NCBI RefSeq assembly: GCF_003987355.1
Contig: NZ_PIPR01000001.1
Span: 496,001-560,000, forward strand
Source: Pseudidiomarina aestuarii
GTDB taxonomy: Bacteria > Pseudomonadota > Gammaproteobacteria > Enterobacterales > Alteromonadaceae
Direction of reading: 5' to 3'
DNA: 64,000 nucleotides
The position numbers and the translations under genes were made by a program. The first letter of the stretch is position 1. Each line of letters begins with the position of its first letter. The notes beneath the pieces are model-generated. The model searched no databases, was not told the origin of the DNA, and saw only the letters and a program-made list of their open reading frames with translations. This document shows positions 1 through 64,000 of this stretch, one piece after another.

Positions 1-25
1 TTTCAATACTGTCTTCTTTTGCCAT
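1..25 (-). CDS. infA: Translation initiation factor IF-1, first 8 codons only
   Basis: The minus strand from base 25 down reads MAKEDSIE, which is the conserved start of bacterial IF-1. The gene runs off the left edge. A GAGGA ribosome binding site lies six bases upstream of the ATG. IF-1 sits in the A site of the 30S subunit during initiation. It follows trxB and aat on the same strand, an arrangement common in gammaproteobacteria, with 95 bases after aat that hold no gene and no clear terminator. The call rests on eight residues plus context. Confidence 0.85.
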
Positions 26-120
26 TCAATTCCTCGGTTTTCTTTTGTTGGGTGCGTCGATAACGCAGGCTCGAATCCAAGCCTTCTAAAAAGTGGTCAG
101 AATTCTAGCGGTTTTCGTGG

Positions 121-816
121 CTAAAAGCCAATCTTTAACTGGCGCCGCTGGTAGAAATCTCGTAATCCATTCGATACAGGCGCATTCAGTTGTTCTATGA
201 ATTCACTTCGGGGAAGGTTGATCGCGCCTAAACTCAGGAGGTGAGGGTTTTCTATCTGAGCATCGAGACATTGGCCGCCAGAACTAAAAAAAACATGAGC
301 AAAAGTGAGTAAAGCCAGCTTCGAGGCGTTAGGCCGCAGGTGAAACATACTTTCTGCCGTGAAAACGGAATTGATACTGAGTCCGTACAGGCCTCCCACT
401 AACTGTTCTTGCTCCCACACCTCGACGGAATGTGCCTGACCGCGGTGATGAAGTCGGGTGTAAGCATCAATAAATTCGTCGTGGATCCAAACGCCACTCG
501 CCTGATGTGCCTGACGGCAGCCTTTAATGACTGCTACGAAGTCTTGATTGAGCGTTACATGAAAGTTGGTGGTACGGCTGAAACGACGCATTGAACGACT
601 ATAATGCAGTGAGTCTGGCGTGAATACGGCGCGTGGGTCAGGACTCCACCAAAGTATGGGGTCATCCTGACCGTACCACGGGAAAATACCACTTTGATAA
701 GCACTCAGGAGACGCTCAGCAGATAAGTCCCCACCAACCGCTAGCAAGCCATTGGGATCTTGCAAAGCATGATGAACTGGCGGGAAACTCGTCGTCTCGT
801 CGAGAAAGCGTAACAT
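121..816 (-). CDS. aat: Leucyl/phenylalanyl-tRNA--protein transferase
   Basis: This 231-residue cytosolic enzyme transfers Leu or Phe from aminoacyl-tRNA to proteins with N-terminal Arg or Lys, marking them for ClpS/ClpAP degradation (N-end rule). The family signature is visible near residues 29-66: GGDL, then SGIFPWYG, then WWSPDPRAVF. The length is normal for the family. The start follows the trxB stop by 12 bases, so the two are probably co-transcribed with infA further downstream. Many related marine genera carry the arginyltransferase gene ate/bpt between aat and infA; it is missing here. Confidence 0.95.
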   Translation of the reverse strand: MLRFLDETTSFPPVHHALQDPNGLLAVGGDLSAERLLSAYQSGIFPWYGQDDPILWWSPDPRAVFTPDSLHYSRSMRRFSRTTNFHVTLNQDFVAVIKGCRQAHQASGVWIHDEFIDAYTRLHHRGQAHSVEVWEQEQLVGGLYGLSINSVFTAESMFHLRPNASKLALLTFAHVFFSSGGQCLDAQIENPHLLSLGAINLPRSEFIEQLNAPVSNGLRDFYQRRQLKIGF

Positions 817-828
817 GGCTTGTTGCCG

Positions 829-1818
<990 letters not shown>

Positions 1819-1846
1819 TCAGTAGATAATGAAATTAGTGGGGTCG

Positions 1847-1875
1847 ATTGTAGGAATTACCAACCCCTGAAACAA
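1847..1875 (-). promoter_or_regulatory. Probable sigma-70 promoter of trxB
   Basis: On the minus strand a TTGTTT -35 (1870-1875) and a TACAAT -10 (1847-1852) are separated by 17 bases, about 60 bases before the trxB ATG. The -35 overlaps the T-rich tail of the ald terminator, so the two elements are tightly packed. Confidence 0.55.
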
Positions 1876-1905
1876 GAGACCCGCAGCATTAAATCTACGG
1901 GTCTC
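1868..1905 (-). terminator. Probable rho-independent terminator of ald
   Basis: GAGACCCG (1876-1883) and CGGGTCTC (1898-1905) form a perfect 8-bp stem with a 14-base loop just after the ald stop. In the minus direction the stem is followed by TTGTTTC. The tail is short, so termination may be partial. Confidence 0.5.
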
Positions 1906-1932
1906 GTGCCAGCCAGCCTTTACAGTCAATGA

Positions 1933-3060
1933 TTAGCTTTTAATTGCTTCATTTGGATCGAGATAGGCTAAACCTAATTGCTCACCAAGGTCATCGTGTA
2001 CGGCTTTGTACGTGATCTTACCTTTGTGCATGTTTAAACCGTTCAACAAATGTGGGTCCGCAGCCATGGCTTTTAGGCCTTTGTTCGCTAACGCGAGACC
2101 AAAAGGCAGAGTAGCGTTGTTTAAAGCTATCGTAGAGGTCCGAGCAACCCCACCTGGCATATTTGCGACACAATAATGAATGACGTCATCCACCACATAC
2201 GTTGGGTTTTGATGGGTTGTTGCTTTCGAAGTCTCGAAACAACCCCCTTGGTCAATTGCTACATCAACCAAAACTGAGCCTGGCTTCATGTTTTTGATGT
2301 GCTCACGAGTCAATAACTTAGGTGCAGCAGCGCCAGGAATCAACACAGCACCGATAACCAGGTCTGCTTCACGCGAGAAACGGTCAATGGCATCGACAGT
2401 CGAGTAAATCGTTTTAATCCGACCACCAAAGATATCATCGAGTTGACGCAAACGCGGTAAAGAACGGTCAAGAATCGTCACATCTGCGCCCAAACCAACC
2501 GCCATTTTAGCTGCCTGTGTACCGACCACGCCGCCACCAATAATCAAGACTTTGCCCGGTTCAACACCAGGTACACCACCGAGCAAAGTACCGCTACCGC
2601 CGTTGGCCTTTTCGAGGTTGTGCGCGCCGGCCTGAATAGACATACGACCAGCAACTTCACTCATTGGTGCGAGCAGTGGTAAGCCACCATTACGGTCAGT
2701 AACCGTCTCATAGGCAATAGCTGTGACACCTGACTCGGCAAGTAATTGAGTTTGCGTAGGATCGGGCGCCAAATGCAAATAGGTGTAAAGAATTTGCCCT
2801 TCGCGAAGTTGTTTACACTCCTCTGGCTGTGGCTCTTTTACCTTAATAATCATTTCGGCGCGGGCAAAGATTTCCTTCGGGTCGTTAACGATTTCTGCAC
2901 CGGCTATTTCGTAATCTTCATTTGTGAATCCAATTGAGGCACCGCCGTTTTGCTCAATCATGACATGGTGGCCATGTTCAACATACTCACGCACGGCTGC
3001 TGGAGTTAGACCGATGCGATATTCGTGGTTTTTTATTTCTTTTGGTACGCCAATTAACAT
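1933..3060 (-). CDS. ald: Alanine dehydrogenase
   Basis: This 375-residue enzyme interconverts L-alanine and pyruvate plus ammonia with NAD(H). It starts [10 protein letters not shown], the family start. The residues known for substrate and catalysis in this family are all present: R15, K75, H96 and D270. The Rossmann motif [10 protein letters not shown] lies at 175-184. It is divergent from lrp across 144 bases. Lrp-family regulators commonly control ald, so lrp is the obvious candidate regulator. The gene sits between trxB and lrp, where E. coli has none, and fits the amino-acid catabolism theme of the window. Confidence 0.97.
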
Positions 3061-3204
3061 GTCAGTTGCCTCACTAGGTTCTGCACAAACTTATCGAAAA
3101 AGATGGTGCGCATTATAGGGTAAAGCCGTAGTGTGTTTCGTACTTTTTTAAGGGGCAAAAATAGCGTATAAAGAGGTAAATATTATTCTATTCCGTGGAA
3201 ACCT
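3061..3204. promoter_or_regulatory. Divergent ald/lrp control region
   Basis: This AT-rich 144-base gap holds a TATAAT -10 for ald on the minus strand (3112-3117) and a TATAAA -10 for lrp on the plus strand (3167-3172, with a T-rich stretch at -35). Neither -35 matches the consensus well, as expected for activator-dependent promoters. Lrp binding is an inference from arrangement, not from a motif. Confidence 0.45.
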
Positions 3205-3696
3205 ATGTTTAATCCAGAAGAACCCGTGAAAATCACTATTGACCGAATCGACCGCAAGATTCTACGACTTTTGCAGAATGATGGCCGCATGACCAACGTA
3301 ACTCTGGCTGATAAAGTGGGTTTGAGTGCTACGGCGTGCAGCGAGCGGGTTCGTAAACTCGAGAAAGAAGGGGTTATCGAAGGCTATTTTGCTCGCATCA
3401 ATCCGGCTAAACTCGGTGCGAACCTCATGGTTTTTGTCGAAATAACGCTGACGCGTACTTCTGCGGATGCTTTTGCCGAGTTCAGTGAAGCCGTGCGGAC
3501 GACTCCCGAAATACTCGAATGCCACTTAGTGGCGGGTGATTTTGACTTTTTGATCAAAGCGCGAGTACCGGATATGCCTTCTTATCGAAAATTATTAGGT
3601 GAGACCATTTTAATGATGCCAGGCGTCAATGAGTCGCGCACTTATGTGGTGATGGAAGAAGTAAAACATGAGAATAAGGTCTTGATTAAAGGTTAA
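3205..3696 (+). CDS. lrp: Leucine-responsive regulatory protein
   Basis: This 163-residue Lrp/AsnC-family DNA-binding protein has an N-terminal helix-turn-helix (about residues 15-60, with DRIDRKILRLLQNDGR followed by a GLS.TACSERVR recognition region). A C-terminal RAM ligand-sensing domain carries GDFDFLIKARVPD and LPGV-like segments. It is close in length and sequence to E. coli Lrp, a global regulator of amino-acid metabolism. It lies directly upstream of ftsK as in E. coli, and divergent from ald, which it probably controls. Confidence 0.95.
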   Translation: MFNPEEPVKITIDRIDRKILRLLQNDGRMTNVTLADKVGLSATACSERVRKLEKEGVIEGYFARINPAKLGANLMVFVEITLTRTSADAFAEFSEAVRTTPEILECHLVAGDFDFLIKARVPDMPSYRKLLGETILMMPGVNESRTYVVMEEVKHENKVLIKG

Positions 3697-3831
3697 GAAA
3701 AGACGCTTTTAGCTACTGCGAAATCAGCATAATCGCGCTACACTGATAGGCGTTGCCATGAGTATGGAATAGCGCAAGGTAGCGGCAATGATGGGTACGA
3801 ACTATAACGATAAAGCCAATGGAGATTTGCC

Positions 3832-6270
3832 ATGAGTGGCGTGCAACGGGTGCTTGAAGTAGGTCTGATATTGTGTGGAGCTTTTGCGCTGTTTCTGATG
3901 TTAGCGCTCGGCAGCTTCAGTCCTGCTGATCCCAGTTGGTCACAAACGAGTTACGAAGGCACTATTGAAAATGCTGCCGGAGCCATTGGTGCCTGGTTTG
4001 CTGACGCGCTGTTATTCACCTTTGGTTATGTTTCTTATTTTGTTCCTATTGGTTTTGCTGCACTCGGTTACATGCTCTTTCGGCAGCCGCACCGTTTATT
4101 AGAACTTGATTATCTTGCGCTAGGTCTGCGCCTCATCGGTTTGCTGTTAACCTTCATCGGCGCTTCAGCATTAGCGTCTATGAATTTTATGAATGTTTAT
4201 TCGTTCTCCGCGGGTGGAGTAGTTGGCGATGTGATTAGTTCGTCATTGTTGCCGTATTTCAATATTATCGGCACGACCTTATTACTGCTGACATTTCTAC
4301 TCACGGGGCTAACCCTTGTCAGCGGCCTGTCTTGGATCAAGCTCATTGATGGTCTTGGTGCCATCACCATACGGACGGGCATTGTTGTTGCACAGCAGCT
4401 GCAATCTTTTACTCGTTATATTAAATCTCATGTGCGCTCGGGGGCAGCCACAACCGGCACCTCTGAAACGGCACAAACAGAGCAGAAAAACACCGGCAAA
4501 GGGCGCCGCATCGAGCGCGCAGAACCTGAGTTATCGCTCCCAGAGATGAGTGCGTTGGACGATGATGAGCCACCTTTTGCGCTCGATTCGTCGGCTTCGA
4601 ACACCGCAACGAAGCCAACTTCACCCAGCCGCTTCAGTCGCGAAGCACGACAAGCGAAAGCCGCCGCGGCCATCGCAGGAAAAGAATCAACTCGCTCAGA
4701 CGGTATCGATGAAAGTTTAGACGAAGCTTTAAGCACAAGCGTTGACGAAGATGAGTCACCCGTTACGCTCTCTGTCGATCCCTTGCCGTCGATAGAACTT
4801 CTGGATCGGCCGAACAAAACGCACAACCCGTTAACGCAAGAGGAACTCGATCAAATTGGCAGTACGGTCGAGGCTGTGCTGCTCGACTTTGGCGTTGAAG
4901 TAAAGGTTGCTAATGTCCAACCAGGTCCTGTTATTACGCGTTTTGAGCTGGACCTGGCGCCGGGAGTGAAGGTATCCAAAATTTCTAATCTGGATAAAGA
5001 CATCGCTCGGTCACTATCGGCCATATCGGTGCGGGTGGTTGAGGTTATTCCAGGAAAATCCTATGTCGGTCTGGAGCTGCCCAACAAGAGCCGCGAGACC
5101 GTCTATTTCAGTGAAGTTGTGAGCTGCGATACCTTTCAACAAAGCACTTCACCACTGACTATGGTGTTAGGAAAGGGTATTGCGGGGCAGCCCGTTATCG
5201 TTGATTTGGCGAAGATGCCGCATTTGTTAGTTGCAGGTACCACAGGCTCCGGGAAATCAGTTGGCGTCAACGTCATGATTCTCAGTTTGCTCTATAAAAG
5301 CTCACCTGAAGATGTGCGCTTGATTATGATCGATCCCAAAATGCTTGAGCTTTCAGTCTATGAGGGTATTCCACACTTATTGACGGAGGTTGTTACCGAC
5401 ATGAAGGACGCCGCCAACGCGCTGCGTTGGTGTGTCGGTGAAATGGAGCGTCGGTACAAGTTGATGTCAGCTTTAGGTGTACGTAACTTGAAAGGTTATA
5501 ACGCCAAAGTGCTGGAAGCGCGCGAGGCGGGTGAACCCTTGTTAGACCCGATTTGGAAGCCGGGTGACTCAATGGATCCGCTACCACCTGAACTCGAGAA
5601 ACTGCCGAGTATTGTGGTTGTGATTGACGAATTTGCTGACATGATGATGATTGTTGGCAAAAAAGTTGAAGAGTTAATCGCACGTATTGCGCAAAAAGCG
5701 CGCGCAGCTGGAATTCATCTCATTTTAGCCACGCAACGCCCTTCAGTAGACGTTATTACGGGTCTAATTAAGGCGAACATTCCGACGCGTATTGCATTCC
5801 AAGTGCAATCGAAGATCGATTCGCGAACTATTCTTGACCAGCCCGGCGCAGACCAATTGCTCGGGGCAGGTGATATGTTGTATTTACCGCCAGGCAGCGG
5901 CGTTCCAACCCGTGTACATGGCGCCTTTGTGGACGACCACGAGGTGCATGCTGTGGTTGCGGACTGGAAAAAGCGTGGGAAGCCCAACTACTTGGATGAA
6001 ATCCTTAAAGGCGATATGGGTGAAGACTCGTTACTGCCCGGTGAACAACTGGATATGGGTGATGAGGAATCGGATTCGCTCTATGATGAGGCCGTTGCTT
6101 TTGTCACCGAAACACGCCGGGTTTCGATTTCCAGCGTCCAGCGCAAATTCAGAATTGGTTACAATCGTGCAGCACGGATTGTTGAACAAATGGAAATGAG
6201 CGGTGTCGTTACTAGTGCGGGCCATAATGGCCAACGCGAAGTCCTAGCGCCGAAGCCACCAAGAGATTGA
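3832..6270 (+). CDS. ftsK: DNA translocase FtsK
   Basis: This 812-residue inner-membrane septal motor pumps chromosome ends toward dif and activates XerCD. The N-terminal membrane domain spans about residues 1-190 with several hydrophobic helices. A charged linker covers about 195-320. The RecA-like motor has Walker A GTTGSGKS at 469-476 and Walker B VVVIDE at 595-600. The C-terminal winged-helix gamma domain, which reads KOPS, is about 745-805. The linker is far shorter than in E. coli (1329 residues), as in Pseudomonas-type FtsK. A possible TACACT -10 is at 3739-3744. lolA begins five bases after the stop. Confidence 0.97.
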
Positions 6271-6274
6271 TGCC

Positions 6275-6916
6275 ATGAGAAGTATTTATAAAGTCGCCGT
6301 TGTAACCATCTTTGCCGGTTTCATGACCGGCTATTCAAGCCTAGTCGCTGCTGATGAACGAGCGGCGTTGCAAGAACGGTTGGGACAGATCAGTAATATG
6401 GACGCCACCTTCAGCCAGCAGGTTACTGATGGTAATGGTGAGTTGGTTCAACAGCTGCATGGTCGCTTAGCTCTGGCTCGCCCGCATTTCTTATACTGGC
6501 AAACCGATGCGCCAGATGAAACTGTGATGGTCGCTGACGGCACGAGTCTCTGGTACTACAATCCGTTTGTGGAGCAGGTTACTGTTACCGATCAAACCGA
6601 TACTATGGAGCAAAGTCCATTGCTATTGCTGCTGGATGACTCTACTGCTGCATGGGATGATTATGTCGTGAAACAAGAGGGCGATAGCTTTGCCTTGCAA
6701 CCGCTTGCGCATGCGAATTCATTGCAAAGTTTGCAACTGGTTTTTGAAGCGCAAAGCCCGGTGATGCGAACCATTATTCTCGACGATGGTCAGGGCCAAA
6801 TCAGTACCATTGAGTTGGCCGATGTCACGGTCAATGAAGAATTAGCGTCTACACTATTCGAGTTTACTATTCCTGAAGGTGTGGATGTCGATGATCAACG
6901 TAATCCTCAGGGGTAG
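6275..6916 (+). CDS. lolA: Outer-membrane lipoprotein carrier protein LolA
   Basis: This 213-residue periplasmic chaperone carries lipoproteins from LolCDE to LolB. A signal peptide covers about residues 1-26 (hydrophobic VAVVTIFAGFM, then cleavage near VAA). The mature part has the LolA pattern: an early ATFSQQV segment, then RPHFLYWQTDAPDE and LWYYNPFVEQVTV. It lies between ftsK and rarA as in E. coli and is probably co-transcribed with both, with gaps of four and five bases. Confidence 0.95.
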   Translation: MRSIYKVAVVTIFAGFMTGYSSLVAADERAALQERLGQISNMDATFSQQVTDGNGELVQQLHGRLALARPHFLYWQTDAPDETVMVADGTSLWYYNPFVEQVTVTDQTDTMEQSPLLLLLDDSTAAWDDYVVKQEGDSFALQPLAHANSLQSLQLVFEAQSPVMRTIILDDGQGQISTIELADVTVNEELASTLFEFTIPEGVDVDDQRNPQG

Positions 6917-6921
6917 CTTGA

Positions 6922-8242
6922 ATGAGCAATCAGACGTTTGATTTTACGCCTGATTTTCGCCCCTTGGCTGCGCGGATGCGGCCAAGCACTTTAGCCGAGT
7001 ATACAGGTCAAGACCATATTCTAGGTCCAGACAAGCCTTTGCGCCGCGCACTCGAGCGCGGGATCTTGCACTCAATGATATTGTGGGGACCACCGGGTAC
7101 AGGGAAGACCACGTTAGCGAGTTTGATCGCAGCTAATGCACAAGCCGAATTTGTGACGTTGAGCGCTGTCACGAGTGGCGTAAAAGATATTCGTAGTGCC
7201 ATCGATGCTGCCCAAAAGCGTGGAACAGAGCACCACCGTCGTACGGTTCTCTTTGTTGATGAAGTACATCGCTTTAATAAAGGGCAGCAAGATGCCTTTT
7301 TACCCTATATTGAGGATGGCACCATTATTTTTGTCGGTGCCACCACCGAAAATCCAGCCTTTGAACTGAATCGTGCGCTACTCTCCCGCGCTCGAATCTA
7401 TCGTTTGCAAAGTCTCACGGAAAGCGTGATTACTCAATTAGTCATGACGGCTCTCAATGATGCAGAGCGAGGGCTTGGTGCGCGCAATTTACAGCTGGAT
7501 ACTGAAGCACTCGAGTTTTTAGTGGCGAGTGCTGCCGGCGATGCGCGTCGAGCATTGAATTTTCTCGAAATAGCCGCGGACGCAACCGAAACAAATACCA
7601 TCGGGCTCAATTTGGTCCAGCAAGCGGTGGGCAAAAAACATGCAAGTTATGATAAACGCGGTGATGCGTTTTTTGACATACTGAGCGCGCTCCATAAATC
7701 AGTGCGCGGTTCATCAGTAGATGGAGCCTTATATTGGTTTGCACGCGTACTCGAGGGTGGTGGCGACGCTCTAGTCGTTGCGCGACGCCTACTGGCAATC
7801 GCTTCCGAGGATATCGGTAATGCAGATCCACGCGCACTGCAGTTGGCCTTAAATGCTTGGGATACTTTTGAACGGGTCGGGCCAGCTGAAGGGGAACGAG
7901 CTATCGCTCAAGCTCTGGTTTATTGTTGTTTAGCTCCCAAAAGCAATGCAGTTTATGTAGCGTTCAAAGCAGCCAAACGCGCGGCTGCTGACTATCCAGA
8001 CTTAGCGGTGCCAAAACATCTGTGCAATGCGCCAACGAGTTTGCACAAAGAGCTCGGGCATGGAGTCGATTATCGATATGCACACGATTTTCCGAATGCT
8101 GTGGTGCCGGGTGAGCGCTATGTTCCCCCCGAATTAGGCCGCCCTGACTTCTATCAGCCATCCGATCGCGGCTTAGAGAAACAATTGCGAGCCAAGTCAG
8201 ACTGGTTACGCGAACAGGATCAAACCAGTGGTTGGAAACGTG

Positions 8243-8256
<14 letters not shown>
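6922..8256 (+). CDS. rarA: Replication-associated recombination protein A (AAA+ ATPase)
   Basis: This 444-residue clamp-loader-like ATPase (RarA/MgsA) acts at stalled replication forks. Walker A GPPGTGKT is at 56-63 and Walker [11 protein letters not shown] is at 109-118. The sensor region [12 protein letters not shown] follows, then a C-terminal tetramerisation domain rich in KAAKRAA-type helices. The length equals the family norm. Its 3' end overlaps the start of crcB by 14 bases, implying translational coupling. Confidence 0.96.
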
Positions 8257-9932
<1,676 letters not shown>

Positions 9933-9965
9933 CAGCTACTGGCTAATAGCTAATAGCTACTAGCA
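9933..9965. repeat. Short iterated GCTAATA/GCTACT repeat between serS and tusE
   Basis: The 38-base gap between the convergent serS and tusE genes is almost entirely made of variants of AGCTACT and GCTAATA (GGCTAATAGCTAATAGCTAC, then TAGC). No G+C-rich terminator stem is present, so this may be all that separates the two transcripts. The origin is unknown. Confidence 0.5.
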
Positions 9966-9970
9966 AAGAT

Positions 9971-10300
9971 TTAGATGCACTTCGCAGGCTTTGGTAAGCC
10001 TGCGATGCGTGTCGCCTGTTTGGCTGGACCTTTCGGGAATAGTTTATAGAGATAGGGACTGTTGGCTTTGTCGGCGCCCAGTGATTTCCCAATGGCTTTC
10101 ACCAATACTCGCATAGCTGGACTGGTATCAAACTCTTGGTAGAACGAGCGGACAAAGTACACCACTTCCCAATGTGCTGGTGTCATAGTTATGTTTTCTA
10201 ATTCTGCGATGTGCTCGGCTAATGCCGGTGACCACTTGTTGAAATCGGCAAGATAACCGTGTTTGTCGGTTTCAAAGCGTTGACCATCGAATTCGAACAT
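9971..10300 (-). CDS. tusE: Sulfurtransferase TusE (DsrC family)
   Basis: This 109-residue protein takes persulfide sulfur from TusBCD and passes it to MnmA for 2-thiolation of tRNA wobble uridine. The DsrC-family C-terminus GLPKPAKCI carries the essential penultimate cysteine. It overlaps the tusB stop by one base and is last in a tusDCBE operon. In E. coli tusE also lies beside yccA and a tRNA-Ser(TGA) gene, but tusBCD are elsewhere. Confidence 0.93.
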
Positions 10301-10644
10301 CAGTTTTCCTCCGCCTTGTTCGCCGCTACCGTCATATCATCCCACAACAGCACTGGCTGGCAATTTAACGTCAGTTCCACCCACTGCGCCGCATTAACCT
10401 GAATCAAGCCCGCTGGAGGTTCCTCAGAGAGGATAGGGTAATGCGCTTGCAGTTGTGCAAGCTCATCAATCAATACATAGGCCGGAACCGGGATTTCCCG
10501 CAGTGCTCCGGGTACTTGATACGCATGCAATAACGCGGCTTCACTTAACAACACACAGCTCGGCGCCAATAGGTAGCGCTCGCGCCATTCTGGCGTAGGC
10601 CAATGGCGAATATGATGAAGTGTTTTGGTCATTGGCTTTTGCAT
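10300..10644 (-). CDS. tusB: Sulfur relay protein TusB (DsrH family)
   Basis: This 114-residue DsrH-like subunit belongs to the TusBCD hexamer. It keeps the family pattern: an N-terminal LHHIR stretch, then PAYVLIDEL, and a closing [22 protein letters not shown] in which the final Trp is typical. It is longer than E. coli TusB (95) in the N-terminal half. The start may instead be the internal ATG at 10632. Identification leans on position between tusC and tusE, since DsrH sequences diverge strongly. Confidence 0.8.
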
Positions 10645-10670
10645 GAGCTTTGATTCACCGAGCTAAGGCG

Positions 10671-11030
10671 TTAGTAGCGAAGAATGGAGGGCAATAGCTG
10701 TAATTGCAGCGCCCACTCATCGTCTTCGATCACTTGAACGGGTAGGACAAGGTCGTCTGGATTGAGTTGGTGGAGTTCCAGATCATTTCGAGAAACCCAG
10801 ACCGCTGGACAATCAAACAGCTCTAAAATGCGAAAGCGCTTATGCAGTGATTGGCGTTGCTGCTCACTGTCACGGAAACAGTCATGATTTGGGGCTAACA
10901 ATAAGATCGCGGGGCCTGCTAGCAGTAACTGTGGATTTAAATCGAGTGACGCCAAACCCAAAGCCATATCTTGACCAGCCCAAGTACGCTTGGTTGCGGG
11001 GTACTCTGTGAACAAGATGGCGGTCGTCAT
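10671..11030 (-). CDS. tusC: Sulfur relay protein TusC (DsrF family)
   Basis: This 119-residue DsrE/F-like subunit of TusBCD has a DsrE-fold start (TAILFTEYPATKRTWAGQD), an LLLAGPAILLLAP core and a closing LLPSILRY. I set the start at the ATG at 11030, which has GAGGT upstream, rather than at 11123, because the longer frame only adds residues overlapping tusD. It lies 19 bases after tusD. Confidence 0.85.
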   Translation of the reverse strand: MTTAILFTEYPATKRTWAGQDMALGLASLDLNPQLLLAGPAILLLAPNHDCFRDSEQQRQSLHKRFRILELFDCPAVWVSRNDLELHQLNPDDLVLPVQVIEDDEWALQLQLLPSILRY

Positions 11031-11049
11031 TACTAACCTCAAAACTGGA

Positions 11050-11418
11050 CTAAAATTGCAAGACTCGATTCGCGCGTGCTGCCGCCTGCGCAAACTCAGT
11101 GACTCCGGCGCCGATAAAGCCAACTGCTATATCCTCTCTCTGGAGGCCGAATTCACGTTCAGCGATAGTGGCACAATACACCAAGTCAAAGTCGTGTTGT
11201 TGAGCAAGCTGTTGCCATAGTTGCTGAGTCGTTTTCAGTAACGGATCGTGTAGATCACACCGAGCTAACTGCACAGCATCTTGATAAAAGAACACCTGCA
11301 AAATCTGGTGCCCTGAAAGCAGAGCAGCCTGCGCGTAATGATACGCTAACAGGCTGCTTTGTTGGAGCGGGACGCCTTCATCAAGGGATTGATGAAGCGC
11401 TAGAACGAGAGCCGCCAC
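11050..11418 (-). CDS. tusD: Sulfurtransferase TusD (DsrE family)
   Basis: This 122-residue DsrE-family catalytic subunit of TusBCD accepts persulfide from TusA. The family pattern QQSSLLAYHYAQAALLSGH, then VFFYQDAV, then a candidate active-site cysteine at C82 (DLVYCATIAERE) matches the E. coli TusD layout. The C-terminus RVLQF is also typical. The start codon is GTG at 11418, three bases after the yccA stop, indicating coupling. It heads the tus part of the operon. Confidence 0.88.
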   Translation of the reverse strand: MAALVLALHQSLDEGVPLQQSSLLAYHYAQAALLSGHQILQVFFYQDAVQLARCDLHDPLLKTTQQLWQQLAQQHDFDLVYCATIAEREFGLQREDIAVGFIGAGVTEFAQAAARANRVLQF

Positions 11419-11421
11419 GGC

Positions 11422-12099
11422 TTACTCGTCACCACCACCAAATGCCATCAAAATATGGATGAGGCTTAAAAAGATATTGTATAGCGATACAAACAAGGTC
11501 ACGGTTGCGAGTACATAATTACGCTCGCCACCATGAATGATTGCACTGGTTTGCATTAAAATGGCACCTGCAGAGAACAGGATAAAGACTGCAGACAAGG
11601 CTAAGCCTAAAGCAGGAATGTTCAGGAACAGGTTCGCAATAAACATGACGATAATGGCGACAAAACCTGCCATCATCATGCCGCCTAAAAATGACATGTC
11701 CTTTTTAGTGGTCAATACATAGGCTGATAAAGCAAAGAAAATCAACGCAGTGCCACCAAGAGCCATCATGATGATTTCTTGTCCCGCAGGTCCAATAGCA
11801 CTAATCATGCCTAAAATAGGACCCAACGTGTATCCCATAAAACCAGTTAAGGCGAAAGTGAGGACCAGTCCCATACTACTGTTGGCAGTTTTATGAACAG
11901 CAAACAGCAACCCATAAAAACCAACCAATGTAATAATCAGTCCTGGATGTGGGAGTCCCATGGCTGCTGAGAGATACGCTGTGAACGCACTGAATGCCAG
12001 CGTTAAGCCCAACAACATATAGGTGTTACGTAGTACCTTGTTGGTTTGTAGAATCGACTCACTTGTTTGTGTGGTCGAAATGTGAGCTTGGTTACTCAT
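11422..12099 (-). CDS. yccA: Bax inhibitor-1/YccA family membrane protein
   Basis: This 225-residue protein has about seven hydrophobic helices across its whole length and the family stretch VLRNTYMLLGLTLAFSAFTA near the N-terminus. The C-terminal SLYNIFLSLIHILMAFGG is highly conserved in YccA. E. coli YccA binds and restrains the FtsH protease. It is first in a yccA-tusDCBE unit, which starts back to back with tRNA-Ser(TGA); yccA, tusE and this tRNA are also neighbours in E. coli. Confidence 0.93.
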   Translation of the reverse strand: MSNQAHISTTQTSESILQTNKVLRNTYMLLGLTLAFSAFTAYLSAAMGLPHPGLIITLVGFYGLLFAVHKTANSSMGLVLTFALTGFMGYTLGPILGMISAIGPAGQEIIMMALGGTALIFFALSAYVLTTKKDMSFLGGMMMAGFVAIIVMFIANLFLNIPALGLALSAVFILFSAGAILMQTSAIIHGGERNYVLATVTLFVSLYNIFLSLIHILMAFGGGDE

Positions 12100-12133
12100 G
12101 GATATCTCCGTGTTGTTGTAATAGCACTAGTCT

Positions 12134-12181
12134 ACCGCAAAAATGGTGGTGACAAGCAAGGTTTTCAAGTGTTTTTGCGGT
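12134..12181. promoter_or_regulatory. Inverted repeat upstream of yccA
   Basis: ACCGCAAAAA (12134-12143) and TTTTTGCGGT (12172-12181) are perfect 10-bp inverted arms 28 bases apart, inside the yccA upstream region. Reading toward yccA, a TAGACT hexamer that could be the -10 abuts the inner arm. It may be a paired operator; I do not recognise the regulator. Confidence 0.4.
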
Positions 12182-12230
12182 CGATCTGATTAAAATGACA
12201 GCAAACAAACCAATTGGTTTCAATTTTTGC

Positions 12231-12259
12231 TTTACAAGCGAGTTTTGGCTCTTTATCAT
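12231..12259 (+). promoter_or_regulatory. Promoter of tRNA-Ser
   Basis: TTTACA (12231-12236) and TATCAT (12254-12259) are separated by exactly 17 bases, about 35 bases before the mature tRNA. Confidence 0.65.
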
Positions 12260-12293
12260 TCGCTTCGTCTTGAGGCACAGCCTCGAAGACTGC

Positions 12294-12386
<93 letters not shown>

Positions 12387-12395
12387 TATTCAAGA

Positions 12396-12425
12396 AGCCC
12401 GCTGCTAACCCCAGCGGGCTTTTTA
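12396..12425 (+). terminator. Rho-independent terminator after tRNA-Ser
   Basis: AGCCCGCTG (12396-12404) pairs with CAGCGGGCT (12412-12420) as a perfect 9-bp stem with a 7-base loop, followed by TTTTAC. Confidence 0.85.
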
Positions 12426-12477
12426 CTTTCTCGCATCGCGTTCATCCAGTCTCACTTCTTTTTTCAACGAATCTTAG

Positions 12478-12498
12478 TATAATCAAACGCACGTTTGA
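12478..12498 (+). promoter_or_regulatory. Thioesterase promoter -10 overlapped by a PsrA-like palindrome
   Basis: A TATAAT -10 (12478-12483) runs into a 16-base perfect palindrome, TCAAACG-CA-CGTTTGA (12483-12498). The core CAAAC-N4-GTTTG (12484-12497) fits the CAAAC-N2-4-GTTTG consensus reported for PsrA, a TetR-family fatty-acid-responsive repressor. A repressor bound here would block RNA polymerase. That PsrA binds here is inference from the motif and from the downstream acyl-CoA thioesterase. Confidence 0.6.
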
Positions 12499-12512
12499 AT
12501 TTTTAGGGTTTG

Positions 12513-13304
12513 ATGATGCAATTTACGGATATTATCAACGGTATTACGTCAGCAGCAAAACAAAAGATCGACCTCCCGTCAGGTTGGGGGCAAGGACGCG
12601 CATTGTTTGGTGGGCTTACCGCTGGTATCGCTTGGCAGCATGCTCAACATGGCGCAGCGGCCGAACAGGATTTACGTGCGTTAACTATCTCTTTCGTGGC
12701 GCCGGTGCAACCGGGTGCTGCCGAATTACATCGACGGATCCTTCGTGAAGGGAAGAATGTTACCCAAATTGCAGTCGAAATTATTCAAGAAGATAACGTT
12801 GTCCTCTCAGCGCTGGCAACCTATGGACGTTCACGTCAGTCGGCAGTCACCATTACTGATATGCCCACTGCCAGTATTCCCCCGAAAGAGCAGGGACCTG
12901 CATTTCCCAATCATCCATTGATACCTGAATTTACCCATTTTTTTGATTACCGAGTGAGTGTAGGCGGTTTGCCATTCTCTGGTAACAAGTCACGCAGTTT
13001 TGGTGGTTGGATGCGGTTTCGAGACGAACAGCAACCGATTACGATTGGTAGTTTTTTAGGATTAGTCGATGCGTGGCCTCCAGCGCTCTTACAACACCTG
13101 AAAGAACCTGCACCCGCTAGCTCATTAACGTGGACGATTGAATTTCCAGCGCCATTACCCGCGTGCTCAACGCACGATTGGTGGCAGTATGAAGCCTACA
13201 TTGACCACGCAGCCGATGGTTATGGACATACGCACGCTCACATATGGGATTATACAGGGAAACTTGTTGCAATTAGTCGACAAACAGTGACAGTTTTCGG
13301 GTAA
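12513..13304 (+). CDS. Acyl-CoA thioesterase-like double hot-dog protein
   Basis: This protein of about 263 residues appears to consist of two hot-dog folds. The N-terminal half has GWGQGRALFGGLTAG and a SFVAPVQPGAAE strand. The C-terminal half has GGWMRFRDEQQPI, a LGLVDAWPPA helix and SLTWTIEFPAPLP. This is the layout of TesB-like thioesterases, which hydrolyse acyl-CoA to fatty acid and CoA. The exact substrate is unknown. A TTG, ATG, ATG run occurs at 12510-12518; I took the first ATG. The gene is monocistronic in appearance and carries a PsrA-like operator, consistent with a role in fatty-acid turnover. Confidence 0.8.
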   Translation: MMQFTDIINGITSAAKQKIDLPSGWGQGRALFGGLTAGIAWQHAQHGAAAEQDLRALTISFVAPVQPGAAELHRRILREGKNVTQIAVEIIQEDNVVLSALATYGRSRQSAVTITDMPTASIPPKEQGPAFPNHPLIPEFTHFFDYRVSVGGLPFSGNKSRSFGGWMRFRDEQQPITIGSFLGLVDAWPPALLQHLKEPAPASSLTWTIEFPAPLPACSTHDWWQYEAYIDHAADGYGHTHAHIWDYTGKLVAISRQTVTVFG

Positions 13305-13437
13305 TCAACGCCAAACGTGTTGCTATATGTCCGATTTTATGGTGCATAATACATTTTTTGAACAAAAGGCGAGCAATTGAGATAAAAATGCAACATTTAA
13401 CTTGATAAGTGTTTAGATGTGAGTCATACATGAACTC

Positions 13438-13456
13438 CTCTGGAATGGTTCCAGAG
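13438..13456 (+). promoter_or_regulatory. Leader hairpin of the uvrY-like gene
   Basis: CTCTGGAA and TTCCAGAG form a perfect 8-bp stem with a TGG loop, 28 bases before the start codon. No run of T follows, so it is unlikely to be a terminator. It lies just upstream of a CsrA-like site and may shape access to it. Confidence 0.5.
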
Positions 13457-13466
13457 TTTATACAAC

Positions 13467-13477
13467 TACAAGGAAGT
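13467..13477 (+). promoter_or_regulatory. CsrA-like binding site overlapping the Shine-Dalgarno of the uvrY-like gene
   Basis: The transcript reads UACAAGGAAGU, a 10 of 11 match to the CsrA SELEX core UACARGGAUGU. The GGA is also the ribosome binding site, since the ATG is at 13484. Binding by CsrA/RsmA would be expected to block translation. This is a motif match, not a demonstrated site. Confidence 0.5.
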
Positions 13478-13483
13478 GTCAGT

Positions 13484-14140
13484 ATGACTGACTTCATCAT
13501 CGCTATTTCTAGCGATCTTGTGCGGGCTGGGATGTACGCCACTCTAAAAAGTAATAACTATCGAGTAGTAGCAAGCGTAAGCACGCTACAGCAGTTGCGC
13601 GATGAAGCAAAATCGTACCCTTATGCAACCGTTATTTTAGGAAGCCACTTCGGCGGTGACGGTACGATTGAGACATGGAAGCGTCTCCAACGTCGACATG
13701 ACGGTCTACAGTTGCTGCTGTGGGCACGGCATTTTCAAGATGTACTCGACTTTCAATGTAATCTTAAACAGGTCGATGGCTATTTACTTGAGAATGCAAA
13801 CTACGATGTTTTTCTCGAAGCCTGTGCTTCGGTGAATCGTGGCCAGATGTATGTGGCTCAAGCAGTCGCAGAATATTTTGCGAAGAATCCACGCCGCCAA
13901 CAGCAGGTCCGTGTTTTACAATCATTGAGTGATCGAGAGTTACAAGTCACGCAAATGATTGGCCGGGGCCTACGGGTGGCCGATATCGCGAAGTCGCTTA
14001 ATATCAGTTCGAAAACAGTCAATACGTTTCGTTATCGTATTTTTCAGAAGTTAGCGATTCGGGGAGATGTAGAACTGACCCATCTTGCGTTACAATCCGG
14101 TTTAATCGAGCTCGATTTTGCCGGAACTAATGACGACTAA
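13484..14140 (+). CDS. uvrY: UvrY/GacA-like regulator with a degenerate receiver domain
   Basis: This 218-residue protein aligns without gaps to UvrY at its start (SDLVRAG matches ELVRAG) and has an intact C-terminal LuxR-type helix-turn-helix (about 148-210: LSDRELQVTQMI, then SSKTVNTFRYRIFQKL). All residues needed for phosphorylation are replaced: the acidic pair is I8 and S9, the phosphoacceptor Asp is G53, the Thr is W80 and the Lys is E103. It is therefore unlikely to accept phosphate from BarA. The start was set by AAGGAAG upstream of 13484. Position before uvrC matches E. coli uvrY. The frame is clean, so this is not a decaying pseudogene. Confidence 0.85.
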   Translation: MTDFIIAISSDLVRAGMYATLKSNNYRVVASVSTLQQLRDEAKSYPYATVILGSHFGGDGTIETWKRLQRRHDGLQLLLWARHFQDVLDFQCNLKQVDGYLLENANYDVFLEACASVNRGQMYVAQAVAEYFAKNPRRQQQVRVLQSLSDRELQVTQMIGRGLRVADIAKSLNISSKTVNTFRYRIFQKLAIRGDVELTHLALQSGLIELDFAGTNDD

Positions 14141-15983
14141 ACCATTTGACTCAAAGGACTTTTTAAAAAACCTGACTCATCAATCTGGCGTGTACCGCAT
14201 GTTTGATGAGTCAGGCGAAGTGATTTATGTGGGTAAGGCGAAAGATCTCCGTAAACGTGTCGGTAGCTACTTTCGCGAAAAAGTCGATCGCCCAAAGACC
14301 CAAACACTTGTTGCACAAATCCATTCGATGGATGTCACCGTCACGAATTCCGAAGCGGAAGCTCTGATTCTCGAGAATAATTTCATCAAGAAGTATCGCC
14401 CGCGCTATAACGTGCTGCTGCGAGACGATAAATCCTATCCCTTTATTTTTGTATCTGGACATCAACATCCACGCCTCGCTTTTCATCGGGGTAGCCGGCG
14501 CGAGAAAGGCGACTACTTCGGTCCATTCCCCAACGGTTCAGCGGTTCGTGAAAGTTTGCGCTTGATGCAGAAGCTCTTTCCCGTTCGGCAGTGTGAGGAT
14601 TCCTATTACCGTGCTCGCAGTCGTCCCTGTCTGCAGTATCAGTTGCAGCGCTGTCTAGCGCCCTGTGTTGAGGGCTATACGACCGACGCCGAGTACAGTG
14701 AACAAGTTCAATTGGCAAAAGCCTTCTTGCAGGGGCGTAATCAACAGGTCATCGATCAGTTGGTCGTGCGAATGGAAGAAGCCAGCAATGAATTACAATT
14801 TGAAAAGGCGGCGCGCTATCGAGATCAAATATCTGCCTTGCGTAAAATTCAAGAACGGAACGCGGTCACCGGCAATCAGCAAGAGCTGGATGTTATCGGT
14901 TATGTGCGACGTGGTGGTATTGCGGCAGTCCATCTGCTCTTCATTCGCGAGGGTGCAGTGCAGGGCAGTCGTTCGTATTTTCCGCGAGTACCTCCGGATA
15001 CCGATGATAGTGAGATACTGCTCTCATTCATGTTGCAGTTCTATTTAAATACGTCTCTGGGCCGACGTTTACCACGAGAGATTATTCTGCCAGAGGCCAA
15101 CGCCACGCAATTACTCGATCCAGAACAAGATTTGGAATTACTAGAAGCTGCACTCGTGCAAAAGGTGCGGATCACAAACAAAGTTCGCGGTGAACGGAAG
15201 CAGTATCAAGTCTTAGCCCAGAAAAACGCTCTGAATGCACTAGAGAGCAAAATGAATCAAGCCTCGACGGCATTAATGCGAACGCAATGTCTGGAAGCAG
15301 TCCTTGATTTAGGTATTTCAATTCAGCGGATGGAATGTTTCGACATCAGCCACACTATGGGCCAAGAAACAGTCGCAAGTTGTGTTGTCTTTGATCAACA
15401 AGGCCCTAAAAAGAGTGATTACCGGCGTTTTAATATTAAAGGTATTACTCCAGGTGATGATTATGCGGCCATGGCGCAAGCGCTTGCCAAGCGTTACGAC
15501 CCAGTGAAGGATGATACGAGCGACGCTGCAGTTTTACCTGATATTTTGTTCATCGATGGAGGTAAGGGCCAGCTTAGTATGGCTGAGCAGTACTTTGCCG
15601 ATTGGGGAAGTCGTGCGCCGCTATTGATTGGTGTCGCCAAGGGCGAAAGCCGTACACCGGGCTTAGAGACTTTGATTATTGCGGGCAGTCATCAAACCAT
15701 TCCTCTCAAGGGCGATGATCCAGCACTGCATTTAGTTCAGCATATTCGCGACGAGTCGCATCGATTTGCCATTACGGGACATCGACAACGGCGTGCAAAG
15801 GTGCGGCGGACCTCGCGTTTAGAGGATATTCCGGGGATTGGCGCCAAGCGACGGCAAAAGATATTACAAAATCTCGGTGGATTACATGAAGTGAAACAAG
15901 CTAGTATTGAGCAACTTGCCGCCGTACCCGGCATCAGCCGAGACATGGCAGAAACCATTTACCATGCGTTTCGTGATGAATAA
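14130..15983 (+). CDS. uvrC: Excinuclease ABC subunit C
   Basis: This 617-residue nuclease makes both incisions in nucleotide excision repair with UvrB. Domains in order: GIY-YIG (GVYRMFDESGEVIYVGKAK near residues 20-40), a cysteine-rich stretch, a UvrB-binding UVR motif near 200-235, an RNase H-like endonuclease with FDISH and a DGGKGQ segment, and C-terminal helix-hairpin-helix pairs (IPGIGAKRRQKIL and VPGISRDMAETI). The ATG at 14130 overlaps the uvrY-like gene by 11 bases, so translation is probably coupled. Confidence 0.97.
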   Translation: MTTKPFDSKDFLKNLTHQSGVYRMFDESGEVIYVGKAKDLRKRVGSYFREKVDRPKTQTLVAQIHSMDVTVTNSEAEALILENNFIKKYRPRYNVLLRDDKSYPFIFVSGHQHPRLAFHRGSRREKGDYFGPFPNGSAVRESLRLMQKLFPVRQCEDSYYRARSRPCLQYQLQRCLAPCVEGYTTDAEYSEQVQLAKAFLQGRNQQVIDQLVVRMEEASNELQFEKAARYRDQISALRKIQERNAVTGNQQELDVIGYVRRGGIAAVHLLFIREGAVQGSRSYFPRVPPDTDDSEILLSFMLQFYLNTSLGRRLPREIILPEANATQLLDPEQDLELLEAALVQKVRITNKVRGERKQYQVLAQKNALNALESKMNQASTALMRTQCLEAVLDLGISIQRMECFDISHTMGQETVASCVVFDQQGPKKSDYRRFNIKGITPGDDYAAMAQALAKRYDPVKDDTSDAAVLPDILFIDGGKGQLSMAEQYFADWGSRAPLLIGVAKGESRTPGLETLIIAGSHQTIPLKGDDPALHLVQHIRDESHRFAITGHRQRRAKVRRTSRLEDIPGIGAKRRQKILQNLGGLHEVKQASIEQLAAVPGISRDMAETIYHAFRDE

Positions 15984-15998
15984 AGGATAATTGCAGTA

Positions 15999-16550
15999 AT
16001 GACCTGGAATGTACCCAACCTCCTGACACTGTTCCGGCTTGCGCTGATTCCGGTGTTTTTAATTATTTATTATATTCCCGGACAAGATGCTCACTTTTGG
16101 GCTGCTTTTGTTTTTGCTCTGGCGGCTATCACAGATTTTTTTGACGGCTACATTGCGCGTCGTTTTAACCAATTTACCAAGTTCGGTGCATTTTTAGACC
16201 CAGTGGCTGATAAGGTGATGGTTGCTGCATCTCTCGTGGTGGTCGTAGAAGATTACGCGACTTGGTGGGTGAGCATCCCAGCTCTAGCGATTATCAGCCG
16301 TGAATTGGTCGTTTCTGCGCTACGTGAATGGATGGCACAAATTGGTCGCCAAGAACAAGTCAAAGTATCAAATTTAGGAAAGTACAAGACCATTGCACAA
16401 ATGGTGGCGATCACAGGTCTTATTTGGGAGGCAAACACCTTCGTGATTGTGACTGCGGCGATATTATTGTACGTGGCGTTTGTTCTGACGCTGTGGTCCA
16501 TGTGGGCATATTTACGTGCTGCATGGGCAGATTTGAGCGAAGTGGATTAA
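15999..16550 (+). CDS. pgsA: CDP-diacylglycerol--glycerol-3-phosphate 3-phosphatidyltransferase
   Basis: This 183-residue inner-membrane enzyme makes phosphatidylglycerol phosphate, the first committed step to phosphatidylglycerol and cardiolipin. The CDP-alcohol phosphatidyltransferase motif DG-x2-AR-x8-G-x3-D-x3-D is visible as DGYIARRFNQFTKFGAFLD followed by PVADK. Several hydrophobic helices span the rest. It lies 15 bases after uvrC and before a Gly-Cys-Leu tRNA cluster, the same order as in E. coli. Confidence 0.96.
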   Translation: MTWNVPNLLTLFRLALIPVFLIIYYIPGQDAHFWAAFVFALAAITDFFDGYIARRFNQFTKFGAFLDPVADKVMVAASLVVVVEDYATWWVSIPALAIISRELVVSALREWMAQIGRQEQVKVSNLGKYKTIAQMVAITGLIWEANTFVIVTAAILLYVAFVLTLWSMWAYLRAAWADLSEVD

Positions 16551-16586
16551 AAATAGCCAAACGGTACTCAGAAAGGCAAAAAATCG

Positions 16587-16614
16587 TTGATTTTGAGGAA
16601 ATAGCCAGTAGAAT
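16587..16614 (+). promoter_or_regulatory. Promoter of the tRNA-Gly-Cys-Leu operon
   Basis: TTGATT (16587-16592) and TAGAAT (16609-16614) are separated by 16 bases and followed by a GC-rich discriminator GCCTCG, a feature of stringently controlled stable-RNA promoters. The first tRNA begins 15 bases later. Confidence 0.65.
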
Positions 16615-16629
16615 GCCTCGGCACTGGAT

Positions 16630-16705
16630 GCGGGAATAGCTCAGCTGGTAGAGCACAACCTTGCCAAGGTTGGGGTCGCGAGTTCGAATCTCGTTTCCCG
16701 CTCCA
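16630..16705 (+). tRNA. glyW: tRNA-Gly(GCC)
   Basis: This 76-base tRNA has acceptor arms GCGGGAA/TTCCCGC and an anticodon loop TTGCCAA giving GCC. The T arm GTTCGAATC is present and CCA is encoded. It is first of three tRNAs after pgsA. Confidence 0.97.
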
Positions 16706-16713
16706 AATTCAAT

Positions 16714-16787
16714 GGCGGGTTGGCAGAGTGGCTATGCAGCGGATTGCAAATCCGTGGACCTCGGTTCGACTCCGGGACCCGCCTCCA
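16714..16787 (+). tRNA. cysT: tRNA-Cys(GCA)
   Basis: This 74-base tRNA has acceptor arms GGCGGGT/ACCCGCC and an anticodon loop TTGCAAA giving GCA. The discriminator is U, the known identity base for cysteinyl-tRNA synthetase, and CCA is encoded. Confidence 0.97.
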
Positions 16788-16820
16788 TTGAATGTTTGAA
16801 CTCAGTCAATCCTCATGATT

Positions 16821-16907
16821 GCCCGGGTGGTGAAATTGGTAGACACAAGGGATTTAAAATCCCTCGCTGGTAACAGCGTGCCGGTTCAAGTCCGGCCCCG
16901 GGCACCA
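16821..16907 (+). tRNA. leuZ: tRNA-Leu(TAA)
   Basis: This 87-base class II tRNA has acceptor arms GCCCGGG/CCCGGGC, a long variable arm, and an anticodon loop TTTAAAA giving TAA. The discriminator is A and CCA is encoded. The same three tRNAs in the same order follow pgsA in E. coli. Confidence 0.97.
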
Positions 16908-16980
16908 TCTCAAAAATAATTTTAGTTTGTTACACTCCGGCTATTGCTTTTCGTCATACTCAGCGCAATATAAAAGACTG

Positions 16981-17064
16981 GTTAACAGTGAATAGTTAAC
17001 AGTGAATAGCAGAGCGGAGAGCGAGACCATCTTTTCTATTCACCGTTCGCTATTAACCATTCAC
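16981..17064. repeat. Tandem 14-bp repeat with an imperfect inverted partner
   Basis: GTTAACAGTGAATA occurs twice in tandem (16981-17008). A related inverted copy (CTATTCACCGTTCGCTATTA and flanking bases) lies at 17036-17064, so the transcript can fold into a long imperfect hairpin. It fills most of the 177-base gap between the tRNA cluster and the next gene. The whole looks like a small palindromic intergenic repeat; the family is not recognised. Confidence 0.55.
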
Positions 17065-17084
17065 TTATCTGAGTTGAGGGTTCG

Positions 17085-17372
17085 ATGGGTTGGTTGCGAT
17101 TTAGTTTATTTGTTCTGATCCCGGGATTGTTACTCGGCGCTTCGCATGCCTCCACGTTGACCCCGCAGGGTGATGGTTATCTCCAACAATCGGCAGCAAG
17201 CACTGCGTCCTGTCAAAGCCAGACGAATGCCGACGATTCTGATGTTGTTATTATCGTATCGCGTCAAGCTACTGTGGCGTTGCCCGACTGTTTGGTTGCC
17301 GCTCCCTGTGCTAGCGCTGATACGCCGTTCTATTTAGTTTCCCAAGCACGCGCGCCCCCCACTTTTCTCTAA
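17085..17372 (+). CDS. Small putative secreted protein, unknown function
   Basis: This 95-residue product has a clear signal peptide (hydrophobic SLFVLIPGLLLGA, cleavage near HAS at residues 21-23). The mature part is short and has three cysteines (C43, C69, C75). I recognise no domain. GAGGG precedes the ATG at 17085 by five bases. It precedes the CBS-domain and FMN-protein genes by 50 bases, so it may share their transcript. It could be a lineage-specific protein or a spurious frame; the signal peptide and ribosome binding site favour a real gene. Confidence 0.5.
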   Translation: MGWLRFSLFVLIPGLLLGASHASTLTPQGDGYLQQSAASTASCQSQTNADDSDVVIIVSRQATVALPDCLVAAPCASADTPFYLVSQARAPPTFL

Positions 17373-17422
17373 TCGAATTCCGCGCCAACGCGCATCATCA
17401 TTGTTCGAATAGAGAGGAAGTT

Positions 17423-18016
17423 ATGTCTGATTTTCATCAATTGACGTGGACCAAGCCGTCTTCGTTACAACGCTTAGCCGTTGCACCCGCTAAGGCACAA
17501 AACCTAATTGATTGGCATGAGTCGGCGTTAAAAGTGGCAGAGTCATTTGCCGAAAAGCCGCCATTGCAGTTGCCACAATCGTTAACCCTACCCGAGGTGG
17601 AGCGAGAAATGTATGAGCATGGCGTACGATACGCATGTATCCATGATGCTCAAGGGGAATGGGTTGGCATGATGCAAGCACGCGAATTACACAGCCGACA
17701 CAGTACAGCGGTCGCTGGTCTGCTCCAATTAAACTGGAGTGAGTTGCAAGTTCAGTACGTCATGCAGTCGATTAAAGCGTTACCGGTGTTAACCTATCAG
17801 CAGGTCAAGACCGCTCAAATCGGCGATATTGCGGCAACCTTACAAGCTGCGGGTCGTGACTTTGCCTTAGTTGAAAAGTCCGGTGAACTGTGGGGCTTGA
17901 TATCGTCCATGACGATTTTACAACGAACCGGTGAGTCAATTCGCTTGTATCCTAAAGCAACTACCTTCGTGGAAGTTTTCAGTGCGTTACGCCACCCCGA
18001 AATAGCTGACAACTGA
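17423..18016 (+). CDS. CBS-domain-pair protein
   Basis: This soluble 197-residue protein has two CBS-like motifs. One is about residues 55-95 (LTLPEVEREMYEHGVRYACIHD, then GEWVGMMQARELH). The other is about 115-170 (VMQSIKALPVLTY, then AGRDFALVEKSGELWGLISSMTIL). CBS pairs usually bind adenine nucleotides and regulate a partner. No catalytic domain is attached. AGAGAGGAAG precedes the ATG. The partner is probably the FMN protein encoded 52 bases downstream, but this is inference from adjacency. Confidence 0.75.
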   Translation: MSDFHQLTWTKPSSLQRLAVAPAKAQNLIDWHESALKVAESFAEKPPLQLPQSLTLPEVEREMYEHGVRYACIHDAQGEWVGMMQARELHSRHSTAVAGLLQLNWSELQVQYVMQSIKALPVLTYQQVKTAQIGDIAATLQAAGRDFALVEKSGELWGLISSMTILQRTGESIRLYPKATTFVEVFSALRHPEIADN

Positions 18017-18068
18017 GTATTGTCAGCGTACAGTAGCCCTATAAGATATTGCTTGTGGGGCTATTTTT

Positions 18069-19571
18069 ATGACATTCGACCAATCAACGCTGCTGATTAT
18101 TGTGCAATGGCTGGTGAGCTTATTTGTACTTGCAATCATGCTCGGCGTTCTGTGCATTGGCATCATGTATGTCGTTGATAAAACTCAAACGAAACACACG
18201 ATTCGCCATAATTTTCCGGTTATTGGTCGGTTCCGTTACGTTTTTGAGAATCTCGGGGAGTTTTTTCGTCAGTATTTCTTCGCGATGGATCGAGAGGAAA
18301 TGCCATTTAATCGAGCCCAACGGAGTTGGGTTTATCGAGCTGCCAAAAATGCCGATCGAAACTTAGCATTCGGCTCGACCCGTGATCTAACCAAGCAGGG
18401 CACCATTATCTTTGCAAATAGTCCATTCCCGCCGCAAGAAGAGGAGCAGACAAAGCCCGAGCCAATCACTATCGGTCCTTTCTGTAAAGAACCCTACGCT
18501 CCGCGATCCTATTTTCATATCTCGGGTATGAGTTATGGTTCGTTATCACCAGTAGCGCTCAAGGCGTTATCAAACGGTGCTCAGCAAGCGGGTTGCTGGT
18601 TAAATACGGGCGAGGGTGGTTTGAGTGCCTACCATTTGGATGGTAACTGTGACATCGTTTTTCAAATTGGTACTGCCAAATATGGCGTTCGCGATAAAGA
18701 CGGCAATCTGAACGAATTACGGTTACGAGAACTCGCCACTGATCAACGGATTAAAATGTTTGAAGTGAAACTGAGTCAAGGTGCCAAACCCGGCAAAGGT
18801 GGTATTTTGCCGGCTATCAAGGTGAACAAGGAAATAGCCGAAATTCGGGGTATTCCTGAGGGACAAGACTCTATTAGTCCGAATCGGCATCGTGATATTA
18901 GTAATAATGTAGAATTACTCGACTTTATCCATCGCGTGCGGTCGATTACGGATAAACCTGTGGGTGTGAAGTTTGTGCTGGGCGACCCTGACTCACTGGA
19001 TAACCTGATTTCGACGATTCTCGAGCGCGGCGAAGCATCGGCACCTGATTTTATTACCTTAGACAGTGCTGATGGCGGCACCGGCTCTGCACCGCAACCA
19101 CTGATGGACTATGTCGGGTTAAAGCTCACCGAGAGCCTGCCAATTTTGATTGATAAACTCACTGCTGCGGGATTAAAAGACCGTATTCGCGTCATCGCGT
19201 CGGGTAAAATGATCACGCCCGCTGATGTGGCTTGGGCCATTGCTATTGGTGCTGATTTTGTCGTATCTGCGCGTGGATTTATGTTTGCGTTAGGCTGTAT
19301 TCAAGCGATGCAATGCAACAAGAATACTTGTCCGACCGGAGTAACGACCCACGATCCAAAACTGCAGCGAGGCTTAAATCCAATGGATAAAGCGACACGG
19401 GTGGCTAATTACCATAAATACCTCGAGTATGGCGTCAATATCATCGCTCATTCTTGTGGTGTTTCCGATCCTCGAAAACTGAATCGTCAGCATGCCCGAG
19501 TTGTCACCAATACTGGCGATACGGTGAGTTTAGCTCAACGTTATCCGCTCCCTCAGCCGCCGAAGAAGTAA
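18069..19571 (+). CDS. Membrane-anchored FMN-binding glutamate-synthase-family protein
   Basis: This 500-residue protein begins with a hydrophobic anchor (about 8-33), followed by the FMN/Fe-S synthase domain of the glutamate synthase large subunit: SGMSYGSLSPVALKALSNGA, TGEGGLSAYH, KPGKGGILP, DGGTGSAPQPLMDYVGL and a cysteine cluster CIQAMQCNKNTCPTG for an iron-sulfur centre. It lacks the amidotransferase and the C-terminal beta-helix of true GltB. Such stand-alone proteins are widespread, with unclear substrate. It ends five bases before the convergent LysR gene. Confidence 0.85.
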   Translation: MTFDQSTLLIIVQWLVSLFVLAIMLGVLCIGIMYVVDKTQTKHTIRHNFPVIGRFRYVFENLGEFFRQYFFAMDREEMPFNRAQRSWVYRAAKNADRNLAFGSTRDLTKQGTIIFANSPFPPQEEEQTKPEPITIGPFCKEPYAPRSYFHISGMSYGSLSPVALKALSNGAQQAGCWLNTGEGGLSAYHLDGNCDIVFQIGTAKYGVRDKDGNLNELRLRELATDQRIKMFEVKLSQGAKPGKGGILPAIKVNKEIAEIRGIPEGQDSISPNRHRDISNNVELLDFIHRVRSITDKPVGVKFVLGDPDSLDNLISTILERGEASAPDFITLDSADGGTGSAPQPLMDYVGLKLTESLPILIDKLTAAGLKDRIRVIASGKMITPADVAWAIAIGADFVVSARGFMFALGCIQAMQCNKNTCPTGVTTHDPKLQRGLNPMDKATRVANYHKYLEYGVNIIAHSCGVSDPRKLNRQHARVVTNTGDTVSLAQRYPLPQPPKK

Positions 19572-19575
19572 TGTT

Positions 19576-20469
19576 TTAGGCGCGCTGAATACGAGCTTCA
19601 AGCCATTTAATAAAGGCAACCAGTGCAACAGGTTGGCGCTGACGTGAGCGAATGGAGGCGATGACAGGTTGGGGTAATTGCACCTGTTGGCTGGCCAATT
19701 GACTGACGTCTCGCAACGATGGATGACTCAAAAATAAGCGGTCCAATAGCGTCATTTGACTGCTCCCGGTCAACAAATCAACCGCGATATTGCTATTCGA
19801 CACTGGAATCGTGCTGAGCTGTTTCGTTAATTCTACATTTGCTTCACTAAATGCTCGCCAGTAGGGGCTTTCCAGATCAACCAACCAAGCCTGCTGCTGG
19901 GCATGCATCTCGTCGATAGGTTGCATACATATCGGCACGTAAGTGGGCTGATACAGCGGCGTTTGCCGAATCGATTTTTCCCGTAATTTGCCGTAATGGA
20001 TTGCGAGGTCGAGTGTTTCATGTTGCAACTGCGTCGCAATATCCGCACGTTCATGACTATCTGGAAATAATGAATGCGTGCTAAAGTACAAGCGTATATG
20101 CGGATAAACACTATAAAAATCAGGGAGACGCGAGGCGAGCCACCAACGGAGAAAGCTCTCTGGAACCGCAATTCGAAGCGTCGTTAATTCGTCATCTCCA
20201 ACCGTTCGACTGCGGTTGACCACACGGTCCAATTCTCGAAAAATACGCTGTAGTTCAGGCGCTAGAACGAGGCCCGCAGGTGTCAGCGCATGAACTCGAT
20301 TATCGCGTTGAAAGAGCCGTGTGCCGAGTTGTTCCTCGAGGTTTTGAATTTGCCGGGTAATCGCCGACTGCGAAACGCCAAGTTGTTGTGCAGCAGCCTT
20401 AAATGAATGGGCTTGCGCTGCAACGGTAAAAACACGAAGTGCATTTAGAGACGGTGATTTAGCAGACAT
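19576..20469 (-). CDS. LysR-family transcriptional regulator
   Basis: This 297-residue regulator has an N-terminal winged helix-turn-helix (about 8-66: LNALRVFTVAAQAHSFKAAA, then GVSQSAITRQIQNLEEQLG, then LTPAG). A C-terminal periplasmic-binding-like effector domain follows. It resembles the GcvA-type subgroup in its N-terminus. It is divergent from a LysE-family exporter across 77 bases, the usual layout for an ArgP/LysR-controlled amino-acid exporter, so it probably controls that gene in response to the exported metabolite. Confidence 0.88.
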   Translation of the reverse strand: MSAKSPSLNALRVFTVAAQAHSFKAAAQQLGVSQSAITRQIQNLEEQLGTRLFQRDNRVHALTPAGLVLAPELQRIFRELDRVVNRSRTVGDDELTTLRIAVPESFLRWWLASRLPDFYSVYPHIRLYFSTHSLFPDSHERADIATQLQHETLDLAIHYGKLREKSIRQTPLYQPTYVPICMQPIDEMHAQQQAWLVDLESPYWRAFSEANVELTKQLSTIPVSNSNIAVDLLTGSSQMTLLDRLFLSHPSLRDVSQLASQQVQLPQPVIASIRSRQRQPVALVAFIKWLEARIQRA

Positions 20470-20481
20470 ACGAACTCACAA

Positions 20482-20503
20482 TTTAGAATTTGAATTAACT
20501 AAA
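20482..20503. promoter_or_regulatory. Candidate LysR operator in the LysR/LysE intergenic region
   Basis: TTTAG (20482-20486) and CTAAA (20499-20503) form an inverted repeat within the AT-rich 77-base divergent gap. The size and position suit a LysR-type box, but the arms are short and the match is not strong. Confidence 0.3.
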
Positions 20504-20546
20504 AGTAAACCTAGTCCAAAGTAAACCCAGAGGGCAATGAACGCAA

Positions 20547-21212
20547 ATGATTTTAACCGAATTTTTAACTATTGCCGTGCTACATTTTTTAGCAGTAGTA
20601 AGCCCAGGGCCGGACTATGCTGTTGTTACGCGTTACAGTATTAGTGAAGGGCGTCGAGTCGGCCGCTGGGTTGCCGTAGGTATTGGCTTCGGCATTTTGC
20701 TTCATGTCGCTTATTCCTTGCTGGGGGTTACACTGATTATTCACCGTTATACGTCAGTCTATTTGACACTATTGGCGGTTGGAGCTGGGTATTTGGGCTG
20801 GTTAGGCTGGCAGGCTATCCAAGCGCAAGCACGCGAGCCGCTGCCGATTGATGCCGCGCCGCCAGAAGGAACAACGTCGCCACGCAAGGCATTCTGGATT
20901 GGTTTTATGACCAATGGGCTCAATGTAAAAGCGACGCTGTTTTTCTTGGCGATCTTTACAACAGTGATAGCACCGCAAACAGCTACCTTAGTAAAAGCCG
21001 GTTATGGTGTTTATATGGCTGTGGCAACAGGCGTGTGGTTTGTCACATTGGCAACGTTAATCACTTGGCAGCCTTTTTACCGCTGGTTGTGGCGTTTTAG
21101 CCACTGGATTGATCGCGCTATGGGGCTTGCATTACTGGCATTTAGCGCACATTTAATCTGGACGCTCCTGCAAATTTTAACCGGTTCAGAAAGCACTCCA
21201 GTCGTTTCTTAG
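20547..21212 (+). CDS. LysE/RhtB-family amino-acid exporter
   Basis: This 221-residue inner-membrane protein has about six hydrophobic helices and the family motif VVSPGPDYAVVTRYSISEGRR near residues 17-38, followed by GIGFG. A second conserved stretch, FWIGFMTNGLNVKATLFFLAIF, corresponds to the NPK segment of relatives. Members export lysine, threonine, homoserine or similar amino acids; the substrate here cannot be told. It is divergent from and probably regulated by the LysR gene. Confidence 0.9.
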   Translation: MILTEFLTIAVLHFLAVVSPGPDYAVVTRYSISEGRRVGRWVAVGIGFGILLHVAYSLLGVTLIIHRYTSVYLTLLAVGAGYLGWLGWQAIQAQAREPLPIDAAPPEGTTSPRKAFWIGFMTNGLNVKATLFFLAIFTTVIAPQTATLVKAGYGVYMAVATGVWFVTLATLITWQPFYRWLWRFSHWIDRAMGLALLAFSAHLIWTLLQILTGSESTPVVS

Positions 21213-21234
21213 CGGGTCTAAATTGGTGTATACT
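21206..21234 (+). promoter_or_regulatory. Probable promoter of the QueD-like/M23 gene pair
   Basis: A TATACT -10 (21229-21234) lies about 48 bases before the start codon, with a weak TTCTTA at the -35 position (17-base spacing). A near-identical GTATACTAGCGC block precedes rlmKL at 50801. Confidence 0.4.
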
Positions 21235-21281
21235 AGCGCGCTAATCCCCGCAGTGGGTAAGTTAAGGATTCGAGTATTCGC

Positions 21282-22163
21282 ATGCAGTTATTTGTCAATG
21301 ATTTGACCGTGATCGATTTTTCATATTTGTGTCCCGAACGAGGCATCGTCGGGGAAAGTTGGATCGTCGATATTATTTTGGATGGTTCTTTAAACGAACA
21401 ATCGATGGTGTTGGACTTCGGTCGCGTTAAAAAACAAATCAAGCGAATCATCGACGGAGCCGTTGATCATAAGCTTGCGGTACCTGCTGAGCATGCCTAT
21501 ACCCAAGTAACGCACGATGCCGACGACACCTGTTATTGGGTTGATTTTATGCGCCCAAATCAAAAATCGATTCACTTGTTTTGTCCAGCTGACGCATTCG
21601 CTTTTATTGACGCCGAAGCGGTGACTATAGCAACAGTTACTGACTACTTGCGGGCCGTGATTCAGCGCGAGTTACCGGATAATGTCGATGGTTTGTCATT
21701 ATTGCTGAGAGCAGAGGACATTCCTGGGGCGTTTTACCATTACACCCATGGTCTGAAAAAGCACGATGGCAACTGTCAGCGGATTGCTCATGGACATCGT
21801 TCTCGACTTTACATTGCGCTTGATGATGCGCGTCAACCTCAGCTTGAAGCAGAGTGGGCGCAACGTTGGCAAGACATTTATTTGGGTTCGCAAGAGGATG
21901 TGAAGCCCATTAACGCATTGCAACGTTCCACTGCAGCGGCGAATTGCACTGAGAAAACGCACGTCGGTTATAGTTATGTGGCCGATCAGGGACTATTTGA
22001 ATTGTTAGTTCCAGAATCTGAAAATTACGTCATACCGACAGACTCGACCGTTGAATGTATAGCTGAATATCTGGCGCAACAAGTCAAGTCTGCTCATCCT
22101 ACTGCAAAAGTTACCGTAACTGGCTTTGAAGGAGTCGGAAAAGGAGCGATTGGTTATGCTTAG
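21282..22163 (+). CDS. Two-domain 6-pyruvoyl-tetrahydropterin synthase (QueD)-like protein
   Basis: This 293-residue protein appears to contain two QueD/PTPS-type folds. The N-terminal half keeps the downstream family motifs (MVLDFGRVK and DHKLAVP), but its zinc site is replaced by GESWIVD. The C-terminal half keeps a cysteine and zinc-type histidines (GNCQRIAHGHRSRL) and a late TDSTVECIAEYLA segment like the catalytic PT-x-E region. QueD makes 6-carboxytetrahydropterin for queuosine; whether this fusion does so is unknown. It overlaps the next gene by eight bases. About twice the usual length of 120-150. Confidence 0.75.
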   Translation: MQLFVNDLTVIDFSYLCPERGIVGESWIVDIILDGSLNEQSMVLDFGRVKKQIKRIIDGAVDHKLAVPAEHAYTQVTHDADDTCYWVDFMRPNQKSIHLFCPADAFAFIDAEAVTIATVTDYLRAVIQRELPDNVDGLSLLLRAEDIPGAFYHYTHGLKKHDGNCQRIAHGHRSRLYIALDDARQPQLEAEWAQRWQDIYLGSQEDVKPINALQRSTAAANCTEKTHVGYSYVADQGLFELLVPESENYVIPTDSTVECIAEYLAQQVKSAHPTAKVTVTGFEGVGKGAIGYA

Positions 22164-22965
22164 ACGCATGGTTCTCATCAGTTTGATGCTCGCGAGTCCC
22201 ACAGTGTTTGCGCAAACGATTGAGTTACGCGGCGCAGCAGCTCCGGGTGGACTAATGATTGGTAAAGTTGATGCGGACACTCAGGTGTTCTTTAAAGAGC
22301 AAGAGCTCCCTAAAACTCCAGCTGGATATGTCGTGTTCGGGTTTGGACGCGACGACACTGGCGTTCATGAACTGCGACTTCGTCAGAAAGACGGACAAGA
22401 ACGAGTTGAGCAAATCACACTTGCAGCGCGTGAGTATAAAATCGACCGTGTCGAAGGTGTTCCGCAAGAAACGGTCACGCCTGATCCAAGACAGGTCCAA
22501 CGAGCTCGAGAAGAAGCGGAACGGGTGTGGTTGGCGCGCAATCAAACGAGCACTCGCACGGACTTTTTGACGCCATTAATCATGCCAGCAGAAGGCCGAA
22601 TCAGCGGTGTCTACGGCAGCCAACGGATTTTCAATGGAACGCCGCGTAATCCGCATTACGGACTCGATATTGCAGCACCCACAGGTTCACCTGTGAATGC
22701 GCCTTGGTCGGGTAAGGTAGTGTTCGCTGATCCTGATTTGTTTTATTCAGGAGGCACACTCATCTTAGATCACGGGTATGGTGTAACAAGCACCTATATT
22801 CATCTGCATAAACTTCACGTAGAAGTTGGACAAGAGGTCGAGCAGGGTGAGTTTATCGCAGAAATCGGTGCAACCGGTCGTGTAACGGGACCACACTTAG
22901 ATTGGCGAATAAATTGGGGTCATGAGCGCCTAGACCCGGCGCTCGCCCTAGAACATTTTAAGTAA
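22156..22965 (+). CDS. Secreted M23-family (LytM) peptidase
   Basis: This 269-residue protein has a signal peptide ending near VFA (residue 19). An all-beta region follows, then a LytM domain from about 145. Zinc ligands are visible: H167 and D171 in HYGLDIAAP, and H247 in GPHLDW, with IHLH at 215-218. Such enzymes cut peptidoglycan cross-links, so it likely acts in the periplasm. The ATG at 22156 overlaps the upstream gene. A longer frame from 22126 exists but lacks a good start. The 3' end overlaps the convergent M61 gene by eight bases. Confidence 0.9.
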   Translation: MLRRMVLISLMLASPTVFAQTIELRGAAAPGGLMIGKVDADTQVFFKEQELPKTPAGYVVFGFGRDDTGVHELRLRQKDGQERVEQITLAAREYKIDRVEGVPQETVTPDPRQVQRAREEAERVWLARNQTSTRTDFLTPLIMPAEGRISGVYGSQRIFNGTPRNPHYGLDIAAPTGSPVNAPWSGKVVFADPDLFYSGGTLILDHGYGVTSTYIHLHKLHVEVGQEVEQGEFIAEIGATGRVTGPHLDWRINWGHERLDPALALEHFK

Positions 22966-24730
22966 TTCGTAACCAAGTTTTCGCTTTGTCCGTATCGGTC
23001 ACTTTTAAGATTCGGTTGTTGGCTTTAGGCGCTTGGAAACATAGTTCCAACTGTAGTAGCTCATCTCTTCTGAATGCATGAACAGTGACCGTTTGTTCGG
23101 GTTTAAAACGTTCCAGCACCTCACGAATCGTCGTATCAGTAACCTGCAAATAATCGATGGCAATGATTCGATCAAACGCACTCAAGCCGGCCTGATGAGC
23201 CGCTTCATCATGGTAGACCACTTGGAGCTCAAGACCACTCCCCGACGCTTTATATTTTGCACCTAGAGCGACAGGGAGCTTTTGCGGGCTGACTTTGCCG
23301 CCGAACGTATTGTCATCAGCCGCCACTTCAGCACTCAGCGTGACACCAAAACTGGCTAGTAGCTCGTCCAACGGTAGCGGTTCAGTTGTGTTCAACGCGC
23401 GCTCTAAAAAACTGTGCACATTCACGTTGTATTGCGCTTGCAAAAACGACACCAACGTTGATTCTTCGGTACCCACGCCCGTTTTGCCATACCGCAACCA
23501 AAGTTCACGCATAACGTCTGCAAACGTGACTTGCTGATCTGTTTGCTGACGAATCAACAAATCCAAACATAATGTGATCAGTGCGCCTTTGGTGTAGTAA
23601 CTCACTATAGCGTTCGGTGAATTTTCGTCCTGTTTATAGTACTTGGTCCACGCATGCAGCGACGACTCAGTGACTGTTTGGTGCTCTACACCTTTGCCAC
23701 GATATACACGAGCAATGGTATCACCTAACAGACCGAGGTAGGTGGGTGCATCAATAAGCCCAGCTTGATGAAGAACATAATCGTCGTAGTATGAGGTGAC
23801 CCCTTCATAGAACCATAATTGTCGCGTGTAATTCTCTTGTTCTAATTGGTAGGGAATAAACTCTTTCGGTTTCAAAGATTTCACGTTCCAGCTGTGGAAA
23901 TACTCATGGCTACACAAACTCAGAAACGTTCGGTAATCGTTATCTATCAGGGTTTTACCTGGAGCGGGGAGATCTTTACGACTACATAGCAACGCGGTTG
24001 AATTGCGATGCTCTAAACCGCCAAAACCTTTGCCAACCACCATGGACATGAACAGGTAGTGCTGGAACGGTGGCTCATTGCCAAATAGTTTGATTTGATA
24101 CTCGCATATACGCGCTAAATCGCCACAAATACGCTCCAAATCCGCATACTGCCGGCCAGCCAAAACGAGACTGTGTTTCACGCCACCCGCAATAAACTCG
24201 CCGATCGCTAAATCGCCCATCAGAACGGGGTGATCCAGTAATTCGTCATAGGTTTGTGCGCTAAAACGACCCGCTTCAAAAACTTCACCAGAGAGTCGTT
24301 GTAACCCAGTTGCAATCCGCCACTGCGGATATTGATGTGGTGTTTCAATAGTGATTTCACACGGAGTTTCGAGGAATCCGTCTACACCCAGGCACAAACT
24401 CGAGTGGTTGTAAAAGCCAAATTGTTGATCCAGATAAGCGGTTCGGACTGACAGATCGAATGCATACACCTGATATGTCACGGTCAACACGCCTTGGTGG
24501 GGCGGTAGTTGCCAGGTTTGTTTATCGACCGCAACGACGGGAACGGACTGACCCGCGCAGCTGGCTTGGATACCAATTAGGTGCCGAGCAAAGTCACGAA
24601 TCATATAGCTTCCTGGTATCCATGCTGGCAGGCGCAACCGAGTGCCTTCAGGCTGGTCGTGATCGAGTGTTATCGTAACCTCGAACAAATGAGCATAAAC
24701 ATCGCGGGGAACAATATGATACTGCAGCAT
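22958..24730 (-). CDS. M61-family glycyl aminopeptidase-like metalloprotease with PDZ domain
   Basis: This protein of about 590 residues has the M61 layout: an N-terminal beta domain (LPAWIPGSYMIRDFARH is the family signature), a gluzincin domain with SHEYFHSWNVKSLKP (HExxH) and a downstream WFYEGVTSYYDDY glutamate helix, then a C-terminal PDZ (GLSAFDRIIAIDYLQV). No signal peptide is seen. I chose the ATG at 24730, with GAGGT seven bases upstream, over an earlier one at 24754. It likely degrades peptides and fits the proteolytic lifestyle. Confidence 0.92.
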   Translation of the reverse strand: MLQYHIVPRDVYAHLFEVTITLDHDQPEGTRLRLPAWIPGSYMIRDFARHLIGIQASCAGQSVPVVAVDKQTWQLPPHQGVLTVTYQVYAFDLSVRTAYLDQQFGFYNHSSLCLGVDGFLETPCEITIETPHQYPQWRIATGLQRLSGEVFEAGRFSAQTYDELLDHPVLMGDLAIGEFIAGGVKHSLVLAGRQYADLERICGDLARICEYQIKLFGNEPPFQHYLFMSMVVGKGFGGLEHRNSTALLCSRKDLPAPGKTLIDNDYRTFLSLCSHEYFHSWNVKSLKPKEFIPYQLEQENYTRQLWFYEGVTSYYDDYVLHQAGLIDAPTYLGLLGDTIARVYRGKGVEHQTVTESSLHAWTKYYKQDENSPNAIVSYYTKGALITLCLDLLIRQQTDQQVTFADVMRELWLRYGKTGVGTEESTLVSFLQAQYNVNVHSFLERALNTTEPLPLDELLASFGVTLSAEVAADDNTFGGKVSPQKLPVALGAKYKASGSGLELQVVYHDEAAHQAGLSAFDRIIAIDYLQVTDTTIREVLERFKPEQTVTVHAFRRDELLQLELCFQAPKANNRILKVTDTDKAKTWLRIT

Positions 24731-24835
24731 GAGAACCTCGTATTTGGGCGTCACTGAGCAGACGCACTCACTATCGAAGATGTTATGCTAGCATGTCTCC
24801 AACACGCTATATAGCAGTTCGTTTGCGGTAAAGTG

Positions 24836-24865
24836 CGATGATCCTCATCGGTAAAAGCGTATAAT
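24836..24865 (+). promoter_or_regulatory. Promoter of the LytS operon with an inverted repeat at -35
   Basis: A perfect TATAAT (24860-24865) has no recognisable -35 at 17 bases. That place is taken by an inverted repeat, CGATGA-TCC-TCATCG (24836-24850). This suggests activator-dependent or repressor-controlled expression. A separate 10-base palindrome ATGCTAGCAT sits at 24785-24794, on the M61 side. Confidence 0.45.
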
Positions 24866-24913
24866 TTGAAACCAAGAAGCCAATAAGAATAGGTGGCGAA
24901 CAGCCAAATCTAA

Positions 24914-25990
24914 ATGATGCAGTGGAAAACTATTTTAGAAGACCGGAATCGCTTTTTCTGGGTCCTGCAGGGCGCTGGCTGGAGTGGTTATGCGTTAGTA
25001 CACTACATTGGCTCACTCATGCATGAAATGCGTGACATCTATGCGCTAGTGCTGATCCTCGGAGCTTATGCCGGCTTTCTCTTGACCGTGCCATTGCGTT
25101 ATATGTACCGCCGCATTTGGGATTCACCACCCTGGTCACTGATCCTCATTGTGCTGGCAGCATCCTACGCCATGGCCGCCTTGTGGGCTGTGGTCGACAA
25201 CGCAACGTACTGGGAAATCTACAAGTTTGGATTCCGTCCAGAGAGCAATTGGTTCTATTTTAAGAATACCATTGCCAAGTTCTACATCATGTTGAGTTGG
25301 AGTGGTTTGTACTTTGGCATTAAGTACTACCAAATGCTGCAAGACGAGAAACAGAAAGCATTGATGGCCACCTCGATGGCGCATCAAGCACAATTAAAAA
25401 TGTTGCGGTATCAACTAAATCCACATTTCTTATTTAATACTCTGAACGCGATTTCTACACTAATTTTGGTGAAAGAAAATGAGTTAGCCAATCGAATGAT
25501 GTCAAAACTCAGCCTCTTTCTGCGTTTCTCGTTAGATAATGAGCCCATTAAAAAAATACCTTTGGCACGTGAAATAGACGCTCTGATGCTGTACCTCGAT
25601 ATTGAAAAGGTTCGTTTTGATGAACGCTTAAACGTAACCATTGATTGTTCGAAGGAATCAGAAAGCGCCTTGGTACCCAGTCTGTTTTTGCAACCTTTGA
25701 TCGAAAATTCAATCAAGTACGCGATTGCTCGGTTAGAGCAGGGTGGTGAAATTATTGTCTCAGCAAAGCGCTTTGGTTCCGATCTGCTCATTCGCGTTGA
25801 GGACAACGGTCCAGGCGCCAAGATTCCAGTGGACCAAATGATTGATAGCGGTGGTGTCGGGCTTGCGAACACCCGAGATCGACTTCAAGCCTTGTATGGA
25901 AAGAATTACTCATTTACAGTAACCAACAATGAACCCCACGGGTTACGCATCGATATTCGGATCCCTTTCGAACAGGTTGAGACGGCATGA
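24914..25990 (+). CDS. LytS-family membrane sensor histidine kinase
   Basis: This 358-residue kinase has about four membrane helices in residues 15-140, then a His_kinase domain with the phosphoacceptor H171 in QLNPHFLFNTLNA. The N box is QPLIENSIKYA (N265) and the G box GVGLANTRDRL closes the ATPase. No extracellular sensor domain is present, so the signal may be in the membrane. The stop overlaps the next gene (a LytTR response regulator) by four bases. The start may be the second ATG at 24917. Confidence 0.92.
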   Translation: MMQWKTILEDRNRFFWVLQGAGWSGYALVHYIGSLMHEMRDIYALVLILGAYAGFLLTVPLRYMYRRIWDSPPWSLILIVLAASYAMAALWAVVDNATYWEIYKFGFRPESNWFYFKNTIAKFYIMLSWSGLYFGIKYYQMLQDEKQKALMATSMAHQAQLKMLRYQLNPHFLFNTLNAISTLILVKENELANRMMSKLSLFLRFSLDNEPIKKIPLAREIDALMLYLDIEKVRFDERLNVTIDCSKESESALVPSLFLQPLIENSIKYAIARLEQGGEIIVSAKRFGSDLLIRVEDNGPGAKIPVDQMIDSGGVGLANTRDRLQALYGKNYSFTVTNNEPHGLRIDIRIPFEQVETA

Positions 25991-26814
25991 GTAAAACAAT
26001 TCGGACCTTAGTCGTTGACGACGAGTCGTTGGCGCGACGCGGTCTCGTTGTGCGACTTCAGGACTTTCCAGAAGTCGAGTTAATGGATGAGTGTGCGAGT
26101 GCGCGTCAAGCTTTGCAACTCATTGGTGAGCTGCAGCCTGATTTGGTCTTTTTAGATATCCAAATGCCCGGCATGAATGGTTTTGAATTGCTTCGTGAAG
26201 TACAAGCTCAAGGGTACAAAATGCCGTTGATCGTATTCGTCACCGCCTATGACCAATATGCCATTAAAGCCTTTGAAGTGCGCGCGATCGATTATTTATT
26301 AAAACCCGTTGACCACGAGCGTCTTGCGACTAGTTTGGCGCGAATTGGAAAAACTCTCGAATTGCGTGAACAAGAATCACAACATGAACGTATCTTAAAC
26401 CTATTAGCCGATGCGACTGGTGAAGACTGCGAGGAAATTCTCAAACGTCTGGCTAGCGGCGAAGAGATAGGTTCAGCGCGATATCCTGAGCACATTGCAA
26501 TCAAGGAGAGTGGCGAGATTACTCGAGTGGCCATCAATTCGATCGAGTGGGTTGATGCGGCGGGTGATTACATGTGCATCCATGCCAGTAATGAAACTCA
26601 CATTCTCCGCCGGACGATGAAAGAGCTTGAAGAAGAACTGAATCCGCAACGGTTTCAACGTATTCATCGTTCAGCTATTGTGAATCTCGACCAAGTCGAA
26701 AAATTGTGCAGCCGTCAAAATGGCGAATATCATCTTGTCTTACGTAATGGCAAGGAACTTAAAGTGAGCCGCAGCTACAAAGATCGCATCAAGAAATTAA
26801 TTCTCAATCCGTAA
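25987..26814 (+). CDS. LytTR-family response regulator
   Basis: This 275-residue regulator pairs with the preceding LytS-like kinase. The receiver is complete: acidic pair D11/D12, phosphoacceptor D57 (VFLDIQMPGMNG), T86 and K106. A LytTR DNA-binding domain follows at about 165-272 (IEWVDAAGDYMCIHA, then RTMKELEE, then RIHRSAIVNLDQV). Such regulators bind direct repeats upstream of a few genes. It overlaps the kinase gene and is followed ten bases later by a lipoprotein gene in the same direction. Confidence 0.94.
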   Translation: MSKTIRTLVVDDESLARRGLVVRLQDFPEVELMDECASARQALQLIGELQPDLVFLDIQMPGMNGFELLREVQAQGYKMPLIVFVTAYDQYAIKAFEVRAIDYLLKPVDHERLATSLARIGKTLELREQESQHERILNLLADATGEDCEEILKRLASGEEIGSARYPEHIAIKESGEITRVAINSIEWVDAAGDYMCIHASNETHILRRTMKELEEELNPQRFQRIHRSAIVNLDQVEKLCSRQNGEYHLVLRNGKELKVSRSYKDRIKKLILNP

Positions 26815-26824
26815 GGATGTCTTT

Positions 26825-27676
26825 ATGCGTAAGTGGTTCGCTGTCGTTACTGGGTTGGTGCTGCTGACTGGGTGCTCGACTCAACTTGGCTATAAGTTTG
26901 CAGATACGCTGATTGAGTGGCGGCTTTCTGAATACGTCAATTTAACTTCCGAACAAGAACAACGCATTGATCCTGCGATCGATGAGCTTCACCTGTGGCA
27001 CGCTCGCAGCGAACTTCCTCTTTACCGACAACAATTAATGACATTACGGCAGCGAATCGCGAACGATGAGCTAGTCGAAGTGGATATGCAGTTGCTCCTG
27101 AATGATGCCTATAGCCTGTGGGATCGTATTCGTTATCAAGTTGAACCCTATGCGCAAGAGTATCTGCCCATGTTGTCCGCCGAACAGCGGCAACAGGTTT
27201 ATGAAAAACTCGCCGAACAATTAGACGAACGGCGTGAACGTGTTGCGGAACGGACACAGGAAGAAGCCTACCAACGTACACAAGAGCGACTCGAAGAAAA
27301 CGTCGAAAGTTGGCTAGGATCTATTCGGAGTGGGCAGCGACGTTACCTAGCTCGCTGGTTACAAGAGCGGGATGACATGCGACTCGATTGGTTGGAATAC
27401 AATGAGCGTGTGCACATTGAATTGCGTGATGTCCTCGAAAATACCGATGGGGAAGTCTATCAAACGCGGTTGCGAGAGCTGATTTTAAACCCGCAGCAAT
27501 TTCGCTCGGAACGGCTGCAAAGCCAATTGGTGGTCAATCAGGCCGCGACTGCGACACTGATGTTTGAACTCTATCAATCGATGGATGACCGGCAACGTCG
27601 CCATCTATTGCGAAAAATAGATGGCTACATTGCTGATTTAGATGATTTGATAGCCTACTACGAAGACAACGAATAG
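26825..27676 (+). CDS. DUF6279-type lipoprotein
   Basis: This 283-residue protein starts with a lipoprotein signal (LLTGCS, lipidated Cys at 17). The mature part is almost entirely charged alpha helix (EQEQRIDPAIDELHLWHARSELPLYRQQL and RREVAERTQEEAY-like segments), as in the DUF6279 family. Function is unknown. Placement ten bases after the LytTR regulator suggests it is part of that operon. It may be an output or accessory of the two-component system, which is inference. Confidence 0.82.
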   Translation: MRKWFAVVTGLVLLTGCSTQLGYKFADTLIEWRLSEYVNLTSEQEQRIDPAIDELHLWHARSELPLYRQQLMTLRQRIANDELVEVDMQLLLNDAYSLWDRIRYQVEPYAQEYLPMLSAEQRQQVYEKLAEQLDERRERVAERTQEEAYQRTQERLEENVESWLGSIRSGQRRYLARWLQERDDMRLDWLEYNERVHIELRDVLENTDGEVYQTRLRELILNPQQFRSERLQSQLVVNQAATATLMFELYQSMDDRQRRHLLRKIDGYIADLDDLIAYYEDNE

Positions 27677-27679
27677 ACC

Positions 27680-29116
27680 TTATTTGACTTCGATAATTTT
27701 ACAAGTGTTGGTAGAACCTACGGTTTCCATGACATCGCCATGCGTCAAAATCACCAAATCGCCAGCGCTCAAATGCCCACGCAGTTTGATCTCGTTGATC
27801 GCATCATTCACAAGCTGCTCAGGCTTACTCTTGGTCGAATCAAAAGCAATCGGGTAAACGCCACGATATAAGGCACAACGAGCGCGACTTTCAGCATGGC
27901 GAGACAGAGAAAAAATCGGTAACTGCGAGGTTATACGTGACATCAGTTTTGCTGTCGAGCCTGATTCGGTGAGGGCGATAATTGCCTTCACGCCCGTCAA
28001 ATGCGTCGCTGCATACATCGCTGTAATGGCGGTAGCTTCTTGAATATTATTGAAAGTTTCATCCAAATCTTTGCGATCTAGAGCCGTGCTTGGGTGCGTT
28101 TCTGCGCCCAAACAGATTTCGGCCATCGCTTTTACCGTCGCAATCGGATGTTTCCCAGCAGCAGTTTCCGCTGACAACATCACCGCATCGGTGCCGTCGA
28201 GTACCGCGTTCGCAACGTCCATCACTTCTGCTCGCGTTGGCATTGGACTCTCGATCATCGACTCCATCATCTGCGTAGCTGTAATCACAACCTTATTGCA
28301 CTGACGTGAGCGGTCAATAATGCGTTTCTGTTTACCCACCAACTGCGCATCACCAATTTCAACACCGAGATCACCTCGAGCCACCATAACCGCATCGGAT
28401 GCGCGGATAATATCATCCAGCGCTTGATCGGTTGCGACCGCCTCAGCACGCTCAATTTTCGCACAAATCAAACCTTTACCACCGGCATCACGCAACAACC
28501 GACGTGCCTCATGAATGTCAGCGCTGGTGCGAGGGAACGATACGGCCAAGTAATCCACACCAATTTGCGCCGCAGTTTTGATATCCGCGAGATCTTTCTC
28601 AGTGAGTGCACCAGCGGAAAGACCACCACCGAGTCGATTAATTCCCTTATTGTTGGAGAGCCGTCCACCGACAACAACGGTAGTCGTAATTTGGTTACCC
28701 GAGACGTCTTCGACGACTAGTCGAACACGACCATCATCCAGTAATAAGATATCGCCGGCATTTACATCTTGTGGCAATTCTTTGTAATCAATCCCGACGC
28801 GTTGCTGATCTCCAGCATCTTTTGCTAAGTCAGCATCCAACACAAAGACGTCGCCTTCATCAAGCGTGATGGCATCATTCGTGAATTTAGAAATTCGGAT
28901 TTTAGGCCCCTGGAGGTCGCCTAATATAGCGACATGAGTCCCTAAGCGCTGCGCTATTTCTCGAACTTGCTGCGCGCGTTGAATGTGATCATCGGCTTTA
29001 CCATGCGAAAAATTCATCCGTACCACATTTGCGCCAGCTTTGATTAATGCTTCGAGTACATCGGGGCGGTCAGTCGCGGGGCCTAAGGTAGTGACGATCT
29101 TGGTACGGCGTAACAT
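27680..29116 (-). CDS. pykA: Pyruvate kinase
   Basis: This 478-residue glycolytic enzyme turns phosphoenolpyruvate and ADP into pyruvate and ATP. The start [19 protein letters not shown] and the VRMNFSHG motif are typical. The signature IICAKIE-type segment is present as [12 protein letters not shown], followed by [12 protein letters not shown] and [18 protein letters not shown]. It resembles the E. coli PykA (AMP-activated) type more than PykF. It is convergent with the lipoprotein gene (3-base gap) and divergent from gap, forming a small glycolytic cluster. Confidence 0.95.
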
Positions 29117-29144
29117 GAATAACTCCTCAAATGAAAGTGCTTAC

Positions 29145-29208
29145 ATTATATCACGGTGCGCTCAGGGTTACAGACCTTGTAGCACTACTTGCCGCTTTTC
29201 AGTACAAT
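29145..29208. promoter_or_regulatory. Divergent promoters of pykA and the long GAPDH gene
   Basis: On the minus strand a perfect TATAAT (29145-29150) lies about 30 bases before the pykA start. On the plus strand TACAAT (29203-29208) lies about 55 bases before the GAPDH ATG at 29264. The -35 elements are weak in both cases. Confidence 0.5.
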
Positions 29209-29263
29209 AGCGCCCAATTTTTACAGTTATATTGACCTATCCACTGTTAATAAAGGTAACCGC

Positions 29264-30709
29264 ATGAGTGATCAGCCGCAGGATTTGACTCTAACTAGTT
29301 GGCAGGAACGCCAAGAATACGCAGAAATGATGCAACCTTTAATTGGTCGTCTGTACCGTAACTACGGCGTCGAGATACTCGTATACGGTCGTTCACTGCT
29401 GAATGTCGATACTATCAACATCATTAAAGCACACCGCTTGATCCGTCGCCATGAGGGCATCAAGTTAAGGTTACGCGAGAGCTTCCCGTTTATCGAAGCC
29501 TTGAGCAAAATGAAGCTTGCACCAGCGCGTGTCGACTTAGGGAAACTTGCGTTTAATTATCTTCATAAAGGCGCCGCAAACGGTGATTCAGTTGAATCAT
29601 ATCTGCAACGTGAATTGGTCGATATCATCGATAAAGTGGACGAAATTCCGGCGCAAGACATCGTGCTATATGGTTTTGGCCGTATCGGTCGTTTGTTAGC
29701 ACGACTGCTGATTGAGCGTAATGGCAGCAATAACAAAATGCGCTTGCGCGCAATCGTTGTCCGCGGCGGTCGTGATGGTGATTTGGAGAAACGTGCCAGT
29801 TTATTGCGTCGTGACTCCGTTCACGGTGCATTCAACGGCTCGATCACAGTGGACTATGAAAACTCTGCCATTCGTGCCAACGGCACCAGTATTAAAGTGA
29901 TTTACAGCGATGGTCCCGATCAAGTGGATTACACTCAATACGGTATCAATGACGCTATTGTGATTGATAACACCGGTATTTGGAAAGATGAAGCTGGCTT
30001 AGGTTTGCACCTGAAATCGAAAGGTGTCAAAAAAGTTTTACTCACTGCTCCAGCGAAAGGCGATATTAAAAATATTGTCTACGGCGTCAATCATCAGGAT
30101 TTATTGCCGAACGATTTGATTGTGTGTGCGGCAAGTTGTACTACCAACGCAATTACTCCAGTACTGAAAGTAATCAATGATGAGTATGGTATTCGCAACG
30201 GGCATGTCGAAACCGTTCATTCCTACACCAATGACCAGAACCTCATCGATAACTATCACAAGGCCGAACGTCGCGGTCGCTCGGCTGCATTGAACATGGT
30301 TCTGACCTCCACGGGTGCTGCCAAAGCGGTGGCAAAGGCGCTGCCTGAGCTATCTGGAAAGTTAACCGGTAATGCTATTCGAGTGCCGACCCCCAACGTC
30401 TCTATGGCAATCATGAACCTGAACTTAGAAAAGTCGACTAGCAAAGATGAAATCAACGCATTCTTGCGTGACACGGCGCTACATTCTGAATTCCAAGCGC
30501 AAATCGACTTTACTGCGTCAACTGAGATCGTTTCGACTGACTTAGTCGGCTCTCGCTATGCAGGTGTTGTTGATTCACAAGCAACCATTGTTGATGGTGA
30601 CCGGGCAGTGCTCTATGTTTGGTATGACAACGAGTTTGGCTATAGCTGCCAAGTCGTTCGTGTTGCTGAGCAAATGGCAGGGCAACAACTGCTCAACCTA
30701 CCGAAATAA
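29264..30709 (+). CDS. Long-form glyceraldehyde-3-phosphate dehydrogenase
   Basis: This 481-residue enzyme has a GAPDH core from about residue 132 onward. It shows GFGRIGR at 137-143, the catalytic C292 in AASCTTNAITP, and the closing WYDNEFGYSCQVV. An N-terminal extension of about 130 residues is largely helical and occurs in a subgroup found in marine gammaproteobacteria. The core oxidises or forms glyceraldehyde 3-phosphate with NAD(P). The role of the extension is unknown. I set the start at 29264 because AAAGGTAA precedes it; 25 further upstream codons are unlike the family. Confidence 0.93.
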   Translation: MSDQPQDLTLTSWQERQEYAEMMQPLIGRLYRNYGVEILVYGRSLLNVDTINIIKAHRLIRRHEGIKLRLRESFPFIEALSKMKLAPARVDLGKLAFNYLHKGAANGDSVESYLQRELVDIIDKVDEIPAQDIVLYGFGRIGRLLARLLIERNGSNNKMRLRAIVVRGGRDGDLEKRASLLRRDSVHGAFNGSITVDYENSAIRANGTSIKVIYSDGPDQVDYTQYGINDAIVIDNTGIWKDEAGLGLHLKSKGVKKVLLTAPAKGDIKNIVYGVNHQDLLPNDLIVCAASCTTNAITPVLKVINDEYGIRNGHVETVHSYTNDQNLIDNYHKAERRGRSAALNMVLTSTGAAKAVAKALPELSGKLTGNAIRVPTPNVSMAIMNLNLEKSTSKDEINAFLRDTALHSEFQAQIDFTASTEIVSTDLVGSRYAGVVDSQATIVDGDRAVLYVWYDNEFGYSCQVVRVAEQMAGQQLLNLPK

Positions 30710-30717
30710 TTGTGAAG

Positions 30718-30740
30718 AAGCGCCTTTCGGCGCTTTTTCT
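30718..30740 (+). terminator. Rho-independent terminator of the GAPDH gene
   Basis: AAGCGCC-TTTC-GGCGCTT forms a perfect 7-bp stem with a 4-base loop, followed by TTTCT and a further T run. Confidence 0.88.
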
Positions 30741-30808
30741 CTTTTTAAAGGTTGGCGATCGGTTAAAGTTTAAGCACACTACTAAGAATGATTATAAAAG
30801 GTACTAGC

Positions 30809-31939
30809 ATGTTGATAACGGCACAATTTGACAGTGGCAACATAGATATCCTCGAGGCCGCTGATTCGAGTAATATCCGCCTCTCGATTCGTAAAGACAA
30901 TCAATCTGATTTCTATCAATGGTTTCACTTTAAACTTTACGGTGAAGCCGGCGTTGAACACGTCATGCATATTGAGAATGCAGGACAGTCTGCTTATCCA
31001 GACGGCTGGAAAGACTACTGCGCGGTAGCTTCCTATGACCGTGACGTCTGGTTCCGAGTGCCAACGGAGTTTGATGGAAAGACGCTAACTATCCGTCATG
31101 AACTCGATCAAGAAAGCTGTTACTACGCTTACTTCACGCCATATTCCTACGAGCGTCATCAAGATTTGATTCAATGGGCCCAGCAATCCACATTGTGTGA
31201 GCATGTGTTGTTGGGACAAACATTAGATGGTCGTGACATGAATTTGCTCGTCATTGGCGAGCCCAGTGAAGAGAAGCAAAAAATTTGGGTCACCGCACGC
31301 CAACACCCTGGTGAGTCTATGGCCGAGTGGTTTATTGAAGGCTTACTTGGACGTTTGCTCGACGATGAAGACGGAGCCGTGCGGAAACTCCTGCAAAACA
31401 ACGTGTTTTATGTAGTTCCAAATATGAATCCGGATGGCAGTGTGCGTGGTCATTTGCGCACGAACGCCGTTGGTGTCAATTTGAATCGTGAATGGGAACA
31501 GCCATCACTTGCACAAAGCCCTGAGGTCTATCACGTGCTGAAAGCCATGGACCAAACGGGAGTCGATATGTATTTAGACATTCACGGGGACGAAAATTTA
31601 CCGTATAACTTTGTAGCAGGTGCAGAGGGTGTGCCATCCTTCAATGAAGCCATGGATGCTCTCGGTAATCGTTTTAAAGCAGCTTTAGTTGCGATTACCC
31701 CTGAATTTCAGACTGAGTTTGGCTATGATGTTGATGCGCCTGGCGAGGCCAATATGACCGTAGCTAGTAATGCGGTAGCTGAGCGTTTTCAGTGTCTGGC
31801 ATTTACCTTAGAAATGCCGTTTAAAGATAACGCCAACTTGCCAGATGCCGATTTCGGTTGGTCAGCCAACCGCAGTCAACAATTGGGTGCTGATGTAATC
31901 AGTGCTATCTATGCAGTAGCGGATGACCTGCGCGCATAA
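30809..31939 (+). CDS. M14-family (cytosolic carboxypeptidase-like) metallopeptidase
   Basis: This 376-residue protein has an N-terminal beta-sandwich (about 1-125) typical of cytosolic carboxypeptidase relatives, then the M14 zinc site H166-x2-E169 (RQHPGES) and H259 (LDIHGDE), with NMNPDGSVRGHLRTN and the late catalytic region FTLEMPF. Bacterial members trim C-terminal residues from peptides; the substrate is unknown. I chose the ATG at 30809, with AAAGG upstream, over one at 30788. It is followed by an amino-acid:Na+ symporter gene. Confidence 0.9.
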   Translation: MLITAQFDSGNIDILEAADSSNIRLSIRKDNQSDFYQWFHFKLYGEAGVEHVMHIENAGQSAYPDGWKDYCAVASYDRDVWFRVPTEFDGKTLTIRHELDQESCYYAYFTPYSYERHQDLIQWAQQSTLCEHVLLGQTLDGRDMNLLVIGEPSEEKQKIWVTARQHPGESMAEWFIEGLLGRLLDDEDGAVRKLLQNNVFYVVPNMNPDGSVRGHLRTNAVGVNLNREWEQPSLAQSPEVYHVLKAMDQTGVDMYLDIHGDENLPYNFVAGAEGVPSFNEAMDALGNRFKAALVAITPEFQTEFGYDVDAPGEANMTVASNAVAERFQCLAFTLEMPFKDNANLPDADFGWSANRSQQLGADVISAIYAVADDLRA

Positions 31940-31985
31940 GCGCGTCGAGTCATAATAATAACGATAATAAGGCGAGGGGGTCTCC

Positions 31986-33671
31986 TTGGAAGCCATCAAT
32001 AACTTCTTACTGCTGCTTGACAGCTATCTTGGATCAGCCGGCTGGTTCCCATATGTACTTTTGGGTGTCGGTGTGTTTTTTACGTTGTATTTGGGTTTTC
32101 CCCAAATTCGCTTCTTCAAACATGCTTGGAAAGTGGTCACTGGCCGTTTTGATAAAAAGGGCGCACAGGGTGATACCAGCCATTTCCAAGCATTATCGAC
32201 AGCTTTATCTGGAACGGTCGGTACCGGCAACATCGGTGGTGTTGCACTCGCAATTTTCCTCGGCGGCCCCGCGGCATTATTCTGGATGTGGATTACTGCA
32301 TTTTTGGGTATGACCACCAAATTTGTCGAGGTCACTTTATCGCATAAGTATCGTGTGCAAACTGAAGACGGCACGATGGCTGGCGGCCCCATGTATTACA
32401 TGGATCGCCGATTGAATATGAAATGGCTTGCGGTGATCTTTGCAATTGCGACGATTATCAGTTCATTCGGCACGGGCAACATGCCACAGATCAACAACAT
32501 CGCGCAAAGCATGGAAATGAGCTTCGGCTTAGACCCAATGCTTACCGGTGGCATACTCGCCATTTTATTGGCGTTGGTCATTATCGGTGGTATTAGTCGA
32601 ATTGCTGCTGTGACCTCGAAGATCGTGCCTATTATGGGTGTGCTGTACATTATTGGCTCACTGAGCGTTATCTTGTTTAACCTTGACCAAATTGGACCGT
32701 CATTTGCAGCGATTTTCTCGAACGCATTTACGGGTTCTGCTGCTACGGGTGGATTCCTTGGTGCGACGTTTGCTTATGCCTTTAACCGTGGTGTGAACCG
32801 CGGCCTGTTTTCGAACGAAGCAGGGCAAGGTTCAGCGCCTATTGCACACGCGTCAGCGCGGGCAGATGAGCCGGTATCAGAAGGTATGGTTTCTATTCTC
32901 GAACCCTTCATCGATACCATTGTCATCTGTACGTTAACCGGTCTGGTTATTCTGTCTTCAGGAGTCTGGTCGGAAAAGCATGAGAATACCTTCTCGCGAA
33001 CTGATTTAGAAATTGTATCGGGCGCTTATGTTGACACCAATGAAGCCGATCGTACTGCGCTATATCATTATCTGAACGGCACCGAGGAGAACACGATCGA
33101 GAAGTACACCGGTACTATCGCGGTTGAGAACGGTAAAGCGGTATCGAATGGTTACACCATTCTGCACGCTCGCTCAGTTGCTGAAAATGTGCGCTTTATT
33201 GTTGCTGGCGAAGATCCATACACGGGTACGCTGCGCATCGATAATGGACAACTTCGAAAAGAAGACATTGTGATTGTCGGCGACTCTTTAGTTCATTCCG
33301 CAGCATTGACATCCCTGGCATTCGGTAAGGGTTTCTTGGGTGATATGGGTGAATATATCGTCCCTATCAGTTTGTTGTTGTTCGCGTTCTCGACAGCCAT
33401 TGCTTGGTCCTACTATGGAGACCGCGCAGTAGTGTACTTGTTTGGCCAGCGCGGCGTCATGCCATATCGAATCATTTATGTGGCGGGTTTCTTTGTCGCA
33501 TCTTTCGCCGATACAACTCTGGTTTGGACCTTGTCCTATGTGGCTATCGTCTTGATGACATTACCGAATTTGCTCGGCATCGTACTGTTACGCCGTGAAA
33601 TGAAAGACACGGTGAAAGCGTACTGGCAAGACTTCGACGCAGAACAATCGAAGAAGAAAGAATCAGAGTAA
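31986..33671 (+). CDS. AGCS-family alanine/glycine:Na+ symporter with a large internal insert
   Basis: This 561-residue transporter has AGCS motifs: [22 protein letters not shown] and [23 protein letters not shown]. Relatives are about 450 residues; the excess is a hydrophilic segment at about 325-430 between helices, rich in Asp, Glu and Thr. The start is TTG at 31986, supported by a strong AAGGCGAGGGGG upstream and by the family N-terminus MEAINNFLL. It likely imports alanine or glycine with sodium and lies 46 bases after the M14 peptidase. Confidence 0.92.
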
Positions 33672-33698
33672 CAACCTGATTTAATAAAAAGTACTTGT

Positions 33699-33730
33699 GT
33701 AAACCCGCTTTTGGCGGGTTTACTTATTTT
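33699..33730 (+). terminator. Rho-independent terminator of the AGCS gene
   Basis: GTAAACCCGC and GCGGGTTTAC form a perfect 10-bp stem with a 5-base loop, followed by TTATTTT. Confidence 0.88.
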
Positions 33731-33750
33731 CAGATGTTCGCTTGCGAGAC

Positions 33751-33778
33751 TTGAAATATAAAGTGGATCACTTATATT
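33751..33778 (+). promoter_or_regulatory. Promoter of the zinc-ribbon/yeaC/msrC/proQ cluster
   Basis: TTGAAA (33751-33756) and TATATT (33773-33778) are separated by 16 bases, 33 bases before the first start codon, and follow the AGCS terminator. Confidence 0.6.
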
Positions 33779-33811
33779 GCCTAGTCTGTAGTCTGTTTTT
33801 CGAGGAATAGT

Positions 33812-34141
33812 ATGGCGCTGATTGAATGCCCTTCATGCACGAAACGTATCTCTGACAAATCAACTTCTTGCCCATTTTGTGACTTCAAACTGGCTGGTTT
33901 ATCACCGCAAGATCAAGATCGCGAGTGGCAGCGTATACAACAAGAGAAAAAAGACAAACTCCTGAGCCAATCGATGCTCGCTTTGATTATTGCAATTGGT
34001 GCCTTTGCATACATGTATCTGGCGCAACCTTATCCAGAGAGTTGGCAAGCCCAAGTGGCCTATGGTTTGATCATTGTCTCAGTCATCTGGTTTGTCGCGA
34101 ATCGTATTCGTTTGTTATTGATTAAAAAGAAGCGTCGTTAA
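33812..34141 (+). CDS. Zinc-ribbon membrane protein, unknown function
   Basis: This 109-residue protein begins with a zinc-ribbon (C6-x2-C9 and C20-x2-C23: IECPSCTKRI, then SCPFCDF). A charged helix follows, then two membrane helices (about 54-72 and 82-98) and a very basic KKKRR tail that should stay in the cytosol. I do not recognise a named family. The ATG at 33812 has GAGGAA upstream. It overlaps yeaC by one base and probably shares its transcript. Confidence 0.7.
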   Translation: MALIECPSCTKRISDKSTSCPFCDFKLAGLSPQDQDREWQRIQQEKKDKLLSQSMLALIIAIGAFAYMYLAQPYPESWQAQVAYGLIIVSVIWFVANRIRLLLIKKKRR

Positions 34142-34425
34142 TGGAATTTGAACAGCTCGTTGCAAGTATTACTCCTGCAACTTTTGAGAAACTTATTCAG
34201 GCCGTAGAGACTGGGCGCTGGGCCGACGGTGTTCCGCTGAGCGATCAGCAAAAGGAACACACGGTACAGCTGGTACTTGCTTATCAAGCCAAATACCTTC
34301 CATCGGATGAACCGTTTCGCGTTGGGAAGGACGGCTTGTTGGTCACTAAAAGCAAACGCGAGATGCGTGATTCCATTGAACCCAATCAAACGATTGCGAC
34401 TTTTAACTTAGCTTCTGGTGATTAA
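34141..34425 (+). CDS. yeaC: YeaC-family (DUF1315) protein
   Basis: This 94-residue protein matches the pattern of E. coli YeaC: an N-terminal helix, then LIQAVETGRWADGVPLSDQQKEHTVQLVLAYQAKY and a closing SKREMRDSIEPNQTIATFN. Function is unknown. The ATG overlaps the stop of the zinc-ribbon gene. In E. coli yeaC is not next to proQ, so this context is different. Confidence 0.85.
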   Translation: MEFEQLVASITPATFEKLIQAVETGRWADGVPLSDQQKEHTVQLVLAYQAKYLPSDEPFRVGKDGLLVTKSKREMRDSIEPNQTIATFNLASGD

Positions 34426-34429
34426 CTTT

Positions 34430-34930
34430 ATGCAAACGACGTTCGCTTCAGAACCAACATCAACCGATGAGTTTGACTACACCATGTTGCTCGAGCAAGC
34501 TCGAGCGATAACCGCTGGTGAACCAGACCTCATCGCAAATTTGAGTAATCTGTCAGCCTTGGTCTACGATCAATTAACTGATGTGAACTGGGTTGGATTC
34601 TATCTTGTCCGGGAACCAGAACTGCTGGTGTTAGGTCCGTTTCAGGGAAAAGTCGCCTGCATCCGCATTCCGTTTACGCAGGGTGTATGCGGTGCTGCAG
34701 CACGGACCCATGAAACACAACTAGTTCGCGATGTTCATGAATTTCCTGGACATATTGCTTGTGACGCAGCATCGAATTCCGAAGTAGTTGTACCATTGAT
34801 GGTGAAAGGGCGCGTAGTGGGTGTCTTTGACCTCGATAGCCCCAGCGTCGGTCGTTTCAGTGAGCGGGATGCTGCGGGACTTACTCAACTCGGTCGCTTT
34901 ATTGAAACACTGAATTGGGCCTCGTTATAA
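34430..34930 (+). CDS. msrC: Free methionine-(R)-sulfoxide reductase (GAF family)
   Basis: This 166-residue GAF-domain enzyme reduces free methionine-(R)-sulfoxide with thioredoxin. The family cysteines are in GKVACIRIPF, QGVCGAAA and GHIACDAASNSEVVVPL. The length equals E. coli MsrC. The start is the ATG at 34430; a GTG at 34418 in frame is possible. It ends directly against the next gene. Proximity to proQ and prc matches E. coli. Confidence 0.93.
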   Translation: MQTTFASEPTSTDEFDYTMLLEQARAITAGEPDLIANLSNLSALVYDQLTDVNWVGFYLVREPELLVLGPFQGKVACIRIPFTQGVCGAAARTHETQLVRDVHEFPGHIACDAASNSEVVVPLMVKGRVVGVFDLDSPSVGRFSERDAAGLTQLGRFIETLNWASL

Positions 34931-35221
34931 ATGCTGAGTGATTTCGACATCTACGCGTATTTAGTTTCGCAGCAAGATATGATTTTCTTTGATGAGCATG
35001 CAGAGACTGCTACTGACCAACTCAATGAAATGTTACATTACATCACGGATTATAGTGATGCGGATGATACACTGGAACAACTTGAAGAAGTGGTGCGTCG
35101 CACCCTGTTTGAGTGGATTGAAAACCCCGAACTTTTAGCTCTTGATAGTGAAGAGATGCAAGTTTACATAATGGACCAACTGGCGGATGTCCGCCAGCAG
35201 GACGTGGAAGAAGATGACTGA
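34931..35221 (+). CDS. Small acidic protein upstream of proQ, unknown function
   Basis: This 96-residue protein has a strong excess of Asp and Glu, ending QQDVEEDD, and is predicted helical. It starts at the base after the msrC stop and overlaps proQ by eight bases, so it should be translated together with proQ. I do not recognise the family. The charge is opposite to that of the basic ProQ linker. A partner role is speculation from charge and coupling. Confidence 0.7.
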   Translation: MLSDFDIYAYLVSQQDMIFFDEHAETATDQLNEMLHYITDYSDADDTLEQLEEVVRRTLFEWIENPELLALDSEEMQVYIMDQLADVRQQDVEEDD

Positions 35222-35843
35222 AGTAAAAAAATTGTCGAATAACAAGGAAGTATTGGCGTATTTGGTGGAAAAATTTCCTGCCTGTTTCTCTATTGCTGGA
35301 GAAGCAAAGCCTCTGAAAATCGGAATTTTTGAAGATCTTGCATCACGACTTGAAGACGATGACGCAGTCAGCAAAACTCGGATTCGAACCGCGTTACGTC
35401 ATTACACCAACAGTTGGCGTTATTTGCGGGCTGTAAAAGAGGGCGCGATGCGCGTTGACCTCGATGGCGCTGATGCAGGTTTGGTTGAGGCTGATCATCA
35501 GCAACATGCACAGGAAACGCTCGCACAGTCGAAAGCAGTCGTCGCTGAACGTAAAAAAGAGGCGAAACCTGCCAGTACTGAAAAGACGGTGCGCCCCCCA
35601 GCCAAGCGCAAAGAGCAGAGTAAACCGCCACGGCGTGCAAAAACGAAAGCGGCGCCACCAAAACCAAAACTTCAAACTGAATTGGCAACCGAATTCCCAG
35701 TTGGGAAAGCTGTGTTTGTCAACGCAGGGAATACCCCGGTTGCTGGCGAAATTATTGAAACAATTGGTAACGATGTTCAAGTGCAACTTCACAATGGCCT
35801 CACGGTCAAAGTGAATAAAGCGGCTATCTTGGTCGCCAAATAG
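35214..35843 (+). CDS. proQ: RNA chaperone ProQ
   Basis: This 209-residue protein has an N-terminal FinO-type RNA-binding domain (about 5-115: EVLAYLVEKFPACFS, then RIRTALRHYTNSWRYLRAVKEGAMRVDLDG). A basic Lys/Pro/Ala-rich linker covers about 116-150. A C-terminal Tudor-like domain follows (VGKAVFVNAGNTPVAGEIIE). ProQ binds 3' ends and small RNAs genome-wide. The ATG at 35214 has GGAAG upstream and overlaps the preceding gene. prc follows 11 bases later, as in E. coli. Confidence 0.95.
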   Translation: MTEVKKLSNNKEVLAYLVEKFPACFSIAGEAKPLKIGIFEDLASRLEDDDAVSKTRIRTALRHYTNSWRYLRAVKEGAMRVDLDGADAGLVEADHQQHAQETLAQSKAVVAERKKEAKPASTEKTVRPPAKRKEQSKPPRRAKTKAAPPKPKLQTELATEFPVGKAVFVNAGNTPVAGEIIETIGNDVQVQLHNGLTVKVNKAAILVAK

Positions 35844-35854
35844 GAGTTGTTGTT

Positions 35855-37906
35855 ATGAAATATGGGTTATCCAGTCTGGCGTTTGCAGTAGCGGTTGTCT
35901 GTCAAAGTGCAGCAGCGATTCCACCTGCACATGAACCAGCCGATTTACCGCTGTTAGAGCAAGCGGACCAACACGCGACAGTGAGCCAGCGGGTAACAAC
36001 TTATTTCACGCGCTACCATTTCAAGCAAATGGAGCTCAACAACGAACTATCGAGTGAAATTCTTGATCGTTACTTGGAAATGCTCGACTACAACAAAATG
36101 TTCTTGTTGCAAGCCGATGTTGAAGCCGCTGCAGAATACGAAAACCTGTTTGATGACATGATTTCAACGGGTAAGTTGAAGCCCGCTTACAGCCTCTATA
36201 ACGCTGCACTAAAGCGTCGTTTCGATCGGTATGTTTATGCATTATCGTTGCTCGATCCGGAACAACCTTTCGACTTCACGATTGCCGACGACAAGTATCA
36301 TTATGACCGTGAAGACGCACAATGGGCGGCGACAGAGGCTGAACTCGACGAATTATGGCGACAACGTGTGAAATATGACGCGTTGAATCTCACCATGACT
36401 GGAAAAGAGTGGGCCGATGTCGTTGAGACCTTGGAGCAACGGTACAACGGTGCATTGAAGCGTCTGACTCAAACGAACAGTGAAGATGTCTTTCAAACCG
36501 TCATGAATGCATTTGCACGCAGTGTAGAAGCGCATACCAGTTATCTATCGCCGGCCAATTCTGAACGCTTCGAGCAAAACATGAACTTATCGCTGGAAGG
36601 CATTGGCGCGGTGTTGCAAGCAGACTATGACTATACCGTCATCAGTAGTTTGGTACCCGGCGGCCCAGCAGATAAGTCGGGGGAGATTGCCCCTGAAGAC
36701 AAAATTGTTGCTGTTGCGCAGGGAGATGATGAAGATGCCGAGTTTGTTGATGTTGTAGGCTGGCGTTTAGACGAAGTGGTTGAGCTGATCAAAGGTCCAA
36801 AAGGGTCTACGGTTCAGCTGCAAGTGATCAAAGCCAATCAAAGTGTCGGATCTCCACCGCAAGTCGTTTCGATTGTTCGTGATGAAGTGAAGCTCGAAGA
36901 TCGCGCCGCGAAAGCCGAAGTGAAAACGCTCGAAACAGGACCTTATGCAGGCCGGAAGATGGGCGTCATCACGATTCCAGGGTTTTACAACCAATTGACT
37001 CGTGATGTGATGGACCTCATTGACGAGATGACGGCAGCTGAAGTCGAAGGCCTTATTATCGATCTTCGTGGGAACGGCGGTGGCGCATTAAGTGAAGCGA
37101 TTACCTTAAGCGGTTTGTTCATCGACAAAGGTCCGGTGGTACAGGTTGCTGATGGTAGCGGTCGCAAAGAAATTAATGGTGATCGCGATAATGTAACGTA
37201 CTACGACGGTCCATTGGTGGTGATGGTGAATCGTTATAGTGCATCAGCTTCCGAGATTTTTGCGGCCGCCATGCAAGATTATGGTCGAGCTGTCATTGTT
37301 GGTGAAAACACTTACGGTAAAGGAACTGTCCAACAGCATCGCGGACTTGCGCGCCGCTTTGACTTTTTCGATGAGCCACTGGGTAGTGTGCAATACACTA
37401 TCGCCAAGTTTTATCGAATTAACGGTGGTAGTACGCAAATGCGCGGCGTCAACCCTGACGTAACTTTTCCATCATTCCTGAACGCGGATGAGTTTGGTGA
37501 AAGTAGTCAAGACAACGCCTTGCCCTGGGATCAACTCGAGTCAGCGCGCTATGCTCCGTTAAAGGAGTTTGAACCGACACGTGTGAATCAGTGGCAGCAG
37601 ACCGTAGATGAGCGTATTCAGGAAAATCCTGAATTTGTTTATGTATTAGAAGATATAGAAGAATTCAAAGCTGACCAAGATCAAGCGTGGATTAGCCTCG
37701 TATTAGCAGAGCGTGAAGCCGAGCAGGAACGCGAGGATGCGAAGAAGTTAGAACGAGCGAATGCGCGTTTGGTTCGTCTCGGGAAAGAACCGGTAGAAAA
37801 GCTGGAAGATTTACCGAATGAAATTGAAGTCGAAGATCCCTATTTGACTGAAACCATCGCATTAAGTTTTGATATCATTGACGACTTAAAACTAGCTATG
37901 AATTAA
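35855..37906 (+). CDS. prc: Tail-specific protease Prc
   Basis: This 683-residue periplasmic S41 protease trims FtsI and degrades tagged or misfolded proteins and MepS. A signal peptide ends near AAA at residue 21. A helical N-terminal region, a PDZ (about 235-330) and the S41 domain follow. The Ser-Lys dyad is S464 (in SASASEIF) and K489 (in YGKGT); the 25-residue spacing equals that in E. coli Prc. A charged C-terminal helical region closes the protein. It is downstream of proQ and followed by a terminator. Confidence 0.95.
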   Translation: MKYGLSSLAFAVAVVCQSAAAIPPAHEPADLPLLEQADQHATVSQRVTTYFTRYHFKQMELNNELSSEILDRYLEMLDYNKMFLLQADVEAAAEYENLFDDMISTGKLKPAYSLYNAALKRRFDRYVYALSLLDPEQPFDFTIADDKYHYDREDAQWAATEAELDELWRQRVKYDALNLTMTGKEWADVVETLEQRYNGALKRLTQTNSEDVFQTVMNAFARSVEAHTSYLSPANSERFEQNMNLSLEGIGAVLQADYDYTVISSLVPGGPADKSGEIAPEDKIVAVAQGDDEDAEFVDVVGWRLDEVVELIKGPKGSTVQLQVIKANQSVGSPPQVVSIVRDEVKLEDRAAKAEVKTLETGPYAGRKMGVITIPGFYNQLTRDVMDLIDEMTAAEVEGLIIDLRGNGGGALSEAITLSGLFIDKGPVVQVADGSGRKEINGDRDNVTYYDGPLVVMVNRYSASASEIFAAAMQDYGRAVIVGENTYGKGTVQQHRGLARRFDFFDEPLGSVQYTIAKFYRINGGSTQMRGVNPDVTFPSFLNADEFGESSQDNALPWDQLESARYAPLKEFEPTRVNQWQQTVDERIQENPEFVYVLEDIEEFKADQDQAWISLVLAEREAEQEREDAKKLERANARLVRLGKEPVEKLEDLPNEIEVEDPYLTETIALSFDIIDDLKLAMN

Positions 37907-37918
37907 AGGTTTGAAGCA

Positions 37919-37945
37919 AAGGCCGCGTCAAGCGGCCTTTTCTCA
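37919..37945 (+). terminator. Rho-independent terminator of proQ-prc
   Basis: AAGGCCGC and GCGGCCTT form a perfect 8-bp stem with a 5-base loop, followed by TTCTCATT. Confidence 0.85.
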
Positions 37946-37984
37946 TTCTATTTACTCATTATCACAATAATAACGAGAGCTAAG

Positions 37985-39451
37985 ATGCAGCCCGAAAATG
38001 CCACGGCACCACGCCAACCTACAATCTTTCAAGCTTTTATCCCACTGATCGTATTAGTTATTTCACTCGGTACTTCTGTTTATCTATTCGGTGAAGATTC
38101 GTCTTACGGACCCAATCAAATAGCGTTGTGGGTTTCAGCAGGTGTCGCGGTGCTCATTGGTTTCTACAACAAGTACAGCTGGGAACAAATAGAAGATGGT
38201 GTAAAAGAGGGCATTTCAGTCGCTCTTGGTGCGATGTTGATTATCCTAGCTGTAGGCTCTTTGATTGGTACTTGGATGCTCTCAGGCACAGTACCGACTA
38301 TGATCTACTATGGCCTCGAACTGATTAACCCAAATTTGTTCTATGCGGCGACTGCACTGATCTGTGGCATTGTCGCATTGGCGATTGGTAGCTCGTGGAC
38401 AACAGCTGCAACGATAGGTGTTGCACTTATGGGCGTCGCAGCGGGGATGGATTTGTCCCTACCTATCGCTGCAGGAGCTGTCGTTTCGGGTTCCTATTTT
38501 GGTGACAAGATGTCACCACTTTCAGACACCACCAACCTAGCACCTGCCGTTGCGGGTAACGAATTATTCGCGCACATTCGCTACATGAGTTACACCGCCA
38601 TACCAGCGTATGTTATTGCGTTAGGTATCTTTCTAACACTTGGTCTAAATACGGATACCAATGTCAGTCTCATGCAGCTAGAGCGCATGCAATTGGATTT
38701 AGCCAACTCGTTTGAAATCAGTTGGTTGATGTTAATCCCGCTGGCCGTCTTGTTGTATTTGGCTGGGACTCGCAAACCAGCATTACCAACAGTATTCTTC
38801 GGCGCGCTACTGGGCGGGGTCTGGGCAGTACTCTTTCAACCAGAAGTTGTGGTCGGTATGGCCAATGGTGGCAGTTCCGCCGTTGCCCAATTGAAAATCG
38901 TTTGGCTAGCATTGACCTCTGGCTTCTCGATTGATACTGGCTCTGCGCAATTGAACGATCTTTTGAATCGCGGTGGCATGGAAAGCATGATGAACACTAT
39001 TTGGCTGATTATTAGTGCCATGGCGTTCGGTGCCATTATGGAGAAGCTAGGCCTGCTCGAACGTTTATTTATGGGCGTTCTAAAGATGGTAAAGAGTACC
39101 GGCAGTCTTATTACGGCGACCTTGTTTACGTGCTTTGGCGCGAACGTTCTGACCGCCGATCAATACATGGCCATTGTGATTCCAGGACGAATTTTCCGTG
39201 AGGAATATGCGCGTCGTGGATTGGATTCACGTGTACTGTCTCGAACCTTAGAGGACAGCGGTACGCTTACTTCTGCACTGATCCCTTGGAATACCTGTGG
39301 GGTATTCATGTTTGGAGCACTTGCTGTGAGTCCATTAGAGTACGCGCCATTCGCGTTCTTTAACTGGTTAGTGCCGATGATCGCAATTATATATGCCTAT
39401 ACCGATTTTAGAATTCTGAAGATAGAACCCACTCCAACTTCTGCTGTGTGA
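37985..39451 (+). CDS. nhaC: NhaC-family Na+/H+ antiporter
   Basis: This 488-residue inner-membrane protein has about 11-12 hydrophobic helices and the NhaC motif GSYFGDKMSPLSDTTNLAPAVAG near residues 160-185, plus SGTLTSALIPWNTCG near the C-terminus. It exchanges sodium for protons and would recharge the sodium gradient spent by the AGCS symporter. The pepN start is eight bases downstream, suggesting co-transcription. Confidence 0.93.
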   Translation: MQPENATAPRQPTIFQAFIPLIVLVISLGTSVYLFGEDSSYGPNQIALWVSAGVAVLIGFYNKYSWEQIEDGVKEGISVALGAMLIILAVGSLIGTWMLSGTVPTMIYYGLELINPNLFYAATALICGIVALAIGSSWTTAATIGVALMGVAAGMDLSLPIAAGAVVSGSYFGDKMSPLSDTTNLAPAVAGNELFAHIRYMSYTAIPAYVIALGIFLTLGLNTDTNVSLMQLERMQLDLANSFEISWLMLIPLAVLLYLAGTRKPALPTVFFGALLGGVWAVLFQPEVVVGMANGGSSAVAQLKIVWLALTSGFSIDTGSAQLNDLLNRGGMESMMNTIWLIISAMAFGAIMEKLGLLERLFMGVLKMVKSTGSLITATLFTCFGANVLTADQYMAIVIPGRIFREEYARRGLDSRVLSRTLEDSGTLTSALIPWNTCGVFMFGALAVSPLEYAPFAFFNWLVPMIAIIYAYTDFRILKIEPTPTSAV

Positions 39452-39458
39452 GATTTGT

Positions 39459-42086
39459 ATGAGTAGTCAAAGCCAAGCACAAGCCAAATTCCGTGAGGAT
39501 TACCAAGCGCCGCGGTTTCGGATTGAAACCGTGGATCTTAGCTTCCGTTTGGAAGCAACCGCCACTCGTGTCACCAATCGTATGCAATTGCAACGATTGG
39601 CTGCAGGCCCACTGGAACTCGATGGTGAACAACTTCAGTTAGAATCTGTCGCCATCGACGGTAGAGAGCTTGATGCTTCCCAATACGAAGTTTCTCCTTC
39701 TAAATTAGTCATCGCAGACGTGCCAGAGCATTGTGAGCTGACGATCGTTACGCAAATCAACCCCAGTACGAATACCGCACTCGAAGGTTTATATCTAGCC
39801 GCTGATTCATTTTGTACGCAATGTGAGGCGGAAGGCTTTCGTCGGATCACGTATTATCTTGATAGACCTGATGTGCTCGCTATCTTTACCACAACCATTC
39901 ACGCTCCCCAGCAGTATCCGTATCTATTAAGTAACGGCGATAAAGTCGACGCGGGAAGTGATAGTGACGGTTGGCATTGGGTTACTTGGCACGATCCACA
40001 TCCAAAGCCTGCCTATCTTTTTGCCTTGGTAGCAGGTGACTTCGACCGCTTAGAGGATACCTTCATTACGCGCAGTGGGCGGCAGGTGTCACTTGAACTT
40101 TATGTGGACCGCGGGAATAGCAGTCGCGGCACCTATGCCATGGAATCATTGCAACGAGCCATGCGCTGGGATGAAGAACGGTTTGAACTCGAGTATGACC
40201 TCGATACCTATATGATTGTAGCGGTCGATTTCTTCAATATGGGCGCGATGGAAAATAAAGGCCTGAATGTCTTTAATTCGCGCTATGTGCTCGCCGACCA
40301 AGCGACCGCGACCGATACCGATTTCGTGAACATAGAGGCGGTGATCGGACACGAGTATTTTCACAATTGGACTGGCAACCGCATTACCTGTCGAGATTGG
40401 TTCCAATTAAGTTTGAAAGAGGGCTTAACGGTCTTTCGTGACCAAGAGTTCAGCTCTGATTTAGGTTCCCGTGCCATTCACCGTATTCAGGCGATTCGGA
40501 CTATCCGTGGTCGCCAGTTTGCCGAGGATGCCAGCCCCATGGCGCACCCCATACGTCCGGACAAAGTGGTAGAAATGAATAATTTTTACACGGTGACAGT
40601 CTACGACAAGGGAGCAGAAGTCATTCGGATGCTCCACACTTTGCTGGGTGAAGCTGGTTTCCAACAGGGCATGAAACTCTATGTTGAACGCCATGACGGT
40701 CAAGCGGTCACCTGCGAAGACTTTATCGCAGCCATGGAAGACGCCAACGACTATGATTTACAACAATTTCGCCGATGGTATAGCCAAGCAGGTACACCTG
40801 AGGTTGTCGCACGCCTTAATTATTCCAAGACCAACAAAACGGCAACGTTAAAGCTAACGCAATCCACACCGGCAACACCAGGTCAAAAGCATAAACAACC
40901 CATGGTGATACCGATTCGATTGAGTGCTTATTCGAAAGCAGGGCGCAAACTAGCATTGCAGTCGAATGACGCGTGCACAGGTTCCGAGTCAGAAGGCTAT
41001 TTGTATACGCTGACCTCTGAAACAGCCGATTTAGTATTTACTGACGTGCTCGAGGAGCCCATTTTTGCAATGTTGGAAGATTTTAGTGCGCCAGTGCGTT
41101 TCGATTATCCACAAACGAGTGCGGAATTGACGGTGTTGATGGCCGCGGCAGATAGTGAAGTGACGCGTTGGGAGGCAAGCCAAAAGCTGTTTACCCAATA
41201 CATTCTTACTGCAGTGCGCAAGAATACAGATATTGCACTCGATCTCCAAACCGTCGCGGCATTACAAGAGTTTCTTGCCGCCGATATCGATCCGGCTTTA
41301 CAAGCGCTGGTGCTGCAACCACCAGAGCTGGAAGAGTTGGCGGAGCATTTTGATGTCGCTATTCCATTGGAAGCTTTGGATCGCGCTCGACGCCAATTAA
41401 TTCAGCAAATTGCGGCCAGTTTAGCGCCGCAATTTGAGCGTCTAGTCGATAATTACCGTGCGCGTCAGCCGCGCTATACAATAGCGAGTGATGCCATAGC
41501 AGAACGGGCGCTAGTCAATTTGGCACACTACTATTTAGCTCTGCATGAACCGCGCCAATTCGGACCTTGGGTTATCGAACACTTCGAGCGAGCAGATAAC
41601 ATGACGGTGCAAAATAGTGCACTAAACTCTTTGATTCAGCTCAATTTAGAGGGGCGCGAGGACTGTTGTCAGAAATTTAGTCAACAATGGCGAGAGACAC
41701 CACTCGCATTAGATAAGTGGTTTGCTGCTGAGGCTTCATCACCACAGCCTGATACTGTTGAGCGCGTTACCGCGTTGCTTGCGCATCCAGGCTTTTCGTT
41801 ACAAAACCCCAATCGGGTGTATGCTCTGATAGCCAGTTTCAGTCGGAATATGCTGCAATTTCATCGGGCTGATGGCGCCGGCTATGCGTTAGTTGCCGAC
41901 GTAATTCAACGCTTGAACACCAGTAATCCACAAGTTGCAGCGCGTCTGATTACACCATTTTTGTCTTGGCGACGATTTGACTCGGATCGTCAGCAACAGA
42001 TGAAGCAGCATCTTGAAATACTGAGTAAGCTACCGCAGCTCGCCCGCGATTTAGACGAAAAAATTTCGAATAGTCTTGCTGCATAG
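39459..42086 (+). CDS. pepN: Aminopeptidase N (M1 family)
   Basis: This 875-residue zinc aminopeptidase removes N-terminal residues in the cytosol. GAMEN, the exopeptidase signature, is at 262-266. HEYFHNW, the zinc site, starts at H298, close to E. coli positions. The length matches E. coli PepN (870). No signal peptide is seen. It is eight bases after nhaC and is followed by a terminator. pepN, pyrD and zapC are also neighbours in E. coli; here the glutamate dehydrogenase gene sits between pepN and pyrD. Confidence 0.96.
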   Translation: MSSQSQAQAKFREDYQAPRFRIETVDLSFRLEATATRVTNRMQLQRLAAGPLELDGEQLQLESVAIDGRELDASQYEVSPSKLVIADVPEHCELTIVTQINPSTNTALEGLYLAADSFCTQCEAEGFRRITYYLDRPDVLAIFTTTIHAPQQYPYLLSNGDKVDAGSDSDGWHWVTWHDPHPKPAYLFALVAGDFDRLEDTFITRSGRQVSLELYVDRGNSSRGTYAMESLQRAMRWDEERFELEYDLDTYMIVAVDFFNMGAMENKGLNVFNSRYVLADQATATDTDFVNIEAVIGHEYFHNWTGNRITCRDWFQLSLKEGLTVFRDQEFSSDLGSRAIHRIQAIRTIRGRQFAEDASPMAHPIRPDKVVEMNNFYTVTVYDKGAEVIRMLHTLLGEAGFQQGMKLYVERHDGQAVTCEDFIAAMEDANDYDLQQFRRWYSQAGTPEVVARLNYSKTNKTATLKLTQSTPATPGQKHKQPMVIPIRLSAYSKAGRKLALQSNDACTGSESEGYLYTLTSETADLVFTDVLEEPIFAMLEDFSAPVRFDYPQTSAELTVLMAAADSEVTRWEASQKLFTQYILTAVRKNTDIALDLQTVAALQEFLAADIDPALQALVLQPPELEELAEHFDVAIPLEALDRARRQLIQQIAASLAPQFERLVDNYRARQPRYTIASDAIAERALVNLAHYYLALHEPRQFGPWVIEHFERADNMTVQNSALNSLIQLNLEGREDCCQKFSQQWRETPLALDKWFAAEASSPQPDTVERVTALLAHPGFSLQNPNRVYALIASFSRNMLQFHRADGAGYALVADVIQRLNTSNPQVAARLITPFLSWRRFDSDRQQQMKQHLEILSKLPQLARDLDEKISNSLAA

Positions 42087-42129
42087 TGAGCGCTTTTTAG
42101 ATAAACATGCAAAACCTTCTCATAATCAT

Positions 42130-42168
42130 GTTCAGGCCACTAAAATCGTGGTCTGAACACTTGTTTTT
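42130..42168 (+). terminator. Rho-independent terminator after pepN
   Basis: GTTCAGGCCAC (42130-42140) and GTGGTCTGAAC (42148-42158) form an 11-bp stem with one G-T pair and a 7-base loop, followed by ACTTGTTTTT. Confidence 0.75.
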
Positions 42169-42226
42169 CCACATTTAAATCATTGAATAACAGCTGTGAA
42201 TGTCCGACAATATCGACACGAATGGT

Positions 42227-42245
42227 CTATGCTGTAAAAGCATAG
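42227..42245 (+). promoter_or_regulatory. Hairpin upstream of the glutamate dehydrogenase gene
   Basis: CTATGCT and AGCATAG form a perfect 7-bp stem with a GTAAA loop, 38 bases before the start codon. No T run follows. It may be an operator or a leader structure. No convincing -10/-35 pair is visible in this gap. Confidence 0.35.
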
Positions 42246-42282
42246 TCACTTAGACACTACCCTCGATGACAAGGACACCAGC

Positions 42283-45200
42283 ATGACTGCGTTTGGCGAT
42301 AGCCAGATCCCCGTAATTTTGCAGAAAGTGGCCGATCTGATTCAAAAGCGAGCAACGGATCGACCAGAGATCATCAAAGATTTTGCCTTGAGGTTATTCA
42401 AGAACATTTCACCGAATGATCTGGCACTGCGCAATGACAGTGATCTGTATGGTGCCGTAGTAGGGTTGTGGCATAGTTTTAATGAGTACCAACCCAGCGA
42501 AAAAGCGCTGATCAAAGTGTTTAATCCTGAGGTGGCTCGGCATGGCTGGGAATCATCACATACCATCATTGAAATTATTCAGTCGGATATGCCATTTATG
42601 GTGGATTCGATTCGAATGGCTTTGTCGCGACTGGGTATCAATTCGCATTTGTTATTGCACCTTCCCATCAGTCACAAACGCAATGACCAAAATGAAATTA
42701 TTGAGCTGCTGAAAGCGGGTACCCGCAATGAAGATAACGAGGTCGATACGGTCTTTTTAATCGAAGTGGATCGGCAGAATAGCAAAGAAGCAATTACCTT
42801 ATTAAAGCGTGAACTCGCATCGGTGATGGATGAAGTGACGTTAGCGGTAGCTGATTGGCAGCCGATGCGCGCGAAACTGGAAGAAATTGCTCATAGCTTG
42901 AGTGACATCAAGTATCCGGGGCCGAAGCAGAAGCTCAAAGAAGCACAAACTTTTCTGAAATGGCTGTCCCAAGATAACTTCACATTAATGGGGTATCGAC
43001 GTTACGACCTAGCCGCTATTGAAGGCGATTACGTGATTCGGCAGCAAGCAGAATCGAGCCTTGGTTTAATGCGTAAGTCCGCGATCAATAAAGAACGTTT
43101 GGTCTCCTCATTGCCTGAAGTAGCGCGTGACCTGACCTTTGACGACAACTTATTGCTGGTTACGAAAACGAACTCTAAGTCACGTGTCCATCGCCCAGCC
43201 TATAGCGATTATATTGGCGTCAAGCGCTTTGATAAAAACGGCAAGGTCATTGGCGAGGATCGCTTCATCGGTCTCTATTCGAGCTCGTTCTACAACAACA
43301 GTGCGCGCGATGTGCCGTTGGTAGGCGACAAAATTCAGCGCGTTATGGAAGCGTCTGGTTTTGCGCTCAATTCACATGCGGCTAAAGCATTACTCAATAT
43401 TCTCGAAACCTATCCGCGTGACGAAATCGTCCAGGCGAGTGAAGAAGACCTGCTCGACGTTGGCTTAGGCGTGTTGCAAATGCAAGAGCGCGACATGACA
43501 CGTTTATTTGTGCGACGTGACATATTTGGCCGCTTCGCCTCTTGCATGGTTTATGTTCCTAAGGAACGTTACAACACGCTATTGCGGCAGCGTACACAAA
43601 GCATTTTATCCACGTCACTGAAAAGTGATCGTGAAGTGGACTTCACAACTTATTTTTCGGAATCTTCTTTGGCACGGACACATTACACCGTGCGCATTGG
43701 TGACCACGTACAGGACATTGACGTGAAAGAACTTGAACAGAATCTAATTGAAGCAGCACGTACTTGGGAAGATAACTTCGAACGTATTCTTCGGAGCACT
43801 TTCGGTGAGGCTCGAGCGAATGGCTTGAATAAGCGTTACGCAAATGCATTCCCGCGTGCTTATAAAGAGGAAGTTCTGCCGTCTATCGCTATTGCAGATA
43901 TTCAGCAATTGGAAGCGTTGGATGAAGATAACAAACTCGGCATGCTGTTTTATCGACCACGTGAAGAGAATGAAAATAGTAAGAAAGTTCGCTTAAAACT
44001 TTTTCATAAAGACGAACCGATTCATCTGTCCGATGTGCTTCCGATGCTGGAAAACTTTGGATTGCGAATCATTGGTGAGAGCCCATACCAAATTAAAACG
44101 ACTGATGGCAAAGTCTATTGGGTACTTGATTTCCAAATGCTGCATAGCAACACCAAGTTAGATTTAGAGGCCGCTCGTGACTTGTTCCAAGATGCCTTTG
44201 CCAAGGTGTGGTCAGGACATTTTGAGGACGATGGGTTCAACCGTTTGGTACTCAGTGCCGGCTTGACTGGTCGTCAAGTTGTGATTTTGCGGATGTTTGC
44301 TAAATATATGCGCCAAATAGGCACCACTTTTAGCCAAAGCTACATTGAGAGCACGTTCAGCAAGTATCCGTTGATTTCAAAACTCGTCGTGAAGTTGTTC
44401 TTTACCAAATTTGAGCCCGGTACGAAGTCACGCGATAAGAAAATTGAAGCGCTTGAAACCCGTATCAATAACGAGCTTGAGAATGTCGCAAACTTAGACG
44501 ACGATCGTATCATTCGACGCTACGTTGAATTAATTCTAGCCGCGTTGCGTACGAACTTCTTCCAAGCCGACGCGCAAGGTAACGAGAAATCATACATTTC
44601 TGTGAAGTTTCTTCCAGAAATGGTACCGGAAATGCCGTTACCATTGCCTAAATATGAAATTTTCGTGTATTCACCAGCCGTTGAAGGCGTGCATCTGCGC
44701 GGCGGGAAAGTTGCTCGAGGTGGGTTACGTTGGTCGGATCGTCGCGAAGATTTCCGTACCGAAGTGTTGGGCCTAGTGAAAGCGCAGCAAGTGAAAAACA
44801 CAGTGATTGTGCCTGTGGGCGCGAAAGGTGGATTCTTCTGTAAGCATTTACCAGAGGACCGCGAAGGGATGCTGGAGGAAGGAAAAGAGTGTTATCGCAC
44901 CTTTATTCGAGCGTTACTCGACATCACCGATAACATCGTCAATGGTGACGTAGTTCCCCCTGAAAATGTGGTTCGTCATGACGAAGACGATACCTATTTG
45001 GTCGTTGCAGCAGACAAAGGTACGGCTACATTCTCTGATATCGCCAATAGTATTTCAGCCGAATATAACTTCTGGCTAGGTGATGCATTCGCTTCGGGCG
45101 GATCTGTAGGTTACGACCACAAAAAAATGGGTATCACCGCACGCGGTGGCTGGGAGTCCGTTAAACGGCACTTCCGCGAGATGGGCGTCGATTGTCAAAC

Positions 45201-47142
45201 GACTGATTTTACGGCGATTGGTGTCGGTGACATGGCGGGTGACGTATTCGGTAACGGGATGTTGCTGTCGAAGCACACGCGCTTAATTGCTGCATTCAAC
45301 CATATGCACATCTTTATTGACCCTGATCCACAAGCGGCGCGCTCGTTCAAAGAGCGTGAGCGGCTGTTTAATTTGCCTCGATCAGGCTGGGACGATTACG
45401 ACAAGTCTCTGATTTCTCAAGGTGGTGGTGTCTTTTTACGGAGTTTAAAAGCTATTGAGCTGACTCCGGAAATGAAGAAGCTATTCAACACTCAGAAGAA
45501 ATCGATGACGCCAACCGAGATGATCCGAGCCATTCTAACCATGCCGGTTGATTTGCTTTGGAACGGCGGTATTGGTACCTACGTGAAGGGATCGAAAGAG
45601 ACCGACTCTGATGTTGGAGATCGCGCCAATGACGCCTTACGAGTTAACGGTAAAGAGTTGAAAGCTAAAATAGTCGGTGAGGGTGGTAATCTCGGCTTCA
45701 CCCAATTAGGACGCATCGAATACGCACGCAGCGGCGGTCGAATCAATACTGATGCAATCGACAACGTCGGTGGCGTAGATTGTTCGGATAACGAAGTTAA
45801 TATCAAAATACTGCTGAACGGATTAGTTCTGAATGGTGACTTAACGCGTAAGCAACGTGATAAATTGCTGTATGACATGACAGAAGAAGTTGCACAGATC
45901 GTTTTAAAAGACTGTCATCGCCAATCACAATCTATTTCCGTGACCGGTTTGCGTGGACCTGACCAAATCAAAGAAATGCAGCGCTTCATTCATCACCTCG
46001 AGCGTGAAGGCCAGCTTAATCGCTCGCTTGAATTCTTGCCTGATGACGATGAATTAGCGGAACGACAAGCAACGGGCAAAGGATTGACTCGACCTGAGCT
46101 AGCTGTGATTACAGCGTATGGCAAAATGGTTCTGAAAGAGCAATTGTTAGACGATGCGATTATGGCGGATCCTTTCCATGCCCGCTCGTTACTCAATGCG
46201 TTCCCGAAACCGTTGCAAGAACATTACGCTGAAGCGATGCAAGCACATCCATTGCGTGCACAGATTATTGCAACGCGTCTTGCCAACAATATTGTCAACG
46301 ACATGGGTCCCAACTTTGTTTTCCGTAAGCAAGATGTGACCGGTGCAACGGTTGCTGAAGTAGCGTCAGCTTATGTGGTTGCGCGTGAATGCTTTAATTT
46401 GCGCGGGCTCATGGAGCAAATAGAAGCGGGTAATAATAAGATACCTGCTGATGTACAAAACCAAATGTTGTTCCAGTTACGCCGGGTCGTGCGTCGCGCA
46501 ACGCGATGGTTCCTGCGTCATCGGAAACCAAATCTGAATACCATTCAAGAGCATCTTGATTTCTATCAGGCAAGCTTCAATGATTTGCGCAAGAACGCTT
46601 TGGATTATCTGGTTGCGGATGAGCGTGGGCAAATCGAGAAGAATATCGAGAAATTTGAAGCTCAAGGTGTTCCGGCAGCGCTCGCGAAACAGATTGCCTT
46701 GCTGACCACAGTATTCTCGGCGCTGGATATAGCCGATATTGTCAACGAAACTGGGCGTAAGGTTTCGTTAGTGGCAGAAGCCTACTTTAATCTGGGTGCC
46801 AAGGTGTCACTGCATTGGTTCTTAGATCAGATCAATGGTCAACCGGTTGATAACCATTGGCAGGCGCTTGCGCGCGCAGCGTTCCGTGAGGAGCTCGACT
46901 GGCAACAGCGTTCATTGACGATGAGCATGTTGAACACGGCTGATAAGAAAATGGATGCACAAGCGGCACTTGCGGCTTGGTTGGATCGGAATCGGGTGTT
47001 CGTAGAGCGTTGGCAACATATGCTGACTGATTTCAAAACGACCAAGACACACGAGTTTGCGAAATTCTCAGTTGCGCTCCGTGAGTTGATGTTACTCAAC
47101 CACAACTGTTTGACGACTGCGCCGGCAGCATCAAGCCTATGA
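42283..47142 (+). CDS. gdhB: NAD-specific glutamate dehydrogenase, large type
   Basis: This 1619-residue enzyme deaminates glutamate to 2-oxoglutarate with NAD+. The catalytic dehydrogenase region lies in the C-terminal half (about 795-1250): [35 protein letters not shown], then the NAD-binding part [15 protein letters not shown] and [16 protein letters not shown]. The long N-terminal part holds ACT-like regulatory segments of the L-GDH class. The length is standard for Pseudomonas and Shewanella forms. Its stop overlaps the pyrD start. It is the main carbon-entry enzyme of an amino-acid diet. Confidence 0.96.
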
Positions 47143-48149
47143 TGTATGATCTCGCCCGCGCGCTCCTGTTTCGACTAGAGGCAGAGCGTGCGCACGATTT
47201 AACGATTGGGATGCTCAGTCGGGGACAACGCACCCCGCTGGCATCACTGTGGCGGCAGCAGGTCAGCGGCCAGTCGCGCCAAGTGATGGGGCTCACATTT
47301 CCGAATCCTGTAGGTTTAGCCGCTGGTCTTGATAAAAATGGTGCCTGCATCGATGCCTTTGCCGAGATGGGCTTTGGCTTTATCGAAGTTGGCACTGTTA
47401 CGCCGCGACCGCAGTCCGGTAATCCAAAGCCACGGTTGTTTCGTTTACCTGCTCATGAGGCGATTATTAATCGCATGGGCTTTAATAACCTTGGTGTTGA
47501 AGCCTGTGTGGAGAACATTAAATCGATGCGCTTTCGCGGCATCCTGGGCGTCAACATCGGTAAGAATAAAGACACTCCTGATGAACAGGGGGTAGATGAC
47601 TACCTCTATTGTATGCGTCACGTGTATCCCTACGCGAGTTACATTACAGTCAATATTTCATCACCGAATACGCCTGGATTGCGTGCATTTCAGCATGGTG
47701 CTGCATTAGCCGATTTACTGGCGCAATTAAAAGCAGAACAAGCAAAACTCCACCAAGAGCACGGTCGCTACGTGCCATTGGCAGTGAAAATCGCACCAGA
47801 TCTGTCTGCCAGTGAAGTAGCCGATTTTGCGGCGGCCTTATTGTTGCACGATATTGATGCCGTGATTGCGACCAATACTACGTTAGATAGAAGTACGGTA
47901 GCAGGGGCCGAGCATGCTGAGGAAGCAGGCGGTTTGAGCGGTAAAGTTCTGTTTGACACCAGTACAAAAATTGTTGCCGCACTCGCCGAACACTTAGCTG
48001 GTAAAATTCCAATTATCGCAGTTGGCGGAGTAGATAGTGTAGCGACAGCACAAGCCAAACTTGCTGCAGGCGCCTCACTCGTTCAGATCTACACCGGCTT
48101 CATTTATCACGGCCCTAAACGTATCAAAGAAATTGTTGAGGGCTTGTAA
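47139..48149 (+). CDS. pyrD: Dihydroorotate dehydrogenase (quinone), class 2
   Basis: This 336-residue membrane-associated FMN enzyme oxidises dihydroorotate to orotate with quinone in pyrimidine synthesis. The N-terminal helical quinone-binding part precedes the barrel. Motifs [34 protein letters not shown]-like, [11 protein letters not shown] (catalytic Ser) and a late GGVDS are visible. The start overlaps the glutamate dehydrogenase stop within ATGATG, so translation may be coupled. Confidence 0.96.
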
Positions 48150-48207
48150 AATGCCTGAGAATTCGGTAGCTTTAAGCCACTTCAAATAACAACAACAGGG
48201 ACAAACT

Positions 48208-48762
48208 GTGCAGGCTTCGAGTGCATGGCGCTGGGTCTATAACCCAGAGCAGCAACAGCTCAGCATCGAATTGGGAGATGGTCTCAGCCATCCATGCCCT
48301 TATAAAACGTCTCGTTTGGCGCCCCTGTACGCTATGAATGCTGCATTTACTCTCGAAGATGCGCAAGCTTTTCAAACCATCTACGACGCACTGCACGCTC
48401 TCGACCGCTGGTCACCTATGCTGATTATGCAAGCGGCGCTTAACAATGCCATTTTGCAACGGTTTGGTCGACCACAGATGCCACAAAGCTGGCACTTTCA
48501 GCAAGCTGAAGATACGGTCTTTGACCAGTTTGAAGCCGGGGTGCCAGTGTGTTTGAATTCTGGCTTTGCAAACGCTGAATTTGTGCTGTTAGCCGCCGAT
48601 GACGAATTTGCGGAGTGTATGTTGTTAGACGAATCCATGGCGTTGTCAGAAATTAAAGAAATCCGTCAATTCGATGTCATCAAAGTTCTGCATAATCGTA
48701 TGCAAGAACATCCGCTCATGCGTTCCTCACAGCAGCTTGATATCGTTCCCAAGCAAGCATGA
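48208..48762 (+). CDS. zapC: Cell division protein ZapC
   Basis: This 184-residue cytosolic protein has the ZapC pattern: an early WRWVYN segment matching WRWYY of E. coli, and RFGRPQMPQSWHFQQ in the centre. ZapC bundles FtsZ filaments at the division ring. The start is GTG at 48208 with CAGGGA upstream. The order pyrD-zapC matches E. coli. Its stop overlaps the next gene by four bases. Confidence 0.88.
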   Translation: MQASSAWRWVYNPEQQQLSIELGDGLSHPCPYKTSRLAPLYAMNAAFTLEDAQAFQTIYDALHALDRWSPMLIMQAALNNAILQRFGRPQMPQSWHFQQAEDTVFDQFEAGVPVCLNSGFANAEFVLLAADDEFAECMLLDESMALSEIKEIRQFDVIKVLHNRMQEHPLMRSSQQLDIVPKQA

Positions 48763-50528
48763 GCGCAACACTGGGTTTCAAATACCTTGGAGTGGTTAGC
48801 TTAGTCACTATGCTCGTGTCGACATCACATGCCACAACTCCTATTTCCGCGACGCTGCGTCTCATCGCAACGAGCGATATACATGGTGAGGTAACTGGAG
48901 TTGACTATTTTACGGGAGCTGTTGTTCAGCGCGGATTCATTCACACCGCCGCAACTATTCGTGAAGCGAAAGCGGAACAACCTAATCATGTCTTGATTGA
49001 CAATGGCGATCTGATCCAAGGTTCACCACTGGCAAGTTGGGCGCAGCAACATAGCCTCGATAAAAACCCAATTATTCAAGTGCTAAATCATTTGCAATTT
49101 GATGTTGCCAATATTGGCAATCATGAATTCAATTTTGGTCTAGAGGCATTATGGCAAACTTATGCGCAAGCGAATTTTGCGGTGATGAGCGCGAATATCG
49201 AGGCACTCGAATCAGCTGCCATTCGACTACCGGAGTGGTTACGCCAGACTGTAGTACTTGATCGTACACTGCAAGCTGCAGATGGTTCAATTCATCCAAT
49301 TAAAATCGGTTTTGTGGGCATCGTCCCGCCGCAAATCATGATGTGGGATCAACAACATCTGCAAGGCAAGATTCGTACTCACGATATGCTCATGACCACC
49401 GCACGCGGCGTCGCAGAAGTCCAAGAGCAGGGCGCTGACATTGTCGTGCTCGTGGCTCACACAGGGATGCCCAAAAATACTTCACTACCAACCGATGCCG
49501 AACAAGCACTCCACCGCATTGCTCAAACTCCAGGTATCGATGCCATTTTATTCGGCCACCAACATGAAGTATTTCCAGGCACTCAGGTGTATGACGAGTT
49601 GCCTGACGTTGATAGTGTCAATGGCAAAATCCACGATATAGCAGCGGTTCAGCCTGGGGTGTATGGTTCCCACATTGGTATCATCGACCTCCAACTGCAG
49701 CGCCATCATGGTGTATGGCAAGTACTATCAAGCCACAGCGAAGCGCGGCCGATTTCTGTAGCGAAAGCAAAGGATATCGAGGCACTGGTTGCAGATGCGC
49801 ATCAACAAACTCTGGAATACGTCAAGCAACCGGTCGGTACTACAGCGATTGACTTGGATCATCGCTATGCTCGGGTCCAACCGACAGCATCCATGCAATT
49901 CATTCATGAAGCGCAACTTTGGCACCTAAGGCAAATCCAAGATGCCGAAATTCGGCAACAGCTCGGCACACTTCCTGTCGTGAGCGCCGCAGCACCTTTC
50001 GTGACAGCTCTGAGCGAAGATGATACGAATTATACGCATATCGAAGCAGGCGCGGTAACGTTAGGGGATATTGGTGATTTGTATCGCTACCCGAATACCC
50101 TGGAGCTCGTTCGCATCAGTGGTCGTGAGTTGAAACAGTGGTTGGAACGAAGCGCTGAAGGTTTTGTGACTGGTCGGGCTGAATCGCCCTTTAGTTACAT
50201 CAACACAAAGATGCCCAGCTATAACGTTGATAGTTTTTATGGGGTTGAGTATCAGATAGACCCAACCCAACCCATTGGAGAGCGTATCAATAGTTTACGG
50301 TATCAGGGCAAGCCCATAGCAGCGGAGCTAGTCATCTTAGTAGCTACCAACAACTATCGAGCAGCAGGCGGAGGTGACTTTGCAGGATTGAATGGCAGTC
50401 AATCAATCTATCGTAGCCCAGATGAAATTCAAAAGATTTTGGTCGATTTTATACAGCAATTGCCCAATCAAAACTATCAGTCTGATTTAATAAAGAACTG
50501 GACGATTGAAGGTTTATCAAGCAAATAG
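48759..50528 (+). CDS. cpdB: Periplasmic 2',3'-cyclic-nucleotide phosphodiesterase/5'-nucleotidase
   Basis: This 589-residue protein has an N-terminal signal (hydrophobic GVVSLVTMLVS, cleavage near SHA). A calcineurin-like phosphoesterase domain shows SDIHG, DNGDLIQGSP, GNHEFNFG, AHTGM and FGHQHEVFPG metal motifs. The C-terminal 5'-nucleotidase domain contains ATNNYRAAGGGDF. The DLIQGSPLA wording favours CpdB over UshA. It would salvage nucleotides in the periplasm. It overlaps zapC by four bases. It is not at this site in E. coli. Confidence 0.9.
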   Translation: MSATLGFKYLGVVSLVTMLVSTSHATTPISATLRLIATSDIHGEVTGVDYFTGAVVQRGFIHTAATIREAKAEQPNHVLIDNGDLIQGSPLASWAQQHSLDKNPIIQVLNHLQFDVANIGNHEFNFGLEALWQTYAQANFAVMSANIEALESAAIRLPEWLRQTVVLDRTLQAADGSIHPIKIGFVGIVPPQIMMWDQQHLQGKIRTHDMLMTTARGVAEVQEQGADIVVLVAHTGMPKNTSLPTDAEQALHRIAQTPGIDAILFGHQHEVFPGTQVYDELPDVDSVNGKIHDIAAVQPGVYGSHIGIIDLQLQRHHGVWQVLSSHSEARPISVAKAKDIEALVADAHQQTLEYVKQPVGTTAIDLDHRYARVQPTASMQFIHEAQLWHLRQIQDAEIRQQLGTLPVVSAAAPFVTALSEDDTNYTHIEAGAVTLGDIGDLYRYPNTLELVRISGRELKQWLERSAEGFVTGRAESPFSYINTKMPSYNVDSFYGVEYQIDPTQPIGERINSLRYQGKPIAAELVILVATNNYRAAGGGDFAGLNGSQSIYRSPDEIQKILVDFIQQLPNQNYQSDLIKNWTIEGLSSK

Positions 50529-50558
50529 ATAGAAGGGTATTCAGAAGACACAGAAGAT

Positions 50559-50635
<77 letters not shown>

Positions 50636-50649
50636 TCCGAGTGAAGCGC

Positions 50650-50678
50650 ATACTACGGGGTTCACTGACCGAACGCAA
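50650..50678 (-). promoter_or_regulatory. Promoter of the initiator tRNA
   Basis: On the minus strand TTGCGT (50673-50678) and TAGTAT (50650-50655) are separated by 17 bases, 14 bases before the tRNA 5' end. Confidence 0.6.
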
Positions 50679-50778
50679 GCGGCATTTCATCCAGTTGCTT
50701 ACTTAATCAACAATAACGCTATCAACCGCTGATTATTTGAGCGTTTTGCTGTTTCTACCTGCAATATCGCTGCCATGG

Positions 50779-50807
50779 CATACAGACGAATCGAATTTCG
50801 GTATACT
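50779..50807 (+). promoter_or_regulatory. Probable promoter of rlmKL
   Basis: A TATACT -10 (50802-50807) with a weak CATACA at -35 (17-base spacing) lies 70 bases before the rlmKL ATG. Confidence 0.4.
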
Positions 50808-50877
50808 AGCGCCGATTCTACACACAGCTACAAGAGTACGTTGTTACGTCTGCTCGCTACAGGAAAGAACTATCCCT

Positions 50878-52992
50878 ATGTCCCAACACCTGCAACTATT
50901 TGCCACCTGTGCTAAAGGTTTTGAACCCTTATTATTCGATGAATTAATCGAGATAGGTGGCATTGAGGTCAAACAAACACAAGGCGGCTGTTGGTTCCAA
51001 GGCACGCAGCGTGAAGCTTACTTAGCCAATCTTTGGAGTCGCTTTGCAAACCGCATCCTTCTGCAGCTCGGCCAATGTCCAATTACACAAGTCAGCGCGA
51101 TACCGGCAGAAGTTCAAGCGACCAATTGGAGTCAGGTATTTGACCCCGCTGAGCCGTTTATTGTTGATTTCCATGGACGTCACCCAGAAATTCGGCATAC
51201 CCAATTCGGCGCTCAGCTCATTAAAGATGGGATTGTCGATTACTTTCGTGCGGAAGGTGTTGAACGACCATCAGTCGATAAACACGCCAATGTACGCATC
51301 TACGCACATGTCCACAAAGATACCCTGACTTGGTACTTGGACTTGTCAGGTGAAAGCCTACACGTGCGCGGTTACCGCCAACAACAGGGCAGTGCACCGT
51401 TACGTGAAACTCTCGCGGCAGCGGTATTAAAACGCGCAGGAATGTCAGCAACGGTCAATACAGTCTGCGATCCGTTTTGTGGTTCCGGCACCTTAGTGAT
51501 TGAAGCAGCCATGATCGCGCTTGATCGTGCACCCGGTCTTACCCGCACTCATTGGGGCTTTACGAGTTGGCGACAGCATCAACCGGAGTTGTGGCAATCT
51601 TTGCTCATCGAGGCACAAGAGCGCTTTGCGGCCGCCTCTGCGCAATCCTCATTCCACGGTTATGGCAGTGACTATGATGCACAGGTCGTCGGAATTGCTC
51701 GGACCAATGCGCAACGCGCTGGCGTCGCCGATTTCTTAACTTTTTCGACCCAAGAAATGACCACCGTAACTGCACCTGCAGAGCAAGGGTTGCTGGTGTG
51801 TAACCCTCCTTATGGGGAACGATTGGGCGAAGAGGTTGAGACTTTACTGCTCTATCGTCGTTTAGGACAACTATTAAAGCAGCAGTTCCATGGTTGGCAG
51901 GCTTCTGTTCTCGCCGGCGATGAGACCTTATTGAAACGCTTGAAGTTACGCAGTAAGAAAAAGTACAAGTTAATGAATGGTGCGTTAGAGACATCATTAG
52001 CAAACTTTGATTTGACTGAAGAGCAAGTTGAGTTCACTCAATCGCAATCAAATGATTTAGGCAATAGGCTTAAAAAGAACTATCAAAAGCTCGAGAAATG
52101 GGCTGCGAAAGAGGGGGTAAGTGCTTGGCGCCTATACGATGCGGATTTACCTGAGTACAACGCAGCAGTCGATGTTTACAACGACTATTTGGTGATTCAA
52201 GAATATGCCGCACCGAAAGATATTCCGGAAGCTGTAGCTAAAGACCGCTTGTGGCACTTGATTGATACGCTGGCCCAAGAGCTGCCGTTTGCAGCAGACA
52301 AAATGACGCTTAAAGTGCGTCAACGGCAAGCGGGTAAGCAACAATATCAAAAACAAGAACCCCGTGGCTTAACGACTGTGGTACATGAATACGGTGTACA
52401 GTTTGAAGTCAATTTGAGTGATTACCTAGATACTGGTCTCTTCCTTGACCATCGCTGGGCTCGCCGTGAGCTTGGACGCTTAAGTCAGGGGCGCCGGGTG
52501 CTAAATTTATTTGCTTACACCTGCAGTGCGTCGGTTCATGCTGCATTGAATGGTGCCGAAGAAGTCGTTTCAGTAGATTTATCCAGAACCTATTTGCAGT
52601 GGGGTGAGCGCAACTTCGCGTTGAATGGATTACGTGGTCGGCAGTATGACTTCATTCAGGCGGACTGTATCCAATGGCTCCGTGAACAGAGGCCACAGCA
52701 ACGTTTCGACGTGATCTTTCTGGATCCGCCGACGTTTTCAAATTCAAAGCGAATGGATGACGTGCTCGACATTCAACGTGACCATATACATCTCTTGAAA
52801 CTGGCAGCTCGTTTACTGAGTAACAATGGCGTCATTCTGTTCTCGAACAACAAACGCAAGTTTAAATTGGATGAAGCGGAGCTTGCTGAAGCGTTTTTAC
52901 AAGCTGAAAACCTCACTGAACGGTCCATTTCGATAGACTTCGCGCGTCATAAGGGCATTCATTATTTATTTAAGGTTACCCATCGTGAGTGA
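50878..52992 (+). CDS. rlmL: Bifunctional 23S rRNA methyltransferase RlmKL
   Basis: This 704-residue protein carries two methyltransferases: the N-terminal RlmL half (THUMP at about 45-155, then DPFCGSGTLVIEAA and the NPPYGERLG motif) makes m2G2445, and the C-terminal RlmK half (GRRVLNLFAYTCSASVHAA and FLDPPTFSNSKRMDD) makes m7G2069. The start is the ATG at 50878 with AGGAAAG upstream; a frame open from 50737 adds nothing family-like. It overlaps the glutaredoxin-like gene by eight bases. Confidence 0.96.
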   Translation: MSQHLQLFATCAKGFEPLLFDELIEIGGIEVKQTQGGCWFQGTQREAYLANLWSRFANRILLQLGQCPITQVSAIPAEVQATNWSQVFDPAEPFIVDFHGRHPEIRHTQFGAQLIKDGIVDYFRAEGVERPSVDKHANVRIYAHVHKDTLTWYLDLSGESLHVRGYRQQQGSAPLRETLAAAVLKRAGMSATVNTVCDPFCGSGTLVIEAAMIALDRAPGLTRTHWGFTSWRQHQPELWQSLLIEAQERFAAASAQSSFHGYGSDYDAQVVGIARTNAQRAGVADFLTFSTQEMTTVTAPAEQGLLVCNPPYGERLGEEVETLLLYRRLGQLLKQQFHGWQASVLAGDETLLKRLKLRSKKKYKLMNGALETSLANFDLTEEQVEFTQSQSNDLGNRLKKNYQKLEKWAAKEGVSAWRLYDADLPEYNAAVDVYNDYLVIQEYAAPKDIPEAVAKDRLWHLIDTLAQELPFAADKMTLKVRQRQAGKQQYQKQEPRGLTTVVHEYGVQFEVNLSDYLDTGLFLDHRWARRELGRLSQGRRVLNLFAYTCSASVHAALNGAEEVVSVDLSRTYLQWGERNFALNGLRGRQYDFIQADCIQWLREQRPQQRFDVIFLDPPTFSNSKRMDDVLDIQRDHIHLLKLAARLLSNNGVILFSNNKRKFKLDEAELAEAFLQAENLTERSISIDFARHKGIHYLFKVTHRE

Positions 52993-53227
52993 GTTCTATT
53001 TATTGACGGGCGAGTCTTGTGCGCTGTGTTCACAAGCACTGCAGCTTCTCCATGGCTTGCCGTTAGAAGAACCTATTCGTCTCAACGTAGTGGCCATTGA
53101 GCAACAGCCAGAATTGTTTGAAGAATACCGCTGGTTGATTCCAGTATTGGTGCATGGCGCTACCGACCAAGAATTACGCTGGCCATTTACTGCCGAACAA
53201 GCACAACAATTTATTGAAGAGTTATAA
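52985..53227 (+). CDS. Glutaredoxin-like (DUF836) protein
   Basis: This 80-residue thioredoxin-fold protein has an early CALC motif (C13-x2-C16) in FYLLTGESCALCSQAL and a later IPVLVHGATDQELRWPF with the cis-Pro region. Such proteins are probably dithiol reductases; the partner is unknown. It overlaps rlmKL and lies six bases before uup, in an operon. Confidence 0.85.
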   Translation: MSEFYLLTGESCALCSQALQLLHGLPLEEPIRLNVVAIEQQPELFEEYRWLIPVLVHGATDQELRWPFTAEQAQQFIEEL

Positions 53228-53233
53228 GATTTC

Positions 53234-55159
53234 ATGAGTATTTTACGAATACAGAATGCCCAACTCGCGTTCGGTAATGACGCAATTTTCGCCGGCATTG
53301 ACCTCGTCATTGAAGCAGGCGAGCGGTTGTGTTTAGTGGGCCGAAATGGTGCTGGTAAATCGACACTGCTAAAAGCAATTGCTGGCACTGTGCAACTTGA
53401 TGAAGGCAATATTCAAGCCATCAACGATGCCGTAGTAGCACGGCTACCACAAGATCCCCCAGCAAATTCCGCTGATTCGGTTTACGATTACGTTGCCGAA
53501 GGTTTGGCTGATGTCGGTACCGCTCTAAAGCGCTATCACGCTGTCTCTCAACAACTCAGCAGTGACGTCAGTGACGCACTCATGCGTGAATTATCTCAAT
53601 TGCAAAGTGAGATTGAAGCTGCCAACGGCTGGGTATTGCAAACGCGTATAGAGAATATACTGACTCAGCTCGAACTTGATGCTGATATGACCATGCAGAG
53701 CTTATCTGGGGGCTGGTTGCGTCGAGTTGCACTGGCGCGAGCGTTGGTTGTAGCTCCGGATTTGTTGCTTCTCGATGAGCCGACCAACCACCTTGATGTT
53801 GAAATGGTGCAATGGTTAGAGCAAACATTACTCGAATTTAAAGGTGCGGTGCTCTTCATCAGCCATGACCGCGAATTTATCCGCCGCTTGGCGACTCGAA
53901 TCATCGATCTCGACCGTGGTCATTTAGCGAGCTATCCCGGCAACTATGATCGCTACTTGGAGATGAAGCAGGAAGCGTTGGAAGTTGAAGCCAACCAGGC
54001 TGCGGAATTCGATAAGAAATTAGCACAAGAGGAAGTTTGGATTCGCCAGGGCGTAAAGGCAAGGCGGACGCGTAATGAAGGTCGTGTTCGTGCGTTACAA
54101 GCGCTCCGCAAAGAACGGGTTAAGCGGCGCGAGTTACAAGGTTCGGCGAAACTATCGGTGCAAGAGGCCCAGCGTTCCGGCAAACTGGTGTTTGAGGGTG
54201 AGAACTTATCCTTAGCCTTCGCTAATAAAGTCATTCTCGATGATTTTGCCTTACAATTGCAGCGCGGCGATAAAATTGCATTAGTCGGCCCCAATGGTTG
54301 TGGCAAAAGTACATTAATCCGAGTCATTTTAGGACAACAAGCGGTAGATTCTGGGCAATTAAAATTCGGGACTAATTTAGAAGTTGCCTATTTTGATCAA
54401 CATCGTGCAACACTTGATCCCAAATTATCGGTTGCTGAGAATGTCGGCGACGGTAAACAGGACGTTACTTATAATGGTCGAACACGCCACATTCTGAGTT
54501 ATCTGCAGGACTTCCTCTTTTCTCCCAAGCAAGCTCGTACACCAGTTCATGCTTTGTCCGGCGGCGAGCGTAATCGAGCCTTGTTAGCGAAGCTATTTCT
54601 AACGCCGAGTAATTTATTGATTCTCGATGAACCAACGAATGACCTAGACATTGATACGTTGGAGTTGCTGGAGCAAATTGTCGCAGAGTATCAAGGCACA
54701 GTGATTCTTGTGAGTCACGATCGTGAATTCGTCAACAACACGGCAACCAGTGTCTTGCTCTTTGAAGGCGAGGGCATGATTACTGAAATTGTCGGTGGTT
54801 TTACTGAAATTAATCATTACCTCGAAAGAAAGGCTCAACAAAGCTCGCAAAAGCAGGGAACTAAAGCAGTAGCCAAGCAGTCAGAATCAGCGAAATTAGG
54901 TACACAGGCTTCTTCTCAACCACGGAAAAAGTTATCCTACAAGCTTCAACGCGAGCTTGAACAATTACCAGCGCAAATAGAAGCGTTGGAACGCGAGCAA
55001 GAAGAACTCACAGCGATTGCCAGCGAACCGGAATTTTATACGAAGCCGCAAGCTGAAACTGGGCCTTTGTTAGACCGTTTAAGCGAACTCGAAATCATGC
55101 TCCTAACCGCGCTTGAGCGGTGGGATGAACTTGAAAATTTACAACAAGAGAGCAGTTAA
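53234..55159 (+). CDS. uup: ABC-F ATPase Uup
   Basis: This 641-residue soluble ABC-F protein has two ATPase domains with Walker A GRNGAGKST and GPNGCGKST, signatures LSGGWLRRVALARAL and LSGGERNRALLAKL, and Walker B LLLLDEPTNHLD and LLILDEPTNDLD. A C-terminal coiled coil (about 560-640) binds DNA in E. coli Uup. It acts on ribosomes or branched DNA and limits transposon excision. rlmKL-uup adjacency matches E. coli. Confidence 0.95.
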   Translation: MSILRIQNAQLAFGNDAIFAGIDLVIEAGERLCLVGRNGAGKSTLLKAIAGTVQLDEGNIQAINDAVVARLPQDPPANSADSVYDYVAEGLADVGTALKRYHAVSQQLSSDVSDALMRELSQLQSEIEAANGWVLQTRIENILTQLELDADMTMQSLSGGWLRRVALARALVVAPDLLLLDEPTNHLDVEMVQWLEQTLLEFKGAVLFISHDREFIRRLATRIIDLDRGHLASYPGNYDRYLEMKQEALEVEANQAAEFDKKLAQEEVWIRQGVKARRTRNEGRVRALQALRKERVKRRELQGSAKLSVQEAQRSGKLVFEGENLSLAFANKVILDDFALQLQRGDKIALVGPNGCGKSTLIRVILGQQAVDSGQLKFGTNLEVAYFDQHRATLDPKLSVAENVGDGKQDVTYNGRTRHILSYLQDFLFSPKQARTPVHALSGGERNRALLAKLFLTPSNLLILDEPTNDLDIDTLELLEQIVAEYQGTVILVSHDREFVNNTATSVLLFEGEGMITEIVGGFTEINHYLERKAQQSSQKQGTKAVAKQSESAKLGTQASSQPRKKLSYKLQRELEQLPAQIEALEREQEELTAIASEPEFYTKPQAETGPLLDRLSELEIMLLTALERWDELENLQQESS

Positions 55160-55166
55160 TTCCGCT

Positions 55167-56933
55167 ATGAAATATTTTACGAAATGCACTTTATCCGTAG
55201 CCATTCTCATGGCTACAACGCAGTCGGTGAACGCCGATGTTTTCACCGTTACGGAACTCGAAACTCCGAGCAAAGTGCGTAACCTGTTTCCAGTTGCGAT
55301 CAATGATCAAGGGCAGGTCAATCTATTAGGACGACTTCCTGAAGATATTCAGATTGATTTGGAAAGAATCACTGCTTCGACCCGCAGTCAATCGGGTATC
55401 CCGCTCGATATCGAAGATCCTGAAAGCTATGAGTTGAGCTACGCGCAATACACCAACTTGGTGTCTGCACTCGAAGACAATCGTAACAGTTTTTTGCAAA
55501 ATCAGCGGGTTGGCTATAACTATCCAGCAATCTACAACGGTCAGGACATCACTTTTGTCACTCCACTCAACGATACCGATCCGGAGACTCCTGAGCGTGA
55601 GGCCACGAGTGACCATTATCTTTACGGTTTGAATCAAAATAACATCAGCGTTGGTGTCGGTACTGCGCCATATCGTGATTTAGAACATACCTACACTCCT
55701 GATGAGGACGCCGATCCTGCGACGATCCTATATTCTGAGCGAGATTTTACCGCACGGGCTATTTGGACGGATGGTAACAGCGTACAAACCTACGAACCCG
55801 TTGCTACAGAAGTTCTGGGAGGTGAGTCATTCATGTTCGACATTAATGACAGCAACCTCGCTGTTGGTCACATGAGCATGGAGTTATCGCCAGTAGCGGT
55901 TGAACGTGTTGCCGAATGTGAAGAGGAGGCGGCCGATCCAGCATCACCAGATCCGCTCTATGTCTGTGTCTGGGAATATTGGCACCAATTACAACGCAGC
56001 TCTGCTGCCAACATTGCACCCAGCCCATTTCAGCCGTCCAGCGTTCGTACCAATCAGAGCATTTACGATATGCGGGCGACCATGTGGCAATTAGATGCAC
56101 AAGGTAACGTGATCTCAACGACAACCTTAGGCACTTTAATGGACCGCGTTGAAGAGGTAGAGGGCGAAGAGGCCGATCTCGGTAATTGGTCTAGTTACGC
56201 TTACGCTGTTAACAACAACGGTATTGCTGTTGGCCAAAGCTGGACCTATTTAGATTTCGACGGTGATTTTTCAACTCGCCGTATAAAAATGCCAGCTATC
56301 TACGCCAATGGTGAGGTCATTCCAGTCACCACCGAAAATAAATATTTGTGGGGCAGTGCGGATGACATCAACGATGAAAATATCGCTGTGGGCTTCCTGT
56401 TAACTAACATTCAAGGTGTTCAGCGCTACGTGGGCTACAGTTTCGATGTGGAAACGGAAACACTGTCTCTCATGCCCGGTTTCTTTAATGGTTCGAGCAC
56501 CATTCCTACTGCCGTGAACAATGCCGGTATTGTGGTGGGTAGCGCAGAAATTGAAGCGTCATTGTCGACTCAAAGACGCCGTGTCGGTTTTATGTATGAC
56601 TTGAACAATCCAGATGCTGGCTTTATCAACTTAAACGATACCGTTGCCTGTGAATCGGGCTATTTCATTGTTTCTGCAGAAGACATCAATGAGCAGGGTG
56701 ATGTGGTGGCGACCGTTGTCGAAGCGAGTGAATACACGGATGAAGACGGTGAAGTCCAAACCGAACAAGTCGCGAAAACGGTTGTGCTCACTAATATTGG
56801 TGGCGAGTTGAACAACTGCGACGCAGAAGAGCAACTCGTGGAACGGCAAGGAGCAAGTTCTTCGCCATTCGCTTTCTTCGGTATGTTGTTGATTGGCGGT
56901 CTTATTACGATCCGTCGAGCTATGGCAAAATAG
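55167..56933 (+). CDS. DUF3466 exported protein with HAF-like repeats
   Basis: This 588-residue protein has a signal peptide ending near NAD (about 26). It contains several copies of a short motif of the type xIN-x2-G-x2-VG: VAINDQGQ, YGLNQNNISVGV, FDINDSNLAVGH, YAVNNNGIAVGQ, DDINDENIAVGF, TAVNNAGIVVGS. These resemble HAF-type extracellular repeats and suggest a beta-propeller. The C-terminus (ASSSPFAFFGMLLIGGLITIRR) is a short linker, one membrane helix and basic residues, like an exosortase/rhombosortase-type sorting tail. It starts seven bases after uup. Function is unknown. Confidence 0.82.
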   Translation: MKYFTKCTLSVAILMATTQSVNADVFTVTELETPSKVRNLFPVAINDQGQVNLLGRLPEDIQIDLERITASTRSQSGIPLDIEDPESYELSYAQYTNLVSALEDNRNSFLQNQRVGYNYPAIYNGQDITFVTPLNDTDPETPEREATSDHYLYGLNQNNISVGVGTAPYRDLEHTYTPDEDADPATILYSERDFTARAIWTDGNSVQTYEPVATEVLGGESFMFDINDSNLAVGHMSMELSPVAVERVAECEEEAADPASPDPLYVCVWEYWHQLQRSSAANIAPSPFQPSSVRTNQSIYDMRATMWQLDAQGNVISTTTLGTLMDRVEEVEGEEADLGNWSSYAYAVNNNGIAVGQSWTYLDFDGDFSTRRIKMPAIYANGEVIPVTTENKYLWGSADDINDENIAVGFLLTNIQGVQRYVGYSFDVETETLSLMPGFFNGSSTIPTAVNNAGIVVGSAEIEASLSTQRRRVGFMYDLNNPDAGFINLNDTVACESGYFIVSAEDINEQGDVVATVVEASEYTDEDGEVQTEQVAKTVVLTNIGGELNNCDAEEQLVERQGASSSPFAFFGMLLIGGLITIRRAMAK

Positions 56934-56966
56934 ACGATAAATTGTTCTAAAAAAATCAGCTCATTT

Positions 56967-57020
56967 AACCAGCGGTATTTCATGGACTTAGTTCCGTTCC
57001 TGAAATATCGCTGGTTTTTT
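56967..57020 (+). terminator. Rho-independent terminator after the DUF3466 gene
   Basis: A 16-bp stem with one G-T pair joins 56967-56982 (AACCAGCG at its base) to 57001-57016 (CGCTGGTT at its base) across an 18-base loop, followed by TTTT. Confidence 0.8.
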
Positions 57021-57128
57021 ACATTGAACTCCCGTACAGAATTGCTATCTATTTAATAGAGCCGACAGAAAAACGTCATGCTCTTGTCATGAACGCAATG
57101 TAAGAAAAATCTGGACGAGGAAGTGAAA

Positions 57129-57302
57129 ATGAAAAGACAAAAACGCGATCGCCTCGAGCGTGCACATGCACAAGGTTTCAAAGCCGGAGTATCTGGTCGT
57201 TCTAAGGAGTTATGTCCATATCAAAACCAGGACGCGCGGTCCCAGTGGCTAGGCGGTTGGCGCGATGCAATGGAAGCACGCGGCGTAGGGCTTTATCGAT
57301 AA
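57129..57302 (+). CDS. rmf: Ribosome modulation factor
   Basis: This 57-residue protein reads MKRQKRDRLERAHAQGFKAG at its start and RSQWLGGWRDAME near the end, very close to E. coli RMF. RMF dimerises 70S ribosomes into inactive 100S particles in stationary phase. GAGGAAG lies five bases before the ATG. It lies between uup/DUF3466 and fabA, the E. coli position. The 108 bases before it hold no clear promoter, though AT-rich; stringent control of rmf is known in E. coli. Confidence 0.96.
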   Translation: MKRQKRDRLERAHAQGFKAGVSGRSKELCPYQNQDARSQWLGGWRDAMEARGVGLYR

Positions 57303-57359
57303 AAGTCCACACTTCGATACAGCAATAAAACTTACGAAATATCTTCTCTAGAAACTATA

Positions 57360-57382
57360 AAGCCCGCTCATAAAGCGGGCTT
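57360..57382. terminator. Bidirectional terminator between rmf and fabA
   Basis: AAGCCCGCT (57360-57368) and AGCGGGCTT (57374-57382) form a perfect 9-bp stem with a 5-base loop between two convergent genes. The plus side is followed by CTTATAT and the minus side by TTTATAG, so tails are modest in both directions. Confidence 0.75.
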
Positions 57383-57404
57383 CTTATATCCATACAGTAA
57401 ACGT

Positions 57405-57917
57405 TTAGAACGTTGACGTATCAGTGAACAAACCTACTTTAAGGTCTTTCGCGGTGTAGATTGGCTTGCCATCCACTTCAACACGACCATCGCCGATACC
57501 CATATACAAAGAGCGCTTTAATACGCGTTTCATATCAATGAAATAACTGACTTTTTTTGCAGTCGGTAGTATTTGTCCGGTAAATTTCACTTCACCAACA
57601 CCGAGCGCTCGACCACGACCTGGACCACCTAAGCAAGCTAAGAAGAATCCAGTTAACTGCCACATGGCATCTAAACCAAGACAGCCTGGCATGACCGGGT
57701 CACCTTTAAAATGGCAGTCAAAAAACCACAAGTCAGGGGTGATATCGAGCTCTGCGTGAATGTAACCTTTGCCGTGGGCACCGCCATCCTCGTTGATAGT
57801 TAGGATGCGATCCATCATCAACATATTGGGCAGCGGAAGTTGACTATTGCCAGGGCCAAACATCTCGCCCCGACCACAGGCCAAGAGTTCTTCGCGGGTA
57901 TAACTCGACTGTTTCAT
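57405..57917 (-). CDS. fabA: 3-hydroxydecanoyl-ACP dehydratase/isomerase
   Basis: This 170-residue hot-dog enzyme dehydrates 3-hydroxydecanoyl-ACP and isomerises it to the cis-3 form, the entry to anaerobic unsaturated fatty-acid synthesis. The catalytic H69 ([14 protein letters not shown]) and D83 (GLDAMWQ) are present, and the C-terminus [13 protein letters not shown] is typical. The ATG at 57917 has AAGGTG upstream; a GTG two codons earlier is less likely. A FabR-like operator lies upstream. fabA next to lonH (ycbZ) and rmf matches E. coli. Confidence 0.97.
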
Positions 57918-57960
57918 AAACACCTTAGATCTGTGACTGCAGTAAAAGTGCCGCTAGCTT

Positions 57961-57978
57961 AGCGAACACTTGTACGCT
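57961..57978 (-). promoter_or_regulatory. FabR-like operator of fabA
   Basis: AGCGAACACTTGTACGCT is an 18-base near-palindrome: the arms AGCG(T/A)ACA and TGTACGCT match the E. coli FabR operator at 15 of 16 arm positions. On the minus strand it lies just after a TTGTTA hexamer and before TAAGCT (17-base spacing), so it would sit inside the fabA promoter, as in E. coli. FabR represses unsaturated fatty-acid genes when unsaturated acyl chains are plentiful. Confidence 0.8.
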
Positions 57979-57997
57979 TAACAAGTCCGACAAGTTT

Positions 57998-59914
57998 TCA
58001 GGAACCAAACCAGCGTTGCCAAACGGAAGGAGAAGGCTCTTGCGGCTGTAATTCGCGTAAACGCTGTTCGATCTTCTCGTACAAACCTTTTTGATCCGCC
58101 TGCGTTAATAATTCCAGTGCCTCATTCAAGTGCTTCACCGCGTAAACCGTAAACTCACCGCGTTCAACAGCCGCAATAACGTGCGGCTCCAGATTCAGTT
58201 GGCTTAGGTTTGCCGCAGGAATAATAACGCCTTGTTGACCGGTTAAACCACGAGCCGCACAGAGTTCGTAAAACCCCTCAATTTTCTCATTTACCGCACC
58301 GATAGCTTGCACCTGTCCGAATTGATCGACTGCGCCGGTAATTGCTAACCCTTGCTGAATAGGCGCTTCGGCTAAAGCCGAGAGCAAACAGCAAAGTTCA
58401 GCCAATGATGCACTGTCACCGTCAACTTCATGATACGACTGCTCAAATACAATGGTTGCGGACAAAGCCATGGTTTCATTACGCGCAAACACGTTGGCAA
58501 TATAGGCAGAGAGAATCATCACGCCTTTCGTATGAATGTTTCCACTCAACTCAGATTTGCGATCAATATCAATGATGTCACCATCACCATAATGAACAGT
58601 CGCAGTGATTCGCGACGGCTCACCAAATTCACTCCCGCCTGCGGTTACAACTGTTAAACCGTTGATTTGCCCAACCACAGCACCTTGGGTTTCAATATAA
58701 ACCTGACCTTCCAAAATCGAACGGCGACTTAATTCCGCTATATAGCCATCGCGTTGCTGGCGTTGCTCGAGTACTCGCGCTAAATGTTGCCCCGATATCG
58801 CTTGATCTTGAGCTGCGGTCGCTATGACATTCGCTTCGCGCAAGAACTGCATAAGCGCGATAGTGTCTAGCGATAATTCGGTTTGGTAATCGCTGAGACG
58901 TGAAGCGAACTTTAAGACCAGAGGTATAGCATCGGCTTGCAATGGCAATACATCTGCCTCATGTTGGACATAGGCTAAATAATCAAAGTAGGGCTTTAGT
59001 GGCAACGTGCTTAGTGGATAATGTGCTGAAAAGTCACACAGATATGGAAACAGATTATCGAAATCGCGATCAAGTTCGCGTAGCTGAGCATAAATATCGC
59101 GATCACCGAGCAATAATATTTTGATTTGAATGGGTACCGGCTCTGGCTGGTAAAAAGCAGCAATATTGGCATCACCCGGTTGTGGCCAATGAAACTGACT
59201 GGTCTTCAAAATATACTTTAACTTTCGCCATAATCCCGGCTGTGACAAGAGTTCTTCGGCGTCAATGGCCAACACGCCGCCGTTCGCTTTGAGCAGGGCG
59301 CCTGCTTCAATTAAATGTAAATCAGAGCTGATGGTTCCTTGTACCGATTGCAAACGAATACTACCAAACAGACTTGCTTCAGTGACTCGGTCGCAGAGCA
59401 CAAATTCTTCTTCGTCTTGATGTTCAACAATAATTGTTGCTAGTTCATTACCGGGCAAGTCGGCGAAGCTTAATTCAGCTATCTGCGCGAGGTAAGCGGT
59501 AATGCGAGGGGTCGAAACTTTAGCCTGAAGTTCTTTGAGTGAAGCTTGCCGAGCCTCAACAGGAGCCTCCAGAATAGCCCACAGCTCGGTTAAAAACTCA
59601 CTAGCGGTTCCGGCAGGTAGGTTTACACAAATAGGCTCATGCGCTGATTTAGGGTTCGCTAAATAGACCCAGTCAAAGAGCTGGGCATGTTGCCAACGCT
59701 GCTGTTGTTGTAATTCTTTCAAGACGTCATAGGTTCGTAACCCGGCTGGGGTTACAATAAAACCATGTGCATAGCGACCGGCGCTATTCAACGCTTGTTT
59801 TACGGCAGTGACCGCACGAACTTGTCCAATCAGTGCACTCGCATGAGTTTCTGCGTTATGCTCAGCGGCCCAAGCATGAATAGGGGGTTGAAGGGCGGTT
59901 ACGGGTACGCGCAT
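57998..59914 (-). CDS. LonH/YcbZ-type Lon-family protease
   Basis: This 638-residue protein ends in a Lon (S16) protease domain with the Ser-Lys dyad S501 (EVDGDSASLAELCCLLSAL) and K544 (GAVNEKIEGF). The 43-residue spacing equals that of Lon. The ATPase-like region lacks a clear Walker A: the expected place reads VTPAGLRTYD (about 54-63), as in the E. coli YcbZ group, so it may not be a normal AAA+ unfoldase. It probably acts in the cytosol on an unknown substrate. Position beside fabA matches E. coli ycbZ. Confidence 0.9.
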   Translation of the reverse strand: MRVPVTALQPPIHAWAAEHNAETHASALIGQVRAVTAVKQALNSAGRYAHGFIVTPAGLRTYDVLKELQQQQRWQHAQLFDWVYLANPKSAHEPICVNLPAGTASEFLTELWAILEAPVEARQASLKELQAKVSTPRITAYLAQIAELSFADLPGNELATIIVEHQDEEEFVLCDRVTEASLFGSIRLQSVQGTISSDLHLIEAGALLKANGGVLAIDAEELLSQPGLWRKLKYILKTSQFHWPQPGDANIAAFYQPEPVPIQIKILLLGDRDIYAQLRELDRDFDNLFPYLCDFSAHYPLSTLPLKPYFDYLAYVQHEADVLPLQADAIPLVLKFASRLSDYQTELSLDTIALMQFLREANVIATAAQDQAISGQHLARVLEQRQQRDGYIAELSRRSILEGQVYIETQGAVVGQINGLTVVTAGGSEFGEPSRITATVHYGDGDIIDIDRKSELSGNIHTKGVMILSAYIANVFARNETMALSATIVFEQSYHEVDGDSASLAELCCLLSALAEAPIQQGLAITGAVDQFGQVQAIGAVNEKIEGFYELCAARGLTGQQGVIIPAANLSQLNLEPHVIAAVERGEFTVYAVKHLNEALELLTQADQKGLYEKIEQRLRELQPQEPSPSVWQRWFGS

Positions 59915-60032
59915 GGAAATCGTTCTCCTTGATTCAGCCTGTCATGATAGCTGATATAGTCAGTGTCTGACTATGACTTATCCGTTTAAACGATGACTTA
60001 AAACTCAGTAATTGCGAGAAGGTGTAACATTG

Positions 60033-61268
60033 GTGCAGCGTTTTTATTTTAAATTAACTTTGCTGATGGCCGTTTTATTGATCGCGGTCACTTTTACAGT
60101 GCATTTTGCTCAAGCAGATCAACCAGCCAAGGTGACGCCGGTTATCGTGATATCCCTGGACGGCTTCCGACACGATTATATCGCTAAGTTCAATCCGCCG
60201 CGGGTGAGTCAACTTGCGGAGCGTGGCACCGTTTCTCGCCTCGAACCTGTGTACCCAGCCAAAACATTTCCCAATCATATTTCGTTAGCAACCGGTTTGT
60301 ATCCGAGCAAACACGGTATCGTTGATAATTATTTTTATGATATCGAACGCAATGACTTTTATGGCATGGGCAAAGGTTACGATGACAGCACGTGGTTGGA
60401 TGGCATTCCGATTTGGAACTTAGCTGAACAACAAGGGCTGCGTGCTGCTACTTACTTTTGGCCAGAGTCAGATGCTCGGGTCAATGGCATGTCACCCAGT
60501 TATTTTTATCGCTACAGCCACTATGCCAGCCCGAAAAAGCGGATTGAACAAATCATTCGTTGGTTACAACAGCCCGATGAAACCCGACCTGCACTCATTA
60601 TGAGCTACTTCCATCAAATCGATAGTGCTGGCCATCGCTATGGTCCAAATGGCGCCGGCACAGGCGCAGCAGTTCATTATATTGATGGATTGATTGGGCA
60701 ACTGATTGACGAGCTTGCGCGCCTCGAGCTTGAAGCTAATCTTATTTTGGTTGCTGACCACGGTATGCTGGAAACGCTCTCGGACGACGCAATTCATGTT
60801 GATAGGTTGCCTTTACCGGATGGTTTTGAGCGTGTTCATAACAGTACTCGAGTCATGTATTACGCAAAGAATGATGCCGCTCAAGCACAATTGAGTGAAT
60901 TGCAGCAACAGCTCGAATCGCTCGACCTAACCGTTGACATTAATACGATTGATTCAATGAAGCGGGCAGGCTATCAAGAGTCCAGTCGTTCAGGTGATCT
61001 GATTATCGACGCTCGTCCACCGGTTACTTTCTCGGGCCGTGAGATCAAGCCAGGTCGAGTGAGCGGAACCCACGGTTATACCGGGATTACTGAGATGGAT
61101 GCGGTATTCATTGCGGTGGGTCCGGCATTTTCTCCAGACCGAAAAGTGGAGCGGCTCCGGGTTATCGACGTCTATCCATTGATTGCAAAATTGCTCGAAC
61201 TTCGTATTGAAGAGCCCATTGATGGAAATGAAAACGCTATCCTGCCGTTACTGGAAACAACAGAATAG
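60033..61268 (+). CDS. Nucleotide pyrophosphatase/phosphodiesterase-like protein, exported
   Basis: This protein of about 411 residues belongs to the alkaline phosphatase superfamily, NPP type. An N-terminal signal (LLMAVLLIAVTFTVHFA) ends near AQADQ. The metal and nucleophile motifs are visible: VISLDGFRHDY, the catalytic Thr in YPAKTFPNH, then SYFHQIDSAGHRYGP, LVADHGM and SGTHGY. It probably cleaves phosphodiester or pyrophosphate bonds in nucleotides or related compounds outside the cytosol. The start is GTG 60033 or TTG 60030; AAGGTG lies at 60019-60024. Confidence 0.88.
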   Translation: MQRFYFKLTLLMAVLLIAVTFTVHFAQADQPAKVTPVIVISLDGFRHDYIAKFNPPRVSQLAERGTVSRLEPVYPAKTFPNHISLATGLYPSKHGIVDNYFYDIERNDFYGMGKGYDDSTWLDGIPIWNLAEQQGLRAATYFWPESDARVNGMSPSYFYRYSHYASPKKRIEQIIRWLQQPDETRPALIMSYFHQIDSAGHRYGPNGAGTGAAVHYIDGLIGQLIDELARLELEANLILVADHGMLETLSDDAIHVDRLPLPDGFERVHNSTRVMYYAKNDAAQAQLSELQQQLESLDLTVDINTIDSMKRAGYQESSRSGDLIIDARPPVTFSGREIKPGRVSGTHGYTGITEMDAVFIAVGPAFSPDRKVERLRVIDVYPLIAKLLELRIEEPIDGNENAILPLLETTE

Positions 61269-61292
61269 CGTTTGGTATTACTCAGCGACTTG

Positions 61293-62189
61293 TTACTCAA
61301 CCATCGTGACTGAGTAACCGGCGTCACGCAGCAACTGTAAGACGCCACGCTCACCCCCTAAATGACCAGCACCGACGGCAACAAATGTAGGTGCTGATTG
61401 AAAATTCGTTGCCAATTTTTCAATCCAGTTTTCATTACGTTGGTAAAGTAACATGTCCGTATACTCTTCATATTCAGGTTGATCGACAATCAACTGATGC
61501 AATTGCTCGGCGTCTTCTGCTAAATAAGTGTCTTTTAGCTTAACCAGCAGATTCTTTGATTTTTCAGGATCTTCTGCCATCTCCCACAGCCATTGCGTTT
61601 GTTCGCTCAATGGAATTTGATCAAAAATACCGAACTGATATTCAACGGTTTCCAAACCAATAATCGGCTTTTGATTTGAAACGGCTTGCATAGTGAGAAA
61701 CAACTCATAAGAAGCAGTCTGTGCGCAATCTAACTGCTGAGTAACCAGCATACTGGATATGACAAAAGGGCGCATCGCCGCTATTTGCGTAAGCTCGACA
61801 CCGGCTTCGGCTTGAACGAAATCACTTAAAGTCGTGAGCTGTTCCGGTGACAAATACTGATCAAGATAGGGACCTTCAGGATTAATGACCATCTGGTTCA
61901 TCTTTTGGGCAACGCTAGAATCACTCAAATCAAGTTCCATCACTACTTGCTCAGAGTCTGCGAACGCTTGTAGAAGTGCGTCACCAGTTTTAAAGTCCTG
62001 CTGACACAATACATGCATAGTGCCAAACACATACGAGGGCTGTTCGAGATTATTCCCCTCTACCTTATAGAGCAACGAAGCTTGGCTAGCTCCTGAGAGT
62101 AGAGCAAGAGGACTCAACAAAGTGCTCAGTAGAGCCGCATTACAGAACGTTCGGACTGTTTTTCGATTGGATTTTTTGCAGACTGACAT
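61293..62189 (-). CDS. TraB/GumN-family exported protein
   Basis: This 298-residue protein has a signal peptide ending near ASQA (about 37). It carries the two family motifs GTMHVL (GxxH) near the mature N-terminus and GAGHLGGERGV near the C-terminus, which resemble the metal sites of Tiki-type proteases. Function of bacterial members is unknown. The ATG at 62189 has AAGGAAA upstream; an open frame to 62258 lacks support. It is convergent with the phosphodiesterase gene. Confidence 0.85.
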   Translation of the reverse strand: MSVCKKSNRKTVRTFCNAALLSTLLSPLALLSGASQASLLYKVEGNNLEQPSYVFGTMHVLCQQDFKTGDALLQAFADSEQVVMELDLSDSSVAQKMNQMVINPEGPYLDQYLSPEQLTTLSDFVQAEAGVELTQIAAMRPFVISSMLVTQQLDCAQTASYELFLTMQAVSNQKPIIGLETVEYQFGIFDQIPLSEQTQWLWEMAEDPEKSKNLLVKLKDTYLAEDAEQLHQLIVDQPEYEEYTDMLLYQRNENWIEKLATNFQSAPTFVAVGAGHLGGERGVLQLLRDAGYSVTMVE

Positions 62190-62510
62190 AACCGTTTCCT
62201 TATTAACTGGTATAACACTGTTATTTACGCAGTGAATCGACTGACTCACCGTCAGCACTCATATTAGGTTGAGGAGGGCGTTCGAGTGACGACAGTTTAC
62301 CGCCTGTCGCCTGTAATGTCGTATCTGTCACTTTGGTGTCAGACACTGGCTTACTGGAAAAGATACGACAGGGACATGACAATTGCGACATTTTCTATGA
62401 CAGACGGTAAACTGTCGTCACAGCAAGCTAAAAAACCGAACTAGAGTAGGTCCTGACAACGAGTTACCGAACTCATTTTCACACAAACCATACTCAAGTA
62501 AGGAACAATT
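62190..62510. other. Gene-free 321-base region between TraB and the XRE module
   Basis: No coding sequence is seen. The region is dominated by a 136-base inverted-repeat element (62286-62421). It must hold divergent promoters. A possible plus-strand pair is TTGCGA (62384-62389) and TAAACT (62408-62413), the latter inside the right arm of the repeat. Confidence 0.6.
62286..62421. repeat. 136-bp element bounded by 23-bp inverted repeats
   Basis: The left arm at 62286-62308 starts GTGACGACAGTTTACCG and continues to CTGTC. The right arm at 62399-62421 is its reverse complement with one mismatch. A nested 9-bp pair, TGTCGTATC (62317-62325) and GATACGACA (62362-62370), and many TGTC/GACA words lie inside. 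It could be a paired operator in a divergent promoter or a small non-autonomous transposon (MITE). No target duplication is obvious at the outer ends. Confidence 0.75.
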
Positions 62511-62942
62511 ATGTCACCCAGTAAAAGTATCGATTCTAAAAGTGTCAGTATGATGAACGCTTTACGTCAGGGCTTTTGGTTCTATTGCAACCACAATGGT
62601 CATCATATCGCTGCACATGCTTCTGGAGTAAGTGGCCGCGAAACCATTTATGTCGACGATACCAAAGTCTCCACGAAAATTTCTTGGCGTTTTGTCAGTA
62701 GCCAAGAATTCAACATAGATGGGGTTCAGTATCGGGTTGAATTTCATGTGACGAGCATATGGCAGGGCCGCATCGTCTGTCGGTTTTATGCCGATGATGT
62801 GCTTATTGAAGAAACCGAAAATGCGATGGCTGTTGGCGGCTCCAAGTTAAGTTGGAAAACCTTTGCGATTTTCTTCTTGGCCGGTGCGGTATTTGGCTAT
62901 GTATTCGCAAAAGCCATTATTGAGCTCTTTGTGGGAGCATAA
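62511..62942 (+). CDS. Small protein with C-terminal membrane anchor, unknown function
   Basis: This 143-residue protein has a beta-rich soluble part (about 20-105, with two similar strand pairs: GRETIYVDDTKV and GRIVCRFYADDVL) and a C-terminal membrane helix (about 115-138). There is no signal peptide, so the soluble part is probably cytosolic. I recognise no family. TAAGGAAC precedes the ATG. The next gene, an XRE regulator with its own membrane helix, begins two bases after the stop, so the two are probably made together. Confidence 0.72.
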   Translation: MSPSKSIDSKSVSMMNALRQGFWFYCNHNGHHIAAHASGVSGRETIYVDDTKVSTKISWRFVSSQEFNIDGVQYRVEFHVTSIWQGRIVCRFYADDVLIEETENAMAVGGSKLSWKTFAIFFLAGAVFGYVFAKAIIELFVGA

Positions 62943-62943
62943 T

Positions 62944-63258
62944 GTGGATATTCAAGCTGAACAAGTCCGCTATTTGCGCGCACAAAAAGGATGGACTCAG
63001 CAGCACCTGGCCGAAGCCTGTGCAGTGAGTTTACGAACCATTCAACGCGTTGAAAAAGACGGTAATGCTGCGAATGAAACCGTTGCAGCTCTCTGCGCTG
63101 TTTTTGAGGTTGAGCGCGAAGAGTTATTGGTCGTACCGAGGTTACAACCGGGTGAACTTAAACCCGCACAAATGCGCGACCAAAACATTAAGTTTTTGAT
63201 CGCGCTCAGTATCGGTTTTGCACTAGGTGTTGCGGTGATGCTTATTGCCAGCTACTAG
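62944..63258 (+). CDS. XRE-family regulator tethered by a C-terminal membrane helix
   Basis: This 104-residue protein has an XRE helix-turn-helix (about 8-60: VRYLRAQKGWTQQHLAEACAVSLRTIQRVEKDG) and a C-terminal membrane helix (about 83-104), so it should bind DNA from the membrane. The start is GTG at 62944 with GGGAG upstream. In-frame codons upstream to 62863 overlap the preceding gene and are unlikely to be used. Such tethered XRE proteins are usually signal-coupled repressors, here perhaps with the preceding protein. Confidence 0.8.
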   Translation: MDIQAEQVRYLRAQKGWTQQHLAEACAVSLRTIQRVEKDGNAANETVAALCAVFEVEREELLVVPRLQPGELKPAQMRDQNIKFLIALSIGFALGVAVMLIASY

Positions 63259-63680
63259 CTGGCTTTAAGCGTCCATTGGGTATCAAGATCCCGCAACAGA
63301 TACAAAGCAATACAGGCTGCCCACATTGGCCATGCAGCAAAGAACAATAGATTGTTAAATGCATCAAAATAGAGCGGAAGTGGCGTGAGCGTCGACACAC
63401 CATGCAATATTGCGATTAAGCCGTAAGTCGCTCGCTTCCAAACTCCACTCACGAACGCTAGAACCAACGCCAGTTGCAGAACTCCTAGGACGATGAATAC
63501 GTTGCCTTCAAGCCCAGGAATGAAATAGAAAGTCTCAAAAACTGCTGCAGAGTGAGCTGGATTGACGAATTTATCAAGGGTCCACACCAACATCACAATA
63601 AATACGCCTATACGCATTAATAAGAGAGACCAGCGAATACGCGGCAAATAAGCATCTAAAGATGAGCTAGGGGTCGTCAT
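63255..63680 (-). CDS. DoxX-like four-helix membrane protein
   Basis: This 141-residue protein has about four membrane helices and resembles DoxX-like proteins (an early RIGVFIVMLVWTLDKFVNP segment, then FYFIPGLEGN and a GVLQLALVLAFVSGVWKRATYG region). Function is unknown. The ATG at 63680 has AGGAG upstream. It overlaps the convergent XRE gene by four bases and is divergent from a TetR gene, which probably represses it. Confidence 0.75.
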   Translation of the reverse strand: MTTPSSSLDAYLPRIRWSLLLMRIGVFIVMLVWTLDKFVNPAHSAAVFETFYFIPGLEGNVFIVLGVLQLALVLAFVSGVWKRATYGLIAILHGVSTLTPLPLYFDAFNNLLFFAAWPMWAACIALYLLRDLDTQWTLKAS

Positions 63681-63712
63681 AGTATTTCTCCTGTAGATAG
63701 CGACTGTATTTA

Positions 63713-63728
63713 TTGAGTGTTTGCTCAA
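63713..63728. promoter_or_regulatory. TetR-type operator, copy 1
   Basis: TTGAGTGTTTGCTCAA is an inverted repeat (TTGAG/CTCAA) in the DoxX-TetR divergent gap. It matches copy 2 at 63753 in reverse complement at 14 of 16 positions. Confidence 0.65.
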
Positions 63729-63752
63729 TTATAGCAATGACTGTAGACTTTA

Positions 63753-63768
63753 TTGAGCAATCATTCAA
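63753..63768. promoter_or_regulatory. TetR-type operator, copy 2
   Basis: TTGAGCAATCATTCAA is the inverted sister of the site at 63713, centre to centre 40 bases away (close to four DNA turns). It lies 20 bases before the TetR start codon, so autorepression is likely. Confidence 0.65.
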
Positions 63769-63788
63769 GAAAGAGAAGTCATTGTATT

Positions 63789-64000
63789 ATGCCTAGACCA
63801 GCTAAGTTTATTCGGACCGAGGCAATCGCAAGCGCGCTGCAGGTCTTCTGGCAGCGCGGCTACCATGCGACATCGTTGAAAGACCTAGAAACTGCATTAA
63901 GTATGCGGCCAGGTAGTATTTACGCGGCCTTTGGCAGTAAAGAGGGGCTTTTTGATGAAGTCCTATCCCATTATGCGGAGCGGTCCCTAACTTCGTTGCG
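63789..64000 (+). CDS. TetR-family transcriptional regulator, N-terminal part
   Basis: The first 70 codons are present before the window ends. They read MPRPAKFIRTEAIASALQVF, then RGYHATSLKDLETAL and PGSIYAAFGSKEGLFDEVL, a complete TetR helix-turn-helix. The effector domain lies outside. Two inverted operator copies lie just upstream, and the DoxX-like gene is divergent, so it probably controls itself and that gene. Confidence 0.9.
   Translation, partial: MPRPAKFIRTEAIASALQVFWQRGYHATSLKDLETALSMRPGSIYAAFGSKEGLFDEVLSHYAERSLTSL

Follow-up and report, generated by a model that had tools for sequence, protein, structure and literature searches.

The uvrY gene of Pseudidiomarina aestuarii encodes a UvrY/GacA-type regulator in which all five residues of the phosphorylation site are replaced, and this loss recurs across a clade made up of Idiomarina, Pseudidiomarina and two sister genera. 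Judged from the genomes compared here, the BarA-UvrY-CsrB relay looks dismantled in this clade, and UvrY seems to have been retained as a DNA-binding regulator that cannot be phosphorylated. The reading that we prefer, and regard as moderately probable, is that UvrY with a rebuilt receiver, with BarA and csrB gone and CsrA kept, binds DNA free of phosphate, and that its output is set mainly by the amount of the protein. The features concerned lie in a stretch of 64,000 nucleotides, called the window below, and are collected in Table 1.

Table 1. Features of the uvrY region, with positions in the window
Feature	Position	Strand	Basis
5' leader hairpin CTCTGGAA-TGG-TTCCAGAG, 46 to 28 nt before the ATG	13438..13456	+	
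uvrY-position gene, pseudo-receiver and LuxR/GerE HTH regulator, 218 aa	13484..14140	+	
Receiver domain, residues 1-120, five phosphorylation residues all replaced	13484..13843	+	
I8-S9 codons, in place of the Asp8-Asp9 metal site	13505..13510	+	E. coli UvrY alignment
G53 codon, in place of phosphoacceptor Asp54	13640..13642	+	E. coli UvrY alignment
A81 codon, in place of switch Thr82	13724..13726	+	E. coli UvrY alignment
Newly fixed alpha4 stretch QDVLDFQCN, residues 85-93, including Cys92	13736..13762	+	
E103 codon, in place of Lys104	13790..13792	+	E. coli UvrY alignment
GerE/LuxR DNA-binding domain, residues 146-202	13919..14089	+	Pfam; E. coli UvrY HTH, 61% over 61 aa
uvrC, start overlapping the 3' end of uvrY, ATG 14130	14130..15983	+	
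pgsA-position gene, named by position and E. coli order alone	15999..16550	+	

The uvrY gene and the loss of its phosphorylation residues

The uvrY frame is uninterrupted from its ATG at 13484 to the stop codon at 14138-14140. It is followed by uvrC, the pgsA-position gene and then tRNA-Gly, tRNA-Cys and tRNA-Leu, and this uvrY-uvrC-pgsA-tRNA order is that of E. coli K-12. The best NCBIfam family of the encoded protein is UvrY/SirA/GacA (NF007018), with 120.6 bits, which does not reach the cut-off of 280. According to Pfam, the GerE domain passes its cut-off of 23.5 with 59.9 bits, and Response_reg stays below its cut-off of 30.2 with 15.2 bits, the receiver being about 20% identical to that of E. 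coli UvrY. The neighbours and the HTH domain, which is 61% identical over 61 aa to its E. coli counterpart, identify the gene at sequence level as the UvrY/GacA orthologue in a bacterium of Idiomarinaceae type. An earlier note on this DNA had placed the gene in the conserved uvrY-uvrC-pgsA position with an intact LuxR-type DNA-binding domain, and both statements are borne out.

The receiver of the window protein retains none of D8, D9, D54, T82 and K104 (E. coli UvrY numbering) and thus lacks the usual Asp-phosphorylation chemistry, as the earlier note had proposed. The individual substitutions that it listed stand for four residues, with Asp8 replaced by I8, Asp9 by S9, Asp54 by G53 and Lys104 by E103; the fifth needs correction, because Thr82 aligns with Ala81 and not with Trp80, which aligns with Leu81.

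A scan of species genomes returned 11 relatives of the window protein, 57-74% identical to it, from ten Idiomarina or Pseudidiomarina records and one gammaproteobacterial MAG. The gene uvrC is present in all 118 genomes of the sampled family (52 genera), and the region upstream of it was taken from 60 of the 117 genomes other than the window's own, so that every one of the 51 other genera is represented at least once and the window genus three times. A UvrY homologue was found in all 60 regions, two of them (L051 and L052) with broken frames. The 20 rows referred to as affected comprise the window gene, the 11 loci of the scan, three g1 loci and the loci of the sister genera g11 (two) and g28 (three), P. 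marina being represented twice (L008 and L038). None of the five phosphorylation residues is left in 19 of the 20 affected rows, and the remaining one (L093) keeps one, versus all five in 50 of the 52 rows from the rest of the sampled family and four in the other two (L046 and L073); these counts take in L038, L051, L052, L073, L014 and the g11 rows and do not include E. coli. Such a distribution is beyond chance. A UvrC tree of 36 rows, which was rooted away from the E. coli side and omits L014, unites 19 affected rows in one group (support 100/97) that is sister to the other family rows, and it is by this tree that g11 and g28 are assigned to the affected clade. The substitutions are therefore common to the Idiomarina/Pseudidiomarina clade and, as far as the aligned rows tell, the residue loss is clade-wide, extending to the two sister genera, and is not local decay.

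As separate observations, the UvrY of G007 (L046) is canonical save for an Asp54 to Gly change, and the broken uvrY frames L051 and L052 come from G012 and G013. These three may be natural gac mutants or sequencing errors.

Constraint on the receiver and the uvrY leader

Receiver dN/dS was 0.03-0.13 (NG86) in 22 pairs of affected rows, those with measurable receiver dS out of the 30 closest (136 pairs in total); the set leaves out the g11 rows, and more distant pairs are saturated. The earlier note had described the frame as clean and apparently maintained, and had taken a dN/dS near 1 as the mark of a relic; none of the 22 pairs approaches such a value, and they show the coding sequence of the protein to be kept by purifying selection in the affected clade. 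The mean nonsynonymous divergence of the receiver relative to that of the HTH was 1.74 in 17 affected rows versus 0.90 in 19 chosen canonical rows, so the affected receivers are constrained, yet less than those of canonical UvrY.

Thirty-six receiver positions are newly fixed, that is, the same residue is shared by at least 13 of the 14 Idiomarina/Pseudidiomarina-type rows and is carried by under 10% of the canonical rows, a set of 50 that contains E. coli; L038, the broken frames L051 and L052, and L073, whose N-terminus is unsure, were left out. These positions are not independent events because the rows are related. Many of them lie in alpha3/alpha4, namely D59, T61, W65, R67, R71, W80, Q85, D89, Q91 and C92, and there are receiver positions that are invariant across 12 and 17 rows. 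Cys92 is present in all 14 Idiomarina/Pseudidiomarina-type rows and in all three g28 rows and is replaced by Phe in both g11 rows; the canonical residue at this position is Val in 49 and Ile in one of the 50 rows. An AlphaFold2 model of the receiver (residues 1-126) has the (beta-alpha)5 arrangement, with a pLDDT of 89.7 and a pTM of 0.84, and the solved structures nearest to it in Foldseek are NarL/FixJ receivers, including those of RcsB and DesR. The receiver fold is accordingly predicted to be intact. The full-length AlphaFold model is weak (pLDDT 60.6) and was used for structure search only.

The leader of uvrY carries a hairpin, for which a search with Rfam families returned no match at E ≤ 1 in the stretch covered. 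Since the hairpins were not brought into register by a MAFFT alignment of the leaders, a script was used to count pairs, each helix being the best in the scanned window, with L038 left out as a duplicate of L008. The full helix of eight pairs occurs in 12 of the 14 Idiomarina/Pseudidiomarina-type leaders, and the other two have seven of the eight. It occurs in four of 52 canonical leaders; seven or eight pairs occur in 35 of those 52, which makes seven pairs uninformative. The eight-pair helix is missing from all five leaders of g28 and g11. Mononucleotide shuffles of the 14 leaders reached eight pairs in 0.7-9% of cases. The stronger argument that the helix is a structure comes from its variation, because among 11 distinct versions each of the eight pairs is altered on both sides at least once. 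The hairpin may act as an mRNA stabiliser or a control element. A -35/-10 pair read by eye before the hairpin was discarded, as the promoter scan gave no support for it.

The earlier note had suggested that the phosphorelay was replaced by control of protein amount or by a ligand, and we infer the same pair of options; the leader hairpin, with its compensatory changes, and the newly fixed receiver residues, Cys92 included, make both of them testable. The ligand option belongs to the main alternative to our reading, in which the rebuilt alpha3-alpha4 face would directly receive a new input, be it a ligand, a redox change or a protein partner. According to this alternative, the receiver would be a one-component sensor in which a ligand, Cys92 redox or a partner on that face switches DNA binding. 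We hold it possible, if on the unlikely side. It would account for alpha3-alpha4 residues that canonical UvrY seldom has and that are fixed, or nearly so, across the 14 Idiomarina/Pseudidiomarina-type rows, and for the presence of Cys92 in all 17 Idiomarina/Pseudidiomarina-type and g28 rows. As well, the pseudo-receivers described in the part of PMC12632262 available to us include ones under ligands (JadR1, RedZ, CikA, KaiA) or under Cys redox (RitR, HP1021). However, both g11 rows lack the cysteine and several other residues of the face differ there too, and the placement of these residues on one face derives from helix positions of the predicted model, not from coordinates.

BarA, CsrA and csrB in the affected genomes

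The BarA profile was run on 20 genomes, nine affected and 11 others. A kinase tree was made of 30 of the 40 matched kinases together with E. coli BarA, the ten matches without a locus all coming from unaffected genomes. Because this tree has very long branches and a midpoint root, only its split between the BarA group and other kinases was used. E. coli BarA groups (100/100) with kinases of G002, G003, G005, G017, G022, G030, G045, G050 and G055, all nine of which are unaffected. In all nine affected genomes the kinase with the best BarA-profile match lies outside this group, so profile and tree detected no BarA-group kinase there. The kinases of G002, G005 and G055 have no recognisable BarA N-terminus, so the name BarA applies to the group in a broad sense. 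By coordinates, BarA adjoins rlmD in G003, G017, G022, G030 and G045; no BarA was seen beside rlmD in the seven affected genomes examined, nor in G006, G055, G090, G005, G002 and G050. The genomes G006 and G090 have a canonical UvrY and csrB, yet no BarA-group kinase, which indicates that BarA absence and receiver loss are not strictly coupled.

In the window's own genome, C1:106483 (L025) was considered as BarA on account of its 535 bits to the BarA profile, the next match having 102 bits. It contains HisKA, HATPase, two receivers and Hpt, but was rejected because it is without the BarA N-terminus and falls outside the BarA group. A hybrid kinase is situated about 4-5 kb from csrA in all nine affected genomes, and in the window's own genome this is C1:106483, with csrA at C1:102163. 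As a further observation, CsrA matches were multiple in six of the nine affected genomes, whereas the 11 others had a single match apiece.

CsrA is present in all 20 genomes. Its decoy RNA gene, csrB, was sought by three tests that are not fully independent of each other. With RF00018 at E ≤ 0.1, csrB was found in none of the nine affected genomes versus eight of the 11 others, although all matches are below the gathering score and that of G005 is weak and partial. Our own model R1, which is built on sequence only and has no base pairs, gave no csrB at E ≤ 0.01 in the nine affected genomes versus 15 of 21 others, two of the latter being its training genomes. At E ≤ 1, R1 produced weak matches without a GGA cluster in three of the nine affected genomes and likewise in G062 and G050.

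The third test relied on position. A GNAT-type gene precedes csrB in G055, G002 and G003, and at this locus a dense GGA cluster (13-15 motifs per 220 nt) is present in G055, G006, G090 and G005 and absent in G050, that is, four of five other genomes have it, versus none of the nine affected ones (2-4 motifs). G050 thus keeps a canonical UvrY with no csrB at the GNAT locus. The DUF3301-type and DUF3549-type neighbours of the locus are retained in eight of the nine affected genomes, the exception being G010. The order in the window's own genome is QueF, Syd, GNAT, Mpo1-like, DUF3301 and DUF3549, and E. coli has csrB flanked by yqcC and syd, beside queF. The GNAT query (L102) has no Pfam match, and its homologue in the window's own genome has one. 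The labels 'YqcC-like' and 'DUF3192-like', which were tried for neighbours of the locus, were guesses and have been dropped, the first being DUF3301 by Pfam in the window's own genome.

The sensitivity of these tests is limited. RF00018 misses G006 and G090 (L218 and L219) despite their GGA clusters, so absence by RF00018 alone is weak evidence, and R1 finds nothing in G045 and G014. Given such misses, and since the affected clade is sister to the other family rows, the loss of csrB is likely rather than proven; a diverged csrB could sit elsewhere in the affected genomes. Taken with the kinase tree, BarA and csrB are likely to be absent from the nine affected genomes searched. The csrB region of G055 (L217, 2384-3047) contains repeated near-identical units and 33 GGA motifs, and G005 (L220) apparently has two csrB-like clusters in tandem.

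These searches also bear on the idea that the relay is intact but hidden, with a diverged kinase of non-Asp chemistry and a diverged decoy RNA elsewhere in the genome, which we consider improbable. In its favour are the known misses of the RNA models and the KEGG-based survey PMC7366521, where the part available to us, drawing on KEGG orthology, counts Idiomarina among the genera with GacS, GacA and LadS. This GacS listing conflicts with the kinase tree of the nine affected genomes; moreover, every catalytic residue is gone in 19 of the 20 affected rows, and the three csrB tests, for all their partial dependence, were negative in nine of nine affected genomes.

GacA boxes with at most one mismatch number six in the window's own genome versus two sites in the reversed control, 61 versus 32 in the nine affected genomes and 103 versus 62 in the eleven others. 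A looser form of the box gave 17 sites versus 13 control sites in the window's own genome, none of them exact. The affected genomes come close to the others in this respect, and the counts point clearly neither to retention of the regulon nor to its loss. A box-like site in L204 with downstream GGA motifs was tried as a csrB candidate and rejected, as it precedes an ORF that is H-NS-like by eye. The site itself (L204 1501-1518; C1:746058 in the window's own genome) is a one-mismatch GacA box about 90 bases before that ORF, and it is possible that it is a UvrY target or a chance occurrence. The g11 genomes G010 and G059 contain recurring palindromes of the form GTAAGTNNNNACTTAC, perhaps the site of another regulator.

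The earlier note had held that a second canonical uvrY would make the window gene a relic, and no such gene was found in the window's own genome. NF007018 matches seven places there, the window protein being second by score, and the HTH of E. coli UvrY matches the window protein and, as the sole other place, one with 27% identity over 52 aa. The locus C1:1909092 scores higher on NF007018 than the window protein (130 vs 120 bits), but it has no UvrY-like HTH and was therefore taken for a different NarL/FixJ pair; by eye, its receiver is canonical-looking and a histidine-kinase-like gene adjoins it. BglJ and RcsA are known to heterodimerise with RcsB as non-phosphorylated partners, and the six other matches to the UvrY profile, which are of NarL/FixJ type, would offer UvrY candidates for a comparable role as the non-phosphorylated partner of another NarL/FixJ regulator. 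However, none of the six has a UvrY-like HTH and no genetic link to any of them was seen, and we consider such a role quite improbable.

Finally, a decaying relic, or a frame held open only for ribosome access to the overlapping uvrC start, might be suggested by the position of that start within the last uvrY codons and by a receiver-to-HTH divergence above that of canonical rows, but it is highly improbable, because translational coupling would not constrain amino acids and the low receiver dN/dS, together with receiver positions invariant across 12 and 17 rows, largely refutes it.

Proposed mechanism and comparison with known systems

In the preferred reading, that of a UvrY acting through its amount, the receiver would have become a pseudo-receiver in the common ancestor of Idiomarina, Pseudidiomarina and the two sister genera. 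The kinase BarA and the decoy RNA gene csrB, neither of which was found in the clade genomes searched, would have been lost with CsrA retained. UvrY would most likely need no phosphate to bind DNA, its own sequence favouring the dimer, and would act on targets other than csrB. Its output would be set mainly by protein quantity, to which the leader hairpin may contribute. E. coli UvrY has been reported to need phosphorylation for tight DNA binding in the part of PMC4682653 available to us, which also cites older work in which SirA bound with little or no phosphorylation required; the activity of the rebuilt UvrY without phosphate is therefore not given. A bolder version, in which Idiomarinaceae dismantled BarA-UvrY-CsrB and kept CsrA and UvrY is now a one-component regulator with a new alpha3-alpha4 signal and a new regulon, seems to us unlikely.

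The Gac/Csr cascade counts as a hallmark of the Gammaproteobacteria. A whole clade in which CsrA and UvrY are present and neither a BarA-group kinase nor a phosphosite nor a decoy RNA can be detected would, if true, be a natural exception to it. Such a clade would make it possible to test directly the roles of UvrY besides csrB, the way in which a response regulator outlives its relay, and the control of CsrA where there is no decoy. Related canonical and rebuilt UvrY orthologues can be compared here. No report of a UvrY without a phosphosite in Idiomarinaceae was found in the literature searched, most subscription journals being outside that search.

Similar to UvrY, GacA, SirA and VarA (NF007018), the window protein has the uvrY-uvrC-pgsA position, the length, a predicted receiver fold and a UvrY-type HTH. 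Unlike them, it is without the phosphorylation quintet, its receiver has little identity to that of E. coli (about one residue in five), and neither a BarA-group kinase nor csrB was found in the nine affected genomes searched.

Pseudo-receivers are already known as a kind of regulator, and by its predicted fold and its lack of all five residues the window receiver appears to fit the pseudo-receiver definition in the part of PMC12632262 available to us. The modes of action that this part discusses, whether known or proposed, are constitutive activity regulated through synthesis, dimerisation by Cys redox and the binding of ligands. With the pseudo-receiver or aspartate-less regulators of PMC12632262 and PMC4395418, as described in the parts available, the window protein shares a receiver fold without catalytic residues and a DNA-binding output. 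It differs from them in that a core, normally phosphorylated orthologue appears to have been converted clade-wide, and in that its own kinase and main target are apparently absent. The main texts of these two papers mention UvrY and GacA nowhere.

The c-di-GMP motif W[FLM][TS]R was not seen by eye in the window protein. Similar to the window protein, VpsT and CsgD have the NarL/FixJ architecture, and VpsT is among both its sequence and its structure matches; unlike UvrY with 120.6 bits, CsgD matches the window protein more weakly, with 45.9 bits (NCBIfam). Both VpsT and CsgD are named among pseudo-receiver structures in the available part of PMC12632262.

A parallel in control, according to the parts of PMC11045786 and PMC12442407 available to us, is offered by SsoR of Shewanella oneidensis, which differs from the window protein in being of OmpR/PhoB type, with its Asp kept and an unrelated DNA-binding domain, and resembles it, on the reading preferred here, in being an orphan regulator that is active without phosphorylation and controlled by dose.
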